A DNA stretch of 64,000 nucleotides from Branchiostoma floridae. Its lineage: Eukaryota > Chordata > Leptocardii > Amphioxiformes > Branchiostomatidae. Positions 1 through 64,000 of the stretch are shown piece by piece. Within the stretch, counting starts at the first letter, position 1. The number at the start of each line of letters is the position of its first letter. The notes beneath the pieces are model-generated. The model had not been told where the DNA came from. It saw only the letters and a list, made by a program, of their open reading frames with translations, and did not search any database. The DNA lies in the NCBI RefSeq assembly GCF_000003815.2, contig NC_049994.1, forward strand, positions 13,129,039-13,193,038. Direction: 5' to 3'. Made by a program: the position numbers and the translations under genes.

Positions 1-267
1 TTATCTAATGCTGTGCAAAATATGTAAGTTTTGTATAGTCATTGACAGACGGTTGTTGAAATATATTGTGTGTTATATGATAGCGGTCACACTCTAAGTA
101 AAGGTTCAAACAATCTAACTCTATTCTAGTAACACAAATTGGTCTGTTGTATAAAATCAAATACAGGTTGACTTTTATCTTTATGAAAATCATAAGGCAT
201 AATAGCATGTTTATGAAAAAATAGCTATAGCAGCTATTACTAACCACTTAAACGTCATAATGAAGGC

Positions 268-370
268 TTTTTTGGGCCAACCTTTTTTGTTCGCACGCTC
301 GCATCACTTTTTAGGTTCCCAGAGGATGTCATCCATATTATCAAATCAACATGGCCCAATCAATTCAGGG
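268..370 (+). repeat. solo end of a dispersed inverted-repeat element
   Basis: The end of this block (ggatgtcatccatat, then atcaaatcaacatggcc) matches both terminal inverted repeats of the element at 34969-35846. The preceding pyrimidine-rich part with the 'gctcgcatca' motif matches 35750-35800. Only one terminus lies inside the window, so it is a truncated copy, a solo end, or an element running past the left edge. Confidence 0.55.
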
Positions 371-2798
371 AGGTTTGTGTTCTACGTGCTCCCATTCTGA
401 GTAATACAGTTAAAAATAATCTTCCGATCTTCGCCTTGTAGGTCATTCTTTCACACTTAATTAAACCTATTGAAGACACGCAGCAACGGAATTTTCCAAG
501 CTATTGTTCAGTGTTGGATGGATCTGTACGTCACAAGTTGTCCGGTTATTACAGGGCAATGTCATTTCTAAAGTCTACATGAAAATGCCAAGAAGTCAAT
601 ATTATGAGAAAGTCATCAGTAGTGTGAATGACATCAAATTTATTGAAGTTCTTCAACATGTGAGATCACTTGTGCAAATCAACACAAAAGTTACATAACC
701 ATTTTATAGATTAATATAATAATACCGAACTCAAAAAAAGTATTCTGCTACACTTGAGTTAACTTAAAAAAAAGGATGACAACACAGTAAGGTGTCTGGT
801 TGTTTCACATGGCAAATGCATGCCTTTTTTCAAAACATTCTTTCCTTTTTGTTCAATTCGTATCCATTTCCGGAAACCCCTTTCCCCATCTGGTCCTCTT
901 GTAACCCCTTTATGGCCCTCATAGTTCATACACATGACATACAAAATTAATGTAGTTGATAACCCACATGTACACATAATCTATGTACAAAATATGTACA
1001 TAAAATGGAGGAAATAAACATGACTATTTTAACATACTATTTACATCTCTTTCAGTAATGTTCATTTTAACTGCAGGATTCCAGAAACTACAGATTTTAC
1101 TAGTGTGATACAAGACTTCACATTTCAAAAACAAAACAAAAGAATAAACAATAATCTAAAACCCAACAGTTGATGACCTAATGGCTATGTGAAACACAAG
1201 CATAATTTCAAACATGTGTACATTATGATATTTCATATCCATTATCAACCACAAATTTGAATGTTTTAAATGAACGTGACTTGCACTTCATCTACATATA
1301 TCATAACCACATTCAAAACCTTTCACCATGCAGCCATATTTGTGTACAGAGACACAATGACTGTAAAGGCTAACATACTGGCAAAATGTCCAAAGTCCAA
1401 CTATCATCTGGCCAAACCAATGAAACTTCTTTGCACACCTGGTCATTGTGTGTATCCAAGTGAGTTCAAAGAAAATTTCTGAGAAGTTTAAAAAAAAGCC
1501 ACTTTAAGGCATGTTCTTCAAAATCAAAGGAAATCAAACATGACTTCCAAAATGAACAGAGCACTCCTTATAAGATGATGTCTTGACTTCTAAGAAATCT
1601 ACTAGGCATAGAGTAACTTTGTAAATGTAAATGGGGACATGTGTGTATCATAGATTGAACATCGTATATAATCCTCACCTCAATTTACCTTCTGGCTGAT
1701 TTGGCTCTTACCATGGTTACATCTTCACCAATTTTTGTGTGTCTGGCAAGTGAAGACTGGGAAGTGAAAACTATTTTTTTCTCTATTCCAAATTCTTATG
1801 CAGTAAGCTGTGCAGTTTACATGTTAGCAAAATGCATGTATTTCTAACATTTAGCTCTTATACTACACATTCGGCAGGTAAATTTCACTGTATACATGTC
1901 ATCACCCAGAAGTAAAGCTAGCACCACATTCACAAGGCCAATAACCACGGATTCAAGGAATTTTATGCTCATCAGAGACGTCTACAAGACTAATTCTGGT
2001 CTATATCAAATATATCCACTTCAAAAAGTCAACTTTACGTGTCAAAATACATGTCGATTCACAAGGAAAATAAGTTTTACATACATATACACACATTTAC
2101 AATTCTGTACGGTTTTACAAACTGTCCCTTACGGCTCTTTTGTTCCCATATATCAACCTATTTCCCCATTCTGTCAACTCAATTGTTTTGCCCTAACTCA
2201 ACCTTGCTTGAAACATTACACTAGTATTTTGTCTTCAAGTCCCACGACAAGTCCTTTCCCTCTACTATCTTCTTTCACCTTCTACTGCTTGCAATCATAA
2301 TCAACACCTTCCATATAGCATCAAGTCTCCATCAAGTAGTATTCGGATGCAGACAAGGATGTACAACTACAAATGTAGGTACAGACCAAGAAGAATTTTT
2401 AATGGGGTTGACGAACTATTTTTCATGTTGTCAAAGTGTGTTCTTTCTTTTTTTTCTGTGACCTTGTATTTTTTTGGGTGCAAGTTCTAATGATGCTGGT
2501 GTTTTTGTTGTTGTTGCACACACATTTGAATTGTTCTTCTTGGTTTGTCCTCTATAACCCCACACTTCATGGGAAGACTCTTGTGAGAATTTGCTCTTAT
2601 GCAATTTACGCCAACGTAGATTAAGTTCTCAAAATGGTACGCAGTAGTAAATTATGTCAAAGTGTTGGCAAATTTCTCATAAAGATACTGGTGAAATCTG
2701 CAAGAGCGTACCATTTAGAGATAAGCTGAGGCAAGTCCAAGAGTGCGGACATGCTAGTGCGTTCCTGTCCGTTGACAGTGGGGCACAGTCGGTGGCAC

Positions 2799-2842
2799 GT
2801 GACCAAATTCTCACAGGGCCTATGAAGTGAGTTTACCCGTGC
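2799..2842 (+). repeat. 44-bp dispersed repeat, copy 1
   Basis: This 44-nt block (starting gtgaccaaattctcac, ending cccgtgc) recurs in the same orientation at 39703-39746 with only a few mismatches. It lies downstream of the kinase stop codon, probably in its 3' UTR. Nature unknown. Confidence 0.5.
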
Positions 2843-2930
2843 ACTTCACACACCACAACAGGTGAGGGAACTAAGACTAAGACAGCTTGTTCTTCTGCAC
2901 AGACTCTGAGGTCCCAGTCTCGCCTGCTGC

Positions 2931-5900
2931 TCATATTCTGAAGGTGAGGAAGGTCCTGACACTGTTCTGCGAACCCCGCGGGGTGTACGGTGAGCTCCAG
3001 TCCGAGGTCGGGATGTTGGTACCGTAGTGGCGGGAGGATGTCGTGTTGAAGACGGGAAGGAGCTCGTTGGCTTCACTTGACAGCGCCTGGATGGGAGAAC
3101 ATAAGTTTTAACAGCTGCTGTGGGGAATTGCTTCAATGGTTATAGCACTAGGGTTATAGTGTAGGTACATGAAGCAGAACAGAACACAGACACACAGTCT
3201 TCACAACTTAAATTCACTCCAGACTGGCAACCTATTGTTTCGGGAGAAAACTGCTGAACAACATTTTGTCCAGAAGCCTGCTCCCCACTTTCCCGAGGTC
3301 AGACCAGTAATCAACACTTAAGACAGTGCAACGAACTTGACATGATCAGAGCTAGAACTGAGAGATTTAGGAACAGCTCTATATCTTTCATGATTGTGCA
3401 TCGAAAGACTGCTGAATACAACCGTTGTGCCTATTACAACTCTTTTAAGAACTGTTTTTATTAATAACTTTTTAACAATTGTTTTTAGTTGTTTATAATA
3501 TATGTAAACGGCAGAGCAATTCAGGGTACTTCTGGGACCCTGCCAGTCTGCACCCTTTCATTGCAAAAGAAATAAAAACCATTATCATCATCAGGACACA
3601 GCAGTCTCTACCTTGAGCCAGATGAGGGCGTCGGTGCCGTAGCCCTCCTGAGACACCAGCTGCAGGTCCCCCTGGAAGTACTTGGCGTACAGACGTGACA
3701 GCGGCAGTCCATAACCATAACCAGCCTGGGAACATAGAATGGTTGGGCATTTAGTAATCAAGCACTTCAATTCACAGTGAACGAGAACATTCAACAGTTG
3801 AAACAGTTGTTATTCTAAAGACAAGTAAAGTAAAATCAGTTTAAACTGCTTACACAAGTTAACCGGCCTGGAAACACAGATCAGTAGAGCATATATTACT
3901 ATTGCAGTGATAGCAGTAATAGCTCATCTGTATTGTCTTACGGTGTTAATGTTAGTCTTATTACTATGGTTTTTATTACTTTACTATGTTTAGTTTTAAC
4001 GTACCTGCGTGTATATCTTAATTTCCTGAATACCTAATTCAGCACGCTGAAGCGCTGCCATGTATTCAGCAATTGGTTGCAATCAATAAACTATCATTAT
4101 TATTTAGTAATCAAGCACCTGAACAAGAATATGCAACTGTTAAAAATTGTCACTCTAAAATCAAGTTAAACAGCTTACAAAAACTTTCAAAAATTATATG
4201 TAGGGGTGGGTACTATGTTGCAGTACAAAAACGTTTTTCTTGTTAGACCGGTCCTGAAAAGAATCAGTGGATCAAAATTTGGACCGAGTAGAAAATAACC
4301 GGGATTATATCGGCAGGGGTTTACATGTTTTAGCACTTACCCATTTAAGAAAATAACAAGAGCGAATTAGACCAGAGTTTATAGGCATCTCTACCAAGTT
4401 TCTACAGTCTAACTTACAGATTTTACATGAAGACAGGATTTTAAAATCAGAGTGGAAGTCAGATACTCCTTTTTAGAATATTGGACCATAGGTTTGAGTA
4501 ACTGCTATGTGGCATACCTTATTGTCTGGTTTTCTAACCTTCATCCTCATACATGACATCATTAAAGATTGTTTAGAAAAAAAGAAGGTGATACAGTGAA
4601 CAGTCTTAGAATTTTTCAGTCAAATGCAGCAAAATTTCATCAAATGATGGAAAAATGGATGCTGGATAAAGCCCTATAGTGGAAGGTCACAGAGAAAACT
4701 TAAAGTATAATAATATCATTCAAAGATTTACAGTATTGTAAAAGTAAAAGCCATTTAACGCTAATTCACCTTTATCCGCAGGGTAACCTATATCCGTTGT
4801 CTCTAAGTCTAAACAGAGGGTATTTAGGGACATCAAGTTAAAGGATGGTGGTTTTAAATTGCAACATTTTCACAATTGTACAGGTTGAACCGATCGTCCG
4901 TCGACATGATGTCCATAAATACCTTGTTTTAAGAAACAACGAATATAGGTTACCCGAGGATAAAGGTGAACTAGCATTAATTCCACAGCCTGTTTGCCAG
5001 CGTATTTTGTGCAATTATCCAGCTGGTGTAATCATGGGAAGTTATCTATCTGGACCATACCGGTTTAGGATTTTTAGATTCCGAGCAGTTAACAAATGTG
5101 TATTAACTAAGTAAACTGTTGTGCAATTAACTGGCTTCTACAGTCAAGAGCTATCTAACACCCTAAAATCGTGACCATAGCTTGTTCTGAACACAAGATA
5201 GCAAAGCCAAAAGCTGCCCTGCAGTACCAAGGGAAGGTGCTAGGGGCTCAAAATATAATCATTTCCAGCTTTCATCACACCCTACCAACATTATAAGTAT
5301 AAAACCAATCCACCCAGCCGTTCTTGAGTTATCTTGTTTACACACAGACACACACACAAACGCTAATGAAAATATAACCTCCATGACATTTCATGGAGGT
5401 AACTACCCACCAGAGGTGCAGTTGTTGACCCAGACTTGGGGGGTTGTGGAGCCGTGGAGTACATGTAGTTAAACAGGACATCCATGGCTGACTTGGGGAT
5501 ACCGCCGCCCTGGTCAGATATCTGCACACAAGATAGAGGAGGCTTTCATCAGTAAGGAGAAAGAAATACTTTGGCTTGTTAACAATTGCAATTCTTAAAT
5601 GGGAACAAATTTCTGGTATCTAATTGGTACGGATGTGAAATCATTGGTAAAATAGAACATAACAGCATACTTATCAATATACATGTAACGTAAAAAATCA
5701 TTTTATTTTGCATACAGAAATATCTATCTTCTTTTGCTTTCAAAACCTGTATATTGGTGATATCTTCCTGGTGCCTTTACTTTAAAATGTTTCCTTCGAT
5801 ATGAATATTATTAGTATGATTTCTCTGTTTTCTGTACATATCTTTTTAAATCTTGACATTATCTGATAACAGAATCAAGATATTACATGTACTTCAAGTG

Positions 5901-8900
5901 TAAAAATGATTGTAAAAAAAAAAATAATAAAAAGCTTTATCCCCCCCTAGTCCTACCTTAATGGTGAGATCCTCCTTTCCCAAGGACACCTGGCATTTGA
6001 CCTTGGGGTAGTCCAGAGCTGCAGTACCGTGGTATTCCACTATGGCTCGCATGGCGTTCTTGAACAGCTCAAACAGCATGTGGTACAGATGAGAGGGCAC
6101 ATACACCACTGTGATGGGGGATGATTTCTTAATACCTGAGGGGAAAAAAACATCACAAAAACACTTGAGTTTCTTGTTTGCCCACATAATAATTATAGTA
6201 AGTCTCTTTGATAGCTAGCTATTGAAAGTTTGCAGTGGGATTTACCCACACAATAAGAATAAGTCTCTTTGCAAGTTTGTGCCCAATCATAAAATAAAAT
6301 TGCAAGCACCTAGATTTCATCAACAAACTTGAGATAGAGACATAGGAACCATACATGTGACAAAAGACCAATTTAGATTTTTAATCAAAATAGCTTTATT
6401 TCTTACCCCTTAGAAATATCTGTATAAAAGGAGACAAAAGACAACTTTCTATACATTAATAATAATAACTGTACTGTCTGCTTCATGAAAAAATTAAAAT
6501 TCTAGCAATATAAATGTGGTAACGGGAGGTGCCCCAACACGGTACGCTTTTTCTTGCGCTCAAACTCATGGCGCTCCATCGCTAGTTGCCTGAGAGTGGT
6601 CACATTTAGATGACTGAATTTTTTACACATAGATTTGAACAACATACAGTCAAACCTGTCTATAGCGGCCACTCAAGGGACCGGACAAATTTGGCCACTA
6701 TAGACAGGTGGCCTCTGTATAGAGGTGGCAACTTGTAGATAAAATACCCAAGGGACCAACAAAAAGTGGCCACTATGGACAGGTGGCCCCTCTGTAGAGG
6801 TGGCCCCTAATACAGGTTTGACTGTACTTGAATAAGAAATGCATTCATGTGGTTTATGAACCTTTCGCGCTGGGTGTTACAAGCGGCAAACACTGTGAGA
6901 CAATTTCGTGTATGTAACCTTCCAATTTTGTGCTACGCTGGACAGTGTGCCTAACTTGGTACGCTTTTTTTTACATTTTGCTCTCTTCAGAAGTAAGTGG
7001 TAAATTTAAGTACACAGAAAAAAAATTAATAGTATGATATTTTAGCTTTCTTTTGACAGTAAAATCGTGACTGTATGTACTTGTTGTCTCACATGAGGAA
7101 GGCTCTACCTAGAACAATCCAGCTGATGTTTTTACGGGCAACGTGCTGAATGCACTGATTGTGAATGCCCGACTGAAAAAACCATTACGAAAAAACGACA
7201 CCGCCAACATCAACAAAACTCTGTCTGATTATATGAAAATATCATCTACATCTCTCTATCAAGTCTTATTTTCATAGACAGCACGAATCATTTGTTACAG
7301 TCAAATAAATCTTGGGAGCGTTCTCTAGTCTGTCACCTTCACGGCTACACTCCATTGGGAGTACAATGGTGGCAATGTTTATGTCGCTTCCTTTTGGTTG
7401 CTTTTCTACTCAACAAACATTTGAAGACCCATATTCATAGTCTTTTATGGAGCTTTATTTATGTGTATCATGGCAGTTGTGTGACTGCTTGAAAGAGTTC
7501 GTATAGTTAGCGACACGAGCCGCCAATACGCAGAGGCCGGTGACCGCAGTGATTCAGCACTGTCAACATTACTGTCAGAATTCTGTTTAAAAAAAAAATG
7601 AAGTAAATATGTTAAAGTATACTTGGAATGCAAATTAAAGCTGTGTGCATGGACTTGGTTTATTTACCTTTGTAATCAGCATAGTCAGTGGTAACAAACA
7701 CGGTGTACTTATGGATAATAAGATCAGCAAAAAATCCGTACCATCTTACGACGGGAACCGTCTTAGGGCGGCCCCCGTTAATTCAAGCCCTCATAAAAAA
7801 TCTTAATGGACAAGGACACAAACTGCTGTTTGGGTTTTTATCCTTCTTTACTTCTTGGGCTATTAGTTTCTTAGTTACTGGCATTGGAGTGCAGAAAACT
7901 AAGATATGTAGTGGCCATTGAATACATAGTGCTTTAGTACACGTGGGCACGTGGCTCATCCAAATTGGCATCAACAAGTCACATCATCAGCCCTGTCATT
8001 GGGCTTCTAGTTCATCGGGAAAATTGAGTGCCATGGCGTACGTGCAGGGTCTGGTGTAAGGACAGTCCCAAGGGAAGCTACTCAACACTAATAGACAGCA
8101 TATCATGCTTTAGCTGGATTTGGACTTGAACCAAGAGAGATGATTACTAAATGACTGTGTGCAAAGTATAGAGGGGACACTACCAGAGCTTACTGGTTTT
8201 ATGCAAGGTCAGTAATACTTGATAGTTTTGGCATACTGAAAAATACATCGCAGAATACAACAAGGTGACAGTCATCCTGGCAGAGAAAGACAAATTTGTA
8301 ACACCCAACTAAATGTTAGCATCAGTAATACAAAATAGCAGGTACTGGAAAAAGCCATGGCCTTTGAAACGCTGTTTGTCACTGTCTATTTAATTCCACT
8401 TCAAGCTTTTAAGTGAATTAGGGGAATTTGCTAGCTGCTATCATAATCAATTTTAACAGTTAACATTGACAAATTGTACACCAATGACATATCTTACCCT
8501 ATATCATAATTAATAGATATAGAACTGCAGAATAAGCCTGACTGATGGACTTTAGCCTGAAAAGCATTGGCTACAATCACACCAAAGAGGATAGATCGTA
8601 TCAGCATTACTTTAAATCCCATAGTGCCAACAATACTGTTCTTACAACGCCGCTGAGGGAAATCTAAAAGGGGTTGCCATGTGGGCTATTGTACCCATCC
8701 TGCCACATCTTGTATCAAGCTGAAAACCTTTTAAGGTAATGAACCAATAGATGTCTTTGAAGGATGTTTCAAGGTCTAAGAGACACACTGTGGAGTAGAG
8801 ATCATTACTGGGGGGAGCTTATCTCTGGTGCGGTACATGTACTTGTGTGTCAGTTCAGGTGTAGGTATTCAGCCGTGGAAAATTCCACATGTTGGGTGGT

Positions 8901-11900
8901 CCTAATGAAATTTGCTGGATAAAAAAAACAAAAAAAAAACAAAAAACAAACTAGCGGAATGGCCAAGTTTTAACGTGAAGATGTGCCATTCTCTTGACTT
9001 GTGGAGAATCACCTCAAGTTGTTCTGAGAAGAAAATTGTTCCCACAACTTTTAGCGTAAAGGGGCAGCGTCCATCTCCATTCTATATAGCCCTTGGGACA
9101 CACAGTCGTGCAAACACAGCGGGGGGATAGTCCACTGGTAGCGGTTTGTGCTCAACTCCACTAATTTTTCTCATAAATGCTGAGTACTTTAGTATGACCC
9201 TATTGGGTTTGAACCTGCAAACTCCCAAATGTAAGGCAAGATATTGCTCTTTATAACTGTCAAATTGATGACAATTGTTGCCTATATACATTTTTTTAAG
9301 CAATGAAAGGCAGCAGAGATAGTTTGAAGTACAGTCAAACCTGTCTATAGCGGCCACTCAAGGGACCGGACAAATTTGGCCACTATAGACAGGTGGCCTC
9401 TGTATAGAGGTGGCAACCTGTAGATAAAATACCCAAGGGACTGACAAAAAGTGGCCACTATGGACAGGTGGTCCCTCTGTAGAGGTGGCCCCTAATACAG
9501 GTTTGACTGTATGTAAAACTCACCATTATGAGAGACCAAGTCCAGTTCGGGTGAGGCCAGGTAGTACTGGTCACAGAGAAACTTGGCATTCTCATAAGCA
9601 TCTGTAAGGGAAGTACAGTTTAAATTGTTAAATCATAATCAAAACACCCTGTTTTCAAATCCTACGTATTTCCTTCAGGGCTAGCTTTCTGTTATCAAAG
9701 ATCTTGCAACAGATTAGTTCAAGGGCTTTGGCTAGCTGAACTAACAAATAAAGAAAGAAAAATTAAGGGATTAACATGCATGCTTTCCTGGACCTCCTGG
9801 TATGTCTATGGTTGTCCCAAAGTTTACTGACAGAATTTGAAATTTTGTAATACTGTAATTCACTCTTCTCAGGACCAAACCCTCACAGTCTGAGAAAATT
9901 TAACTTGTTCTTGGAACGGTGGCAGCAGGTGCACATGATAAATTCTCTTATAATATATAATATAAGTTATATTATTTGTTATCAGTAATAATAAGTTCAT
10001 GTTACAGTCGTCACCGTGAAAACCACGAACTTAAAAGTACATTAAAAAAATCAGGAATTACAGTACTTTTCCTGCCCCGGGCTAGTGGACTTGTCCAACC
10101 CTGTTAGTGTTAATTAATGCTCAGTAACGAGCCACTGAGATGAAGACTTACCTAAAACAACTGACTCCACCTCACAGTTAGGGTCTATACTGCCCACATG
10201 GCGGGGGTGTGTCTCTTGTGTCGGGGAGAACAGGAGAACTGGAGGAACATAAGACAACAACGATGTCAGTACATTGTACATGTATTGGTACATCATCATC
10301 ATCATCATATTGGTACACAGCTTTACAAACAACTGAAATTGAGCATCCTGCAAAATGGCAAGATATGTACATGCAGTGCTTGAAATACTTTTTTCTGAGT
10401 CAAAAGCCAAGTTGCGCTATCAACATTTCACTTAAGCCACTTCCAAGTTATTACTCTCTTCAAATCAGATACTTATCCATTATCTTTTCTTCCAGTTACT
10501 TTTAACTACTTACGTTTTATCTTATCAAGAAATAAATACAAAAGCTTAATAATATGCACATCTTAGCTGAGGGAAAAGCAGTGTTCCAACTGCAAAATTT
10601 CAGGTTGCACACTGCGCTACCAGGGTTAAAAGTTACGCAAAGCAAATGTGGTTCCATTTGTAAGTGTGCAAGTGGGTATGTTGCATTTGTAAGTGTGCAA
10701 GTGGGTATTTCTAGCACTGTACATGCAATTATTTTCTACACAAAGAGGTTGTAAGCTAGCATTTTGATATTTTTGAGCCCTGTTTCAATGTCAAGGACAC
10801 AAAATCAATATTTCAGCGACCTGATGACTTTTCAGGCTACTCTCTTGAGTACGTGCCAAAAACAATACCACCCTGTTATCATAATTCATATATCCTTCCT
10901 GTCGCCAACCCGAAGGCAAACAATGCTTATGACATTCACACAGTCCACAGACCTTCAACCACTTCCTATAAGGCTGCCAGGAGACATTCTCCTGCTGCTA
11001 TTTTCAGTGCTTGACCTTTACGTATAGGTTTGTGCGGAGAAGGGCAAAAGCTACAGCATACATCGGGGAACTAAATCAGTCTGCAAACTTGTGTGTCGCT
11101 CGCAAAACTACTACAACATCAGGGGAACTGGACAAATTCAGTTTACTTTGATGTTTTGTTGTAATCTTGAGTTCCTTTTGATAATTTTGATTGTCATTTT
11201 TGTGTAATCTTGAGCAGAAGACGTTTATAAGCTCAATATTGCGCTTTTTGTCTAATACTCATTAAATGTATGTGAATAGTATGTAGCTGTTTTTCCTGAA
11301 TTTTCTATATGATAAAAGATAATGACTAAAACGTAAACATCTTTTATTTAGCCATCCACTTACACAAGTCATCACAAATTTATGGGCATGAACCCCTTTT
11401 GTAGAGCTCTACATGTAGTCTCCTTGCCAATTTGCACAAACCCCCATACCCAAGTCCCGGGTAATCCTTTGGTAATATGATACATTAGGCTGTCCGTAGG
11501 TCATACAATTTTCCATCACGTCACGCCTGTCTGAGCAGCGCATGCCTGTCACGTAGATACACGTGCTGCCAGTCTCATCACATTCCGAAGTGTCATTGAT
11601 GTCACTTCGTGACGACAACGCTCTTCATGTAATGCCATGACTGTGGGACCATGCCAATAATAAATGGTTGGAATATCAGATGTCAAGTGGAGTTTTGAAC
11701 CATTTGATGTATTTTACTTTCAGGCTAAACAACTTTCAGATAAATTTTGTATGATGAGATATCCATACACTGTAATTTCGGCACTATGCTGTGTTTTAAC
11801 CAGTTTAGGAGGCTTGCCTCTTGCTTTGTAACAAAGGTTAACATAAAACTGTTGGCTTTACTTCATTGGCATTGAATTTGGCCCTCAAAATGGAGGAAAT

Positions 11901-14900
11901 AGTGTTTCTGAAGGTTATAAATCCAAACATCTCCGGGAAAGGATGCCCCCAGACCCCCTAAACGGCTCACAACAGTGTCACTAAGATGCCCCATATATTT
12001 TAAGTATATCTCTCTTTGTATCTGATTTAGCATCCTTTGTTCCCTGACTTGCGAGGGTTGTCGGAAAAATGTGCTGTGAAAAAATCCTGGTGAGAACCCC
12101 AAGTGTGCATTGGGCATTTTTACATGCACAAGATTTGTTAACAGGTAAGAAACAGATGATGCGCCCACTGACCATGTTGGTGGATCAGCATCCGGATGCT
12201 TATTCTGCTCATGTAGAAGCGGTCCAGGAAGTACTGTATGTTGGAGTCTGTCTGGTGGTCGATGCCGTGGGTGTCCCTGAGTTCGATCACGCCCTGAGCC
12301 ATCGTCTCCACAACGTTGCTGTGTCGTTTTCTGATGTTGTACAGCGTCTCTGTAAAACTGAAGGAAATACAGGCATACTCAATCATTGCGGAGTGGAAGT
12401 TCTGACAACTTGTAAGTAAAAGAAAATCAGTATTTCAAGCTCTCTAACAGACTCCGGCCTGGCCGAATAGGGGACTTTGGTCAAGTTAGGAATAAAAGCC
12501 TAGTAGCAGTCAATTAGACTAGGAGTGTTGACCGGCCTTAGGTTGCATACTGTACTCCCCTGCCATCTAAACTCCTCTGGCATGTTTTCTGTCTTATTTG
12601 GCCAATTTCTACTATTTTGCTAGCAACCTGTGGAGCCTGGTAGAGGTTAATTCAATGCCATGCCACAATACATTCTTCTACTATTAGAGTGTAGCAATGT
12701 CTTTGTTTTGAGTAAAACACTGCAAAAAGTGCTGTCCATGCTTCCAACAAAGGCAAACCTCTTGCAATGACCTTTCTTTGGTCCAGAGAAAAGCCTCAAT
12801 CGGTGCTATTCTTACAAAGTGAAGGTATGAAAAGACGGGTGGATGGGGAGTTAGTTTGGTTAAAGCCAAACTTGAGAAAGTGGTTCAAAACCAGAATCAG
12901 CTTTGTCTTGAGGTCCTTGCTTTCTGAATCTCTTTCAGTTTGATTTAAAAATTTCTAACTTCAAAATAAGCTGTGAATTTTTTATTTGCCTGAAACTATG
13001 AAACCTAGTATTGCTGTTGCAGGTAGTAGCATCTACTCCACGTTGTCAGGTTTAAAACTACATAAGTCTTTGACTGTGACATTGGACAAAATTAGTCAAT
13101 TTCTTTATCTGATTTTGGACCACAGGACATTTATCTATTAATATCATTACGAAGGGATGGTGAAAGGCATGGGTTTTGTCAAGCTAAACAAACTAACTCT
13201 GTGAGGGTCTTCCTCATTTGTTCATCATCGCTAAGAAGAAAGTAGAGCCAGGTCAGGGTCTGTCGGAAGCTGGAAGACAAAGACATGTGTTTGGAGCCCC
13301 ATTTGCACCCACGTGCGCTGGGTCTTTATAATATGATTATAATAATTGCCTTTTTTGTCTGTAAATCTCATCATCCCGATCTTAATAAAATTACATTGTT
13401 TGATTGTGCTGTAATCCAGAAAAGATATCAAAACATTTCATTTTAATTGGAATTTAAACAGTTGTATTGGGATATGTGTCTGTAAGGTGCACTGCCACTA
13501 TTCTTGTCATTGTGGACTGACATTATTTTATCATGGATCCCTACATATTGCTCAAGGTCTGAAGTCTTCCAGTGTAGTACCCACAGACCACCTACTCTCT
13601 TTGACAAATCCACTAAGAAGAAATGTCTTTCCACTAAGTGATGGTGTAACCATGACAACCCATCACAGAGTCATGTGGTATTACCTCATTCCAAATGGTA
13701 CAAACCACCATTGCTAGGGTACCCCAATTTCATATCATTGATTCAGCACCGCAATCAAAACAAATCTACGTTTAGATCCTCATGTAGCAAATGCCCTATA
13801 ACTAAATCATAAATGTTTTCCTTTTAGATGAGCGAATTGACAGATGGTAAAGCCAGCTGCAATTTTGTTATACTGTTGATGATTTGGTTTGCTTTTTGGT
13901 AACTACAGTATCTTTGAACATGTAAGCACATTTACCATTTTAATGACAATATATCTTCTAACACTTCCTCCAAAATATCAATGAGTATTCCAAGCTGACA
14001 CATGTACAGTACGTATAAACCAATATGCAACACATTTGTTACTTACTTTTCTATAATTGCTGAATCACTTGGACTCTTATTCTCAAAGTGCAAGATCTCT
14101 GTCAGACTCTGGATGTACCTATGCAACACAAAGCACAAAAGAAGTGTTAGAGGTCTTCAGGAAAATAATCCATTCAATCTGTTAGATCTATGATAATCTT
14201 ATAATTTTTTTTACTTAATTTTTTTCCTTATTTTCCTACATGCATAAATCTGGCTTCCTTCCTTCCTCATCCATCCTCCCCCCTCTTCTTTCATTCTCAA
14301 CCTAGTTTTAAAGCCAATAGCCCCACAATTCTTTTTTATATGGATCTCTTACTACTACTACTACTACTACTACTACTGGCAGAAATGTAGAAGAAATACT
14401 ACTAGAAATACTACTACTACTACTACTACTACTGGCAGAAATGTAGAAGAAATAGTAACAAATACTACTAGAAATACTACTACTACTACTACTACTAATA
14501 CTACTGGCAGAAATGAATTAGAGATGTCTGACCAGCTCTGCACCAGCTCAACTGACGGCATCATGAGCTACTACTAGTGCTACAACTACTACTACTACTA
14601 CTACTAGTACAACTTAACTACTAGCAGAAATGAATTATAGATGTCTGACCAGCTCTGTACCAGCTCGACTGATGGCATCTTGAGCTACTATTACTATTAC
14701 TACTACTACTAGTACTACTTAACTACTGGCAGAAATGTAGGAGTAATGTCTGACCAGCTCTGCACCAGCTCGACTGATGGCATCTTGAGCTACTATTGCT
14801 GCTACTACTACTACTACTACTACTGGCAGAAATGAATTAGAGATGACTGACCAGCTCTGCACCAGCTCGACTGACGGCATCTTGAGCAGCGTGTCTGGCA

Positions 14901-17900
14901 GCAGGTTGATCTCCTTCATGATGTTGGCCAGGCGCACGGGCAGCTCCTGCCGCAGGAACGTGAACGACTTCTTCTCACACGCATTCTTGGACCCTGAAGA
15001 AACAGACAAGGCAGATGCCACATTGTCACATTGTCGCACAGGATTTATTGAGACGTTATTCTTGAGACAGGGCACAGTGGTGACATTGCAATTGGGATCA
15101 AACTCAGGCCCACAGATCCACGGAGTTGGATCCCGATGGCCAAGAAGCAGGGTTGCCTTACTGCTTGTGCCACAGTGACATGTAGACATGGCTTTTCCTT
15201 TAGACTACTAATACTGCTAAGGTAGCCATTTGGCCCCAAATTTGTATTGGTTGTGTGTATACGCAGCACGTAGAAGGATAAATATAACCAGCAAAAATTG
15301 CATTTACATAATCTCTCACACCAAGACCTTTCCGTTAAATGCTATCTAATCCCTACAGGTGTTCAACTTCAACTAAATCGATTTAGCATAAAATAACTGT
15401 ACACACACACTGACAGAAAATCCATGAGTCAGTAGAATAAGGCAGAGTTTAACCCCTGTATCCACCTTACTTAGCAGTTTAATCAACTAGTTCTGGAGTT
15501 GGGAAACACTAGAATGTATCATGCAGCAGATTGTATGGGTGTGTTCCATTTCCAGCCTTCTGATTGGCTGCTGTCGGTTGCAGGCCTTTCAAAAACAAAA
15601 ATATGCCTGGGGTCTGGGGAACATGAGAATGTTACATGTACGTATACTGCATACATACATTTCATTATAAATATAAACACTCAGAAGACTTGGAAGTTGT
15701 TGCTTTTTTCAAAGAGATTAGTATGGGTTGAAAGGAGAGAGAAAATCTTTGACTTCTGAATTTGGATGACTTTCACCTAATTTAAAGAATTTTCGTTGAT
15801 AGCAACAAGTTGGGTAAATAGCTACAGAGGTGTGTCAGGGGTGTGTCCCATTTCCTGTGATCTGATTGGTTGATGAGGGCTCATGCCCGGTCAAAGACCT
15901 TTGGCAAAGATCACAACATGAAGATCTGGTACGAAGCAGAAACACTGTCACAAAAATCGTATATATGTTTTGAAAAAGGGACATGTTTTTTATAAGGGGG
16001 CAAATTAAATCCACATATGTTTTGAAAATGGGGCCTTTTTTTTAAAGGGGGCAAATTAAATCCACATATGTTTTGAAAATGGGGCATGTTTTAAAAAAGG
16101 GGGCAAATTAAATCCACATATGTTTTGAAAATAGGACATGTTTTAAAAAAAGAGGGGCAAATTAAATCCACATATGTTTTGAAAATGGGACTTGTTTTTT
16201 CTTATGGGTCATATCTTTTAAAACAATATGCATCTTAAAAATAACCAAAATGAGAATATGAGACGAAAAAAAAACATACCATTTTCATTTTGTACCGAGT
16301 ATAAGTTTATCCCCCAATCCAGGAAACCCACCGGTTTGCAAAGTGGTGCTTTCAAAATGGTCTATCGTTTCCGATTTACCCCCCATTTTGATAGTGGTGC
16401 TTTCCAGTTACGCCGATTTCAAACTGGTCGATTTCAAACTCCAAACGGAAATGACGTAAGACGTACTACGAAGGACCATTGGGTCAAAACGTGTTTTTGC
16501 AAATGAGCTGTGTGCTCAGAGCAAAGGGGCTACGTGCTCGGCGAAGGAGCTGTGTGCTCACAGCAAACGAGCTGTGTGCTCACAGCAAACGAGCTGTGTG
16601 TTCGGCGAACAAGTTGTGTGCCCACAGCGAAGGGACTTTGTGATCGGCGAACGAGTTGTGTGCACCAAGCTGAAGTTGGTCGGCGATTGGTCCGACGTAA
16701 CATAGTATCCCATTCAGACGTCCATTCGAAGAAACTAAAATTCCTAATTTCCTTTAAAAGCTTAAATGGATATCAAGAACTGCTGGATATTGTCTTTTAT
16801 CACCCAGAATATGTATATACAAGCATAAATAATAACAGAAAGTATCATATCAACGATTAAGCAGAAATAATAGGCCCAATCGGCGGCAAACTTCACTGAT
16901 CTAAAACCGGCTGCCATACCTCTTGTAGAGCAATCTGCTATTTATCTAAACGTGGCCCGTGAATTACACGAATTTAGATAGCGCATATTCTAACGTTTCC
17001 GAAACAAGTATCGAATGTTACGGGCCGGATTCAATTAATGAACTCGAGGGAATTAATTGATAGAAAATACCCGAGCAAAGGGGGGCTAAAATCGGCTGCC
17101 ATACGGCTAGTGTCTAAACGTTGCCCGTGAACTTTTAAGTGCAATTCAGATAGCTCATACCTGTCGTATTTGATACAAATATCTAATCTTACGGACAGGT
17201 TTGACTGTAATTTAACTCAGTGCCGATTTCTTATAGGCCAAACTGCTTCAACTCTAGTTCATCAATTAAATCTAGTCCGTAAGAATTGATACTTGTATTG
17301 AATACGTTGGGGTATACGCTATCTAAATTCGTCTTAAAAGTTCACGGGCTGTAAGAGGCAATTTACTCTACAAGCCGTATGGCAGCCGATTTCAGCACCC
17401 CTTTGCTTGGGTATTTCCTATTTCCTATAGCTATTAGTAAATTAGTTAATTTCCCCATAGTTCATTAATGAAATCCGGCCCGTAAGATTTTATACGTTTT
17501 GAATACGTTAAGATATGCGCTATCTAAATTCGCTTTTAGATATGCGCTATCTAAAAACCAGTCTGAAGTTGGCGGCCGATTGGGCCCATTATTTTTGCTT
17601 AATCGTTGATACAATACTTTCTGTTATTATCTTTATTTATATATATATATACATATATTGGGTGGTAATAGACAATATCCAGAAGTTCTTGATATCCATT
17701 TAAGCTTATGAAGGAAATTAGAAATTTTTAGCTTCTTCGAATGGGCGTCTGAATGGGGTGCTAATTGCTATGTTATGTCTAATGACGAATCGGCGCCTGG
17801 ATCGGCGGCTACCAATCGGCGACCATCTTCAGCCTGGTACACAAAGTCCCTTCGCTGTGAGCACACAGCTCCCTCGCCGAGCACGCAGCCCCTTTGCTGT

Positions 17901-20900
17901 GTGAACACAGCTCTTTCGTTGTGAGCACACAGCTCCTTCGCCGAGCATGCAGCCCCTTCGCTGTGAGCACACCGTGAGCTCCTTTGCTAAAACAGGTTGT
18001 GTCTCAATGGTCCTTCGTACTACGACCCAATGGTCCTTCGTAGACTTACGTCATTTCCGTTTGGAGTTTGAAATCGACCAGTTTGAAATCGGCGTAACTG
18101 GAAAGCACCACTATCAAAATGGGGGGTAAATCGGAAACGATAGACCATTTTGAAAGCACCACTTTGCAAACCGGTGGGTTTCCTGGATTGGGGGATAAAC
18201 TTATACTCGGTACAAAATGAAAATGGTATGTTTTTTTTTTTCGTCTCATATTCTCATTTTGGTTATTTTCAAGATGCATATTGTTTTAAAAGATATGACC
18301 GATAAGAAAAAAACATGTCTCATTTTCAAAACATATGTGGATTTAATTTGCCCCTGTTTTTTAAAACTTGTCCTATTTTCAAAACATATGTGGATTTAAT
18401 TTGCCCCCTTTTTTTAAAACATGTCCCATTTTCAAAACATATGTGGATTTAATTTGCCCCCTTTTAAAAAAAAGGCCCCATTTTCAAAACATATGTGGAT
18501 TTAATTTGCCCCCTTATAAAAAACATGTCCTTTTTTCAAAACATATATACGATTTTTGTGACAGTGTTTCTGCTTCGTAATCTGGCCCCAAAGGTTTTTT
18601 TATTGATAAGATGAACAAGGATTATTATCACTTCAAGGCAATAAGTAGAGCTATGATTATATTCCAATTATTGGCACATAATAGACTCATTAATTAGTCA
18701 GTTTAGGCCTTTGTTACAGTAACAATTATGGCAAATATTCATAGAACAACTTTAGGGCCCTAAGATGTTTTACAAAAATGACAGGATAGCATGTTATTAT
18801 CTATAACAATTTTGGTTATATTGATATTCTTCCAATATCTAAAGCAACAATAGGGCCATGAAAAAAGTATTTTGCAAACTCACAAAAATAAGATTCTGTG
18901 AGACCTGACCAGGTACTACCATAGCAAAACATAAACCACCATTTGAGGCCCCAAACAAAGGTTGCTACTCATAGTCTTGTGACCGTGCCAATAAATTACA
19001 TCTAATGTAAACATATGTAAGGGTGTGTTGGGGGTGTGTGCCATTTCCAAGACTCCCATTGGCTGTTAAAAATACTGATGTCATCACTTACATCAGCAGG
19101 AATCGAACCTTTGACACCAATCAACCAAACTGTTGGGCTGTAGCCAGGAAAATGTAAGGGTTTATAGCTGGGTAGAACAGATCTAGACAATCACTGAGAT
19201 GGGGCGAACAAAGCATTACATTTTATCTCTCACAGTCTCAGAACATTATTTTACTAATTTAGTGAGTCAAGGTTCTACTACACCACAATTAGCCACGTAT
19301 CTACATCTTTCTTTAACAAGTTATCCAGGGTTTGGCACAACAACACAAACATCTGGCCCCTGTGTTTTCAATGACGTAAAAGCCTGGGGGTGTGTCGTAT
19401 TCTGAGACCAGCCATTGGCGGATTGAACCGGTTCATGCAATTTGTTGTTTTTGTTTTTCTTGCAGCTCTTGGTGTCAAACTAAAAGTGAAATCTAGAGAA
19501 TTGTACTTTTCTAGTAGAATGAAAAAAAAATGGCTATACAGAGTCCATAATTTAAACCTAGAATGAATAAGCTATCAAATGCTGTCTATTTAGTATAGGC
19601 CATGTCATTAGGAGGATAGGGGATATTCCCAATCACTGAATCAGCCTTCATTTCTCCTATTGGGTCAGTTAGTTCTGACACTCTTACTTATAATTACAAT
19701 TAGTGAGTTGAGCTTGTCTCAATCATAATGTTTCTGGCTTACTAGGGATTTGTAAGTATATACTGTGCATAAAAGTAACCCATAACAGGTTCTGGCCACT
19801 GTGCACAAAAAATAACCTTCAATTAAAATAACACATGCTTTAAGTAATATCGAAAACTTTGCCTACAAAGGTAACATGACAATAGTTATTACCTATGGCG
19901 TACTAATTTTGAAAATAAGCACATTTCTACACCCTATATTGTTAATATATAGGATTATACTCTTTATACTGTTGAATAGGTGTGTCGCGTTGACGTGGAC
20001 TTCGTTCGAGTCATGTTGACGTGGACTTTGTTCACATTGACTGAAGTGAAAACATTGTACGCATAGGTGATTCATCTGGGTGACATAACGGTCATTGACA
20101 TAGTGGTCATCCAAACTACAAAACACTTCAGAAAAAAGGTAAACACAAAAATCAACACAGTTTTGCTTTGATTATACTATTTTCCAAATGTTTAGGTGGC
20201 TCGATATCGCATGCACATTGTATATAAAACAATGGTTGATATACTTTTATTTATTATCTTCCATCTAGGTTTCTATCACTTGGTTTGCTAAAAATAAAAT
20301 AGCAGGTTTATCTACTCTATTTACCTGCACTTCGAATGTGGTATTTGCCTGAATCGACCACAAGTATGTGCTCCATTACATTATCAAGGCCAAACGTTGT
20401 GGTACAGGTTGCAGCTGGTTCTACTCAGTGTCAGCTGTCAATATTCTGCCTGACAACTTCAAGAACAGCAAAAGAAGCTATATTCATCTAGCCTGGTATC
20501 CAAACGGTGATACCTATTTAACGAAAAGACTCTGCATCTATAGTAGGATAGAATATAACTTATAAGGCCAATATTCAGTCTGGCAACAAAGAAGACTACT
20601 AGTACTACTCGATTTCATCTAGTCACACATCACACATGGATTGCAGGTCTTATACTAAGTTATAGCTTGGTGAAAGATGAAAGACTATGCAGCTATAATA
20701 TGTTTGAATGCCTGGATAGTGGTCCTTGTCCTTAAAATTAGGTCATCAAAAAATAAGCGCCACTATGTGATGACGTCACTATTGAGTGACGTCAGTGTTA
20801 AGGGTCACGTGGTCGCTCTCTTCCATCATGGCGTGATTGTACTTCACATGTGTGTGAATAAAGCTCCCTTTGAATCGAGTTGCATCGTGCCTCTGAGTCT

Positions 20901-23900
20901 CTCATCAGCACCTTGCTGCATCAATGTTGGCGTGGTGGCAGCGGCTGGGAAACGATACCCATGTCGAAACCCGAACTTTGTGCCTGGAGGAGTCGCAATA
21001 GAGGGAACGGGCCAATCGTAACCAAAAGGATGTAGCTACAACAATGGCGGACGTTCTCACTTGTGTAGGAGGGGTTCTGGCGTTTCACCTCCTTCGCGGA
21101 GACCCCGGTCGGAATTTACGCCGTGCCGTCTACACCTAATCCCTGCATCAGCTTCGCTGTAGACCCACAGAGGTTTCAATAGAAGTTGCAGCTTCGCTGT
21201 AGACCCACAGAGGTTTCAATAGAAGTTGCGAAGAGCTTCGCTGTAGACCCACAGAGGTTTCAATAGAAGTTGCAGGGAGCTTCGCTGAACAACCCCCAGA
21301 GGACTCATAGAAGTTGTAGGGAGTAGCCTCGGCTTATTTATCCGGCAATCCTTATTTTTCCGTTCCCCCGACCGAGTGTTTGCGGCGTCCATCAACAACA
21401 ACATCCGCAATGTTTTCCTGGTTCACCCGACTTCGACCGAGACCGCCCACGGACTTTGCTACCGGAACTTTACCCGTAACTGTAACCTGTCATCTACTAA
21501 AAGGAGCATCAACCCACGGAACTGTAGCTGCCTGTAGGAACATCTCAACCAGTGAACACTGACTTTTCGTCTGCTACGAAGAGCGCTGAACACCGAGATC
21601 ACGTCGCCCTACGCTGAACTGGGACAACTCACTAGCCAAACAGAACTCTGATCCATATCTTATCAGTAACCTTTTTGAGTATTACTATTGTATATTCTTA
21701 CCCATGTTACGTTAATTTAGACGTTGTAATTCTCCGGTAACAGTGACACTTTATCTCATTCAACTGTTTCAATATTCTGACGTAATGTATTCACAATCTG
21801 AAGTTATTTGTTACATCATGTTCTACAAACCTTACCTCATTAGTCAACGATTTCCTTCACGTACATTGTCATGTTACTTTCTCTTCACCGGTTCTAAATT
21901 TTCTATTTCTGTAACAGGGGGAGGGGTATTTCATGGATAATACTATTATAGTTCATGTCCGCTCTGCAGATTTATCACTAAAAATAGACAATATTGTCAG
22001 ATTTTATTCTGTTTCAATCAGAATCTTAAGGCAGAAAGAAGAAGAAATGGAAAAGAAGATAAATCACGCCACTATGTGATGACGTCACTATTGAGTGACG
22101 TCAGTGTTAAGGGTCACGTGGTCGCTCTCTTCCATCATGGCGTGATTGTACTTCACATGTGTGTGAATAAAGCTCCCTTTGAATCGAGTTGCATCGTGCC
22201 TCTGAGTCTCTCATCAGCACCTTCCTGCATCAATGTTGGCGAAGATTTAAAGAAAATGATGCAAGAGTTGTTCTTCAGGGTTCTTTTGGTCTGGCATGTC
22301 TGGTCTGCATTACTTGGAAAGAAAGATCATTCCAGGCAGCATGATGTGACCACAGGTTAATCAAAGCCAGTTCCTGAAACCACCTGATATACAACAGTTC
22401 AACAACTAATGCAAAGCACTGCACAAAAATGAGACAGGTAGTGAGGTACTAGTTTTCAAGTCAATGGCGATTGTCTGGGTTGCACTGTCTGAAGTGAAAA
22501 AGAAAGCAAAAAGTTATATGTACAAACAGATAGCAAAAATCACTGAGCCCAACACCACCGTCAACTGGGCCTTGGTTGGTCTGGACGACCAGGGTGTTGA
22601 GCCAAGTTGATCAGGAAAATTGGTTGAGTTGACTGGGATCAGTTTGTAAAGTAAAGGGCCGAATTGTCCTGATCCCAGTTACCATGTACATGTGTACATG
22701 TATCTAGGTCTCAGCCCCTCCCCCTTCTCGGGGTCACCTTGTCACACACATTCCTCCTCCTACTAGAGTTTCAAAACAATAACAGCTTGAACAAGACACT
22801 AAAATTGATTCACCACTGAAAAAAAAAAGTTATGTTTTCCTGGTTTTTAGGGGCCCATTTTCTAATGTCAATCTAAAGCTGTGTTCTAATGGTGGAAACG
22901 TTTACATTTATTGACAGCTAGCTATAGGGTATAAACCTACAGCTATGAGAACAAAAGGAAAGGATTTATTTCTTACCAAAGTGTCAAGTGACTACTCGTC
23001 TGTCACGTAGGCCGGCTGTATCACTTACTGGCCGGCTGCTAGCCGCGACCCAACATGCATGTAAACAAGGAGGTTAAAGAATCTCTTTCTTTAACCTCCT
23101 TGATGTAAACATTTAATTCACGTCATCGGCTACTCTACATGCATACAAACTTTTTCCATTGCCTTGGTACTGTGAAGAAAATTGGTCTGGCTTGAGAAAT
23201 GATTATTCAAATTTCATGAGACGTCTCGAAAACAAAATCTTGGGCTTTTAGAATGGACAAATTTTACTTGAGCTAAAATGAACTGGAGATAAAACCAAGC
23301 AGTAAAACTTTCCAAAAGTATTCACTAGACAGTAAATGATACAAAATCATAATTATCTATCCCTGATACTGGTAGCGCATACAGATCCCTTTATCATTTG
23401 CTTGTAGAATCAGAAAAAAAGGATTTGGTACCTTGGGCTTGACCAAGTCATGGAAGAATGGAATTTATTATAGTTGTCAACAGACACACCCACTTTTTTG
23501 TGCATATTTAACCATTCCTTCATAGAAAACTAGAAACTCTACAAAGAAAGTTTGACAGGATTTTAGGGTCAACGGAAAGTTCTTGACAATTTGCACCATG
23601 AATCTAGGCTACACTTAGTGGATAATACAAAATTTTAGTTCTAAACATTTAAATTTGTAGAACCTGTCAAGGGGCCATATATTACATACAGGTTGACAAG
23701 CTATGCACAGTTTTGTATGTTTAGCAGCTGTTGTTTAGTGTTTGTATGTTTACTGTTTTCCCTTATACTGAAATTACATTGTCTGAAGTTAAGATGTCTT
23801 GTTAAATGTGTATCTTTAAGTTAAAAAAAATCCCAGCTACCAGGGTTCAAGCCAGGATTTCATTTTAGCGTAGTGGGAATGGTATGGTAGCGAAGCGACC

Positions 23901-25985
23901 AATCAGGAGATTAGTGTGGAAGGGGATCTTGGTCCCTTCGCTGTGAGATTTAAAGTTAGAGTGAGAGTTAAAAGTTAAGTAATTTGAAGGATTTTTTGGT
24001 CAGTTTTGATTGGCATATCATCATTTTTCATTGTGAGACATTGATTAGACATTATTGAACAAGCAAATGATAGCAAAACACCACTACGCTAGTGAAAAAT
24101 TAGCGTAGTGGCCCTTATTTTAGCGTAGTGGTCACAAATTTTAGCGTAGTGGCCCACTACGCTAAAATACGCTAGCTAGAACCCTGGCTACTATATCAAC
24201 AGATATCCAAAACCACCCAAGTGCAAGTATGTTTTTGTTTTGGCTACACTGGGTATTGTATTTGTAGCCATGGATTTACGAGCAAAATGTATGAATAATT
24301 TACCAACGATGACTCCTCATAAAGGGCATATTTTGTGATCAATATGTGGGTGGTACCTAGAATACAGACCGAAGTGTTGTGGGACAGAATGTTCAGTGTT
24401 TATAGTACGAATGCAAACAACTATATCCTGTAACTGTTGCAAAGAGAACCTCCGGCTTCCCAAAAGCATTTCCGTCATGTAGCTGACCTTAGAATATTCA
24501 GCACAAGCCACACAACTGTCACAAGCAACGTTTCATTAGAACATAGGGCCACAGTGTCTATTCAAAGACTCAAACGAACACAAAGCAACAGACTTACGAC
24601 CAAAGTCCAACAGTTTCTTCAGAGACAATGGCGACGGGTGGAAATTTCCGTAACGGCTCAAGGCCTTGTTCAGCTTCTGCATCATTTGTCGGGTGCCCAT
24701 TTTGAGCGTCGTCCAGCGACTGACAGCGGCCGAAATCTAATGTTTCTCCTCGGCTCCTCTGCTATATACCACAACACTGGCGGTGTGTACCAGTTGTATT
24801 TGTAATATAATACTGGGTGGCGTCAATATGACCTTTTAAAACGTCATGACATCACATAGTCACCCTGTATATGGTCTGTTTTGTACGTCATTCAACTAGG
24901 CCATAATATGACAAGGACAACCAGTCTCATGACGACATGACACCAGTCTGCCCGCCTGTCCATCAAAACTGGTGCAACCAGTCATGGGGCATATGCAAAT
25001 TAGCACACAATGAAAACAAAGGTCACTGTATGGCAAAATAGTCTAACTTTAACTGACCAACCACAGAAACTAATTGCTTTAATAGTTGTTGGTGTCAAAC
25101 TGGTTGTATCTGTTAGTCTGTCTGCCTTTTGGGTGATTTTATGTTGGTCTAATATTTTATTTGCCCAGGGGGTGTGTACGTGTGGATGCGGTCAACCAGG
25201 GCATCCCTTGTTTGGGTCGCGCCAAAAATAAACTATTTGGCGGGATCAATGGAAATTTACAACTAACTAACGGGGCCTTTTACTAGTTTTAGAGTCCAAC
25301 CATACAACACATAATCATGCCTTTCTCGTACATATCATTGTACACATATGTAGATAGGCTTGGACTATTACATATCTTCCCATAAATATTAAGTTTAATA
25401 GGAACCCCTTTGCAAAGGTATCATAGCCGACATATCCAAGCCGGAAACGAACACGTAGGCTTCTTTGATTCCCTGGGTCCCAAGAATTCACGTACCTGGT
25501 CAACTACATGATATACAAAATAATCGAAGTCTTTGGCGGCTGAGATATGGAAATTTATAGGTTTGGAAAACTGGTTTCTGATGGAAGTTTCCAGTCCGCG
25601 CCGCTTTTCCGTTGAATGGAAATGTAAACATATGCAGTCCGAGCGAGTCATGGAAAATAACAGAACCTGAGTAACGGTACACAGTCACTGCTGTAACGTT
25701 ATAAACGGTAAAACCACCGTTCCTTTCTGGAAATTGTTATCAAAACAGGCGTTATGAATGGATCTAGATGATTATGTAATGTAACAGGTTTTTCCAGTAA
25801 CACAAACTTTTGTTTTCCTGAGTATTTTTCCAGAATTTCCAACATTTTTCACGAGAGAATAAAAAGGAAGCCAGCTTACCGAAATCAAGGAATTGTTGTA
25901 TAGACAACGGCGACGGTGAGAAGCGAGAATAGTGGTCCACTAGAGCCGGTAGACTCTTGAGAATCCTCGGGGAAAGTCTCATCAT
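2931..25985 (-). CDS. PDK: pyruvate dehydrogenase kinase (mitochondrial), 10 coding exons
   Basis: Coding exons in order: 25985-25880, 14993-14852, 14118-14047, 12357-12173, 10238-10152, 9601-9524, 6135-5957, 5521-5411, 3725-3612, 3086-2931. All junctions are GT/AG with matching phase. They sum to 1230 nt (409 aa), the usual size for this family. Known role: the enzyme phosphorylates the E1 alpha subunit of the pyruvate dehydrogenase complex in the mitochondrial matrix and shuts off pyruvate oxidation. Visible landmarks: N-terminal PSPLS...FLDFG; the four-helix domain with [19 protein letters not shown] and [10 protein letters not shown]; the N box [16 protein letters not shown] (H242, E246, N250); the G1 box SDQGGGIP (285-292); the G2 box AGYGYGLP (321-328); and the C-terminal DW motif (D387-W388). 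Exon 8 reads correctly only in the frame through CCACAACCCCCCAAG. Start: MM at 25985; either Met is possible. It is closer to the PDK1-4 family than to branched-chain kinase, but I cannot assign one vertebrate paralogue. Confidence 0.95.
4755..4980. mobile_element. palindromic MITE, family A copy 1 (PDK intron 8 side)
   Basis: The termini are inverted: ttaacgctaattcacc at the left and ggtgaactagcattaa at the right, followed inwards by ctttatccgcagggtaacc and its complement. The arms extend over most of the element, so single strands would fold into one long hairpin. The outer TTAA on both sides may be a target duplication. Related copies lie at 56681-56895 and 59855-60069. No coding capacity. 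Confidence 0.7.
6655..6826. mobile_element. MITE family B copy 1 (TA-flanked)
   Basis: About 172 bp begins with tacagtcaaacctgt and ends with acaggtttgactgta, a near-perfect terminal inverted repeat. Inside, 'ggccactatagacaggtgg' type blocks recur twice. A second copy lies at 9330-9511. The TA at each outer edge fits a Tc1/mariner-like target site, which is inference. Confidence 0.75.
9127..9240 (+). repeat. possible tRNA-derived SINE fragment
   Basis: A tagtccactgg block (9128-9138) resembles a pol III A box, and ggtttgaacct (9206-9216) resembles a B box. The spacing of about 70 nt is larger than in a tRNA, and no cloverleaf is evident, so this may be coincidence. Confidence 0.25.
9330..9511. 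mobile_element. MITE family B copy 2, next to a PDK splice donor
   Basis: This is the second copy of the 6655-6826 element, with the same tacagtcaaacctgt/acaggtttgactgta ends and high internal identity. Its right end stops 12 nt from the last base of PDK exon 6 (9524), so on the minus strand it begins almost at once after the 5' splice site. Confidence 0.75.
14349..14830. repeat. (TAC)n array carrying three partial copies of PDK exon 2 end
   Basis: Interrupted (tac)n runs alternate with three copies of a block at about 14529-14573, 14641-14688 and 14746-14793. Each block contains gaccagctctgcaccagct and the following gactgacggcat type sequence. This is the 3' end of PDK exon 2 (14852-14890) with its GT donor and the first intron bases. 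A shorter 'gcagaaatgtagaagaaata' part recurs further left (14379-14460). The unit is about 105-110 bp, so the region is a compound minisatellite seeded by an exon-intron boundary. Confidence 0.85.
15536..15605. repeat. diverged dispersed repeat with CCAAT/ATTGG core (first of about four)
   Basis: A weak motif (ggtgtgtNccatttcc, then tgattggctg) recurs at about 15536, 15828, 19019 and 19385, all inside PDK intron 1. Some copies are followed by tcaaagacctttgg or tttgacacc. Copies are diverged and their full length is unclear. Confidence 0.4.
15930..18579. mobile_element. 2.65-kb foldback (long palindromic) transposable element
   Basis: The left end tacgaagcagaaacactgtc and right end gacagtgtttctgcttcgta are exact inverted complements. 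Complementarity continues inward from both sides, through many matched landmarks (the casatatgttttgaaaa arrays, a shared acgtcatttcc block, gcttaatcgttgat, tagatagcgcatat), to a centre near 17250. The flanks carry a 6-bp duplication, atctgg (15924-15929 and 18580-18585). Each arm has an outer tandem array of about 50-bp units (15980-16200; mirrored 18290-18545) and an inner array of roughly 25-bp 'gagctgtgtgctcacagc' units (16505-16670; mirrored 17840-17995). No transposase is present. The ORFs inside are cysteine-rich products of the satellite units. It sits in PDK intron 1. Confidence 0.9.
20758..20932 (+). repeat. left LTR with paired CRE sites
   Basis: The LTR opens with two TGACGTCA-type palindromes (within 20771-20795), the consensus for CREB/ATF, then a CACGTG E-box (ggtcacgtggtc). 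An AATAAA signal follows in gtgaataaagctcc. This is a compact promoter plus polyadenylation arrangement. Confidence 0.75.
21143..21305 (+). repeat. 42-bp tandem repeat inside the LTR element
   Basis: The unit gcttcgctgtagacccacag + aggtttcaatagaagttgc recurs about four times; the last copy is degraded (gcttcgctgaacaacccc). It lies downstream of the putative primer-binding site. Confidence 0.8.
22067..22241 (+). repeat. right LTR
   Basis: It is the same length as the left LTR, with one visible difference, and retains both TGACGTCA motifs and the AATAAA. The near identity suggests a recent insertion. Confidence 0.75.
23067..23101. repeat. short perfect hairpin
   Basis: Arms aaggaggttaaag and ctttaacctcctt (13 bp each) flank a 9-nt loop. 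Flanking atgtaaaca/tgatgtaaacat adds partial direct similarity. No T-run follows; function unknown. Confidence 0.5.
23841..24186. mobile_element. inverted-repeat element with gctac target duplication
   Basis: The element begins cagggttc and ends gaaccctg and is flanked by gctac on both sides. Subterminal 'tttagcgtagtggg' occurs near the left end and as cccactacgctaaa near the right end. The unit tagcgtagtgg is repeated several times at 24080-24170. Length 346 bp; no ORF. Confidence 0.75.
24598..24700 (-). CDS. PDK: alternative first exon of the PDK gene
   Basis: An ATG at 24700 opens 34 codons plus one base, ending at a strong donor (C|GTAAGT). It encodes MGTRQMM..., then [19 protein letters not shown], clearly homologous to [19 protein letters not shown] in the main first exon. 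Phase 1 fits PDK exon 2 and gives ...[13 protein letters not shown], one residue longer than with the main exon; PDK proteins with an FGR-type junction are known (PDK3). A TATA-like box sits about 65 bp upstream of the ATG. It lies in PDK intron 1, 1.2 kb inside the main start. The different N-terminus, which in PDKs carries the mitochondrial presequence, could alter import or lipoyl-domain contact; that is inference. A decayed exon copy is the alternative reading, but start, frame and donor are all intact. Confidence 0.75.
24762..24770 (-). promoter_or_regulatory. TATA-like box of the alternative PDK promoter
   Basis: On the minus strand the sequence reads ggtatatagcag, about 65 bp before the alternative ATG at 24700. 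That leaves room for a start site and a short 5' UTR. Confidence 0.5.
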
Positions 25986-26185
25986 GCCTGATCCTTCTGT
26001 TATAAATAAATAATTGACCTAACTCACAACCGTACTCTTCCGCCGGCCGGTGAAATCAAAGACAGTCTGGCCATCGTGCGAGCCGGGTTTTATACCGGTC
26101 ATTACGTCATGGAAAATAAGAGCTCCTCGTCTCTTATTGGTCAATTTGGAGGAGTGTCTAACCCTGCTAGTCTGATTGGCTGTTG
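25986..26185 (-). promoter_or_regulatory. main PDK promoter region
   Basis: Upstream of the ATG at 25985 there is an AT-rich TATA-like stretch (ttatttataa on the minus strand, near 26000-26012), then GC-rich sequence (cggccggcgg). Two CCAAT boxes on the minus strand (ATTGG on plus at 26136-26140 and 26175-26179) lie 150-190 bp upstream. The start site is not defined. Confidence 0.4.
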
Positions 26186-26479
26186 ATGTACCTAATTAAA
26201 ATAAAGTACGTGACTAAGATCACGCGAGATTAGATGAGAGTTCTGGTTCTAGGTGGTCCTCACCGCCTCCTACTGCCTCCTACCGAATATGTAGGGTAAT
26301 GCATTTTTCTCTCGAATGTTCACAGTTTTTTTGGCGACGCCTAAAAGACGAGCCTAATATATGTGCAACCTAGGAATTGTAGTATGTCTCAACAGTAATG
26401 TCTCCACCGGAAAATCTGTACAGGAAATTTGTTTGTTTGAACCTTTTTTTATTATTATTTTTATTTAGTGGGAAGCTCA

Positions 26480-26625
26480 AATCGAACAGCAGGCCGTTTG
26501 TTTGATTGAACCTTTATTCATTCATGAAAGCTCAAATCGGCCTGCTGGCTGCTTTTCATTGAGGTCATGAGGGAAGAGGCAAGGGTCAGACAAAGTATAT
26601 AACAGAGATACAGCTACATCGTTTA
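26480..26625 (-). repeat. 3' end of a non-LTR element, family C copy 1
   Basis: On the minus strand the block reads from tctctgttatatactttgtc through caggccgatttgag to gaataaaggttcaatc and ends in a caaacaaac tail. The same block lies on the plus strand at 31001-31110. The CAAAC-type tail suggests a SINE or LINE 3' end. Confidence 0.6.
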
Positions 26626-27809
26626 GAGTCCTTATAACGTTAAGTCCTATACGTCTAACGTTATATACACAATTTACATAGCCAGAAAGTTACTAGTACC
26701 ACAGGAACTGTTAGCCTCCATAGCAGGCTCTCTGTACCCATGAAGTGGCTGCACAAACTACCCATTGCAAAAAGATGATGTTCGTCCATCGGACATCAGC
26801 AAAAAGTGTATTACTATTACGAGCCATAAAAGGCACACAGAGCCTACAGAGAGGCGAATGAACTGTATTTGTAGAGATTGGGTCATGCAGGCTCCATGGA
26901 GGCATTCGTCCAGAGGGTAGTTGGTCAGATAGATGTCAGACAGATGTAGTACTAGTAAGTCCGGTCGTACATAGGGTTTGTTTTGAAAAAGAAAAACTTT
27001 TTAATTCCTGAATCAAGCAAATCGTAATCATCATGATTTGCCATCATTATCATCCTTATCATTATCATCTTCTTCTTCAATATTGCTTTGCCTGTTAAAG
27101 GCAGATTATTAGCTGCTGTGCATCATTAAGAGTGCAGACAAAGGGAAGGAATGAAGAAAGATGGGGTCAGGTGAAATTTATTGTTGTCGGATAGACATGT
27201 TAATGAGCTTCGCAGTGTGCCACTTGTCCTTTGTACATACAAGTACGTAAATTAAGATGTACGATGGGTGGAACGTACGCTGCAAAGTTCAGTTCTGAAA
27301 TGACAGAGGCTCAGCTTCATTCCACTCTTTGATGGTACGACGGAATGTAATAGTTTTACTTTTCCATGTGATTCTGTTTTCGGACATGTGAAATGAATGA
27401 AGGTTAACATGTTACCTGAACCTGGATTTTCAAGCAAAATTCCAAATTGTGTGCATTCTTTTTTTTTTACCTCCAAATCTACATTTTTCATGTTGCACTG
27501 CCGTTGCAGTTTGGCATTTTTTACCGTGTATATTTTTGGCATGAAACAAGGAGGTTTATAACAAAGTCTTTCCTAGGTTGAAATAAAGTTTGCCCCACGG
27601 AACTGCCCCATGGAGCTCCCATGGAGCGTTGCCAAAATACCATGTCGTAACATCGCGAGAAAAATCGAGAAACCCCGAGAGCAGAGGCTTGCACATGCGC
27701 TACAGCTGGAGTCCGGCATGCGAAGGGTCGAGCCAGAAGAACTGGACAAAAATCTTACAATATTTCCGCAAGTTTCGTCGCCTTTCCTGCATCTAAGGAC
27801 CTGAAAACA

Positions 27810-30800
27810 ATGGAAGAAGGTAAAGAGGACGTCGTGTCAGCGGTAGAAGAAGGGACAGAAGAAGAAGAAAGGAAGGTAGACCCCGTAGAAGATGCCAAAA
27901 GTTTGGATGATTTTTTCGCCAAAAAAGACAAATCGAAAGGCAAAGGGAAGAAGAAGAAAGGGAAAATCAGCACAGACGTTCTTGCAAAGGAGCTAGAAGG
28001 ACCCGGCAAGAAAAAGGCAGCAAAGAAGAAGAAAGAGAAGGGAGAGAAGACGGATAAGGGACCCAGTAAGGAAGGATCACCGACAGAAGAGGTAACGTAT
28101 TAATATATTCTAAAGTGTGGGAGGGGGGCACAGTATTTTTACGTGCGTTATGATTTGTCACGTGTACGAAGATCTATGGTTGCTCAGCGAACTACGCCAT
28201 AGTTTGACATAAAGGAGCTGAAATAAGGTAACTGTCATGTATGAGAAAGAAAAAAAAGAGCTGTATTTACAGCAGCTGAAATCACAGCTAGTAAAAGTAT
28301 TTGATAAATCTTAATTGCACATTACATAATATACCGGTACTGATTTTTGACAGCTTGCCAACTACTGTAGTTGCTGTTTTCAAAACGTTGGAGATGGTAA
28401 CATATCATGACCTTCCAGTCTTACGTTTAAGTTTTTTTAACCGTTACTCTGATATGTTTAACAGATTTTAGGAAGGTAAGCTATTGAGAAAGAATTATCC
28501 ATATGGCACAAAGCATCATAAATTTTGTATGGCAGCAAAGTCGGTCGAACAAGTGCCCAAAAGGTGCTAGGGCTCACCGTTCAGTGACCACCAAGTGCAG
28601 TAAGCTCTTTCACAATTTTATTAGTTCACTACTTATGTCCAAGCAACAGGAATCCTGGGTAATATGTCAAAGGTGAAGGCCCATCATAAGTAAATAGTCT
28701 CCTCTCACCCATTGTAAAATTTCCATGACAATGTCCGTAACGCAATGGCACTTGCAAAATGGTGGAATTTTTACATTCATGTGGCCTCCACCTTTGACAT
28801 ATTGCCCAGAATTCCTGTCACCCACACATGCGTAGTCAACTCTGTGGAAGAGCTTATTGACAAATCATCTCTTGGTTGATTGAACTCCTTATTCCCTCAG
28901 GATGCGGACTGGATACAAATAGAAGAGCCTGAGGAGAAAGACTACAGCGGACTCAGGATAGCATCCCTGAACATCAGGTACTGATAATGGGAAATCTTGG
29001 GAGACATTTATTCAATCTTAACTCAAGTCATTTAAGATGGCCATGTACAGCTGGCCATGTAACAGTCTGGGTACACAAATAACTAAGTTGATTCCAGTGT
29101 CAGATGAATTACAGCAAAATAGCATTTTTTGGGTACCACTTTATTCTTATCTTAGAATAAAGTGGCCTTTCTCCTGCCAAGATATAATTGTAGGCTTTAA
29201 CTTTTTTAAGGATTCAGCATCCATTTGTTAAGCCCTGTACAGACATATCACAGTGCTAAAGCATTTTGTTTGTATGCTATATAAAATAGATTGAGGAAGT
29301 TGCTGCAGGTCTAAACTGCTGTCTTCAGCAAGCTGCTTAAAGTATGATATACCACAGAGTGTTTTAACACATTGATTTGTTGTCCATTCCTAGTGAACAG
29401 AGGCAGGAAGAGCAGGAGGCAACTCCAGAGGAGGAACAGGAGTATGATGAAGCCGGAGAGCCGCTCCCTCCGAGGGAGTCTGCTCAAGGACCCTGGAGGA
29501 TGCCAGCAGCAGGGGAGCAACCCAGCACAGTAGCAGGTAGTTATTAGGGTGTCTGGACCATAATTATGCCCTGTTGTCTACCGGAAAGTGATCAAGTAAG
29601 AATGAACATAAGATCCATGAATAGTTTCAGCAGGTTGGTACGTCACTGAATAAAGTTTTTTCGAATAATTCTTAGCAACGTTTCGGTGACCGTCTGTCAC
29701 CTTTTTCAGGGCAATACTGACTGGTTCACATTGTACAGTGACACCTGTCGTCCTGCAGTTCAATGTGAACCAGTCAGAATTGCCCTGAAAAAGGTGACAA
29801 ACGGTTACTGAAACGTTGTTTGTTTGTTTATTCATTTTGCACAACAAAATGATAATGAATACAGAAAAGAATGTATAAAATAGGTGCAGGGGGAGGGGAA
29901 AACCTTAACAGTTTATGCTGTGCCCTTCTCCTCTATACCACACAAGATGTATAGAGTATGATCAATGAAATCATAAATAACAAAGGAAAGAAACTAACAC
30001 ATGTTATAATAATACGTTGGTGAGAATAAAGCAATGGTTGTGTAAAAAGAGTATCTTTATTCAAGAATGAATGGAGCAGTAGTTTGTTGGGCTAGATCAT
30101 AGTGAAAGTGAACACAATGTATTAGCTTGCAACTGCTAGCTTAAATTTCCAGTTTTTCTTTATTCTTGTTTTACTTGCTTGAAATTGTTACATTGTATTT
30201 GTATTTGTTAAGTTTCTAGTTTTTTTATTCTTGTCTCAGAGCCACCACCAGTTAGGGCAGTAGTGTGTTAGGCTAGATCATGTGAAAGTAAACATGATGT
30301 ATTTGCTTGCACTGTATTTGTCAAGTTTCTAGTTTTTTACCTTTGCCAAGAAGGTTATATTTTCGTTTGTGACATGATGTTGTGTCTCTATAACAATTCA
30401 TTTTATTCTTGTTCTAGAGCCACCACCAGAGCCAGCCCCTGCACCTGCCCCGGTCGCCGCCGCTGCGGGCGCCGCTCCCAGCAAGTACATCCCTCCCAGC
30501 CTGCGTGCCGCCATGGCCGCGCAGGAGTCCCGGGCCACGCCGAGCTGGTCGGGCAGGCAGAGAGGCTCCCGCGCCCCGCCGGAGATCACTAGCGAACAAC
30601 ACTTCCCCTCACTGGCCGCGTCTTTGCAGGATAAACCACCTGGAATGGGGTAGGTGTTGTTGTGTTTGTGTTCTCTTCATACACAAGCTTTTTTTTTTCT
30701 CCAGAAAATACCAGGAGGACCACTTGTTTTAGACTCTATGATACCCTATGATAGAATCTAGGTAAAAACCTCCCCAAGGGTAAGATTGCGAATGTGAAAG

Positions 30801-32216
30801 TATGATGGTGTAGTGACCTGTTTCCCCTCACTGGCCGCATCTTTGCAGGATAAACCACCTGGAATGGGGTGGGTGTTATGTTTGTGTACTTTTCAGACAC
30901 AAGCTGTTGGTTTTTTTTTTCAGAAAAGTACCAAAAGGACCACCTGTTTTAGACCCAATACCACAGGCATCCTCTACTTACTTGTGATGTAAAATGTATC
31001 TCTGTTATATACTTTGTCTGACCCTTGCCTCTTCCACTATGACCTCAATGAAAAGCGGTCAGCACGCCAATTTGAATTTCATAAATAAACAAAGGTTCAA
31101 ACAAACAAACTTGGGGAACAAATCAAACCTTGCCTACATGTATGTGGGCAGGTAGTTACTTTTGAAGTGTGGCGACTCTCAGTCACTAAAGAATTTTGAC
31201 ACTCTAATAGAATCTAGGTAAAAACCTCCCTAAGGGTAAGAGTGTGAAAGTATGATGGTGTAGTGATCCTGTTTCTTTGTGTAACCTTGCAAAAATGATC
31301 CCATGCTCCTGATATGCTCACTCAAAATCAGTGCCATGGTACAATAAGACATTTCCAACACCTTGCCCTGTTTGGTATTGCATACTCTTTCTTATTCTGA
31401 TATTCAATCACTGTGATGTTTCAATCTATTTTAAAATTACACTTTATCTTTATTTTCTTACCACTGGTTTCAGTAGGTGATAGTGTCTTCACTGTAGATA
31501 TGTCTTTATTTATGACAAAAAAGTGCTGTGTCTTTCAATACAGCAGTTTGTTTAAGCCTGTTTCATGTAGAATGAATGTTGTGACAAGTTTTCTGTTGCT
31601 CTTATTTCTTGCCACCTCCACGTAGAAATTTTTGGTGAGTATAGATGACTTGTGGTAGCATGGCTTCTGTGGAAATTGCAGCAGATTCAAAAGCAGAACA
31701 TGCACTTTTGACTCCAACAGTTGGTCATGGTGTACCAAAAAGGATATCAAGTAATTGTGAATTACTAGTTTCTTTTCTTTCTCTTTAACAGTTGCAGCTT
31801 TTGTCTACAAATTTAAACATCAAACAATGAATAAGAAGTGCCTGGTCCATCTATGGGAAGGCTACATTAGGCATGTGTTATAAAATGAAAACCTGAATGT
31901 TTGAGCAACAAAATATGTGCGCATGGCTATTTTTTCTGTCTTTGCGAACTTGAATTTTTCCCTTGTCTTAAACGTGAATATGAGATCTACTGGTTTGATG
32001 AAGGGATAGAAAATATCTGAAAAGCTTCCCAAGCTACAAACCGAAGTTGAGTGTATGATTTTGTCAATATTTATAATGTTTTACAGACAAAGGAGAGCAG
32101 CGGAAGAAAACCGACAGTTCTCTACGGTGACGCGAGGAGCGCGGGGGGTGGGCGGTCCGGAGAAGAACGCACCCCTAGAGACACAGAACCCCTACGCCGC
32201 CCTCAGTAGACGATAA
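27810..32216 (+). CDS. CDV3: CDV3 homologue, 5 coding exons, 287 aa
   Basis: Exons: 27810-28091, 28901-28977, 29394-29536, 30418-30649 and 32087-32216. All junctions are GT/AG with matching phases; the total is 864 nt including TAA. The protein has the family layout: an acidic N-terminus, SLDDFFAKKDK, then a Lys-rich tract; DADWIQIEEPEEKDYSGLRI in exon 2 (human CDV3 has ...EVDYSGLRV); GPWRMP in exon 3; KYIPPSLRA and PPEITSEQHFPSLAAS in exon 4 (human PPEIYSDTQFPSL); and an NPYAALSRR tail. CDV3 is a conserved, probably disordered protein of unclear biochemical role; it was named from a carnitine-deficiency-associated transcript. The start follows an in-frame-stop-containing leader and is the only ATG before the conserved block. 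An AATAAA lies 10 nt past the stop and may be the polyadenylation signal. It is divergently arranged with PDK, 1.8 kb apart. Confidence 0.92.
29625..30075. repeat. inverted-repeat remnant in CDV3 intron 3, perhaps Penelope-like
   Basis: Two convergent copies of a gccctgaaaaaggtgacaNacggt...gaaacgttg block face each other (29675-29725 and 29780-29820). Sequence at 30015-30070 (gaataaagcaatggttgtgt) matches the end of the element near 63010. The 'gaaggtgac...accgaaacgtt' signature resembles terminal sequences of Penelope-like elements; that assignment is from memory and tentative. Confidence 0.5.
30603..31275 (+). repeat. tandem duplication of the CDV3 exon 4 end and intron start
   Basis: The block from 30603 (cccctcactggccgcgtc, the last ~47 nt of exon 4, its donor and ~170 nt of intron) is repeated from 30822 (shift 219 bp). 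The copy keeps the GT donor (atggggtgggtg). It is interrupted at about 30953-31192 by other sequence that includes the 31001-31110 repeat. It then resumes (tagaatctaggtaaaaacct) and enters a partial third copy. Confidence 0.85.
31001..31110 (+). repeat. 3' end of a non-LTR element, family C copy 2
   Basis: Plus-strand counterpart of 26480-26625, with the same tctctgttatatactttgtc start and a caaacaaacaaac tail. It was inserted into the second unit of the CDV3 exon-end duplication, which dates it after that duplication. Confidence 0.6.
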
Positions 32217-33140
32217 TACAACAGCAATAAATTTAGATAGTTCGTAGGGCTCAAAACTAACCATGCTCCGGTGGCCTGTGGGCTGGAACAACTGACGTTC
32301 TGCTGGTCTATCCTCGTAGTTTGGTCACTATGTGGCTGCAGTAAAATCAAAACTAGAAGGGAGTTTGCCAGTTGTCTTGTCCAGTATTGGGTTGGGTTTG
32401 GCTGAACCTGGTTGGGGTTTTGGTCCCTCAAAACTGAACTCAACCTGTCTTCATGAACAAACGGCCATATTCTGTGGTTCTTATGAACACTAACAGCCAA
32501 AATATAAACTGTCGTGAGCAAAATGTCCATGTACCATAGTCAAAATATTACTGAATGGGGAGAACTGTAATACATGTGTCAGAAATAGCCATGTATTATT
32601 GCGTGCTGCAGCCATTTTATGTCATATTATTTGTAACCAGCTAGTTTATCTACAACTTTATTTTCCACAGAATTGAATACAATAGCATTCATGTTTTCTT
32701 TTTACATAGTGGACATACTGGAAGGCCATTTTACAGATACCTTTCTGCAAGGAGCTAAAGATAAAATTTTAACCTCCTTGCTTTATATTAGGAAGAATGG
32801 AGAATTATGGGGGGGAGGGGAAGCAAGTCATTGCCACTGCAACATAGACACAGTACGCCTCCTACACATTCGTGTGTTCATGGCAATGTGTCGCTAACCC
32901 CCCGCATTATACATAATTCTGTTGTCGATGAAATGTCCTGATTTGAATATCTGTTAGATATTAAGTCAGGGAAGGGGATCCCATGTAGTTGGTTGTTTGA
33001 CATATGTCATGAATCATGTACTGTTACGGTATCATCTAGTGAATCAATTGTAATTGACAGTTGTTGGTTGACACCTTTCGAGAGACTGTGTGCAACTCAT
33101 TTGGATAAACATGCCCAAGTGCTTAATGAAAATAAGAGAT

Positions 33141-33307
33141 AATCTCCTGGCATATTTACCATTGGCATAAGATAGTTGGCTAAGGAGTACAGCTGGCCAA
33201 AGGGAGTCATCAGCCTCCGGTAGCCAAATACACTCCTAGGCCGTCTTCACTCCTCTGGCAGCTTTTGATACTATCTTATGCTACCGTAGGATCCGCTTGC
33301 GGAGATT
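33141..33307. mobile_element. MITE family D copy 1
   Basis: The ends aatctcc and ggagatt are inverted, with inner ggcataagatag and ctatcttatgc. Imperfect flanks aataagaga/aatgagaga may be a target duplication. The better preserved copy is at 60463-60633. Confidence 0.65.
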
Positions 33308-34968
33308 AAATGAGAGACAAAAGATGTCCTAGCCAAGCTAACGCAACTGTGCTCTTTTCACAGAGGCCTTACACAGATATAGCCATTCTTTGTCACAGTA
33401 ATGTTAAGCCACAGATTAACCCTCACATAGCTAAGGCCATCTGGGCATGCTGTTAGTTTTGAGACTAGAATGCAGTCCCCACCGGTCCTTTCTGTAGGCT
33501 GAAAAAATAGCAGAAATTAGCCAAAGGAGAATGATTTTGCAGGAAAGTTGGCCAGCTAGGCAAAAAGAGCCACCTCTAGCTTAGGTGCATTCCGAATTAC
33601 TACTATGGGAGTGAGTATAGGAGCCCCATTAGTGAATCGGATGGCCCCTAGGCTCTGGCAAAACATTATCCAAATTTTGCCAATTTCTGCCTTTACTTTC
33701 AGAAAAGCCTGGTGGTGACTATTAAAGTAGAACCCGCTTCTCAGTCTTTCCCCTAGTCCAAGCAGTACATCCGTTTCTTATTATAGACTAAGAATTGTCT
33801 CAAGAACACATGAATTGCTACTTCAAATTGCCACAAAATTTGCTACTTTAGAAGCTGGCAAAATGCTTGTTAGACTATATATATGTTAAAATACCATGTG
33901 ATGGAAAGGGTTGCCTTGGATGGAATTGCAATCACAGCTGCCAAATGCTTGGGGAAATGCTGGGAAGAGTCTTGTTCTGTACACCAGTTCTGATCAGAAA
34001 ATTAAACAAATATTTGTCATAACTTCAGCCTTATGCTGGGTAGTTTTTGTCACTGTTCCCAATTTTCAGAAAATTAAACCTTACAGCCCACCTTATTTGA
34101 TGTTGTCATACTTGAAGAGGTCTAGAGAATTAGTTAGCCTGACTAAAATCATGTTCCTAGCAGCCAACTTACACTAAGTTACAGTTAATTCAAGCCAGTG
34201 AGAGATTGTGTAAACAGAGGCTAGAGGAATAGTGTTATTCACAATCAGCAAATACTTTTCAAGCTGAGGTTTGGCTCTGGGTGTTTTTGACAAGTCTGAT
34301 AGGCATTTTAGTTAGGCATTTTATTCTGTACCATTTTCTTCATGTCCACAGTGACAAATTAGAAAGCCTGACAAAACACATGTCAAAACAGCTGGAGCTA
34401 GACCTCTGCCTGGAGAGTAGTTGGTAAATACAAACTACAATGACATGAAATGATATGAAATACTCATACAGTATCCTAGAAGTGCATATATTTTAAATAA
34501 AAGTTTTAAACACACTAAGCATACACTTAACTTTGACAGTCACTGGTAGAATTTCCAATTTATGCACAAATTCAATTCAAGACTGAATGTTTGATACATT
34601 TCTAAAGTGAGAATTCTTTCAATATGATTGTTAAAAATATGCTACTCAAATGATTTGGTCTTGTGTACAAATGTATCATTAACATAACATTCATAAAAGG
34701 AAAAACAGAAAACAGTTTTCATTGACTTGATATTGGATAATCAGGGGCATGGCACTATTTTCTTACAAATAGTCTCTGTTATCCTCTTGATCATCAAGGG
34801 TCCAAATCTTTGGCATCTGTGAGGTCATCACTGTAGGTTAGAAGGAAAACTAATTAGCAAAAGACTATTGCATACAACATAGCTGAGAAGCTTCTAATAG
34901 AGCTAGTTTGCACTAAATTTGGCATACATTAGCCATGCAATCATACATGCACTTTGTTTCTTCCAGTA

Positions 34969-35846
34969 AGGCCACGTTGATTTGATTATATGGATGACAT
35001 CCGCGCTCGCACCAATTTTCGGCCATTTCCAAAAAAAAAAAAAGTTTTTGACCACACAATAAATTGTGCAAAGCAGCTGTAAAATGAGCACAAATATTCC
35101 GTAGATTGAAAAAAAAAGTATCAGAAAACAGATAACTAATGCCATAGAATGCCAAAATGAATCTAAAGTCAAAGAATAAGATGTGAAAGGACAGAAAGAA
35201 AAAAAATCTATTGTTGGTTCGGGGAGGTACCAGTACAGAAAAAAGTTCAGGTCCAGAGGATCATTTCCAGGTCCGGACATGAACCTGGACCTCATTGTCT
35301 GTGGAAACTTGAGAACTGGTAATACTCAAAACAATGGTAATTGGTCAATTTTGCTACAAAGGAATCTGTTTGGTGGATTATTGGACTCCCACTGCATTCT
35401 AAAATCCCATCTCCATGTAATAAAGGCTAACTGTCTCTGTACCTTTGACTGTAGAAACTTGGTGCAATTGACTATAAACTCTACTTGACTTCGCTCTTGT
35501 TGTCTTCTTGGCCCCCCAGTTAGACCCCAAATGGCTGCGGACATAGTGTGTCCATTTTGTAATTGGCGAAACCTGTTTCTCTGGGGGTTTTTTTCAGGTC
35601 TGTTTTTTTCGGATTGGTCCAAGACGCAAAAATTGTTTTGCACCCGTATGACGTACTGGTCCCTACACCTAACTGTTGGTATACCATACTATGTGTGTTA
35701 AGTCCTATGTTCAACCTTCCTGGCCACTTTGATTTCATACTGAAGGCAACTTTTTTTTTTGGCCAAACTTTTTTTTTATTCGCTCGCTCGCATCAGTTTT
35801 GGAGTTTCCGGAGGATGTCATCCATATAATCAAATCAACATGGCCT
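34969..35846. mobile_element. inverted-repeat DNA element, 0.88 kb, host to a nested MITE
   Basis: The left terminus aggccacgttgatttgatta and the right terminus (complement aggccatgttgatttgatta) are inverted over about 34 bp, both continuing into tatggatgacatcc. No transposase is seen. A second element (35219-35672) sits inside. A lone end of this family is at 268-370. Confidence 0.75.
35219..35672. mobile_element. diverged hAT-like MITE nested in another element
   Basis: It shares layout and sequence with 37447-37879: ggtaccagtacag near one end, aggtccggacatgaacctgg inside, and gtactggtccctacacc near the other end. The flanks read ttgttggt and ctgttggt, an 8-bp target duplication with one mismatch. 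Confidence 0.65.
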
Positions 35847-36497
35847 AATGGTACATTAATATGTTTAATGTTAATATGTTTAACCTGTGTACATTTCATT
35901 GCATTTTCCTTGTACATGTATTTAAAAACCACAATCATACCAAGACCTTTTCTTTAGGCATTAATACAGTTTGTAAACATCTCTTTCTTTCTGATCTCAT
36001 AAAAAAGGATGACAACAGAAATATAAACAAACTCATTTATCTATTGATGGTGACCTAATTTCAGGGTACAGGCTTTGAAGAACTGTGCAGTACTAAAATC
36101 ATTTTAGCAGTCTGGATAAAATTCATTAACAGCATTTTATTCCATCATCATTTCAACTCTGGCATTTTAGGAAAACACTAACAATCCAACTTCTAAAATG
36201 TGTATTTGTCATAAACAACTTTTTAAAAGTTATAAAACACTTGCTCCACTTGTATCTAGACTTGCTCCACTTGTATATATAATTCTATAGACATTTCCCA
36301 GTTCTACATTTAGAGACTGTTTCTTGGGTCATTATGTCTATAAATCAGATGATATACTAAATGTGCAGCATAGTGCTAAACCCTGATTTAGTAACAAAAT
36401 ATCACTCATTCATCCTCAATCTGTTCCTACGAAAAAATGACAAAAAATGTCATAGCCAGTTTGGACCTGCCCTGAGTTACAACAGTAGTTGGTTTTG

Positions 36498-38333
36498 TCA
36501 GTTATCCCTGTATCTGACTTCCCCTATGACAAAATCTAGGCCCTCCGTCGGGTCTCGGTTGTACCTCTCCATGTAGGCGTCGACACCAGGTATCCCCTGG
36601 CTGCTGTAGTTGGAAAGGCAGGGCAGCTGGGCCATGTAAGGTTTGAACTGCTTCAGGAGGTACGCAGAACACTGGTGTGTGACCTTCCCATCACCAAGGT
36701 CTTGATCTTCTTCATTGGTCAGCTAACGATGGAATGGAAATAACAAATAAATTTTTTTAAAATGTCTTAATTATAATTTTTACACATACAAAATACAGAA
36801 TTGAGAGGACTGCACTAGTAGGGCTCCAAGATCTTGTTCTTCTTCATTTGTCAGATATGCAATGGAATGGAAACAAACAGAACAAAAAAAAGTCATAAGA
36901 AGACTTTAGAGGCATGCATTATCAAGAAAATGAAGACACTGAATTTTTCTAACCTGAGTACCATCCTCTGTAGTGACTGCTGGCTCAATAAACCTCTCTC
37001 TTGCTAACCACTGCAGGTCCAGACTCCATAGTTAGCAATCAAAATGATTGAGCCAGCGGTCACTAATAAAGATGGTACTCGGGCTAAAAATTTGTTAGGT
37101 TCGTTGAAAAAAAATGTTGAAACCCCAAATGTAACAAAAGGGAGTTACCTGCTCAACTGGAATTGGTGTATTTTGATAGAGAGTTGGGTGAGACTCAAAG
37201 TCATCCAAGAAGTCTGCCATCTTCTGGTCTACATCGTAGATCTCACCTTCCACATGCTAAAAGTGAAACATAGACATGACATTATTCAGGAGAGACACAT
37301 TAACAATGATAAAGAACCAACCACACTGGTTGACAGTGTAGGGCTCCTCACCACTATATATATATCGGTGTGAGTGTATCTCCAGGTTAACATCTTGAAA
37401 AGGTGATAGTCACCTGTTAAGACAATCCTTCCACAAATGTAGTAAGTAGGGCTGGGTACCGGTACAGAAAATTCAGGTCCAGGTCCGGTTCAGGTCCAAA
37501 GGATCAGGTCCAGGTCCGGACCTGAACCTGGACCTGATGCAGTATGACTCATACCAATGGCCCATTTCACTACATAGAGATCTGTTTGGTGGAGTATTAG
37601 ACTTACACAGGCGTTCTAAAATCCTTCAACGCTAACTGCACTTGTATGATTGGCTGTAAAACTTGGTAGAAATTACCATAAACTCTACTTTACTTCACTC
37701 TTGTTATTTTCTTCCACCTGCAAGCGCCAAAACGTGTAAATGCCTGATAAAATAATCTGTTAATCTTCTAATCGGTCCAACATCCGGTCCACTTAATTTT
37801 TTCAGGTCCGGTTTTTCTGGACCGGTCCAATAAGAAAAACCGGTTTCGTACCGGTACGCTGTACCGATACCCAGCCCTAGTAGTAAGTCTCAATAAACAA
37901 TACATAAATATTACCATCACTATAAGAAAGGTGCAAAAAAGTAAAGATAAACTTGCACCTGTTGCTATATATAACATTTCTGTATTTTCTCTAGACATAG
38001 AAAATGAAGAAACTTCCACGAAAGGAGTCTCAACTCAAGTAATCTACTTTCCACCATGTCTCATTCCTTCTTTTTTTTACATTTTTTACTTCTGACCTTT
38101 CAAAAGTGAAGTTTTTATGATACCATAGTGACCATACTAACCTCTCCTTGTCCCCTGAGATCCAGCAGGAAGGGAATGTTGTATTTTGATGCCACGACCA
38201 GCGGCAATCGGTCAGCAGTCCGTCCTTTACCGACGAACTTGGCCATGCCATTGTCTGTGTTCACCATGTAGTGATAGTTGGGCTGCCCCCTCTTCAGGGT
38301 CCCGTACACAAACACACGGATCAGTGACATCAT
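36498..38333 (-). CDS. GGACT: gamma-glutamylaminecyclotransferase, 3 exons, 174 aa
   Basis: Exons 38333-38142, 37256-37149 and 36722-36498 are all phase 0 with GT/AG ends and give 525 nt including the TGA. Known role: GGACT releases 5-oxoproline from gamma-glutamylamines such as gamma-glutamyl-epsilon-lysine, the product of transglutaminase crosslink breakdown. Visible: the VFVYGTLKRGQPN substrate-loop motif near the start, RLPLVVASKYNIPFLLDL, EGEIYDVD, and FLDDFESHPTLYQ, in which Glu85 corresponds to catalytic Glu82 of human GGACT. The C-terminal exon is more diverged and longer than in human (SNYSSQGIPGVDAYMERYN). Either Met1 or Met2 could be the start. Three CCAAT boxes lie upstream. The hAT-like element 37447-37879 occupies intron 1. 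Confidence 0.92.
37447..37879. mobile_element. hAT-like MITE with 8-bp target duplication
   Basis: The element begins tagggctgggtaccggtac and ends with its inverted counterpart gtaccgatacccagcccta. Perfect 8-bp flanks gtagtaag lie at 37439-37446 and 37880-37887. An internal palindrome aggtccggacct and repeated 'caggtcc' units fill it. An 8-bp duplication is characteristic of the hAT superfamily. There is no transposase, so it is non-autonomous. It lies in intron 1 of GGACT. Confidence 0.85.
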
Positions 38334-38509
38334 GGAACAACGGCTTCAGAAAGATAAATGGCTCTGTGCCTGAGGTGTCATCAAAAAGAGCACATAACAT
38401 ATTTTGGGCATAATTCTCTCAAGGAGATAATACAGTAGGCAGAGAAGACCTTATAAACAAGTCCAGTGTATGAATTAAAATCCATTATCATATAGCCAGG
38501 GGACGTGGG

Positions 38510-38646
38510 CCAATCAGAAGGCCCCATTTCATGCTGGTTATGACGCCGTAACAGCCGTGCATTAAATTTTTGATTATCACATATGTGATAAAACTTTTGA
38601 AAGTTTAAACCAATCAGGAGGACAGACAAACAGGACGCTGGCCAAT
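38510..38646 (+). promoter_or_regulatory. three CCAAT boxes upstream of GGACT
   Basis: CCAATCAGA/CCAATCAGG occurs at 38510, 38610 and 38642 on the plus strand, 180-310 bp upstream of the GGACT ATG. CCAATCA is the NF-Y consensus, and repeated sites within 150 bp are typical of promoters. Which flanking gene they serve is inferred from distance. Confidence 0.5.
38574..38591. promoter_or_regulatory. 18-bp perfect palindrome
   Basis: TTATCACATATGTGATAA is an exact palindrome lying between the CCAAT boxes at 38510 and 38610. It could be a dimeric factor site with a CATATG E-box centre, or chance. Function unknown. Confidence 0.35.
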
Positions 38647-38952
38647 CAGAATGAGATATCCTGGAATCGTCCATCTGTCAAGATAGGGGAATAAGTACAG
38701 GCATGGCAGGGGGGATGGCTCCCTCTATTAACATCGGTAGTGCGTGTTTCTTTGTTCAAAGAAAACATTTGCTGTCTTAAAACAACATTGAATTACCTAT
38801 AATATTTAAGACAATAAAATCTATTTCAAGTCATGTCTAATTTAAACTGCAAATGGAAAATAAAATTATTTGCACCCCCGCCCATTCAAGTTCAGACGAT
38901 AATAACACCACGGTCTGCCATTGAGTAGCGGTCATGGCGCTGGAGGACCAAA

Positions 38953-39063
38953 ATGCTACCTTTCTTCGGAGAAGTCGTGTCTGAGTTCGTAGTGAACAAG
39001 ATTCTCAAGAGCTGTGAAGCACAGGGATCCCGGAATGCCTCAGGAAAGCCGGCAGAGATTTAG
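38953..39063 (+). CDS. short ORF (36 aa), uncertain gene
   Basis: The ORF MLPFFGEVVSEFVVNKILKS... ends at TAG 39061-39063. It is preceded by a locally GC-richer leader and followed about 180 nt later by AATAAA (39240). The codon choice looks more coding-like than the surrounding AT-rich DNA. I do not recognise a family. It could be a small gene, an upstream exon or a decayed retrocopy. Confidence 0.25.
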   Translation: MLPFFGEVVSEFVVNKILKSCEAQGSRNASGKPAEI

Positions 39064-39345
39064 CGCCTGATACGAACGAACTCGACAAACTGGAGAATGG
39101 GCGAGTGGAGAAATACGGAGCGTGCAACAGTTTGTAACATAATGAATCGACTTTGTTCTTATTTCAAGCCTTGGAACAGAAATTCATTTCACGTACAAGT
39201 TTTATGTTGTTCAAATTCACTGTTCAAATTTATGTACTGAATAAAAGATGTATGTTTTATAAAGGAATTTGTCGCTCCTACTCAACCGGAAACTCTACTC
39301 TACTCTACTCTTGAATGGGTCAGTGTGGGTAGGCTATATGATAAT

Positions 39346-39524
39346 AGGGTTAATGACCCACCTGTTCCTCGGTATATATGGTGTCGTAACGCCTGGTCCT
39401 TTGCTATAACCACCTCATAAAACCACCTCGTTCGCTTCGCTCACTCGGTGGTTTTATTCGGTGGTTATAGCAAAGGACCAGGCGTTATGACACCATATAC
39501 ACCTCGGGGCGGGTCATTAACCCT
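39346..39524. mobile_element. hairpin MITE, about 180 bp
   Basis: The termini agggttaatgaccc and gggtcattaaccct are inverted, and long inner arms (cgcctggtcctttgctataa and its complement) leave only a short loop (tcgttcgcttcgctcact). The flanks are TAAT on both sides (39342-39345, 39525-39528). Confidence 0.75.
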
Positions 39525-39702
39525 TAATTAAACTATGAAATGGATGATTCATTTATGTGTATAAAACATGTTGTCAGTAATTCTCCTTAATATTTGAACT
39601 GCAAACTTTGAGAATTGAGCATTAAGTTAACTTTTCATCTTACCTTTTTCTTGGCTTTTTATGAGGTGAGAACTACTGCACACAGACCAAGGTTGTGAGG
39701 TT

Positions 39703-39746
39703 GTGACCAAATTCTCACGGGGCCTATGAAGTGAGTTTGCCCGTGC
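39703..39746 (+). repeat. 44-bp dispersed repeat, copy 2
   Basis: Direct copy of 2799-2842 with a few substitutions. It lies between the GGACT and NHEJ1 genes. Confidence 0.5.
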
Positions 39747-40472
39747 TGTGTTAGAACTTAGAGTTTTTAAAAGGCATGAAACCTACTGAAAAGCCTCCTT
39801 GCTCACGTGTAAACTATGTCACTGCTGAATCAGACTTTGCAATCACGAAATGAATTTGCAGTTTCACAGTTTGATGAGCTAGCACATTCCCTCTTCCGGG
39901 TTTCTGAACAGCTGAGAAGGCAATAACACGTAGAGACAATATATCGAAATAAAGTGATAAACAAAGAAAATAGGGGAAATTGACTCAAAGACAGTAATAT
40001 CTTAAGTTATGATAATATTTGAAAGTTACGAAATCGTAACATAATTCCATTATGGATTCAACAATGACATGAAGGCATGACAGTAACATTTGATATTCAG
40101 TTGCGTTTGTAAGCAGCTTTCGATTAGTACACTACTGTATGGGGTGAAAAGTTCAAAATTCTATCTAATGAACTTAATACAGGAACATTTTGAAACAATT
40201 GTATGTAATAGAATTTGCAAAATAATAATCAGTAATATTTGTTGATTTACTTTTTGACTTTTTGTTTCTTGATGAACAAATGAACCATATTTTAAAAGTA
40301 ATGTAGTGAGGGTGACCCCTATACTGTTTAATGAAGTCGTCCATATTCCCCGCGTCTTTCGGCACACACAAAAATTATATTCGGTCCGTACTCTATATTT
40401 TATAGATTTGCACGACTTTACAACTGCCTGAAGTTGACCAAACGATAGAACCAGAACTGTAGAATATCCGCA

Positions 40473-43400
40473 ATGTCGTCTGCAAAATCGGAGTGGAAGA
40501 AGACTTGGCAGGGAGCTCTGAGCGCGCGATCCTGGCAGAGGTTCGAGTTGGAGGGTCAGAATTTTCTCCTGAAGACACATGTGGACCACAGGGAGGGGTA
40601 CGAGTTTCTCCTGACCGATCTCACCTCTATGTGGTACGAGAAAATGGACATAGATCAGGTCAAGAAGCGATGCAAGGTAACTTTTCTGTGATGATGAAAC
40701 GTTTGGGGTTTATTTTTCTTGCATAAATTGATAAAAGCCAGTGCAATGCGTTTACACGGAAGTAAACTCTTCTCCGTTTACACAATTTTTATGTCCTCTA
40801 ATAGCAATATCAAGTTAAAATGTATTGAATACTAGTATTTTGTCTACCCAGATTGGTAGTACTCTGGAGAAGAAAAACAAACGCTAGGGGGCGCAGTTGC
40901 ATCGTGGACGCTGAGACTTGCACACCTGGGGGTTATAGGTCAATGCAACATTTCTCTTAGTTCCGTTCAAAATCTCGATTTTTTGCATTGTATGAACCCC
41001 ATGATATAGACATATCATCACTAAAACTAAAAGTTGAAATGAATAGATATTTGTTAAGGCTTGCATAAAGGTTTGAATATTCTAAGGTAATTTACCAATT
41101 CACTTGACATAAGAAAATCATAAAGTGCCACAGACAAAATTGTCAATTGTTACTTCTCACCCTATACTGACAAACTGTATGTTTTATGCAGTGTTGAACT
41201 GCGCGAGGAATATAAGCATATTCCTATTAAGGGATAATTTTTGACTGCCCCCCAATGTTGAGGTGGGGCCAATATGTATATAAATAAACCACAAATCAAT
41301 GATAATTCAATAAAAACAAATATCGATAATAATAAATTGCAAGTTGTTGGCGTACGGTAAGTGTATCAGTGTAACCTCAAAACTTTTAAATAACATATCA
41401 TAGATAAAAGTAATATTGCAACAGTGCAAACTTAAGAGACATTTAACTTCATGTATTAAAGACCAGCATACCTTAGGTTAAACAATACAGCATTTCAACC
41501 TTAAAATGTGTGACTTTGGCATGTTACGAGACACTGTGTATGATAAGATGATCACAAAAAATTAAGATAAAATAGTCTGTATAATTAGTGCATATAATAG
41601 TATGATAACATTCTTGTTATCATCCATTAAGTACCAGATATTATGGTTGTATTGGGCCACAAACAGAGTTGTACAGTTTTGGGCAAACTCGTCCAGAATT
41701 TCATTTTGAAAATCTGCTCCGAATGTCTCATTTCGCGGTTCGTAGTGCCCAAATTTGGGCATAATTTTTGACTGCCCCTCATCGCATTTGCAGGGGCAAA
41801 ATCTTTAAAAGGAAAGAATTGTGAAGTCTTTGGAAATTTTGGGATTCTCATGCTGATACTACATGTCTTTAGATGTGTAGTTGTGGACCAGAGCAATATT
41901 GTGGGATGGATTCTAGTATAAGCTAATGGCTGAGCATGGCATGTTTTGTAAACTTAATGTATTTTCCTCTTTCATTAAACAAAATTAGTGTTATGTCACT
42001 AGTTACTGAGCTACTGACAGATGAAAGTGTTTTTCAAATATCATGCCCTTAATGGTATTCAAGACCAGCATGTGATGCCTCAGGTCAAATGCCAATACAA
42101 CATTTGTACTTATTTCCTACAAAATTATTGATTTGGACAGTGTATAAGACACGACATTCTATGTAATCAACCTCCAAAAATTAGATGAAAAATATATACA
42201 ATTCTTGCATAAATTCTTGCTTTTGTTATCATTCTCTGATTTTCATATAAGTAGATTGCACAGCGCCACAAACAGAAGTGTCCACTTTTGCAAACACTTC
42301 TATGCAGTGAACGAGATCCCCCACGTAACTTACAACATAAAAGAACCATTTTTGGCTGCCCACATCGATCTGATCAACTACAGAATCACTATGTCTGGAC
42401 GTGGCAAAGGAGGCAAGGGACTCGGATGAACGTGCGCATGCGTGGCGTCGTGTAGACGCTTCTGCCGCGTGCTGCAGGTCTAGAGCTCTTTTTCAGCCAT
42501 TTTTGTATGGTTGGAGTGATAGTCTAGGCCGGAGGTTTAGTCAGTCGGTTAGCTGGTTTTTCCAGGATCATTTCGATGGTTTTCGATCTTCTGTAAGTTG
42601 ATTTTTGGAGGAGTTACGGTGTTTTTCGTGCCACCGACACCCTCCACGTCGAGCGTACGGGTCCCCCCTACGTCCTCGTGCCGCTAGGTGGTAGGTGGAC
42701 ACGTGCAATCTTTGCCGGTAGATATTTCCCTTGCCCGTGAAGGGATACTCTTCCTACTTTGTAGGAAAGGAAAGCAGGTTTGTGCCAACATTCCTACATA
42801 GTCTTGTTTCGCTTCGAATCGAATTTGTGGTGTTTTGAGCTGTTTCTGTACCCTCGCCCCCCGGCCATAGTGGGTGAAGGGGTTGGTACAGTCCAAGCAC
42901 ACCGCCTGGTGCCACTGTTTTTCTGGGTCAATCGCTATTTTTAGAATAGGTGGCATTCCGGGGCTCTAAAAGGGGTTTCTGGAGACCCTAGAAGGAACCT
43001 TCCATATACTCCACAGAGAAATAGACTGATTTTGGACTAGGCAAAATGAGGAGAGACAACTCAATTTGCGTTACGTATACCGCTCAGAAAGACAAGTTAT
43101 CTGAGCAGGAGACCTGGGCACTCCTGGACTCTGTGGGGATACCTACATCCAGTCTCCAGACAGTGCAAGCGCTGAACGCTACGTCTTTTGATTTGACCTT
43201 CCGTACGCTTCACGATAGAAAGTTGTATGGGGGTAAACTCTCGGCACTACAGTACTTAGATGTCCGTGTGTACGGAAGTGCTGAGACAGTCGTCACAGCA
43301 ACCCGTATACCGGACGAGTTTGATGACAATCACGTACGGTACTGGCTATCCCGTTATGGACAGGTCCTGGCTTCCCGTATGACCACCTACAGGGACAGAC

Positions 43401-46400
43401 CTACTGTCCGTAATGGGAACAGGCAGTACAAGGTTATACTCAAACCAGGGGCAAACATCCCGTCCTCTTGGAGGTTAGCAGACGGTCGGTTAGCCTTTTT
43501 CCGGTACGTCGGACAACAAAGAACATGTCTGAAATGTTACCAGGAAGGGCACGAGGCAGCACAATGTACTGTCATCTTCTGTAACAAATGCCAACTGATT
43601 GGGCATACCTCTGCGGAATGCAGCAATCAAGTAGTCTGTAATCAGTGCGGCAAGGAGGGACACACCGCACGTCGGTGCCCTACTTCATATGCCAACAAAC
43701 TGCTGCCTGACAATAAGTGGACCAGCGGTCCGGCTGCTGAGGCAACCGTGGCCAGTGCTAAGACCCCTGGTCAGAGTGAGCAGTCTCAAGTAAACGAGAC
43801 TGTCTCCAGTGGTAAGAGTCAGAGTGAGCAAACAAACGAGACTGACTCCAGCGACTCCGGGTCGGAGGAGAGCGGGGAAGATGATTCCGCCGAGGAATTT
43901 GCTTCCTCTGACGAACTGACGGAGAAAGAAAGGGAGCTAGAAAGGGAGCTGCTTCTTGAAGCAACCCAACCATCTCCGAGCTCTGCGGAGCGCATTGAAC
44001 CAAACGGGGAGCAAGAAACAACCCATCCTCGCAACAAGAAACGCAAGAAGCGCAAGGGCAAGGCCAAAAATGGCCGCAAACAGAACAACGAGGTCGAAGA
44101 GCCTCAAACACCAGTCAAAAATGTGGTGGCCAAGAAGAAGGCCCCACATACTGGAGACCCGTCATCTGACGCGATGGAAGTCGACCAGCAGACCTCTAAA
44201 AGGCCTGCGCCTTCCGACGAAGAAGTCAGCCCAAAAAGAAAGAGTGAGCCGTCGACAGTAACGAAGGGCCCTCATAGTCCCGGTTACGACCTTCCCTTAT
44301 CAGGAGAGCTAGCCATCGACGAGTTCACGTCATCTGGAGAATCTCTATAATGATGCCCCAAAATATGCATAGGCTCAATGCCTTCCTTATGTTAACGATG
44401 GTGGTTATAGCAACCTTAAACGTTTGTGGGATGCGCAATCCCAACAAACGCAAACAGGTATACGACTTTTGCAGACAACACAAATTTGATATTGTTTGCC
44501 TGCAAGAGAGTCACATTACACATGTGGATGAAACTACTAAGTGGGAAAAGGAATGGGGAGGGCAGGCCCTATGGAGCCTTGGTACGCCCAACTCTAGAGG
44601 TGTAGGCATCCTGCTTTCCCCATCCCTTGACTTGAAAATAACTAAGAAATTCTGCGATGATGAGGGTCGCGTAGTTTCCGCAGTCCTGGCTGACGGCACG
44701 CGCTCTCTTCGAGTGTGCAACGTATACGCACCGAATGATGCAGCTGAACGATCCACATTTTTCCGTGGTCTAGGCAATTTCTTATCCAACTCTGAGTCCA
44801 CGGTCCTTTGTGGGGATTTCAACTGCATTGAGTCTCCCAGCCTAGATAAAAGAGGGGGGAATCCAAGTCGTAGTTCTGGAGGTTCGAAAATTCTAAAGAA
44901 CCTCTGTGCTAGTCACAACCTACACGACTCGTGGAGGCAGCTGAATCCGGATGGGCGCGTATATACGTGGCGTCAACCTGATAACGCTGTAGCATGCCGA
45001 CTGGATAGACTTTACTCATCCAACAATCTGCCCGTCTCTGGCCATTTTTTCCGGCCTGCATACTTCACAGACCACGATTGTGTGGGAATCGATGTGCTTC
45101 CAACAGCTAAAAAGAAGTCTTCCATGTGGAAGTGCAATGTTTCCATCCTAAAGAACAAAGAAGTCCAGTCGGACTTCACTGCGTCCTACAAGGACTGGCA
45201 GACTTTGAAGTTGGGTTACCCTTCCCTGAGATCTTGGTGGGATGACGTCAAAGACCGAACCCGCTCCTTGTTTATTAAGCACTCATGTAAGATAGCCAAA
45301 GACAAAAGAGAAGCTCGTTACCAACTGAACAACACTTTAGGGGATCTGACCAACCAGCTTAATGCTGGTGCGGTCTCACCTGATGTCCTGAGACAATATA
45401 AGGCCACGAAAGACGCACTGTCAGAGTTGGCAACCTCTGAAGCTCAGGGCGCCATCGTCAGATCCCGAATCAAACAATTTGAGGAGGGGGAAAAGTGCAC
45501 GTCCTTCTTTCTAAAGCAGGCCGCTTCCAACGGCAAGAAGAAAAGGATCTGTGCCATACGAGACTCAATGGGACAAGTTGTCCATGAGGATGACGAAATC
45601 GCAAATGTTTTCTACGAATTCTACGCAGAGCTGTTTGCTGAGGAACCAGTGGACCCGGTTGCCTCTGACCAGCTTTGTGACAACCTTGAAAACACATTGA
45701 CCCCAGAGGAGGCCCAAGCATTGGAGGCCCCTCTCTCAACCGACGAAATGTTAAACTCAGTCCGCAGCATGCAAAATAATAAATGCCCGGGCAGTGATGG
45801 TCTACCCAAAGAGTTCTACACGACCTTCTGGCATCTGATTGCCGACGACCTCCTGAAGGTGTTTCAAGAAGCTCTTGATGCTGGAGAACTTTCCTCCAGC
45901 CAGAAGTTTGGGGTTTTGACACTGTTGCCAAAGAAGGGAGACGAATTGGACCCCAAGAACAGGAGACCAATCTCCCTCCTAAACACCGACTACAAAATTT
46001 TGACTAAAGTTCTTAATAACCGCCTTCAGTCTGTAATAGCGTCGGTGTTGCACCCGGACCAAACCTGTGGTGTACCAGGAAGGTCGATCCAGTGCAACCT
46101 CCGACTCACACGAGACATAGTTGTTTACGCAAATAACAATAACATCGAATGTGCTATTGTCTCCCTTGATCAAGCAAAAGCCTTTGACCGTGTCAACATC
46201 TCCTTTCTACAACAGACTCTCGCACGAATGGGATTTGGACCTTCCTTTCGGAAGTGGGTTTCAATACTTTACAACGACATCTCCAGTTCCGTTTTGGTGA
46301 ATGGCTCCCTGTCGTCTCCCTTCGCCCTAACAAGGGGAGTGCGGCAGGGATGCCCACTTTCGCCACTGTTGTATGCAATCTCTCTTGAGCCGTTTGCGGC

Positions 46401-49400
46401 GACAGTCCGCAAAGACTCTGAGGTGCATGGAGTAAAACTCCCAGGCGGCTACGAAGCCAAAATGTCTCTGTATGCAGATGATAACTCTGCCTTCCTGACA
46501 TCAGACGACTCTATCGTCAGGCTGTTTGACCTTGTCGGGCTGTACAACAGAGGCTCAGGCTCAATGTTGAACCTAGACAAGTGTGAGGGGTTATGGCTGG
46601 GGAAATGGAGAAACAGACCAGACACCCCTGTACAAATAAAATGGACATCTGGGTCCATCCGTCTGCTTGGTGGGGTCTTTGGCAACATTGACATGCCCCT
46701 AACCAACTGGAAGGATGGTAAACGCAAATTTGTTGAAACCTTACAAGGATGGGGAGCCAGATCCCTCTCCTTTACAGGCAAAGTGACAGTGGCAAACTCT
46801 CTAGCCACAGCCAAACTGTGGTACCTGGCGTCGGTGTTCACCCCTCCTGATTCGGTCATGAAGGAAATCAATACCGCACTGTTCGCCTTTTTCTGGGACA
46901 AAAAGCGTGAGATGATCAGCCGAAATACCATCTACCTTCCTCCTGAGAAGGGCGGCTGGGGCCTAATCGACATAGCAAAGAAGGCAAAATGTCTGTACAG
47001 TCGGCCTTTCTCGGACATCATGTCCCAGGAAGACTTACCTTGGGTGCAGCTCGCCAGGTACTGGCTCGGTATTTTCATTAGACGTTTCGACCCGTCAACA
47101 TGGTCCAATAACATGCCCCACTCCCCGAATGCCCCTCCCCACTACAAAGCTCTACAGTCCCTGGTATCTGAACTCGTAGAGGCATCCCCCTCTAAAAAGT
47201 GGGACCCCGGTTGCACTACGCGGTCTCTATACGACAGCCTTCTAAAGAAGGATGCTCACGTTCCAAGCGTCTGTCTTAACAAGCGTTCTGTTCCCTGGCC
47301 ATTAACCTTCCAATCTGTTCAACACCCACTCCTGGAGAACAGACTGAAGGACACTGCATGGCTGGTTGCACACCACGCCCTCAAAACGAATGCTCTGCTC
47401 TGCTCGAACTGGGGTTACATTCGCTCGGGAACTTGTCCAAGGCAGAATTGTAAAGGCCACGAAACTGTAGAGCACGCCATGTGGTACTGCAGCGAAGTGC
47501 TGCTAACATGGACTTGGGTGGAGGGTTTTCTCAGGAGGTGGGTCATGTCAGACTTCCGAATAAATAAACAGATGGTTATCTATGGCATCCTGCCACCCTC
47601 ATGGAAAAAATGCAAGATAGATGCTATCACCTACACCCTGGCCGTCGCGAGGAAACGCATATGGTCCTCACGTTGTGAAGCACTCTTTGACAAGACCTTT
47701 TCGACTCATGTCGAGATGGTCCCATACATCAAGGAGTGCCTCCGCTCAAGAATAAAGCTTGACTTTGTACGTCTGAACGAAACAACGTTTATGTCTCTGT
47801 GGTGCTCAGTGCAGTGGGCGAGGGTCGACGGGGGAAAACTGCGACTACGCTTTTAATCCCCTGCTTCCCCCCTGTAGTCGTATCAGTCTGGTATGAACTG
47901 TCTGTCTTGTACGTTTCGTATGTCTTTTTTATTTGGATGTGTCAAGTTGGCAGGAGTGGGTTGGTGGGAGCTCGGCGGACAAGTAACCTGTTGTGGGTAG
48001 CTTGACACATCCCTTTTTCTTTCCTTCTTCTCTTGTATGTTCTTTGAAATGATGTAAAAAAAAAAAAAAAAAAAATGAAAACAGTGAAAAAACGTCTTGT
48101 CTCTCTTGTCTAGTTTTCTTTCTTTTTTGATTTTGTTATACCCCCATTAAAAACGGGCCCAGCTTGTTCAGTAGCTGGGTTTGGCCAAGGTATAGCTCAG
48201 AACACATCTCCTCATAGGAAGCAGCTCTGTCAGCTTTTTGCCATGGCAGAGTTGTGCCCGAAATGTGGAAAACACCCAATATACCAAAATGAAAATTCCA
48301 GCAAAAACCAACACTGTACCCTATACACCTAGAGTTAGACAGCTCAAGAAAACCTGGATATAATTCTGGAAATGGTCAAATGTGTTTGTGCCTTTCCTCA
48401 GTCAGATGCTTCAGACACTTTTCCTATGTCTTTCATCGGTGACACTGGAAGGATCTTGTTGATCATATCCAAGTAGAGTAACTGCTTTTTGGCGCAAAAC
48501 TGTCCTCTCTTAATGAAGCTCTGTTATCACCTCAGCAGCACTGTACCTAAGTGATTTGACGGTGCACTCAACAAATTTCATTGATAATAAACAAACCTTT
48601 TTACCCTTTGTGTGCTTTATTGCCCTATTAGTCATAATTGTATGTTTTGCATGATATTCCCATTTTAAAGTTAAGGTTAAGACAAAAATTCAATTTTGAA
48701 CATAGAGATGCTGCCAAGGTACCAGACTCTAATCTTCACACCTTTTGGAGATATGTCCTGCTGTATGTCCTGCTGTGCATCAATGTACCGAAAACATGCT
48801 ACAAGTGTAACAAACTACATCAATTACAGTATAAACTATAACTATAGGATATGGGATGCCAGGCTGTAAAAAGTTGCAGACAGTCTCACATGTAAATTAC
48901 TTCTTGGACAGACAAGTTGTTTTGCTTAAGTGTGGTCCTAAGTGATAACTTGTTCTCCAACTGTGCAATGTACTGAAAGTGTTACAAACTACATCAATTA
49001 CGGTATAACCATGACTGTAGGATATATGGGATGCCTTGGCCAGGCCATTCCAACTGTCCAGGCTGTAAAAAGTTACAGTCAACCTCAAACGTTCGGACAG
49101 ACAAGTCGTTTGGCTTAAGTGTGGTCCTTAGCTACAACGTGTTCTCTTACTGACTGTGCAATGTACCGAAAACATTCTACAAGTGTTACAAACTACATCA
49201 ATTACGGTATAACCATGACTGTAGGATATGGGATACCTTGGCCAGGCCATTCCAACTGTAAAAAGTTACAGTCTCAAACGTTTCAGACTCGGACAGACAA
49301 GTCGTTTGGCCTAAGTACCAGGTCCTTATTGACGACTTAGCCCATCTGGGTGCTTCTCTATCCGTACCATTATGCTGTACTAAGAGGGCCCCCAAGGGGG

Positions 49401-52400
49401 GGTACCGACAACGCTCTACGCTAAATTCAGGAGGGCCGGCTACGTAATACGCTAAATTATGGACACTTTATTACGCTCTACGCTAAATTACGAAATTTCA
49501 TATGTGTTATGCAAATTTTTATTGTCTTTTGGCTGAACTCCGCCGACGGCAGAACATGTGAAGATGAGATCTAAACAAAACTAATAATTCCATTAATAAG
49601 ATTAAAGCTTAACTTCTAAAGACGTCTTGATGGCCAAAGGCGGCGACAGCAAATTTCTCATGTGACGTAATTTTTAGCACCGAAAGCGGAGGCGCGACAA
49701 TCCTAGGCCGTCCGGGGGCATGCTCCCCCGGGAATATTGTGAAATCCTGACCCTCTGAAACGCCATTTTATGTATTTTGAAGGGCAAATTTTGCTCACAG
49801 ACTAAGCTAAGTTAAATAGCATCCAATTAGAAATTCACATGGTTTTAGCTTTAAGCTGGGCAACGCCCCCAAACATCATTTTCAGATTTCGAGTGCCGAA
49901 ATCACGAACAGTCGAACTGTCGCAAGGTAGGTACGGGAAAATTTGGAAATTTTTACCCTCTGAAACACCATTTCCTGCATTTTGAGGGGCAAATTTTGCT
50001 GGCAGGCATATGCTCAATGTAATGACATTTCTGTCAGAGAAACGTCTTTGAGGGCGACGAGCGCCGGAGAGTCGTGAGCGCCGGAGGTCCAAGCCGTCGC
50101 AAGCCTTGGCAAGGGCCGTCCGGCGCCCGGAGAAAAATTGAAATCTCAACCCTCTGAAATGCCATTTCCTGCATTTAAGGGGCAAATTTTGCTTGTTAAC
50201 TAAGCTAAGGTCGGTACTATGAAGCGTTTCGGTTGGGGGACGACGCTCCGCAAACATATTTTCACCATGTCCAGTGCCGAAGTGTTGAGCCATAGCAAGG
50301 AATGTCCGGCGAATTTTTGAAATCTGGACCCTTAGAAATGCAATTTTCGCGGGTAAAATTTGCCGGTAGACTAGTTAAGTTTAATGAAACTTTGATTACG
50401 CTTGACGAAAAATTAATATGAATTACGTTTTACGGTAAAATCTGGTTAGCTTCTACGTAATACGTTAAATTAAAGGGGCCAATATCGCTCGACGCAAAAT
50501 GCACCGATTACGCTCTACGTTGAATTCGAACGGTCCCGCTACGGAGTACGTAGAATTAAAACCGCCGATTACGCTCTACGGAAAAGGGCTTTGGGGCCCC
50601 CTACTAAGTACAGTCTGTCTGACAAGATAGCATCTTTCCTTCTGAAGAAAGATTGCTATGGTACTCTGCGTCTTATCTCGTTACCAAGCTTGGCAAGGAA
50701 TGTAAATCCGGACCTCGTAAGGCCAAGATGTAGTTCCAAGACGTTAGTTGGGTACAAATTCTAGATCAGAGCTGTACTGTTGAAAATTTATCATGACAGC
50801 AGGATTATGTTGTCACTCCTGGAAACAGCGCCCCCTTTTGATCCAGATGAGTATGACAGCAAGGCAGCAGTAGCTTTATGTATAGCAGACCTGTTCTNNN
50901 NNNNNNNNNNNNNNNNNNNNNNNNNNNNNNNNNNNNNNNNNNNNNNNNNNNNNNNNNNNNNNNNNNNNNNNNNNNNNNNNNNNNNNNNNNNNNNNNNGCC
51001 CCACATCGCATTTGTTGGGGCAAATCTTGAAATACATGAAAATTCTATGTAAATTTGGGGCTTTTCTTGCATACTGTACTAGTCAGAGATAATAGAATGG
51101 TAGACTGGAGTGAAATAAATAATTTCACTACGTAGTAACTGATCTACTGACTCAAACCTTTTATGTATGTTATTTTGCATGTTCTTCTATCACTGAAGAT
51201 GTCTGATTTTCATATTTTATCAATTTATGAAATACAAAGCACTATGCATATGGAAAAAAACACAAGAAATCAAGATGAAAACTTATGTGCGATTGATTTT
51301 TTCATACAACCTTTTAACCCTTTTTGTGATTCTGCACTGAGTATATAATAAGAACATTGGTCATTGTATATGGCCAGCCTAACACTACAGCAGAACTGTA
51401 CCCTTTTGAGGCATTAAGATAGTATCCTATCTCTTCTGTATAACACTTAGTTTTAAAAAATACCACACAACGTTTGTCAAATGTTGTATGCCAAATAATG
51501 AAATAACAAACCTATTTTTAAAAAATCCTTGCCTCTAAATCTTTTCAGACCCTGAACCCACGTTTTGAAGCCCCCCTCCCCACCATCCTGAGACTTCTGC
51601 AAGACAACACCGAGACCAAGAAGGATTCCACGGACTATACCATTCAGCACAAGGGGGAGGGGATGGTCTTGGTACTGGAGACCAAAGTTGGTGGGATCCG
51701 CTTCACGTGGGAGTTCCACTGTCAGCAAGCGCAGAAGGAGATGGTAAGAACAACTTTAATTGAGTGTAATCTTGAGGATACATTCACTGATTGCAGTTTT
51801 GATGGAAACTTTGTACTACATTAAATTTTATTCTTCATAATGTGATGACTTTGTGGTGAAAATTAGTCATTACAAAACCATGGCCTGAACATAATATGGC
51901 CGCGAATATTCTATCATGATGATGGTTAATCTGTTAAATATTGAAGAAACTATGAGTACATGGAGTAAGTGAGGCAATAATGGTCCTCATGACCTGTATG
52001 GTACCCTTTAAACAGTTGCATGTCATTACCTTTGCCAAGTAGGTTGTACGTTTTAGTTGCCATTTATCTGTATATCTGTGAATGGACAGCATAACTTGTG
52101 GATGGATCCTTATGATATTTGATAGGTGGGTAGGGGTTGGAAATTAAAGGTCAAGGTTGATACTGCTAATCATCATGATATTTGGTATGTTTCCTCACAC
52201 ACCTGTTACAGCTGCGAGACCAGCTACTGGAACCCCTGATGATGATGGTGGCCTTGATTAAACCTTGAAAAGATGAGATTTTTGGACCCTTAGCAGAGTG
52301 TTGCAGTACTGCAGCAGAACTTCCTGTTTTGCTATGTTGACTTCTGTTTCCTTACGCACCTGTTACAGCTGCGAGACCAGCTGCTGGAACCCCTGATGAC

Positions 52401-53449
52401 CATGGTAGGTGAGCTGGGCAGGCGGGAGCACAGACTGGGGCAGCTGCTCAAGGCTAAGGACAGGGAAATCGAGGACTACAAGATGGGCGGGGCCACCGTC
52501 TCCAGAAGTAAGTTAGCCAGGCATTGTCATGCTTGAACCTAACCCTTCTTGTATAATATATCTGTATCTGTATCTATATAGCTTCTACAAACGCCCTATG
52601 GCATAACAGACCAGTTTTGCAGGCATGCAGCCCGGCAGCAGCTGCTTATATTGCACTAAACGACCCGTCACATAACTTATGCACATCTATCTACAGCGTT
52701 CCCTATAACTATCCAGAGAAGATGCCTTTCTTGTGCTTAGAGATAACAAATTCCACTCTATGATAGTTCTGGGAAAATACAAGTTTTAAACACGTCAATC
52801 CTACTAGGTTGGTAACTCTGGTACTTGAGAGCATGACTGTTTTTTTTTTGTACAATGTACAGTATTTTGCTGAAATGTCAGGAATGTTTGCATATTTATT
52901 TAAAACCCTGTAGTGTAAGAACAAAGTTTGCAGAGCTATATTATCCTGGCCTTTTGAACAAGTGCACAGCTGTTTGCAATTTAGTAAAGACTTGATAGGG
53001 GGCGCTTTTGAGCTGTGAAAGTTTCAGAGTGAAGTTGCTGCAGCAGGTGTCCTATGGGCAAACTTGTCATACAAATTTTAGAGAGGTTATGAAGCACAAA
53101 CTGTCATTGAGATAGAAGTATAGATAGATAATGGCAAAAAATAGTGGAAGTCACTGAAACGTGGTGATGAAAATGAAGCTATAGCTTAAATCATCATGTG
53201 ATAATTTTTGGTTGTTCCATGTATGCCATCTTTTCCAAACAGTTTCAAAAAAAAATCAAAAGTAACTACCCCAACTGATGTTTTATCATATATTCTAGAC
53301 AGGTCTAGCCTCCGAGGTACATTTTTCAGAATTTGTCATCTTGTCTCTCGCAGTGTTGTAATATAATCTTTTTTTTTGCCTGAACAGAAAATCTACAGAC
53401 AGAACGGTTTGATCCAACAACATTCCGCAAAGAGCAGCTGGTTTGTAAG
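40473..53449 (+). CDS. NHEJ1: XLF/NHEJ1 non-homologous end-joining factor, N-terminal exons
   Basis: Recognised coding exons: 40473-40676, 51549-51743, 52369-52507 and 53388-53449. Junctions are GT/AG with phases 0, 0 and 1, giving 200 codons. XLF is a homodimer that works with XRCC4-ligase IV to align DNA ends in non-homologous end joining. Matching blocks: WQRFELEGQNFLLKTHV and GYEFLLTDLTSMWYEKM (head domain, human ...GYALLVSDLQQVWHEQ); LNPRFEAPLPTIL; GIRFTWEFHC (human GLPFYWNFHC); LEPLMTMV...LLKAKDREIEDYKMGGAT at the head-stalk junction (human LLHMKDLEIQDYQESGAT); and ERFDPTTF (human EPFEENSF). The C-terminal tail with the Ku-binding motif was not found; a candidate terminal exon is at 55739-55920. 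Intron 1 (10.9 kb) holds a full-length sense LINE and an assembly gap, and a decoy copy of the exon 3 acceptor lies in intron 2. Confidence 0.9.
41100..42365 (+). repeat. diverged ~550-bp tandem repeat in NHEJ1 intron 1
   Basis: Landmarks recur at about 530-580 bp steps: 'ttttgactgcccc' at 41238 and 41768 and ttttggctgccc at 42350; 'gccacaaacagaNttg' at 41658 and 42262; gaccagcat at 41461 and 42062. A further copy starts after the N gap (gccccacatcgcatttg, 50998). The third copy is broken where the histone H4/LINE insert begins. Confidence 0.55.
42366..42426 (+). pseudogene. histone H4 5' fragment (5' UTR plus codons 1-12)
   Basis: ATG at 42391 opens MSGRGKGGKGLG, identical to the first 12 residues of histone H4, and is followed at once by TGA in LINE sequence. 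The preceding ~25 nt (atctgatcaactacagaatc) look like a short H4 leader. The H4 match stops exactly where the LINE 5' UTR begins. The rest of H4 is not found on the far side of the LINE. It is not a functional histone gene. Confidence 0.85.
43046..44350 (+). CDS. LINE ORF1: nucleic-acid-binding protein with three CCHC knuckles
   Basis: 434 aa. An N-terminal part of about 150 residues (possibly RRM-like: TSFDLTFRTLHDRK, TRIPDEFDDNHVRYWLSRYG) precedes three zinc knuckles of the CX2CX4HX4C form at residues 161-174, 179-192 and 198-211. The C-terminal half is disordered-looking, with acidic runs (SGSEESGEDDSAEEF) and then Lys/Arg-rich tracts (NKKRKKRKGKAKNGRK). Such proteins bind the element RNA and form the RNP. 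The last base of its stop is shared with the ORF2 start codon, which suggests translation by re-initiation. Confidence 0.9.
   Translation: MRRDNSICVTYTAQKDKLSEQETWALLDSVGIPTSSLQTVQALNATSFDLTFRTLHDRKLYGGKLSALQYLDVRVYGSAETVVTATRIPDEFDDNHVRYWLSRYGQVLASRMTTYRDRPTVRNGNRQYKVILKPGANIPSSWRLADGRLAFFRYVGQQRTCLKCYQEGHEAAQCTVIFCNKCQLIGHTSAECSNQVVCNQCGKEGHTARRCPTSYANKLLPDNKWTSGPAAEATVASAKTPGQSEQSQVNETVSSGKSQSEQTNETDSSDSGSEESGEDDSAEEFASSDELTEKERELERELLLEATQPSPSSAERIEPNGEQETTHPRNKKRKKRKGKAKNGRKQNNEVEEPQTPVKNVVAKKKAPHTGDPSSDAMEVDQQTSKRPAPSDEEVSPKRKSEPSTVTKGPHSPGYDLPLSGELAIDEFTSSGESL
44350..47856 (+). CDS. LINE ORF2: AP endonuclease and reverse transcriptase
   Basis: 1168 aa, uninterrupted. The N-terminal apurinic-like endonuclease shows LNVCGMRNP, CLQESH, GDFN (D156, N158) and TDHDCVGI. 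The reverse transcriptase shows RRPISLLNTDYKILTKVL, VSLDQAKAFDRVN, GVRQGCPLSP and the catalytic YADD (708-711). A C-terminal zinc motif (C1029, C1034, H1042, C1047) follows. These are the parts needed to nick the target and prime reverse transcription there. With no stop or frameshift it may be an active source copy. ATG 44350 is used because ORF1 ends there; a second ATG follows one codon later. Confidence 0.92.
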   Translation: MMPQNMHRLNAFLMLTMVVIATLNVCGMRNPNKRKQVYDFCRQHKFDIVCLQESHITHVDETTKWEKEWGGQALWSLGTPNSRGVGILLSPSLDLKITKKFCDDEGRVVSAVLADGTRSLRVCNVYAPNDAAERSTFFRGLGNFLSNSESTVLCGDFNCIESPSLDKRGGNPSRSSGGSKILKNLCASHNLHDSWRQLNPDGRVYTWRQPDNAVACRLDRLYSSNNLPVSGHFFRPAYFTDHDCVGIDVLPTAKKKSSMWKCNVSILKNKEVQSDFTASYKDWQTLKLGYPSLRSWWDDVKDRTRSLFIKHSCKIAKDKREARYQLNNTLGDLTNQLNAGAVSPDVLRQYKATKDALSELATSEAQGAIVRSRIKQFEEGEKCTSFFLKQAASNGKKKRICAIRDSMGQVVHEDDEIANVFYEFYAELFAEEPVDPVASDQLCDNLENTLTPEEAQALEAPLSTDEMLNSVRSMQNNKCPGSDGLPKEFYTTFWHLIADDLLKVFQEALDAGELSSSQKFGVLTLLPKKGDELDPKNRRPISLLNTDYKILTKVLNNRLQSVIASVLHPDQTCGVPGRSIQCNLRLTRDIVVYANNNNIECAIVSLDQAKAFDRVNISFLQQTLARMGFGPSFRKWVSILYNDISSSVLVNGSLSSPFALTRGVRQGCPLSPLLYAISLEPFAATVRKDSEVHGVKLPGGYEAKMSLYADDNSAFLTSDDSIVRLFDLVGLYNRGSGSMLNLDKCEGLWLGKWRNRPDTPVQIKWTSGSIRLLGGVFGNIDMPLTNWKDGKRKFVETLQGWGARSLSFTGKVTVANSLATAKLWYLASVFTPPDSVMKEINTALFAFFWDKKREMISRNTIYLPPEKGGWGLIDIAKKAKCLYSRPFSDIMSQEDLPWVQLARYWLGIFIRRFDPSTWSNNMPHSPNAPPHYKALQSLVSELVEASPSKKWDPGCTTRSLYDSLLKKDAHVPSVCLNKRSVPWPLTFQSVQHPLLENRLKDTAWLVAHHALKTNALLCSNWGYIRSGTCPRQNCKGHETVEHAMWYCSEVLLTWTWVEGFLRRWVMSDFRINKQMVIYGILPPSWKKCKIDAITYTLAVARKRIWSSRCEALFDKTFSTHVEMVPYIKECLRSRIKLDFVRLNETTFMSLWCSVQWARVDGGKLRLRF
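48781..49335 (+). repeat. ~190-bp tandem repeat, three units
   Basis: Units begin at about 48781, 48966 and 49160 with caatgtac, then acaagtgttacaaactacat. Each contains gtataaccatgactgtagg and 'cggacagacaagtcgtttgg' type blocks. No coding potential is shared between units. Confidence 0.7.
49385..50602. mobile_element. inverted-repeat element with internal tandem units
   Basis: It begins agggcccccaagg and ends ctttggggccccct, flanked by actaag on both sides (49379-49384 and 50603-50608). Near each end 'ttacgctctacg' occurs repeatedly. The interior has four degenerate units of about 190 bp marked by 'ccctctgaaa...gccatttcctgcatttt...ggggcaaattttgct' (near 49750, 49960, 50150, 50325). A related ctctgaaatggcatttcctg block lies at 60948 in another element. 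Confidence 0.7.
50898..50997. other. assembly gap (100 N)
   Basis: Exactly 100 undetermined bases, the usual placeholder for a gap of unknown size. It lies in NHEJ1 intron 1, between the LINE and exon 2. Confidence 0.98.
52188..52262 (+). pseudogene. partial duplicate of the NHEJ1 exon 3 acceptor and start
   Basis: Sequence from 52188 copies 52345 onwards: cacctgttacag, then ctgcgagaccagctactgga against ctgcgagaccagctgctgga, and on to cccctgatg. The polypyrimidine stretch and AG acceptor are kept. Read in the exon frame it gives LRDQLLEPLMMMVALIKP and then a stop, so use of this acceptor would truncate XLF. Confidence 0.85.
52560..52830 (-). pseudogene. 3' end of a LINE (ORF2 C-terminus), copy 1
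   Basis: On the minus strand one frame reads FPRTIIEWNLLSLSTRKASS, then LDSYRERCR and a stop. This is a typical reverse transcriptase-protein C-terminus of jockey/CR1-like LINEs (PRTxxEWNxLP...LxxFK). It continues into a 3' UTR and ends in a tatagatacagatacaga microsatellite tail. A sister copy is at 62425-62705. 5'-truncated; lies in NHEJ1 intron 3. Confidence 0.7.
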
Positions 53450-53779
53450 GTGAGAGTTCAAAATTCTTACATTTGGATCACGGTGTTCAATGAAGTTCTC
53501 TTTTTTTTTAATTTTGCATACAGGTAATAAGATATGATGCATGTTAAATGCTTCTCATTAACTATAACAACCCGAAAAATGTTCCTGAAAATTCAATCAT
53601 GCAAGAATTTGATTGCAACACTCAAGCAAGCTAGAGAACTTTCATTGATCTCTGGGTTCTGCTTCCTTTTTTTTCAACCAAGGAATTTGCTTGCCATGGC
53701 TTAGAAAGAATGTTTGTCGTCATTAGTGAAGTATTCAGCATATTCATCATATTGTGATAACAAACCTCATGGGGATCAG

Positions 53780-54590
53780 AGGTCGACTGGTTTACCATCC
53801 TCCCATGAAAAATGTCGTCACTTTCGTCTGACGCCCTTCGAGCACGAACAGGTTTCAAACTATTTTACCTATGACTTGAACTGTCAGTGTCCAACTTCTT
53901 CCAATTCAATTATCCTTCTAGGCAACCAATTTATTTTTAAAAACCATCAACATCCTTAATCTACAAGCCTTTGTCTCATATATATCATACTTTCATAGGT
54001 TTAGAGTACATTATAGCAAACAGGATGGATGAAATTGGAAAACATTGGTAAATGGGGGAAAATAGCTTTATCGTTAAAAACATAGCAAAAACGTAATGCA
54101 GCTTCTGTTTTTATTTCTTCTTCTTCACATCCAAATGTGTGAACTGCCGTACTGTATTCTCATTGTTCTCTGGTTTAATTTATTGTTTTCTGTGTTTCCA
54201 ATGTCCTTTGAGTAAGTTGAAAATGAATAAGAAGAATAATTTATAATAAAACAAACAAACCACATGAGGGTCAGAGGTTGGCTGTTTTTCCATCCTCCCA
54301 TGAAAGATGTCGTCACTTTCATCTGACACCCTTCGAGCACAAACAGGTTTCAAACTATTTTACCTATGACTTGAACTGTCGGTGTCCAGCTTCTTCCAAT
54401 TTAGTTATCCTTCAAGGCAACCAATTTATTAAAAAAACTGTCAACATCCTCTTAATCTACAAGCCTTCATCACATATATACTTGTATATCATACTTTCAT
54501 AGGTTTGGTTTTCCATCCTCCCATGAAATATGTCGTCACTTTTGCCTGACGCCCTTCGAGCGCGGACAGATCTCAAACTATTTCACCTAT
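53780..54590 (+). repeat. three copies of a ~180-bp repeat
   Basis: The block (catcctcccatgaaa, then atgtcgtcactttc, gacgcccttcgagc, tcaaactattt) occurs at about 53795-53960, 54290-54460 and 54515-54590. The copies diverge by roughly 10%; the third is truncated. One frame stays open in the first two (CRHFRLTPFEHEQVSNYFTY), but I recognise no family. Confidence 0.65.
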
Positions 54591-55738
54591 GTGCGCGGAT
54601 CATGCCACTCGACCGCAGCACGTTGCCAAATGCTTCCGCTTCGCCATAACAAGTTTTGCGTTCCGCTACGCCGACGTCGGACAAACGCGCAGAAACGTCA
54701 TCTGGCCTCCCGGGCCCCGTGGCGTGATGTTATGCCGTTGTCTAACGTAAACAGGCCCTGAGGTATGGGGCTGGAGCAGAGCTGATGAGTGATATATGTG
54801 AGAACTTGACCGGCCTAAGGTTTCCTCTGTCAGGTCACAGTTATGAACATACCTGTGGGGTGTCATCATGTATTGTGGTCAAATTATGGCTGACAGGCTG
54901 AATAAATGTTCCTAAACTGGAACTATGCGGCTCCAGATGTCATACTGAGGGATGACTGTGGCATGATAAATGTCAGTTAGCTCAGCTAACTCAGACAGAG
55001 GAATGAGTGCACTCTACTAACTACTATATTATGGTCATATACATGTACATGTAGTTTTACACAATGTACATTGTACCAGTAGTAAAATATAGGCTAGTTA
55101 TACAACATCTGAAGATATGGCTTTGAGGATTTCTTTCTTTGAAGTTTCTCTTCCATTTTTCTATTCTTAAATCTTTTTCTTGCTAAGTCATCTTTTTTCT
55201 TTTTATATTTTAGTCCCTTGTTGCATTGTATTTTCTGAGTTTTTTTCTCCTTTTCTTCTGTTTCTTTCTTTCTCTCTTTTTTTTTACTTTTTTCTTTATA
55301 CCCATTACATGTCCCGTTCTCATTTTTTGTTCATTTTAATGTCTACAAAATATTGATGTAGTTATTAATGCAGATTATACTGAGGGTAGGCAGTAAACCA
55401 TAGATTTACAAATAGCTGGCTGTTGAAATCTTGTGCCCTTCATTTCATGGTCTTTACATCGTCAGTTCACACAGATAATTTTTGAAAGCTAGTGTATGTG
55501 TGTATGTATCTATGTCTGTGTGTATGTGCTAGCTAATTAATTGACTTCATTAGTTATGTTCCGAAAATGAACAACTAAGATATTAGAAAAATGTGAGATG
55601 TCACTTGCATGTCAATGTGTCAGAAACTATTAGCACTGGGGCCAGAACCTTGGACTTTTGGTATGCATGTCGCATAGTTTGAGGGAAAATTACTTGACAC
55701 CTTTTGTTTCTCTTGATGGCGTAAATTCTTTCCCGTAG

Positions 55739-55920
55739 AAAGACGTGTGAGACAAGTTGGCGTCTGTACGGACAGGTTCACGGGTATGTCACCCCCTACC
55801 GCAGGGTCGGGGGTGTTTGGAAACGGTTCTCAAACTGCCAATGGCGAGGAAGAATCCCTCTTCTCCCGTGGAGGAGACCGTAACGTGGGAAATGCATTTT
55901 TTATGGCGTGGAGAAAGTAG
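55739..55920 (+). CDS. candidate terminal exon of NHEJ1 (uncertain)
   Basis: A good acceptor (ttctttcccgtag) precedes a 182-nt stretch open to TAG at 55918-55920. It reads RRVRQVGVCTDRFTGMSPPT..., then a Gly/Ser/Glu-rich part with EEESLFSRGG. It needs a phase-1 donor, whereas the last recognised exon ends in phase 0, so another exon would have to intervene. XLF C-termini are poorly conserved, so homology cannot decide. Confidence 0.25.
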
Positions 55921-56361
55921 GTGTTGAAAGACGACAGAGAAGACAGGTTTGCCATGAAGAAGAACAGTGCAATGCCTAATAAGGGCTCACTACACCACTT
56001 GTCTATAGCCTGCAAAGCAGTTAAGATGATGATGATGATGATAGCCTGCAGTTTGCATAAAGGCAAATATCCTGCATTTTTTTTAATATGTTGCCTTTCT
56101 ATAGCCTCTACTGGTTTTCAAAATAATATTGTCAAAGCAAAATGACCAAAATAATTGAATCAAAGCTACATGAGGATGAAGCTTATGGAAACACACTTTC
56201 TGAGGCTGAGTGAGTCACAGCATGGCCGAGTCTTTGTAACCTGACTTGTGTAGATGACTTGTACATGTGCAAGCATACTTCAATTCCTTGTCTTTTCAAG
56301 ACTCAGTTGTCTTGACCATGTGTACATTTCAAAAAGTGTTTGAAGAGTAACTCTGAGTCTG

Positions 56362-56480
56362 AAGGTAGCGTGCGTAGTCCAGTGGTTAGCAGCCCTGCCT
56401 CTGGAACTAGAAGCCGTGAGTTTTATTCCGGCTGTGCATGCATGCTACTGGAAAGGGTTGCAGTCCTTAGGATTAGGAAT
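56362..56480 (+). repeat. tRNA-derived SINE head
   Basis: An A box (tagtccagtgg, 56375-56385) and a B box-like gagttttattcc (56418-56429), spaced as in a tRNA, sit in a gcgtagtccagtggttagca context. That is the usual head of tRNA-derived SINEs. The anticodon arm is degraded, so it is not a tRNA gene. The 3' body boundary is unclear. Confidence 0.6.
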
Positions 56481-56680
56481 TTTAAGCTATGGTCTACTGT
56501 TTATTGTGCTTGTCAAAAAGAGCTAGGGGAATTTCATCCATTCAATGAACCTGTAAATACTGAACATAGCGTCTGTCTTCTCTGTTATGAACAGGGGAAG
56601 AAAAGCTCTTCGGTGAGCTAATCTTGATCGATACCTCGTTCACTTTCCACTGGAATATGTGTGCTTGGTATATGTATTGC

Positions 56681-56895
56681 TGGTTCACCTTTATCCGCAA
56701 GGTAACCTATATCCGTTGTTTTTAAAAACAGGGTATTTAGGGATGTCAAGTTGACGGATGGTAGTTTCAACCTTCAATTTTTAGAAAATATTGCAATTTG
56801 AAACCACCTTCCGTCGAATTGATAATCCTAAACACCCTGTTCTTACTTCAAAATACGATGGATATAGGTTACCCTGCGTATAAAGGTGAACTTAG
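56681..56895. mobile_element. palindromic MITE, family A copy 2
   Basis: It starts ggttcacctttatccgcaag and ends tataaaggtgaact, with inner gtaacctatatccgttgttt and its complement. It matches 4755-4980 over its length. Confidence 0.7.
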
Positions 56896-56977
56896 TCTAG
56901 TGTTACAGTCTTAGCCTGCCTCCACCAATACGAACACCCCGGCAGTCAGGAGAAAACTGAGATCTTGTAGTTTACTC

Positions 56978-57990
56978 TTCAGTTTTATTGACACAACAAA
57001 AAGTGAAGTGACTTTCATATGGTCAAGTATAAACTACAAAGAGGGATCATAGCAAGAATAGATCTTAAAATTCTACTATCATCCAAACAATATAGGCTAT
57101 GGGTTAAACTAGTCATTAAAGTAATCTTTTATGTGTTAACTTAGCATTATGAGAACTGTCAGATCTAAAGATATACTTAAATCTACTTCTGGTATCAAGT
57201 TTCTTACAATCTGTTGTATTTAGACACAAGAATGTAATTAACTTAACACGTAGGACATAATAATTAATATCTATTCAATTATTCAATTTATGACTACTGT
57301 AGTTACACTTAAGCTTAATTGACACTACAAAAAGTCAGTGACTTTCGTATGGTCAACTATAAACTACAAAGAGGGATCATAGTATGAATAAATCTTAATA
57401 AGATTCTACTATCATTCAAACATTAACAATATAGGCTATAAGTTAAACTAGTTATTATCTTTTCTAATTGCATTTATTAATAAGCAATCTTTTATGTATT
57501 CAACTATCTTAGAATTATGAGAACTGTCAGATCTAAAGATGTAAATCTACTTCTGGTATCAAGTTTCTTACAATCTGTTGTATTTAGACACAGGAATGTA
57601 ATTAACTTAACACGTAGGACATAATATCTATTCAATTATTCAATTTATGATTTCTATAGTTACACTTAAGTTAAGCTTAATTGACACAACAAAAAGTCAG
57701 TGACTTTCGTATGGTCAACTATAAACTACAAAGAGGGATAGTAAGACTAAATCTTAAATATAATAAGATTCTAACTATGATCCAAACAATATAGGCTATG
57801 GGTTAAACTAGTTATTATCTTTCCTAATTGCAAAGCAATCTTTTATGTATTGACCTATCTTAGCATTATGAGAACTCAAGATATACATACTACTTAAATC
57901 TACTTCTGGTATCAAGTTTCTTACAATCCTTTGTATACAGAATGTAATTAACTTAACACGTATAATATCTATTCAATTATGCAAGGATTC
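56978..57990 (+). repeat. ~345-bp tandem repeat, three units
   Basis: Units start near 56978, 57315 and 57675 at ttgacacaacaaaaagt. Each runs through tatggtcaactataaactac, aatataggctatgggttaaa and acttctggtatcaagtttct to taattaacttaacacgta. Copies differ mostly by small indels. No ORF is conserved. Confidence 0.85.
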
Positions 57991-59123
57991 TTAACTGAGT
58001 TACCACTTTATGAATTTCAAAGTTATTTATATTATTATAAAGGTATGTTTCTTGTCCAGTTTTTCATTTTGTTGAGAAAAGACAGTTTTGAATTACAGTA
58101 TTTCTACCATATGTGCAACTTGTAGACGATGGCGATAAAAGGCACAGGTTTCATCTATATACGTCCAAAGCCATGGTAATTGAGAAACAATGGATTAATA
58201 AAGTCATGATCACCAGTACATGACAATACAGTGTTGCAATTGCATGCATTGTATAGTCCTCAGGTAAGTTTACCAAATGTGTGTGCTAGTTTTTTAATGA
58301 GTAAACTGTTGAATTTAAATTTAAGCATAAATTTAAGCGGAAAAGTTCCTAATTTTCCTCTTACACTGTCCTTAACAGATGACTTTAAAAGAACTCCAAG
58401 TAGAAATATTTGAAAACGTAACTCAGTTTTGTGTATTGATTTCTGGTATAACTATTAAGGGGATGTTTGTCATAGAATAGAAAGTCATCCTTTTCTAGAC
58501 CAAATGCATACTTAGTATCTTAAACACATGCCTAAGTCTGAACTTCTTTCAAAATGAATGACATAAGTATGAGTTAGATCAGTGCAAGACTCTTTTGAAT
58601 CAATACTGGAATGCTACTAGTATCTTCAATCAAAAGTTTCTTCAAAAAGGATAAAACAGTTTTTTTAAGGAAGACACAGGAATGTTTTTCAAAACAATGA
58701 GTTTCTGAGTTTTCGAGGTCAGGTCAAAGCATGTTAACTCAGATCCATACTAAAGGATAGGTTTTATAAAGTTGTCCAAAAGGTTCTAACCTAACTTTAT
58801 TGAAATATTTTCTGATGTTATAAAAGTGATTTTGATTTGGATGTGGTTGTCATAGCTTTGGTTCTTAAAACCTTTCTGGCTGTTTCGAATTTGCCTGAGG
58901 ACGTAAGAGGGATTAACAATACAACAGGAGAAACAAAAATCGTACTGGACTAAACACAAGTCAAGTGCAGATAACGACCTTCCATCATTGTCTGCATTCA
59001 TAGTTTACATTATATCCATATTGTTAAAGGGCCAAGCTGTGTCTGATGAAATACAGGCTTTATCAGAGGTACTTGTATGCACTACGTCCTGTCCATAGGC
59101 CAGAACCATGCATATGCAAGAAC

Positions 59124-62100
59124 TCAGGTAGAGAACTCTTTAGCGATATGCTCAGCCACCACCTGAAATTATAGAATGAAGAAGACTTCAGTCAAGACGT
59201 GCTGTAACAAGGTAAAGATATTGCATTGCTATTCACGAGATGTCTTGTCTAGGGCACATTATTGGAATGCGGAGCCCAACCCTCTCCTTTCACCACTTTT
59301 TACCGAAGTCAGGCACCATATTTTACACCTGGGTGGAGTGATGAAAGTCGTGTAAAGGGCACAAGATCAGTAGCATTAGCCTGGTATCCAACCGTATTAT
59401 AGCTCCCGAGTCTCTTCTGTCCTCCCCGCAAATACTTATTTGCGAAGAGGACAGATGAGACTCGGGAGCTATAATACGGTTGGATACCAGGCTACAGTAG
59501 CATGACACACATGGCCCCACACAATATAACAGCAGACAAGAAACTTCTTTTGAAGCAAACCTTCAAGTCACTGAGTACACATTCTTCTCTACACATAATG
59601 CTAGTTGACTTTAGGACATAAGAGTTTTCTTTTACACATTAACCAGTTTTCCTCACCTGCTGACGTTTCGATGTCTGTCAGACAGAGCTTCTAATGTAGG
59701 TGACTAACATATAGCGGCGAGAAGCAGAATTCCAGTTAGAAGGTCTGAGGAAGATGTCTGACAGACATCAAAATGTCAGCAGGTGACGAAAACTGGTGTA
59801 AAATAAAACTCTTATGTCCTATGATCTACCAACCTGATGAAATTATTTTCAGAAGCTAGTTCACTTTTATCCGTGGGGTAACCTGTATCCGTTGTTTTTA
59901 AAAGCAGGGTATTTCGGGCTGATATGCCTTCAAAATGTGAGTTCCAACTGCTATATTTTCAAAATGTTACAATTTGAAACCAGCCTCCGTCGACCTGATA
60001 TTCTAAATACGTTGTTTTTAAAAACAATGGATATAGGTTACCCCACGGATAAAGGTGAACTAGCGTTAATTGTCACGTTTGTACGAACATGAACTTTTCA
60101 AATGGCCTTGCTTTGAACAAGCCCGTTAAAGAAAAAGAAATTATATAGTCATTATAGACCTGTAGAGCTGCATAGAACTCTTCGGCTGAAGGCTTGATTT
60201 GGTCCGCAGGCAGTATAAAGCCGCATCGCCCAGTGTCGCGCAGCTCAATGGCGTAGGAGTATTTGATTCCCGCCTCATTGTAGGCCCAGTCAATGCTGTT
60301 TCCAGTAGCTATATCTGAAGTTAAGTATGATGTAATGAGTAGAGTAGAGTAGAGTTCACTATTTAGGCCGCTAAAATTAGATTGAATTAAATTAAATTAG
60401 AGTGCAGGTAAAATTTCTCTGGTGCAGGTAATTTCCAATTTAACCTGCACCAGTGCAGGTGTAATCTCTAAGCAGATCCTACAATGGCATAAGATAGTAC
60501 CAAACTGGCCAAGGAGTGTAGTCAGCCAAGAGGTGTCCATTTGCCATGTAGACAAACACACTCCTAAGCCGGCTTCACTCCTCTGACAGCTTTTGATACT
60601 ATCTTATGCTACCGTAGGATCTGCTTGGAGATTAGTGCAGGTGTGCAGAAAAAAGTATTTCAAGCCCTGACTTACAATATAGAACATGCTGTGTTTCTGC
60701 TTGTGGCAAGAAGCATAATTAACATCAAGAGCAGAATAATGGAAGAGTCAAGAAAATGACTTTTTAGTGGGTCAACAGTGCTCCAATTCAGGAGTAATTA
60801 AGGACTAAACCATGCCCGTAGCCAGGATTTTGCCTGGGGGGGGGGGTTCGTTTTACTCTTTGTCGGACCAACGAGCGCCAAAGGCGCGAGGCGAGCGCCG
60901 AAGGCGCGAGTTTCCTAGGGGGGTCCGGAACTGAAATTGAACTCTCTGAAATGGCATTTCCTGCGTTTTTGAGAGATTTTCACACAACTGCTTCAGACAT
61001 TATTTTATTCGACGAAAACGAAAGATTGGGTACATCAGTTATGAAATGGCACGTCATCACGTCTCCGAACTTTTAACTGGCTCTGATACCCCATTCAATT
61101 TCTATACGACAACCGACACGTAACTTCGAAAACTGGATGCTTTACAACGCTCTTGTACTTGAAATGTTTTTCCTTTTAGAAATGGGTGAAACTACATCGT
61201 GCCAATCAGCAGGCTCTATCACTGTGTATACCTTTGTTGCACAAAAATTGTACAAGATAAAAAGTATGGCCTCAACATTTATTAATCAATTACAGTTCTA
61301 AAGCTTACATTGTGTATCTAACTTGTGTTGGCGCTGTCATCCACAGTCCGCCAAATAAGACTTCCGGGTGCCTTTTACCATAGCAACAGCCAGGCTTGAC
61401 TTTTTTGTCAGCCACTTTCATTGCCACCCCCGTTAAACTCCAGCTCCGGCCCGCACGGTCCAGCTCCGGCCCGCTTTGAATCCAGCTCCGGCCCACACGT
61501 CCCAGCTACGGCCCGCACGGTCCAGCTCCGAGCTGGAATCAGTGCGGGCCGGAGCTGGACCGTGCGGGTAAGAGCTGGACCGTACGGGCCGGAGCTGAAG
61601 TTCAACGAGGGGGAAAGTTGTCTTTCTAACGCGTGCCGCGCCCCGCCTCGCGCGGGCCGGGTCTTTTACAAAACAGTAGCACGCCCCGGACTCTGGAAGA
61701 ACTAACTGTAAACCGCAGGGTTCATCTTTACTCTATGACAATGTCTCGGAGCAATTTTTCTAGGATTCTAGACCCGTTGGAAATACAAATTAGTCCGCCT
61801 TTTAAAAGTATTGTGCATTGAAAAAACGGACCTTCGAGAAAAAAGCGGACTTTCGAGCCCGCGAGGGGGGTGCGTCCGCACCCCCCGAACCCCCCCCCCT
61901 GGCTACGGGAATGTAAACAAAGTGTAATAACATATTACAGAAGCAGTATATTTCATTAGTATGTTCAGTCCAGAATGAGGAGACTCTTTTTACACAACCA
62001 TATGATTGCTTTATTCACATGCTGACGTTTTGATGACTGTTTGTCCTCAGGGCAATTCTGACTGGTTCACATTGTACTGCATCACGTAGGCGTTGCTTTC

Positions 62101-63757
62101 AGTTTCAGATGCGGTCACAAACGTAAAGTATAAGTGTACAAATGTACAGTGCTGCTTTATGAGAAATTTTACAATGCAGTCCCAAAGAAGTGTAATTAAT
62201 ATACAGAGGTGATGCAAGAGTTGGTGCCTGCACCTATGCTAGAGCCCATGGTGAGAGAGCTCAAATGAAAACAAGGCTTCAAACCATTGAAAAGTGTTTA
62301 TTTGGCAGTTTTGGGATGGCAGCAGTAGGATATATGTTTTATACCAGTTGTATAAAATGACCTTTCTCCATCTCTGGGTATTTTGCACCCCATGAGATAG
62401 TGCAAGTATCGCTACATACTGTATATATATCTGTATCTATATATAGCCTGACTGTATATCCACCGTTCGGCATAACACACAAGCTTCGCAGGCACGCGGC
62501 GTGGCAGCAGTTGGTTATATTACACCGAATGACACGTCACACCTAACTTTTGCATACATGTATCTATCTGCAAGCGTTCTTTAAAACTACCCAGAGAAGA
62601 TGCCCCTACTGTACTTGGTGATAACAAATTCCACTCTACGATAGTTCTGGGAAAGTACGAATTTTTGAACACATCAATCCTAGGTTGGTATTTAACTCTG
62701 AATACTGTTTTTTGTTCTTGATTTGAAATTAAGGGAGTCTGTTTGCAGACTTGCCATGTAGAAATCCTTGCAAGTGCATTAAAAAAATGCTATCTGATTT
62801 TAGTTGACAGAAAATGCTAGCAATTCAGGGTAAATTTTGTTGGTTGGAAGTTTTAATTCTTGAAATAATGACAAATTTCTTTCCTCCACTTAGCAAATAT
62901 TGTAACAGTTGTGTTATCACCTCTACACCTAGTGCTGCAGCGTGAACCATTCAGTATTGCACTATGGAAGGTGACAGTCACCGAAACGTTGGTGTGTGAA
63001 TAAAGCAATGGTTTTGTGAAAAGAGTCTCTTTATTCAGTGACGTACATTTGTACCAACCTGATGAAACTTATGATTCACTAAATTAATGTTCAGTCCATT
63101 ACGGTACTTACAGAGGAGACCGGGGATAGATCCATGATCAAACTTGGTACCATGCACTGCCGCCAGGGCACTAACAGCCTTCTTAGCCAGAATTTGCTAC
63201 AGACAGAGCGAAAGGACTTGTTAAAAATTATGGGCCTTTATTCAATTCGACAGCAATAATCAACCATGATTGTAAAGATTGAAGTAGATCTGAATTGAAC
63301 ACCTTTGATATTTGCAAGGCGAGGTATACTGCAGAACACTGCTAAAACCATCAAAAGATCACTAACTAGAGGACTTGTTATTCTGTATAGTATATACAAC
63401 AGATGGAATTCGAAATGGATCAATTAAAACATTTTGTGCAAGTAGAATGTAGCAAACCAGATCGTCGTAGTCCTTTGGTACTTCACTGGTCCAACCGTAC
63501 GGACTCATCCACAACTGGGAGTAGGAGTGCACAGCCAAGTACGCCTTGATGTTTTGGCCTTTGGCCTTGACCCATTCTGAAAGTGACTGTGTCTCGACCT
63601 CAGAAAAGGCCCTAGGACCGTGGTAGGTGTCTGCGCAGGGGTAGTTGCTGGAACCGCCCTCTTTTAGAGTGTAGGTCAAGAAGATTTTATTGATTGATTA
63701 GATTATGGAATGAAAATTTAGGAAATCTTTCAAAATGGTTGTAAACCAGCTAAACTT

Positions 63758-63799
<42 letters not shown>

Positions 63800-63819
63800 T
63801 CTCCCTCTCTCTCCCTCTC

Positions 63820-63866
<47 letters not shown>

Positions 63867-63954
63867 TAAAATGGTCGCCCCAGTTGCGGTTCGCGTCCAC
63901 TCCCTTACAAAGGCCCATTGAACTCGAGGACCGAGTTTTACGCCACATTCGGTC
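59124..63954 (-). CDS. carboxypeptidase A-type metallocarboxypeptidase (M14), 3' five exons
   Basis: Coding exons seen: 63954-63864, 63660-63458, 63196-about 63110, 60314-60160 and 59162-59124 (TGA at 59126-59124). Phases agree across all junctions. The 5' part (signal peptide, propeptide and first zinc ligands His69/Glu72) lies beyond the right edge. These secreted zinc enzymes trim C-terminal residues in digestion. Visible, in bovine CPA numbering: DRMWRKTRS with Arg127; GVDANRNW with Arg145; CADTYHG (Cys161 disulphide region); VHSYSQ with zinc ligand His196; SIPGLLYIATG with Tyr248; [11 protein letters not shown] with Ile255, indicating A-type specificity for hydrophobic residues, not B-type Asp255; and ELRDTG with the catalytic Glu270. 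One donor (63457, CTG|GTTTGC) is weak. Intron 4 (60315-63109) is filled with transposons. Confidence 0.93.
59377..59494. mobile_element. near-perfect hairpin MITE, 118 bp
   Basis: The arms tagcctggtatccaaccgta and its complement tacggttggataccaggcta extend through ttatagctcccgagtctc to a short loop at aatacttattt. The 9-bp flanks cagtagcat (59368-59376, 59495-59503) are identical. A fragment of this family (agcctggtatccaa) also occurs near 20490. It lies in carboxypeptidase intron 4... of the last pair of exons. Confidence 0.85.
59612..59821. mobile_element. inverted-repeat element with 'gacagacatcgaaa' motif
   Basis: The ends taggacataagagtttt and aaaactcttatgtccta are inverted (with small indels), with inner acctgctgacgtttcgatg and its counterpart. 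The gaggaagatgtctgacagac motif resembles the 'gaaggtgacagacggtcacc' motif of the elements at 29625 and 61971. Confidence 0.7.
59855..60069. mobile_element. palindromic MITE, family A copy 3
   Basis: It begins gctagttcacttttatccgt and ends gataaaggtgaactagcgtt. The inner gtaacctgtatccgttg pairs with caatggatataggttac. It lies about 90 bp from a carboxypeptidase exon (60160). Confidence 0.75.
60463..60633. mobile_element. MITE family D copy 2 with 11-bp flanking repeat
   Basis: The ends aatctctaagcagatcctac and its near complement are inverted, with inner ggcataagatagta. The flanks agtgcaggtgt are identical on both sides (60452-60462, 60634-60644). A second copy is at 33141-33307. Confidence 0.75.
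60815..61909. mobile_element. inverted-repeat DNA element with poly-G/poly-C subtermini
   Basis: It begins cccgtagccaggattttgcc followed by a G run and ends with a C run and ccctggctacggg. Near the left end 'gcgagcgccgaaggcgcgag' type repeats occur. At 61432-61600 a GC-rich region of tandem 'ccagctccggcccgcacggt' units turns into its own inverse, a strong hairpin. No transposase is seen. The target duplication was not resolved. Confidence 0.7.
61971..63040. mobile_element. inverted-repeat element, possibly Penelope-like
   Basis: The left end (gactctttttacacaacca, attgctttattcacatgctg, ggcaattctgactggttcac) is the inverse of the right end (gtgaaccattcagtattgc, ggtgacagtcaccgaaacg, gaataaagcaatggttttgt, gaaaagagtctctttattca). 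About 1.07 kb. It encloses the LINE fragment at 62425-62705. Confidence 0.65.
62425..62705 (-). pseudogene. 3' end of a LINE (ORF2 C-terminus), copy 2
   Basis: On the minus strand one frame reads [20 protein letters not shown], then LGSFKERLQ, homologous to 52560-52830. It ends in the same tatagatacagata tail at 62425. It is nested inside the 61971-63040 element. Confidence 0.7.
63763..63861. repeat. (CT)n/(GA)n microsatellite abutting a splice donor
   Basis: An almost pure CT run, with a few CA and CCC interruptions, ends at the carboxypeptidase 5' splice site. On the coding strand the donor is G|GTGAGAGAGAGAG, so the repeat forms the downstream half of the donor. Confidence 0.95.
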
Positions 63955-64000
63955 CTGCGGAAAGACGAAAAGTTGCTTGTCATCGACTTTCTAGATAAAA

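Follow-up and report, generated by a model that had tools for sequence, protein, structure and literature searches.

A histone H4 leader joined to a full-length LINE of the L1 superfamily in Branchiostoma floridae

Introduction

How the beginning of a histone message came to stand in front of a retrotransposon is the question raised by a locus of Branchiostoma floridae, at which a full-length LINE is preceded, in the same orientation, by the start of a histone H4 gene. The original prediction for this locus considered that an H4 leader had been carried away from an H4 gene by the LINE (5' transduction), with or without a preference of the family for such genes, or that reverse transcriptase had jumped from the LINE RNA onto an H4 mRNA. 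Precedents exist for chimeras of LINE and mRNA, for 5' transductions and for LINEs with specific targets, the Tx1-type elements being target-specific LINEs of multicopy genes. The DNA analyzed here is a window of 64,000 nucleotides (G000:C16:13129039-13193038), and the searched assembly comprises 513 Mb in 431 contigs.

Structure of the H4-LINE fusion

The LINE occupies 42434-48157 of the window and both of its ORFs are open (Table 1). In front of it, all 59 bases of 42368-42426 agree with an H4 gene, G000:C13:11422677-11422735 (L016; genome search, best 40 of 41 candidates); this piece reaches from the predicted start of H4 transcription through codon 12, with the ATG at 42391. The H4 leader and codons 1-12 that had been recognized before the LINE are thereby confirmed, with a start at 42368 instead of 42366. 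The two parts do not abut directly, as had been thought: TGAACGT (42427-42433) intervenes, sister copies match the window only from 42432-42437 on, and the donor gene continues after codon 12 with AAGGGAGGC. For the seven complete LINE 5' ends together, the chance expectation of a 36-base match no more than 60 bases away is about 1e-19, and a chance origin is negligible. No Ns occur at the H4-LINE junction, the sole gap within the window being the 100-base assembly gap at 50898-50997.

Table 1. Features of the LINE insertion, in window positions
Feature	Position	Strand	Remark
Putative target duplication CCCA, 5' copy	42359..42362	.	Letters repeated at 48158-48161; weak, 4 bp
Extra bases CATCG (5) between target and H4 piece	42363..42367	+	Donor H4 has ..CCGGC before ATCTGATC
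H4 mRNA 5' leader, beginning where transcription is predicted to start	42368..42390	+	Identical to L016 H4 gene
H4 codons 1-12 (MSGRGKGGKGLG)	42391..42426	+	Identical to L016 H4 codons 1-12
Filler TGAACGT (7 bases), H4-LINE junction	42427..42433	+	In neither donor H4 gene nor sister LINE copies
LINE 5' UTR, complete 5' end GCGCATGCGTGGCG	42434..43045	+	In 6 sister copies the match begins at window 42432-42437, with 98-99% identity
ORF1, 434 aa, CCHC zinc knuckle	43046..44350	+	Pfam PF00098, E 1.5e-07
ORF2, 1168 aa, APE-type endonuclease and reverse transcriptase, open throughout	44350..47856	+	Pfam PF03372, PF00078
LINE 3' UTR, internal A-run 48056-48076, 3' end ..CATTAAAAACGGG	47857..48157	+	Common to copies compared; flanks diverge from 48158
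Putative target duplication CCCA, 3' copy	48158..48161	.	Same letters as 42359..42362

At the other end of the element, the A-run that had been taken for the poly(A) is not the tail, because the copies compared continue to CATTAAAAACGGG, at window 48157. The further claim that no H4 sequence follows it holds, insofar as the fragment is the sole H4-type match on the contig among the best 40 of 41 candidates. An automatic search for a duplication of six or more bases around the window copy found none, CCCA being the maximum. The search for an empty site yielded no more than a paralogue of the 3' flank, on C3, which was rejected as weak; at C3:29529619 the paralogous flank reads TGCCCAACTTG and has, beyond CCCA, just two bases from the 5' side. 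Farther downstream, window 48781-49338 consists of diverged direct repeats of about 180 bp that are 73-75% identical.

The left edge of the H4 piece can be compared with the promoters of H4 genes. A CA dinucleotide (scored as the CA nearest to 45 within 38-52 bases) is spaced 44-46 bases from the upstream promoter word GTCCG in 10/11 readable H4 promoters, a count that covers those of the 24 listed H4 genes that passed a sequence filter (half) and in which four of the ten fitting promoters are near-identical paralogues; L021 is the one that does not fit, and L073, a twelfth, is N-masked. This word and its spacing are predicted to mark the H4 transcription start. The identity between window and donor begins at the A of the CA, 45 bases after GTCCG (42368), and the preceding letter differs. 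Since the piece begins at the predicted initiator A, its source would be an RNA, or a DNA copy of an RNA, starting at or next to the cap, in agreement with the original view that the fragment is the start of the mRNA and not a random piece of the gene. An RNA-derived 5' part that begins at the RNA 5' end, which characterizes template-switch chimeras, is found here at the predicted H4 start, and this edge does not separate 5' transduction from template switching.

The LINE family and its target sites

The element has the two ORFs of the L1 superfamily, with APE endonuclease, reverse transcriptase and an ORF1 nucleic-acid-binding domain, and the best solved relative of ORF2 is human LINE-1 ORF2p (E 6e-88). 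Its 5' UTR is present in at least seven further copies at 98-100% identity (best 40 of 41 candidates), six with a complete 5' end and one truncated, the complete sister ends starting at GCGCATGCG or a few bases further in. Over the whole element, nine copies compared differ pairwise by 0.33-1.10%, which makes the family a young one, and the window copy has eight private substitutions among these nine; by sequence, it is a very young member of the L1 superfamily. The number of family copies is a lower bound, as the genome searches returned the best 40 of 219, 40 of 336 and 40 of 41 candidates. A histone leader is found in 2/7 copies with a complete LINE 5' end, namely the window copy and that at C16:15894901, and the other five are H4-free. 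Related elements on C11 and C18 (69-74% alike) have no histone leader in the 250 bases read upstream.

The family is target-preferring: 13/34 readable 3' junctions lie at GGG^CCTTTGGAAGG (the caret marks the point of insertion), a single position to which insertion has recurred within the same dispersed repeat (..ATGAAACTCGGCAAGGAAAGAAGGG^CCTTTGGAAGGGGCTTTGGAAGGG..). Counted in the 34 are six copies of greater divergence or with an alignment that ends 1-3 bases early (L058, L059, L060, L063, L064 and L068); left out are N-bounded or 3'-less copies (C19:1243493, C3:28256313, C37, C4:31154645, C1:34060435 and C9:3106090) as well as C13:2383758, C9:5373840, C2:24684960, C17:8144570 and C6:26302192. 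Not counted among the 13 are C19b (CCTTTG, then different), L060 (CCGTTGGAAGG) and L051 (the same repeat, shifted). The 3' flank begins with CC in 19/34 cases and with CCCA in three (window, H2B and C215). The dispersed repeat ..AAGGAAAGAAGGGCCTTTGGAAGGGGCTTTGGAAGGG.., the main target, is seen in the flanks of L009, L014, L015, L053, L055, L061 and L066; an Rfam search of the window and seven copies, made to name it, gave 0 hits. The upstream flanks of L010 and L024 hold the same second repeat, with insertions at most a few dozen bases apart, which suggests a further preferred target.

Direct repeats around the LINE, whose lengths include the part common to the LINE ends, are not evident in L009, L010, L013 and L014, and measure 9-10 letters in L024 and L012, 15 in L015, and 21-23 in the H2B copy described below and in L061. 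At genomic 5' junctions, fillers of 8, 6 and 12 bp were identified by eye in L009, L010 and L015, respectively. Some copies have compound tails: L013 (C19:11963000-11972400, minus strand) has a tandem duplication of the terminal ~83 bp of the tail (TGAAAACAGTG..AACGGG), C37:405-891 holds part of a second tail unit followed by a gap, and C6:20330127-20330244 shows two copies that share one target site, one inserted immediately behind the tail of the other.

A second copy with an H4-type leader

In the copy at C16:15894901 (L011), 49 bases (ACTGCTC...ATGTCTGGACGTGACAAGGAAGG) stand directly before the LINE start GCGCATGCG, and outside this leader lies an 8-base match, GGTTATAG, that is found again where the LINE meets its 3' flank (the final GG of the element followed by TTATAG). 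The first 13 bases of its coding start, counted from the ATG, are common to 18/30 H4- and H2A-type starts read. The next ten, the last before the LINE, have three mismatches to H4 and may be filler, so that the fillers at the two H4-LINE junctions measure 7 bp in the window and perhaps 10 bp in L011. The leader is identical in 19/26 ungapped positions to that of the H4 gene at C13:10961716 (L072), a fit reached by 2 of 200000 shuffles, or ~2e-4 after the correction that is needed because L072 was picked as the best among 18 leaders. The leader of L011 starts opposite an A that lies three bases past the scored CA of L072, inside the same CATCATT. An H2A origin was considered and rejected: H2A and H4 account almost equally well for the coding start, but it is the H4 gene L072 that the leader resembles most. 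Judged by this alignment, the L011 leader is most likely the start of a message from a second H4 gene. An exact donor was not found within 3 mismatches of 31, and the genome search gave no other locus. The H4 ends in the window copy and in L011 fall at different codons.

A family copy within an H2B gene

One histone insertion is seen directly in the assembly. At C13:10986923-10991430, the 3' part of the LINE (from the window-equivalent position 43647) lies within an H2B gene, in gene-sense orientation, just behind the ATG at codons 2-3, with a duplication of 18-21 bp (..GAGAACATGCCGCCCAAAGGAGGAGGAAAA^LINE^CCCAAAGGAGGAGGAAAAGCTGCC.., with TATAAATA in the upstream region). Downstream of the LINE the H2B frame is open (..HAVSEGTKAVTKYTSSK stop) and is followed by the histone stem-loop, with an H3 gene adjoining. 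The insertion site, CCG^CCCAAAGGAGG, resembles the repeat site GGG^CCTTTGGAAGG, and when the assembly was scanned for AARGGAGG no more than 8 bases behind the LINE 3' end, the H2B site was the only one found. At least one histone ORF would be hit among 33 random insertions with P 0.001-0.01 (assuming 50-400 genes of 400 bp); because histone ORFs make up a tiny fraction of the genome, the H2B insertion counts in favor of possible histone targeting. This copy shows the arrangement needed for 5' transduction, except that the gene is H2B and the LINE is truncated. It would produce an H2B-leader-LINE RNA if the promoter works, and cannot itself yield a full-length RNA because it is 5'-truncated.

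Origin of the histone leaders

The account considered moderately probable combines 5' transduction with histone-gene targeting, with parent elements that land just downstream of histone start codons, are expressed from the histone promoter and re-insert together with the leader. The endonuclease would prefer sites like G^CC(C/T)..GGA(R)GG, of which the commonest is one position of the dispersed repeat, and purine-rich histone coding starts (H2B CCG^CCCAAAGGAGG, H4 GTGG^CAAAGGAGG) would serve as a true secondary target; the dispersed repeat is the main target of the family, and histone gene starts are a possible secondary one. The H4 gene that is today at C13:11422677 would have received a full-length parent, the 5' junction of which, with the filler TGAACGT, lay downstream of codon 12; a transcript of leader, codons 1-12 and LINE would then have been made from the H4 promoter. 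Reverse transcription of this RNA into the window locus, leader included, would have delivered the H4 mRNA 5' end, the 7 bp filler and the full-length LINE as one unit, and a separate event of the same kind, from another H4 gene, would have given rise to the copy at C16:15894901.

Several features are consistent with this account. The 2/7 complete copies whose leaders appear to fit two different H4 genes count for 5' transduction, as do the positions at which these leaders start, the initiator A in the window and within three bases of it in L011, and the site preference seen in the 3' flanks. Cleavage of H4 at the position homologous to that in H2B (GTGG^CAAAGGAGG) would give a target duplication of 22-24 bp that terminates precisely at codon 12, where the H4 piece of the window stops, and its length would be near the 18-21 bp of the H2B copy. 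The H4-LINE junction would be the 5' junction of the parent, and its filler is therefore sized like those at the genomic 5' junctions of the family; the two fillers in the window copy are explained because two successive insertions would leave them.

A source locus with a LINE downstream of the donor promoter, as 5' transduction demands, is not found in this assembly. None of the 24 H4-type genes listed (best 40 of 41 candidates, one assembly) carries the LINE; 22 of them are open to the stop and uninterrupted, L021 is frameshifted and L077 has an altered C-terminus. Further points against the account are that the junction scan gave H2B alone, that the copy there is 5'-truncated, that L011 has no exact donor and its H4 end falls at another codon than in the window, that the window duplication does not exceed CCCA, and that the assembly shows a single histone insertion. 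As the donor H4 gene is without a LINE here, the parent must be lost or be an allele of the other haplotype. The host species has very high heterozygosity, and the other haplotype may hold the parent insertion; since nine copies differ by as little as stated above, parent alleles may still segregate. The original suggestion of H4 transduction and targeting thus gains a second H4-type junction and the H2B insertion, and lacks an H4 gene with a LINE.

Template switching, the chief alternative, is possible, if somewhat improbable. In this case, reverse transcriptase ran off the 5' end of the LINE RNA onto an H4 mRNA (or a 3'-shortened fragment) and copied it to the cap, with RNA ligation before reverse transcription as a sub-variant. 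It predicts a sense piece reaching from the mRNA 5' end to an arbitrary internal point, as found, it would draw both H4 cases from the very abundant histone messages of S phase, and it fits an assembly without a parent. Chimeras of this origin are known for mammalian L1 and a fungal LINE, in excerpts of the respective reports (PMC13174262, PMC2104539), but those with full-length 5' RNA and a truncated LINE (PMC2104539, as excerpted) are the reverse of the present arrangement. The switch must moreover have occurred twice, both times onto an H4-type message and within 36 bases of the ATG, needs two filler stretches from one event in the window copy, and leaves the independent H2B insertion unexplained. 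H4-free 5' ends in other copies, together with H4 genes free of the LINE, had been expected of a one-off template switch: 5/7 complete copies are H4-free and the 24 listed H4 genes LINE-free, but the H4-type junction recurs. The jump onto H4 mRNA proposed originally is thus favored by the absence of a visible parent in H4, and is opposed by that recurrence and by the H2B copy.

It is very improbable that the chimera represents an established master lineage, which acquired its leader long ago and mostly lost it by 5' truncation. Two H4-type leaders in one young family would be expected of it, but the two differ, fit different H4 genes and have unlike junctions and fillers, by which this explanation is largely refuted; in addition, the six complete sister 5' ends lie within six bases of each other, five of them without a histone leader. 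An assembly error or chimeric scaffold joining H4 and LINE DNA is likewise highly unlikely, for although N gaps occur at some other LINE copies, the junction is gap-free, a random misjoin would not begin at the predicted start site, and the second case (L011) has a matching short repeat right outside its leader.

Relation to known systems and implications

For mammalian L1, Law and Burns (2026) report, in the excerpted text, 17 host-mRNA-LINE cases, 15 of them sense and 15 at transcript starts, with six junctions at splice donors of assorted genes that were read as cis- or trans-splicing (PMC13174262). As far as that excerpt goes, the chimeras share with the present ones the start of a sense host mRNA and a nearly full-length LINE in one insertion, and differ in that the junctions here fall, twice, within the initial codons of H4-type genes, which were read without introns, with a sister copy in H2B (PMC13174262). 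In Magnaporthe grisea, a full-length RNA copy precedes a 5'-truncated LINE; the excerpted description agrees with the present case in the cellular RNA copy before the LINE and its orientation, whereas here the RNA part is the first 59 bases only and the LINE is complete (PMC2104539). R2, which resides in 28S rDNA, is co-transcribed with the gene that it targets and so expressed, according to parts of two reports (PMC3954772, PMC12192640). Like R2 (PMC3954772, PMC12192640) and the Tx1-type elements (PMC3747384), in the sections available of these sources, the present family has a preferred site in a repeated sequence; unlike them, it has a dispersed repeat as main target and a protein-coding histone gene as gene target, and the host leader is carried to new sites. 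Among the titles and abstract openings of the open-licence literature, none concerned a LINE family that inserts into histone genes and also transports histone leaders.

A serious though tentative possibility is that the LINE endonuclease recognizes the purine-rich starts of replication-dependent histone genes as well as the repeat, that copies thereby insert time and again next to histone promoters, that histone-leader-LINE RNAs are formed in S phase, and that the family spreads with the leader. If true, this would be a protein-coding counterpart of the co-transcription of R2 with rDNA. The mammalian host-leader-LINE chimeras are scattered reports, while here a young family offers two H4-type leaders and one H2B copy. 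Such a family allows a test of histone promoters and S-phase expression as a regular source of LINE transcription, and of multicopy histone genes as a tolerated target, as rDNA is for R2.
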